Assembly (NCBI GenBank): GCA_017613855.1
Contig: JAGACY010000071.1
Coordinates: 1-6,177, forward strand
DNA length: 6,177 nucleotides
Direction of reading: 5' to 3'
From: Pseudomonadota bacterium
GTDB lineage: Bacteria; Myxococcota; Bradymonadia; UBA4248
Positions 1-6,177 of the stretch are shown here, in pieces; the first letter of the stretch is position 1, and each line of letters begins with the position of its first letter. The position numbers and the translations under genes are program-made. The notes under the pieces are model-generated. The model was not told the DNA's origin and made no database searches. It saw only the letters and a list, made by a program, of their open reading frames with translations.

Positions 1-20
1 AATAACGAATAACGAATAAC
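1..20. repeat. Heptamer tandem repeat (AATAACG), cut by the window edge
   Basis: The unit AATAACG occurs just under three times in a row (AATAACG, AATAACG, AATAAC). Two looser seven-base units, CTCTAAC and ATCTAAC, follow up to about position 34. The array probably continues left of the window. It lies directly upstream of the first gene, and the same heptamer AATAACG reappears at 2559-2565 and inverted at 2592-2598. Confidence 0.75.
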
Positions 21-43
21 CTCTAACATCTAACAGGTCAGTC

Positions 44-577
44 ATGGACAAACCCAAAGTAATCTGCATCGATCTCGATGGCGTTCTCGTCGATTTGCAT
101 CACGGTCTCGTTCGCTTGTTTGGCGAAGATCCCGAAAAATATACTGAAGCCCAGTGGGCGGAAGTCGGCGAATGGGGGCTTTCGATTCCCAAGGGGGATT
201 TCTGGGGCAAAGTGCGTTCTCAGGGACTTCAGTGGTGGATCAATTTACCCAAACTCCCATGGACGGACGAATTGTGGCAGGCTGCGCTCGATACTGGTGC
301 CACTTGCGTGGTTTTGACGACGCCCGCGCCATTTCCCGAATCTTCCTATGGCAAATGGCAATGGGTCTATGAAAATCTGAACACCCGCAATGTGTTGATC
401 GGGCAGCCCAAGGAAATATGCGCTCAGCCGGGTACATGGCTCATCGATGACCGAGCCGGTTATGGCCCCCGTTGGGAAGGACGCGGCGGTCGTTTGCTTT
501 CTCTTAAACGTCCATGGAATCCCAATGGGCTGGATATCCAGGAGATTTTAGCCATTTTGCGCGAGGTTAAGGCATGA
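44..577 (+). CDS. 5'(3')-deoxyribonucleotidase-like HAD phosphatase
   Basis: This 177-residue protein looks like a cytosolic HAD-superfamily phosphatase of the 5'(3')-deoxyribonucleotidase (NT5C) type, which removes phosphate from (deoxy)nucleoside monophosphates. HAD motif I is DLDGVLVD at residues 10-17, with D10 the expected nucleophile and D12 the acid/base. Motif II is VVLTTP, with T92/T93. The stretch around SYGKWQWVYE (101-110) matches the family pattern preceding motif III, for which K123 is the likely lysine. Motif IV is LIDDR at 133-137. The length is normal for the family. The ATG at 44 has only a weak AGG Shine-Dalgarno at 35-37. The 3' end overlaps folD by four bases (ATGA), so the two genes are probably co-transcribed and translationally coupled. 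The family call is firm, but the exact substrate is inferred and other small phosphates are possible. Confidence 0.85.
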   Translation: MDKPKVICIDLDGVLVDLHHGLVRLFGEDPEKYTEAQWAEVGEWGLSIPKGDFWGKVRSQGLQWWINLPKLPWTDELWQAALDTGATCVVLTTPAPFPESSYGKWQWVYENLNTRNVLIGQPKEICAQPGTWLIDDRAGYGPRWEGRGGRLLSLKRPWNPNGLDIQEILAILREVKA

Positions 578-1428
578 CAGCAACCATTTTAGACGGCAAA
601 GCCGTTTCACTTTCTGTGCAGGAAGAAATCAAACAGCGCGTTGCACAGCATTTTACCCCAGAAAACGCACCGCGATTGTGTGTCATTCTCGTGGGGGAAA
701 ATCCCGCAAGTGCGAGTTATGTAAAAACCAAATGCAAGATGGCCGAAAAACTTGGCTTCCGTCATGAAGTTTTCCATTTTGACGAAAATGTTTCAATGGA
801 AGAAGTCGAAGCTCGCATCGATGCATGTAATGCCGATCCTCAGTGTGATGCCGTTTTCGTGCAGCTCCCATTGCCCCGTCACCTCGATTCGGTGGCTTTG
901 CCCAATCGCGTGCGTGCCGATAAAGATGCCGACGGTTTGACCCGAGCAGCCATGGGGGCGTTGCTGCTTGGAGAAAATAATGCGTTTCAGCCGTGTACAC
1001 CGAGGGGTATCATCCGTATGCTTGAAGCATACAACCTCGATTTGACAGGACTCGATGCAGTCGTCATCGGCCGTAGCAATATCGTGGGCAAACCCATGAG
1101 CCTGATGCTGCAGCGAAAAAATGCCACTGTCACGATGTGCCATACTAAAACCCGGAATTTGGCCGATCACGTTCGGCGCGCCGATCTCCTCGTCGTTGCT
1201 GCAGGTTCCCCTGAGCTCGTCAAAGGTGATTGGATTAAACCGGGGGCCATTGTCGTCGATTGCGGGTTTACCAAAACGGACGATGGTGTCATTCATGGCG
1301 ATGTCGATTTTGAAGCTGCCAAAGAAGTTGCTTCCTATATTACGCCAGTCCCCGGCGGCGTCGGCCCCATGACTGTCATTTCCCTGATGGAGCAGACATT
1401 GGAAAGTGCTATCGCACATAGGGGATGA
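574..1428 (+). CDS. folD: Bifunctional methylenetetrahydrofolate dehydrogenase / methenyltetrahydrofolate cyclohydrolase FolD
   Basis: FolD is a cytosolic enzyme that interconverts 5,10-methylene-THF, 5,10-methenyl-THF and 10-formyl-THF using NADP(H), supplying one-carbon units for purines, thymidylate and formyl-Met-tRNA. The 284-residue length is standard. The N-terminal catalytic domain has Y49 and K53 in SYVKTK, Q97 in VFVQLPLP and D120 in DKDADG. These correspond to E. coli Tyr50, Lys54, Gln98 and Asp121. The Rossmann domain carries the dinucleotide-binding loop GRSNIVGKP (166-174), and the C-terminal signature PGGVGPMT lies at 260-267. All expected catalytic residues are present, so the enzyme should be active. 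The ATG overlaps the preceding stop codon (ATGA) and has GAGG at 563-566 inside the upstream gene. The gene is followed within eight bases by copy 1 of a 38-base repeat and a large inverted repeat. Confidence 0.97.
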   Translation: MTATILDGKAVSLSVQEEIKQRVAQHFTPENAPRLCVILVGENPASASYVKTKCKMAEKLGFRHEVFHFDENVSMEEVEARIDACNADPQCDAVFVQLPLPRHLDSVALPNRVRADKDADGLTRAAMGALLLGENNAFQPCTPRGIIRMLEAYNLDLTGLDAVVIGRSNIVGKPMSLMLQRKNATVTMCHTKTRNLADHVRRADLLVVAAGSPELVKGDWIKPGAIVVDCGFTKTDDGVIHGDVDFEAAKEVASYITPVPGGVGPMTVISLMEQTLESAIAHRG

Positions 1429-1432
1429 TCTG

Positions 1433-1470
1433 TTTTACAAACGGATTTGCTCAGGCCTAATGGCCTTCGC
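1433..1470 (+). repeat. 38-base 3'-flanking repeat, copy 1
   Basis: This stretch matches 2482-2519 at 37 of 38 positions; the only difference is T versus C in the loop TAAY. It begins four bases after the folD stop codon. It contains the small hairpin AGGCC-TAAT-GGCCT (1453-1466). Unlike copy 2, it is followed by GATTTATATAAAAG rather than a T-run, and the alternative hairpin AATGGC/GCGATT has a G-G mismatch, so it is a poor terminator here. Confidence 0.8.
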
Positions 1471-1518
1471 GATTTATATAAAAGTGAGCAACGTTAGTTG
1501 CGAACAAATCCGTTTGTA
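1436..1518. repeat. Branched inverted repeat downstream of folD
   Basis: A perfect 14-base inverted repeat (TACAAACGGATTTG at 1436-1449, its complement at 1505-1518) encloses two further hairpins. These are AGGCC/GGCCT (1453-1466) and GCAAC-GTTA-GTTGC (1488-1501). Together they predict a three-way-junction fold of 83 bases. Outside the closing stem, ATGATCT (from 1425) and AGATCAT (from 1519) continue the symmetry, with a few unpaired bases on the left side. The element could be a 3'-UTR structure, a small RNA or a mobile palindromic element; the sequence does not decide. It lacks tRNA hallmarks. Confidence 0.65.
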
Positions 1519-1541
1519 GATCATTCTTATCATGTCTGCTG

Positions 1542-1591
1542 TGTAGGTAAGAGGTAAGTTGAAATGATATATTTGCTTACACCGGCCTACA
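1542..1591. repeat. Nested inverted repeat upstream of the P-loop NTPase gene
   Basis: Two nested perfect stems are visible: TGTAGG (1542-1547) with CCTACA (1586-1591), and GTAAG (1554-1558) with CTTAC (1576-1580). They are separated by internal loops of six and five bases and an apical AT-rich loop. GGTAAG also occurs twice in the left arm (1546-1551 and 1553-1558), so the inner stem has two possible registers. The symmetry could be a protein-binding site or leader RNA structure. The rest of the gap (1592-1698) is AT-rich and contains a small hairpin GCGCA-TGG-TGCGC (1667-1679). I see no convincing -35/-10 pair there. Confidence 0.4.
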
Positions 1592-1698
1592 TAAACTATG
1601 CATAAAACCTTGAGTTTTTTGTTGTGTGTTTTGTCAAATTGGTTTTATAAAGGATCACTCATTTTAGCGCATGGTGCGCATTATTTTTCACCTCTTCC

Positions 1699-1703
1699 AG
1701 GAG
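1699..1703 (+). promoter_or_regulatory. Shine-Dalgarno that fixes the NTPase start
   Basis: AGGAG lies eight bases before the ATG at 1712. An in-frame ATG at 1598 lacks such a site. A protein starting at 1598 would carry 38 extra hydrophobic residues ahead of the P-loop, so 1712 is the preferred start. Confidence 0.75.
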
Positions 1704-1711
1704 TAAAAAAC

Positions 1712-2449
1712 ATGAGCGATACTTTTGACCATATTATTATTAACGGTCGTCCCGGCGGCGGTAAATCAGAACTCATCGATTTCATCTTAAAGACCCCGCT
1801 CGACAAACGTCGCGAATTGTTCCACATCGGCGATATCGTTTTCGAAGACGATTTCATCTGGTTGTGGGAAAAATTCCAGGAAGATGATCTCTGGGAAGAA
1901 CTCGGTCGTGAACGCCTTTATTCGCGCCGTCATCCACTCGGCTATGTCCAGTTCGATGATCAGAACAGTGACCACCCGCTGCTTGATCTCTGCTGCAAAA
2001 AATTCAATCTCGCCATTAAGAATAAATACCTGAACAAACCCGGTTTTTACGATGATCACACCGTATTTATTGAGTTTGCACGTGGTATGGCCGATGGCGG
2101 CTATCGCCATGTCTATGACATTCTCGATGACGAAATCCTCAAACGTTCGGCCATTCTCTATATTAAAGTTTCTTATGCCGAATCGCGCCGCAAGAATGAA
2201 GCCCGTTATCAGGAAGCCCTCAAGGGATCGATTCTTTCCCATTCCTGCCCGGATGAGACGCTCGTGCGCTTCAGCTCCGAAGACGACTGGGAAGAACTCT
2301 CCGGCGGCAAAGAAAGCGGATTCATCGATATTCGCGGCATCAAAGTCCCCTTTGTGACCATGCCCAATGAACCCGAGCTTAAATCCGGTCCCGAATTGGA
2401 TGCCCGTTACAGCCGTGCACTTGGCCTGCTCAAAGACCTTTTTAAATAG
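1712..2449 (+). CDS. Uncharacterised P-loop NTPase / kinase-like protein
   Basis: This 245-residue protein has an early Walker A motif, GRPGGGKS (residues 12-19), directly after the strand FDHIIIN, as in nucleoside- or adenylate-kinase-like P-loop proteins. HTVFIEFARG (116-125) resembles a Walker B strand with an acidic residue (E121). YAESRRKNEARYQ (155-167) is arginine-rich and could act as a lid over the phosphates. The middle is rich in acidic and aromatic residues (for example DDLWEELGRERLY, 58-70). I see no membrane segment from the chosen start and do not recognise a named family. ATP or GTP binding is well supported, but the substrate is unknown. The start at 1712 is chosen over 1598 because of the AGGAG site. 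The gene stands apart from folD by 283 bases and ends before a strong terminator, so it is probably transcribed alone. Confidence 0.8.
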   Translation: MSDTFDHIIINGRPGGGKSELIDFILKTPLDKRRELFHIGDIVFEDDFIWLWEKFQEDDLWEELGRERLYSRRHPLGYVQFDDQNSDHPLLDLCCKKFNLAIKNKYLNKPGFYDDHTVFIEFARGMADGGYRHVYDILDDEILKRSAILYIKVSYAESRRKNEARYQEALKGSILSHSCPDETLVRFSSEDDWEELSGGKESGFIDIRGIKVPFVTMPNEPELKSGPELDARYSRALGLLKDLFK

Positions 2450-2481
2450 TTTGATACAAACAAAGGCCTGTGCCGTTCCGT

Positions 2482-2519
2482 TTTTACAAACGGATTTGCT
2501 CAGGCCTAACGGCCTTCGC
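2482..2519 (+). repeat. 38-base 3'-flanking repeat, copy 2
   Basis: This is the second copy of the sequence found after folD (37 of 38 identical). It lies 32 bases past the NTPase stop codon. Here the right half (AACGGCCTTCGC) is extended by CGTTTTT into an intrinsic terminator. The left end forms a separate local hairpin with the preceding bases: CCGTTT (2478-2483), loop TTAC, AAACGG (2488-2493). Copy 1 instead uses a distant right arm. Confidence 0.8.
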
Positions 2520-2526
2520 CGTTTTT
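2508..2526 (+). terminator. Rho-independent terminator of the NTPase gene
   Basis: The stem AACGGC (2508-2513), loop CTTC, GCCGTT (2518-2523) is perfect, and its last two T residues run into TTT (2524-2526). It lies about 60 bases after the stop codon. A competing hairpin AGGCC-TAAC-GGCCT (2502-2515) shares bases with the left arm, so the two cannot form together. Confidence 0.75.
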
Positions 2527-2700
2527 AATTCGCAATTCGCAATGCGCAATTGAATGATAATAACGATAGTTAGACTCTGAAGCTAAAGAAACGTTATTCT
2601 TCAGAAATTGCATTGCAGATGCTTGGATAATTGCGCTTTGCGAATTGCGCATTGAGAATGCCTGAATAATTGCGCATTGCGCATTGCCAATTGCGCATTG
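2527..2700. repeat. Heptamer-derived repeats, direct and inverted, before the lipoprotein gene
   Basis: Three heptamers (AATTCGC, AATTCGC, AATGCGC) occupy 2527-2547. The opposite orientation, made of TTGCGCA/TTGCGAA units, fills about 2630-2700. The two halves are complementary over long stretches: 2538-2551 pairs perfectly with 2668-2681 (14 bases), and 2540-2552 with 2688-2700 (13 bases). Between them lie AATAACG/CGTTATT and TCTGAAG/CTTCAGA in interlocking order (2559-2605). No gene is supported here; an open frame starting with TTG at 2677 reads repeat sequence. No clear promoter was found, although one is needed after the terminator at 2508-2526. Confidence 0.7.
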
Positions 2701-2708
2701 AAGTGGAC

Positions 2709-2714
2709 AAGGAG
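2709..2714 (+). promoter_or_regulatory. Shine-Dalgarno that fixes the lipoprotein start
   Basis: AAGGAG lies seven bases before the ATG at 2722. This start places a short, clean lipoprotein signal at the N-terminus. The upstream in-frame TTG at 2677 would add 15 residues encoded by repeat DNA. Confidence 0.85.
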
Positions 2715-2721
2715 TCGTCCC

Positions 2722-3879
2722 ATGAGATTACGGTATCTAGCGCTTTTCTGTATTTGCCTTTTTTGCGGATGTGCAGGTTCAAAACAGGATTCTGCTACAC
2801 CTTCGGATACCTCCGATGGCAATGAAATCAGAATAGACGATCATTCGCTTCAGAATTTGATGATCCCTGAAGATGCCGTAAAAACAGCTAGTGGATACCG
2901 TTATATTACGCTGACTCCAGGGAGGGGACAGAAACCAAGCCATACTGATGCGGTTCAAATCCATGTGCATGTCGTCGATGTCGAAGGCAAACCCGTCGAT
3001 GACCAGTCTGCAACCGTCTCGATGGCTCATTCGACGCCATTCCTCGAAGAAATACTCGCCGAAATGGAATTGGGGCAGCGTGTGCGCGTTTGGGGAGAAT
3101 CGCAGACGCATATTTGGGAAATCGAGATTCTGGGGATAGATGAGACCTTTAAAGCCCCAGAGGATGTTGGCAGAGTACCCGAAAATGCTCAAAAACTTGA
3201 AGGTATTGAAGGTATCGACGGCGTTTATTGGCGTGTCGTCGAACCCGGGCATGGCGAATCTCCTCACGATGGCCAGGCTTTGCGTTTTAAAGCATCACGC
3301 TGGAAATCCAACGGTGAAATACTCGAAAGTAATCAGACAACCAACGGACAGCTCGTATTTCTTAATAAAGATAATCCTCAGATCGATCCCATACACCACG
3401 AGATTTTGTACAAAATCCATGAGGGAGAACATATTCGCATCTGGATTCCCGGCAGCCTCATGCAGATGGAAGATGATCTCGTCGAAGATATGTGGATTAC
3501 CGAATACCTGACGCAGCTTGATACACCTCAGGAACTTGTTGTTCCTGCGGAAAATGTCGAGACCATCGAGCCGGATGCCGCATTCATGCGTGTTTTGTCG
3601 ACACAAAATGCGACCAAACTCGTCGATAAAGATGTCGTCCAGGTGAACATGACCTGTTGGAATGGTTTGACCGGAACCCTCGTCGATTCGTCTTTGCTGC
3701 GCGGTCAGAAAGACGTCATGGAGTTGACCGACGCCCTCGGAGTCTGGCTTAAAATCATGAAGAATGCCGCACCCGGCGATGAATTCATGGCTTGGATCAA
3801 GGCCAGCGCATTGCCCGAATCCGTCGGGATGGATTTGACATGCCGCGTGTCGGTTTTTGATAAAATCACCGGGATTTAA
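2722..3879 (+). CDS. Lipoprotein with three degenerate FKBP-like repeats
   Basis: This 385-residue protein begins with a short lipoprotein signal: MRLR, a hydrophobic core, then FCGC with C17 as the probable lipidated cysteine. A low-complexity linker follows (20-48). Three repeats then recur at about 49-143, 152-265 and 273-385. Each opens with a P(E/A)(E/D/N) turn, followed by an YRYITLTPGRG-like strand, a D-x-VQI/LRF strand and a G-x-(P/I/L)-(V/L)-(D/E) turn (GKPVDD, GEILES, GTLVDS). This is the layout of FKBP-type peptidyl-prolyl isomerases, where the turn normally reads as in GxxFDSS. The conserved Phe of FDSS is absent from all three repeats, and other active-site aromatics are not obvious. 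A binding or chaperone-like role in the envelope is therefore more likely than catalysis. The FKBP assignment is by pattern and is moderate. The gene converges with the EEP gene across 45 bases. Confidence 0.75.
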   Translation: MRLRYLALFCICLFCGCAGSKQDSATPSDTSDGNEIRIDDHSLQNLMIPEDAVKTASGYRYITLTPGRGQKPSHTDAVQIHVHVVDVEGKPVDDQSATVSMAHSTPFLEEILAEMELGQRVRVWGESQTHIWEIEILGIDETFKAPEDVGRVPENAQKLEGIEGIDGVYWRVVEPGHGESPHDGQALRFKASRWKSNGEILESNQTTNGQLVFLNKDNPQIDPIHHEILYKIHEGEHIRIWIPGSLMQMEDDLVEDMWITEYLTQLDTPQELVVPAENVETIEPDAAFMRVLSTQNATKLVDKDVVQVNMTCWNGLTGTLVDSSLLRGQKDVMELTDALGVWLKIMKNAAPGDEFMAWIKASALPESVGMDLTCRVSVFDKITGI

Positions 3880-3886
3880 TCAAATC

Positions 3887-3916
3887 GGTAGAGACGTGCC
3901 GCGACACGTCTCTACC
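3887..3916. repeat. GTAGAGACG palindrome, intergenic copy
   Basis: Twelve-base arms GGTAGAGACGTG (3887-3898) and CACGTCTCTACC (3905-3916) are perfectly complementary around CCGCGA. The element fills most of the gap between the convergent lipoprotein and EEP genes, and a smaller stem GATTT/AAATC (3873-3886) abuts it. It could stop transcription from either side, but neither strand has a following T-run. Two related copies lie inside the EEP gene. Confidence 0.85.
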
Positions 3917-3924
3917 AGGTATTA

Positions 3925-5778
3925 TCATTCCCCAATCGGTTTTCGAGCACCCAAGCGACGGTTATGCCGCGTGCGTGAAACATCAATTTTAACATCGTCC
4001 GGCGCATCATCCGACGTTTTATTTTCGCCTGCGACGTTGATTTCATGCAATGTTTCGTTGGTAGTGTTCACTTCCGAAATTTTGCGGACACGCCGTTCGC
4101 GGTGCAATCTGCGTTTGGGGGGATCGACGTTTTCGGGGGTATCGGCATTATCGGGAGTATCGGCATTATCCGGTAGAGACGTGTCGCGACACGTTTCTAC
4201 TGGCATATCCATTTTCACAGTCCTTTCTTCTTTAACCGATTCCGTAGAAACATGAGTGTTGTGGGGAATGGGGGCCGGTTCGTCATCTTCCGGATCATCC
4301 CAGAAAGAATTCTGCACCTTCTTCGGGGCTTCGATTGGGGAATGACTAATCGGAATTTCTGGTTTCTCAATGATATCTATCTCTCGTGCCACTTTCCTGG
4401 TGCGTTCGCGCCGTTTTTCGGCGGCAAATTCCTTTTGGGCCTTGCCGCTTAAAATTTCTTCGCGCGTTGGATTGCGGCGTACTGCACCATGTTCACCGCT
4501 TAAAATTTCTTCGCGCGTGGGCGTAGGCTTCATTCCTTTGCCGCTTAAAATTTCTTCGCGCGTCGGTACCGAACGCTTGGGGGCGGGTTTGGACAAAATT
4601 TCCTCGCGCGTCATGACACGTCTTTCGACTTTGTTGTGATTGCCGCTTAAAATCTCCTCCCGTGTTGGATTGCGGCGGTCACGGGGGCTGGCATCTTCGG
4701 TGGCGACGTGTCGCGACACGTCTTTATTGGAATTTGCATCCCCCTTCGGCATGAACTGTGCCGCCCGATCCAAATCCAATTCCAGCGAACACACGACGAC
4801 GCCGTGATCGCTCTTGGCCTTGTCGATGCGCTGATCGGTAAAGGTCTGGTCGATCAAATGGTCATTGAACACCGACACGAGTCCGACGCGCCCCGTATTG
4901 CGCGGATTTTCGGGCACCAGTTCCTGGCTCACCATGATGTGATCGAGGCTTTCGTACATGCCGTTGTGGATGTGCGTGTAATAAAAATCCTGATAACTGC
5001 GCCGCGCCTGGATATCCTTGACGTGGTACAGCAGCACATCCCAAATCTGCTTCTTGACCTGATCCGCCAAACGATGCTGCGGCACTTCACCCGTTAAAAT
5101 GCGCGACGTCACTGCATTTCCGACGTCATTGACATCGCCGCACACGATGACCGGCCTGTCCGGAATCCGCATGGCCTCGGCAATCAGCGCACGCGCCGCC
5201 ACCGCCTCAGCCGCCCGAATAATCAGCGATCGACTCTGTCCGCGCGCTAAATCCACTGGATTCTGCTCATCTTCGCCATCGTACAAAATCGCGCGCTTCG
5301 ACTTGAGGTGAATCACAAAACAAGTAATGATGCCATATTCCGGAATGCGAACGTCCGCTCGCAGCACAGGACGGCTAAACGTCGTAAACGGCATCACCAC
5401 GTAATCGCGCCCCTTCGGCGAAAAATCAATGACCGCATCCTTCGGAAAATCGGTAAAAACTTCGATATTCTCGACTGGAAACCGCGACAGCAGCGCCACC
5501 CTCGGCTGGTCTCCCACCTCATCGGCCATGTACAGCTTCGCCTTGCGATACAGCGGGTTATCCTTAAAAATATTCACAAGCGCATTGCGATGGAACAGCT
5601 CCTGAAACCCAATAATATCGGCGTCCATCTGCGTCAGCATAAAATCGGTCCACTCAGCCTTGCGAACGTAATCCTCCTGACTGCAAAACAGCGTCCCCCG
5701 ATACAGCGGCTTGTTCGGCAGCATCAGATTCATCAGATTAAACGTTCCCACCCTGATTGTTTTAATATTCTGGTACAT
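3925..5778 (-). CDS. EEP-family nuclease/phosphatase with a repetitive TREEILS tail
   Basis: This 617-residue protein has an N-terminal endonuclease/exonuclease/phosphatase domain (about 1-336) with the metal-dependent catalytic set in order. The set is N14 in FNLMN, E60 in FQELF, H157 in IHLKSK, D215 and N217 in GDVND, D279 in LDHIM, and D324-H325 in SDHGVV. The domain should hydrolyse a phosphodiester or phosphomonoester; DNA, RNA, phospholipid or small substrates cannot be distinguished. I see no signal peptide or membrane segment. Relatives are commonly little longer than this domain, so the tail of about 280 residues is unusual. It carries five TREEILS motifs (starting at 372, 390, 406, 421, 438), a basic stretch (448-466), an acidic Pro-rich part (490-507), DNADTP repeats and another basic patch (555-567), and looks disordered. 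A GTG at 5784 is also in frame, but the ATG at 5778 has AGAGAG (5784-5789) at suitable spacing. Confidence 0.88.
   Translation of the reverse strand: MYQNIKTIRVGTFNLMNLMLPNKPLYRGTLFCSQEDYVRKAEWTDFMLTQMDADIIGFQELFHRNALVNIFKDNPLYRKAKLYMADEVGDQPRVALLSRFPVENIEVFTDFPKDAVIDFSPKGRDYVVMPFTTFSRPVLRADVRIPEYGIITCFVIHLKSKRAILYDGEDEQNPVDLARGQSRSLIIRAAEAVAARALIAEAMRIPDRPVIVCGDVNDVGNAVTSRILTGEVPQHRLADQVKKQIWDVLLYHVKDIQARRSYQDFYYTHIHNGMYESLDHIMVSQELVPENPRNTGRVGLVSVFNDHLIDQTFTDQRIDKAKSDHGVVVCSLELDLDRAAQFMPKGDANSNKDVSRHVATEDASPRDRRNPTREEILSGNHNKVERRVMTREEILSKPAPKRSVPTREEILSGKGMKPTPTREEILSGEHGAVRRNPTREEILSGKAQKEFAAEKRRERTRKVAREIDIIEKPEIPISHSPIEAPKKVQNSFWDDPEDDEPAPIPHNTHVSTESVKEERTVKMDMPVETCRDTSLPDNADTPDNADTPENVDPPKRRLHRERRVRKISEVNTTNETLHEINVAGENKTSDDAPDDVKIDVSRTRHNRRLGARKPIGE
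4121..4174 (-). repeat. 18-base coding repeat (DNADTP)
   Basis: Three 18-base units lie end to end at 4121-4138, 4139-4156 and 4157-4174. The last two are nearly identical (GTATCGGCATTATC shared), and the first matches its neighbour at 13 of 18 positions. On the - strand they encode PDNADT, PDNADT and the diverged PENVDP. The array directly abuts the in-gene palindrome at 4173-4200. Confidence 0.8.
4173..4200. repeat. GTAGAGACG palindrome inside the EEP gene, copy A
   Basis: The arms GTAGAGACGTGTCG and CGACACGTTTCTAC are complementary except for one G-T position. On the coding (-) strand it is read as VETCRDTSL, in the frame acg-tgt-cgc-gac-acg. It sits in the disordered tail and keeps the reading frame open. 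Confidence 0.85.
4445..4668 (-). repeat. Five-fold TREEILS coding repeat
   Basis: On the + strand CCGCTTAAAATTTCTTCGCGCG and close variants begin near 4445, 4496, 4541, 4592 and 4643. On the coding strand each encodes TREEILS, usually preceded by N/V/T-P and followed by G. Start-to-start spacing in the protein is 15 to 18 residues, with unrelated basic or Pro/Gly-rich linkers. The motif residues are invariant in all five copies. The linkers differ, and some codons also differ (TCC for TTC, CTC for TTC), suggesting selection on the peptide rather than a very recent DNA duplication. Confidence 0.9.
4705..4722. repeat. GTAGAGACG palindrome inside the EEP gene, copy B (core only)
   Basis: The 18-base core GACGTGTCGCGACACGTC is a perfect palindrome and matches the centre of the other two copies. 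The outer GTAGA/TCTAC parts are not clearly present. It encodes DVSRHV (frame gac-gtg-tcg-cga-cac-gtc), a different frame from copy A. It lies at the junction between the catalytic domain and the TREEILS tail. Confidence 0.85.
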
Positions 5779-5812
5779 ACTCACTCTCTGGATTCTACGG
5801 CCGGGTTGGAAT

Positions 5813-5954
5813 GGGGCGAAATGCTATGCCGGACTGCGCCCGGCATACGCTTTTTCGCGCAGGGCTTTTCGGCTGCGCCGAATACGCCCTGCCGGCGCGG
5901 GCTATCGGGTATTGCCGATACGCCCGCGCCCCTCTCTTGGGAAAACTTCGCCCC
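5813..5954. promoter_or_regulatory. Three-hairpin structured leader of the EEP gene
   Basis: Three GC-rich hairpins follow one another. H1 is TATGCCGG/CCGGCATA (5825-5847). H2 is GCAGGGC/GCCCTGC enclosing TTCGGC-TGC-GCCGAA (5859-5892). H3 is GGCGCGGGC/GCCCGCGCC enclosing TATCGG/CCGATA with one bulged base (5894-5930). GGGGCGAA (5813-5820) and TTCGCCCC (5947-5954) can close the whole set into a multi-branched fold. The block lies between the predicted promoter and the start codon, so it should be transcribed as leader RNA. It may be a cis-regulator or an inserted palindromic element. I match it to no known riboswitch. On the + strand H1 is followed by TTTTT (5851-5855) and might act as a weak terminator. 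Confidence 0.6.
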
Positions 5955-5968
5955 CAAATGGTTCGTCT

Positions 5969-5997
5969 ATTCTCATAGGTTGTAAGGATTTTGTCAA
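5969..5997 (-). promoter_or_regulatory. Sigma-70-like promoter for the EEP gene
   Basis: On the - strand a perfect TTGACA (-35, 5992-5997) is followed after 17 bases by GAGAAT (-10, 5969-5974, four of six matches to TATAAT). The expected start of transcription is near 5962, giving a leader of about 180 bases that contains the three-hairpin block. Confidence 0.55.
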
Positions 5998-6008
5998 AGC
6001 ATGAATTT

Positions 6009-6040
<32 letters not shown>

Positions 6041-6060
6041 GAGTGTTGCAAAGCCCCCAA

Positions 6061-6107
6061 ATAAGCCTAAAGTTCACAATATCTCTGCTCTTTAGGATTC
6101 ATCTTAT
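6061..6107. repeat. Interrupted inverted repeat
   Basis: ATAAG-CCTAAAG (6061-6072) pairs with CTTTAGG (6090-6096) and, after six unpaired bases, with CTTAT (6103-6107). It lies between the two right-hand heptamer arrays. No gene is supported in 6000-6177. Confidence 0.35.
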
Positions 6108-6120
6108 GAATGCATCGTTT

Positions 6121-6177
6121 ATTCCGCATTCCGCATTCCGCATTCCGCATTCCGCATTCCGCATTCCGCATTCCGCA
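6121..6177. repeat. Heptamer tandem repeat (ATTCCGC), cut by the window edge
   Basis: ATTCCGC is repeated eight times without a mismatch and runs off the right end. Its purity suggests recent slippage. An ATG at 6106 opens a frame into it, which would encode a cycling HSAFRIP peptide; this is not a credible gene. Confidence 0.95.

Follow-up and report, generated by a model that had tools for sequence, protein, structure and literature searches.

Rickettsia palindromic elements are palindromic DNA repeats that are translated as part of unrelated proteins. Intragenic copies, double insertions in one ORF and matches in replication or repair genes are already known for another class of short palindromes, the GTAG-tagged REPs, from passages of Di Nocera et al. 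(2013, PMC3733652), where some REPs are also noted to overlap transposase genes at their ends. Here we describe a palindrome found in a 6,177-nucleotide stretch of DNA, hereafter the window (the whole stretch analysed), which probably belongs to a GTAG-like REP family that is specific to one lineage and has a few tolerated in-frame insertions. Its translated gene copies are a new case of a known phenomenon. In a literature search of the text of openly accessible papers, no description of this palindrome sequence was found.

The 28-mer GTAGAGACGTGTCGCGACACGTCTCTAC matches the window at 3888-3915 and 4173-4200, with one mismatch each, and none of 200 dinucleotide shuffles reached as many matches. 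Its 18-base core matches at 3893, 4178 and 4705, with 1, 1 and 0 mismatches, for a chance expectation of 0.01. When 60 regions were scanned, matches at ≤3 mismatches had no equivalent in the reversed control; those with 4 mismatches were near chance level (10 versus 7). Taken together, shuffles, core expectation and reversed controls rule out a chance origin, and the three palindromes stand at the places given by the sequence-only reading that preceded this analysis. The first, REP-like and one base off a perfect palindrome (3887-3916, no strand assigned), sits in the 45 bp that separate two convergent ORFs. Its counterpart in the nearest relative, L001 (MAG 'Myxococcales bacterium UBA4248', genome G001), lies at 7947, just past the stop codon of an EEP gene. 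The two others are coding copies within the EEP-family gene (endonuclease/exonuclease/phosphatase) of the window, a 619-aa ORF on the minus strand (3925-5784) whose product matches PF03372 over residues 50-293 with 43.6 bits. The copy at 4173-4200 (minus strand) lies in the tail of the protein, and the copy at 4705-4722 (minus strand) has an exact core, is common to L001 and, with its degenerate ends, extends over ~4698-4731. The computed fold of the intergenic palindrome reached −22.4 kcal/mol on the plus strand and −23.7 on the minus strand (z −5.8 and −6.6), that of the coding copy at 4173-4200 −15.9 kcal/mol (z −3.9, 1 of 200 shuffles being equally good) and that of the copy at 4705-4722 −13.8 kcal/mol (z −3.4). 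Allowing RY at the centre of the core revealed a fourth, weaker match inside the EEP gene (4605-4622, minus strand, 3 mismatches), read RRVMTR in the third frame. It overlaps a TREEILSG repeat, is also present in L001, has an equivalent site in L088 at 2278, and is possibly a decayed copy. An Rfam search of the window returned no family at its gathering score, and the 28-mer with RY centre had no exact match in viral contigs, which leaves a viral origin without support.

The window holds other repeats. A second family, ACAAACGGATTTGCTCAGGCCT, occurs at 1433-1523 and 2482-2527, often with a spacing of about 52 bp. At ≤2 mismatches on both strands it counted 123 copies in G001, 19 in G004 and none in G002, G003, G005 and G006. 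Tandem units of 7 bp (AATAACG, AATTCGC, AATTGCG, AATTCGG, ATTCCGC) lie in the spaces between ORFs (1-20, 2527-2551, 2629-2700, 6009-6040 and 6121-6177), and these arrays recall the short tandem repeats of cyanobacteria. The ORF at 2677-3879 is lipoprotein-like with a weak FKBP similarity (PF00254, 20.6 bits, just missing the cut-off of 21.1).

The 28-mer is self-complementary, and both strands give the same three frames: VETCRDTSL, RDVSRHVS and one that opens with a TAG stop. That two frames are used thus calls for no special mechanism. The EEP ORF reads PVETCRDTSLP at 4173-4200 and KDVSRHVAT at 4705-4722; one copy thus yields VETCRDTSL and the other DVSRHV, in two different frames as had been proposed, and these are the only open frames of the intact element. 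An open third frame requires that the GTAG end be absent or degraded. The 15 copies found within genes in the survey described below were distributed 6, 4 and 5 over the codon phases. Four of the 15 had the phase of the frame with the stop: a 103-aa ORF held one, two fell within the first 15 codons and one was the possibly decayed EEP copy.

At ≤2 mismatches, the 18-bp core occurred 91, 35, 33, 149, 10 and 100 times in G001 to G006, respectively, the reversed control giving 0 in all six; these genomes, G001 and five relatives, all MAGs, stand in for that of the window. With RY at the centre, counts were 123 in G001 (control 0), 72 in G002 (control 1), 64 in G003 (control 0) and 137 in G006 (control 1). 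With 10-149 core copies per genome in G001 and its five relatives, the palindrome is anything but absent elsewhere, and the notion of a repeated DNA element whose copies in genes use different frames held. The full element, at ≤3 mismatches, was present in six genomes, all from one order: these six were among 9 searched from that order, and a sample of 282 genomes from the phylum gave no others. The family is specific to one order-level lineage of gut bacteria, which we take to be related to myxobacteria (record titles read Myxococcales in two cases and Proteobacteria bacterium in four), 'gut' resting on the record titles of L003-L006 (cattle colon, goat and deer omasum, buffalo rectum). The element is probably mobile.

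The EEP gene allowed a comparison with a near relative. In an alignment of 18 sequences, the last nearly invariant EEP residue was 341 and both coding copies lie beyond it, in agreement with the earlier statement that they fall outside the catalytic domain. They belong to a non-conserved, repeat-rich C-terminal tail that starts at about residue 343 (3925-4758, minus strand). Between them, tandem-like repeats (4442-4677, minus strand) code for TREEILSG units; the tail holds five TREEILS(G/K) units of similar DNA, in the same number in L001 with small changes. The AlphaFold model (mean pLDDT 49.9, poor in parts of the conserved domain too) weakly suggests that the tail is disordered. Among the best 120 of 171 EEP homologues past threshold, DVSRHV occurred in one, P0001, and neither TCRDT nor CRDTS in any; for this set, family-wide conservation of the peptide was rejected.

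The EEP protein is 81% identical to P0001 over its full length, and its gene also occurs in L001, the DNA there being 82.6% identical to the window over 3.4 kb. At the copy at 4705, L001 keeps the same position and DVSRHVAT, and a single silent substitution (CGA to AGA) costs it one base pair; this speaks mildly against conservation at the DNA level. At the copy at 4173, what is found in L001 is a run of three tandem units (EPCRDSA, EPCRDSA and EPCRDTAL). The last one has CCGTGTCGCGACACGG in place of the window's ACGTGTCGCGACACGT; the change is paired, leaves the inner palindrome intact and replaces two amino acids, and it speaks mildly for DNA-level conservation, the last unit being our choice of counterpart and MAFFT having paired the window copy with the first. 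The sequence-only reading had held that the DNA and not the peptide is conserved, and this finds mild support at 4173 and mild contradiction at 4705. L001 also has a further copy without window counterpart, read VETFRETSL, whose 4 core mismatches are by themselves near chance level and which keeps GTAG and CTAC outside the core. Tail copies thus come, go and multiply while the end of the tail stays alignable.

Two further genes carry clearly internal copies. In G001 PriA, an exact core is read KETCRDTS between the 3'-binding and helicase domains; the insert is absent from 6 of 6 orthologues (G002-G007), where linkers are unrelated and of varied length. In G001, a RAYT-like Y1 transposase gene harbours, within a linker, an exact copy of 28 bp that is read RDVSRHVST. 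A truncated homologue in G002 has the same linker insert with one base changed, and another G002 homologue, nearly full-length and 49% identical, has the core GTGCGATCGCAC at the same place of the alignment. The linker peptide is RDVSRHVST in G001 and one G002 gene, and RDVRSHVST in another G002 gene. The GTGCGATCGCAC sub-family counted 9 matches in G002 (including the transposase copy itself), 3 in G001, 2 in G005 and 0 in six others, with 0 in the control. Homologues L145 and L149 showed no clear palindrome at the linker place, and L141 stops short of it. No relative of the G001 transposase was found in G004, G005, G006 or G007, G004 having the most palindrome copies, and no copy at ≤3 mismatches was found in the fetched surroundings of the other G001 Y1 matches, on contigs C271, C35 and C245.

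Next to the G001 transposase gene, between it and a long ORF, 18 palindrome copies are arrayed mostly at 27-bp spacing (L069:2410-2934, contig C275). The array has stretches of several hundred bases that are open in three plus-strand frames. Besides the array upstream, the locus has an internal copy, with no downstream copy in 2.1 kb; L140 has one weak upstream match and an internal copy, with little downstream sequence. Neither locus shows a pair of inverted REP copies on the two sides of the RAYT-like gene. Transposase scores were 24.4 bits for PF01797 (cut-off 23) and 42.1 and 34.9 bits for NF047646 (cut-off 80), the 42.1 bits being those of the G001 gene. Incidentally, a 1300-aa MmeI-type restriction-modification ORF of G001 (L117:4654-8556, C245) holds an in-frame RAYT transposase domain between its TRD and C-terminal domains, with 86.6 bits to NF047646 (cut-off 80), surrounded by DAGVSPA/ARAGRPLP repeats. 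A similar RAYT unit follows an MmeI N-terminal domain in G005 (L098:163-1821, C16). Perhaps the REP inside the coding sequence of this transposase lineage is the enzyme's own and works as its recognition site, linker place and frame being kept while the core changes with the REP sub-family of the host, and the EEP and PriA copies would be in-frame offspring of such elements, which are compatible with coding; we hold this unlikely. The internal copy, with a core that differs between homologues, is a testable lead on REP-transposase co-evolution.

Two other explanations of the coding copies have to be weighed at this point. One is that they are kept for a function, as a peptide or as a hairpin in the mRNA by which EEP, PriA or the transposase is regulated. 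The retention of DVSRHVAT in L001, the fact that three transposase genes have RDVSRHVST or RDVRSHVST at one and the same place of the linker, and coding hairpins that fold better than shuffles are in its favor, and the conserved EEP copy at 4705 could reflect use of the peptide. However, the motifs occur in 1 of 120 EEP homologues (best 120 of 171) and the PriA insert in none of six orthologues, and we consider such a function improbable. The other is that the EEP tail arose when translation ran through a former stop codon into a cluster of intergenic REPs and the repeats then expanded, with no insertion into coding sequence. This would agree with a repeat-rich tail and with the further copy just past the stop codon in the window and in L001. 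Yet many of the next-closest EEP homologues, of 419-800 aa, also have tails, the final ~30 residues common to L001 lie beyond the copies, and read-through cannot produce the PriA copy; we consider this scenario improbable as well.

Where the copies sit relative to genes was surveyed in 120 regions (0.83 Mb, five genomes, ≤3 mismatches), 113 of them chosen for a copy among best-ranked matches and 7 for a transposase gene, genes being called on these MAG regions by a codon-usage script. Out of 211 copies, 196 lay between called genes and 15 within, in sequence that is 81-86% coding; leaving out the G001 tandem array, 15 of 193 were within genes. These intragenic counts are slightly low, as the truncated transposase copy (L245:74) was called intergenic. 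Five of the 15 were internal (three in EEP, one each in PriA and the transposase), nine lay within 60 codons of the called start, which may not be the true one, and one was in a short ORF. The palindrome hit 28 of 55 convergent gaps, 64 of 277 tandem gaps and 14 of 58 divergent gaps, and the difference between convergent and other gaps (28/55 versus 78/335) was significant (Fisher P 5.9e-5). By copies, 157 of the 196 intergenic ones had both neighbours called, the other 39 being near contig ends: 40 were in convergent, 97 in tandem and 20 in divergent gaps, for an expectation from gap bases of 13%, 65% and 22%. The excess is confined to convergent gaps and tandem gaps are not enriched. Within 60 nt, adjacencies to gene 3' ends numbered 62 versus 15 to 5' ends, a copy possibly counting on both sides. 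The palindrome is mainly an extragenic element that occasionally enters genes.

This bears on the comparison with Rickettsia made by the sequence-only reading. It stands as an analogy, in-frame copies being present in EEP, PriA and transposase coding sequences, albeit as a small minority of all copies, and it falls as a description of what the element mainly is. An element specialised for in-frame insertion, creating protein segments as proposed for Rickettsia, might be suggested by the two or three copies in one window gene, the larger number in its relative and the single copies in PriA and the transposase, in different frames, but with 196 of 211 surveyed copies between called genes and 5 of 15 in-gene copies clearly internal, in 3 genes, we find it very improbable.

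The ends of the element were variable. In the 206 copies counted (5 of the 211 surveyed being omitted), GTAG or GTAC was found at one end in 80, at both ends in 13 and at neither in 113. Other frequent ends were GCAG, GTGG, CCAG and GTAA, and preferences were seen for GTAC in G004, GCAG in G003, and CCAG and GTAA in the G001 tandem array. In the window copies at 3888 and 4173, GTAG is paired with CTAC, one pair being broken at 4173. The family is GTAG-like, yet it is not a clean GTAG family. Changes in core base pairs were 18 paired, 80 one-sided and 1 broken on both sides, a tally shaped by the 3-mismatch cut-off and no proof of selection.

The reading that we favor, a GTAG-like REP family with a few tolerated insertions, is sustained by the copy numbers, the extragenic excess, the convergent and 3'-end bias, the lineage restriction, the absence of the PriA insert in orthologues, the differences between EEP genes and a RAYT-like gene beside an array. 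Against it stand the 113 of 206 copies without a GTAG or GTAC end, the failure to find the palindrome-bearing transposase in G004-G007 although G004 is the richest in copies, and the third frame used by 4 of 15 in-gene copies. A RAYT-like HUH/Y1 transposase, acting on single-stranded hairpins, would move the copies. A copy that lands in a gene would survive only if its length and frame keep the ORF open and if it falls into a linker or a tail, and places of this kind are the tail of EEP and the linkers of PriA and the transposase. Toleration of insertions that have no special function is the best reading of the coding copies. By analogy with what is proposed for other REPs, the palindrome at 3887-3916 probably serves the two convergent transcripts as a 3'-end hairpin.

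These observations add one lineage of gut bacteria to those with REPs. They also provide further cases, with a near-relative comparison, of an extragenic palindrome turning into protein sequence, in which the element itself sets the open frames and surviving internal copies are in linkers and tails. The PriA case fits a remark in passages of PMC3733652 that intragenic REPs are often in replication or repair genes.

As to known systems, the element resembles Rickettsia palindromic elements, as passages of PMC3733652 describe them, in being a palindromic DNA repeat translated within unrelated proteins. It differs from them in its length, about 28-30 bp or 9-10 residues, and in being mainly extragenic. 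The GTAG-tagged REPs of Di Nocera et al. (2013, PMC3733652), as presented in passages of that paper, are, like the present element, short, mostly intergenic palindromes with a GTAG-like end, some of them intragenic, with two insertions per ORF and presence in replication and repair genes. The placement is alike, too: those passages give a preference for convergent and tandem over divergent gaps, and copies here are mostly in such gaps, with the excess in the convergent ones. The passages also describe GTAG, slightly degenerate forms being allowed, at one end and not base-paired; here, the tag is strict in 93 of 206 copies only and is paired with CTAC in the window copies, lineage and sequence are new, and the link to a transposase is incomplete. 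The passages do not mention this lineage, a near-relative comparison such as that of EEP, or an internal copy in the transposase gene. Compared with the RAYT/REP systems in passages of Nunvar et al. (2010, PMC2817692), the G001 gene differs in having an upstream array and an internal copy with none downstream in 2.1 kb, and in its 42.1 bits to NF047646, under the cut-off of 80. As in those systems, however, a Y1 transposase gene sits beside many REP copies, and related REP sub-families go with related transposases.
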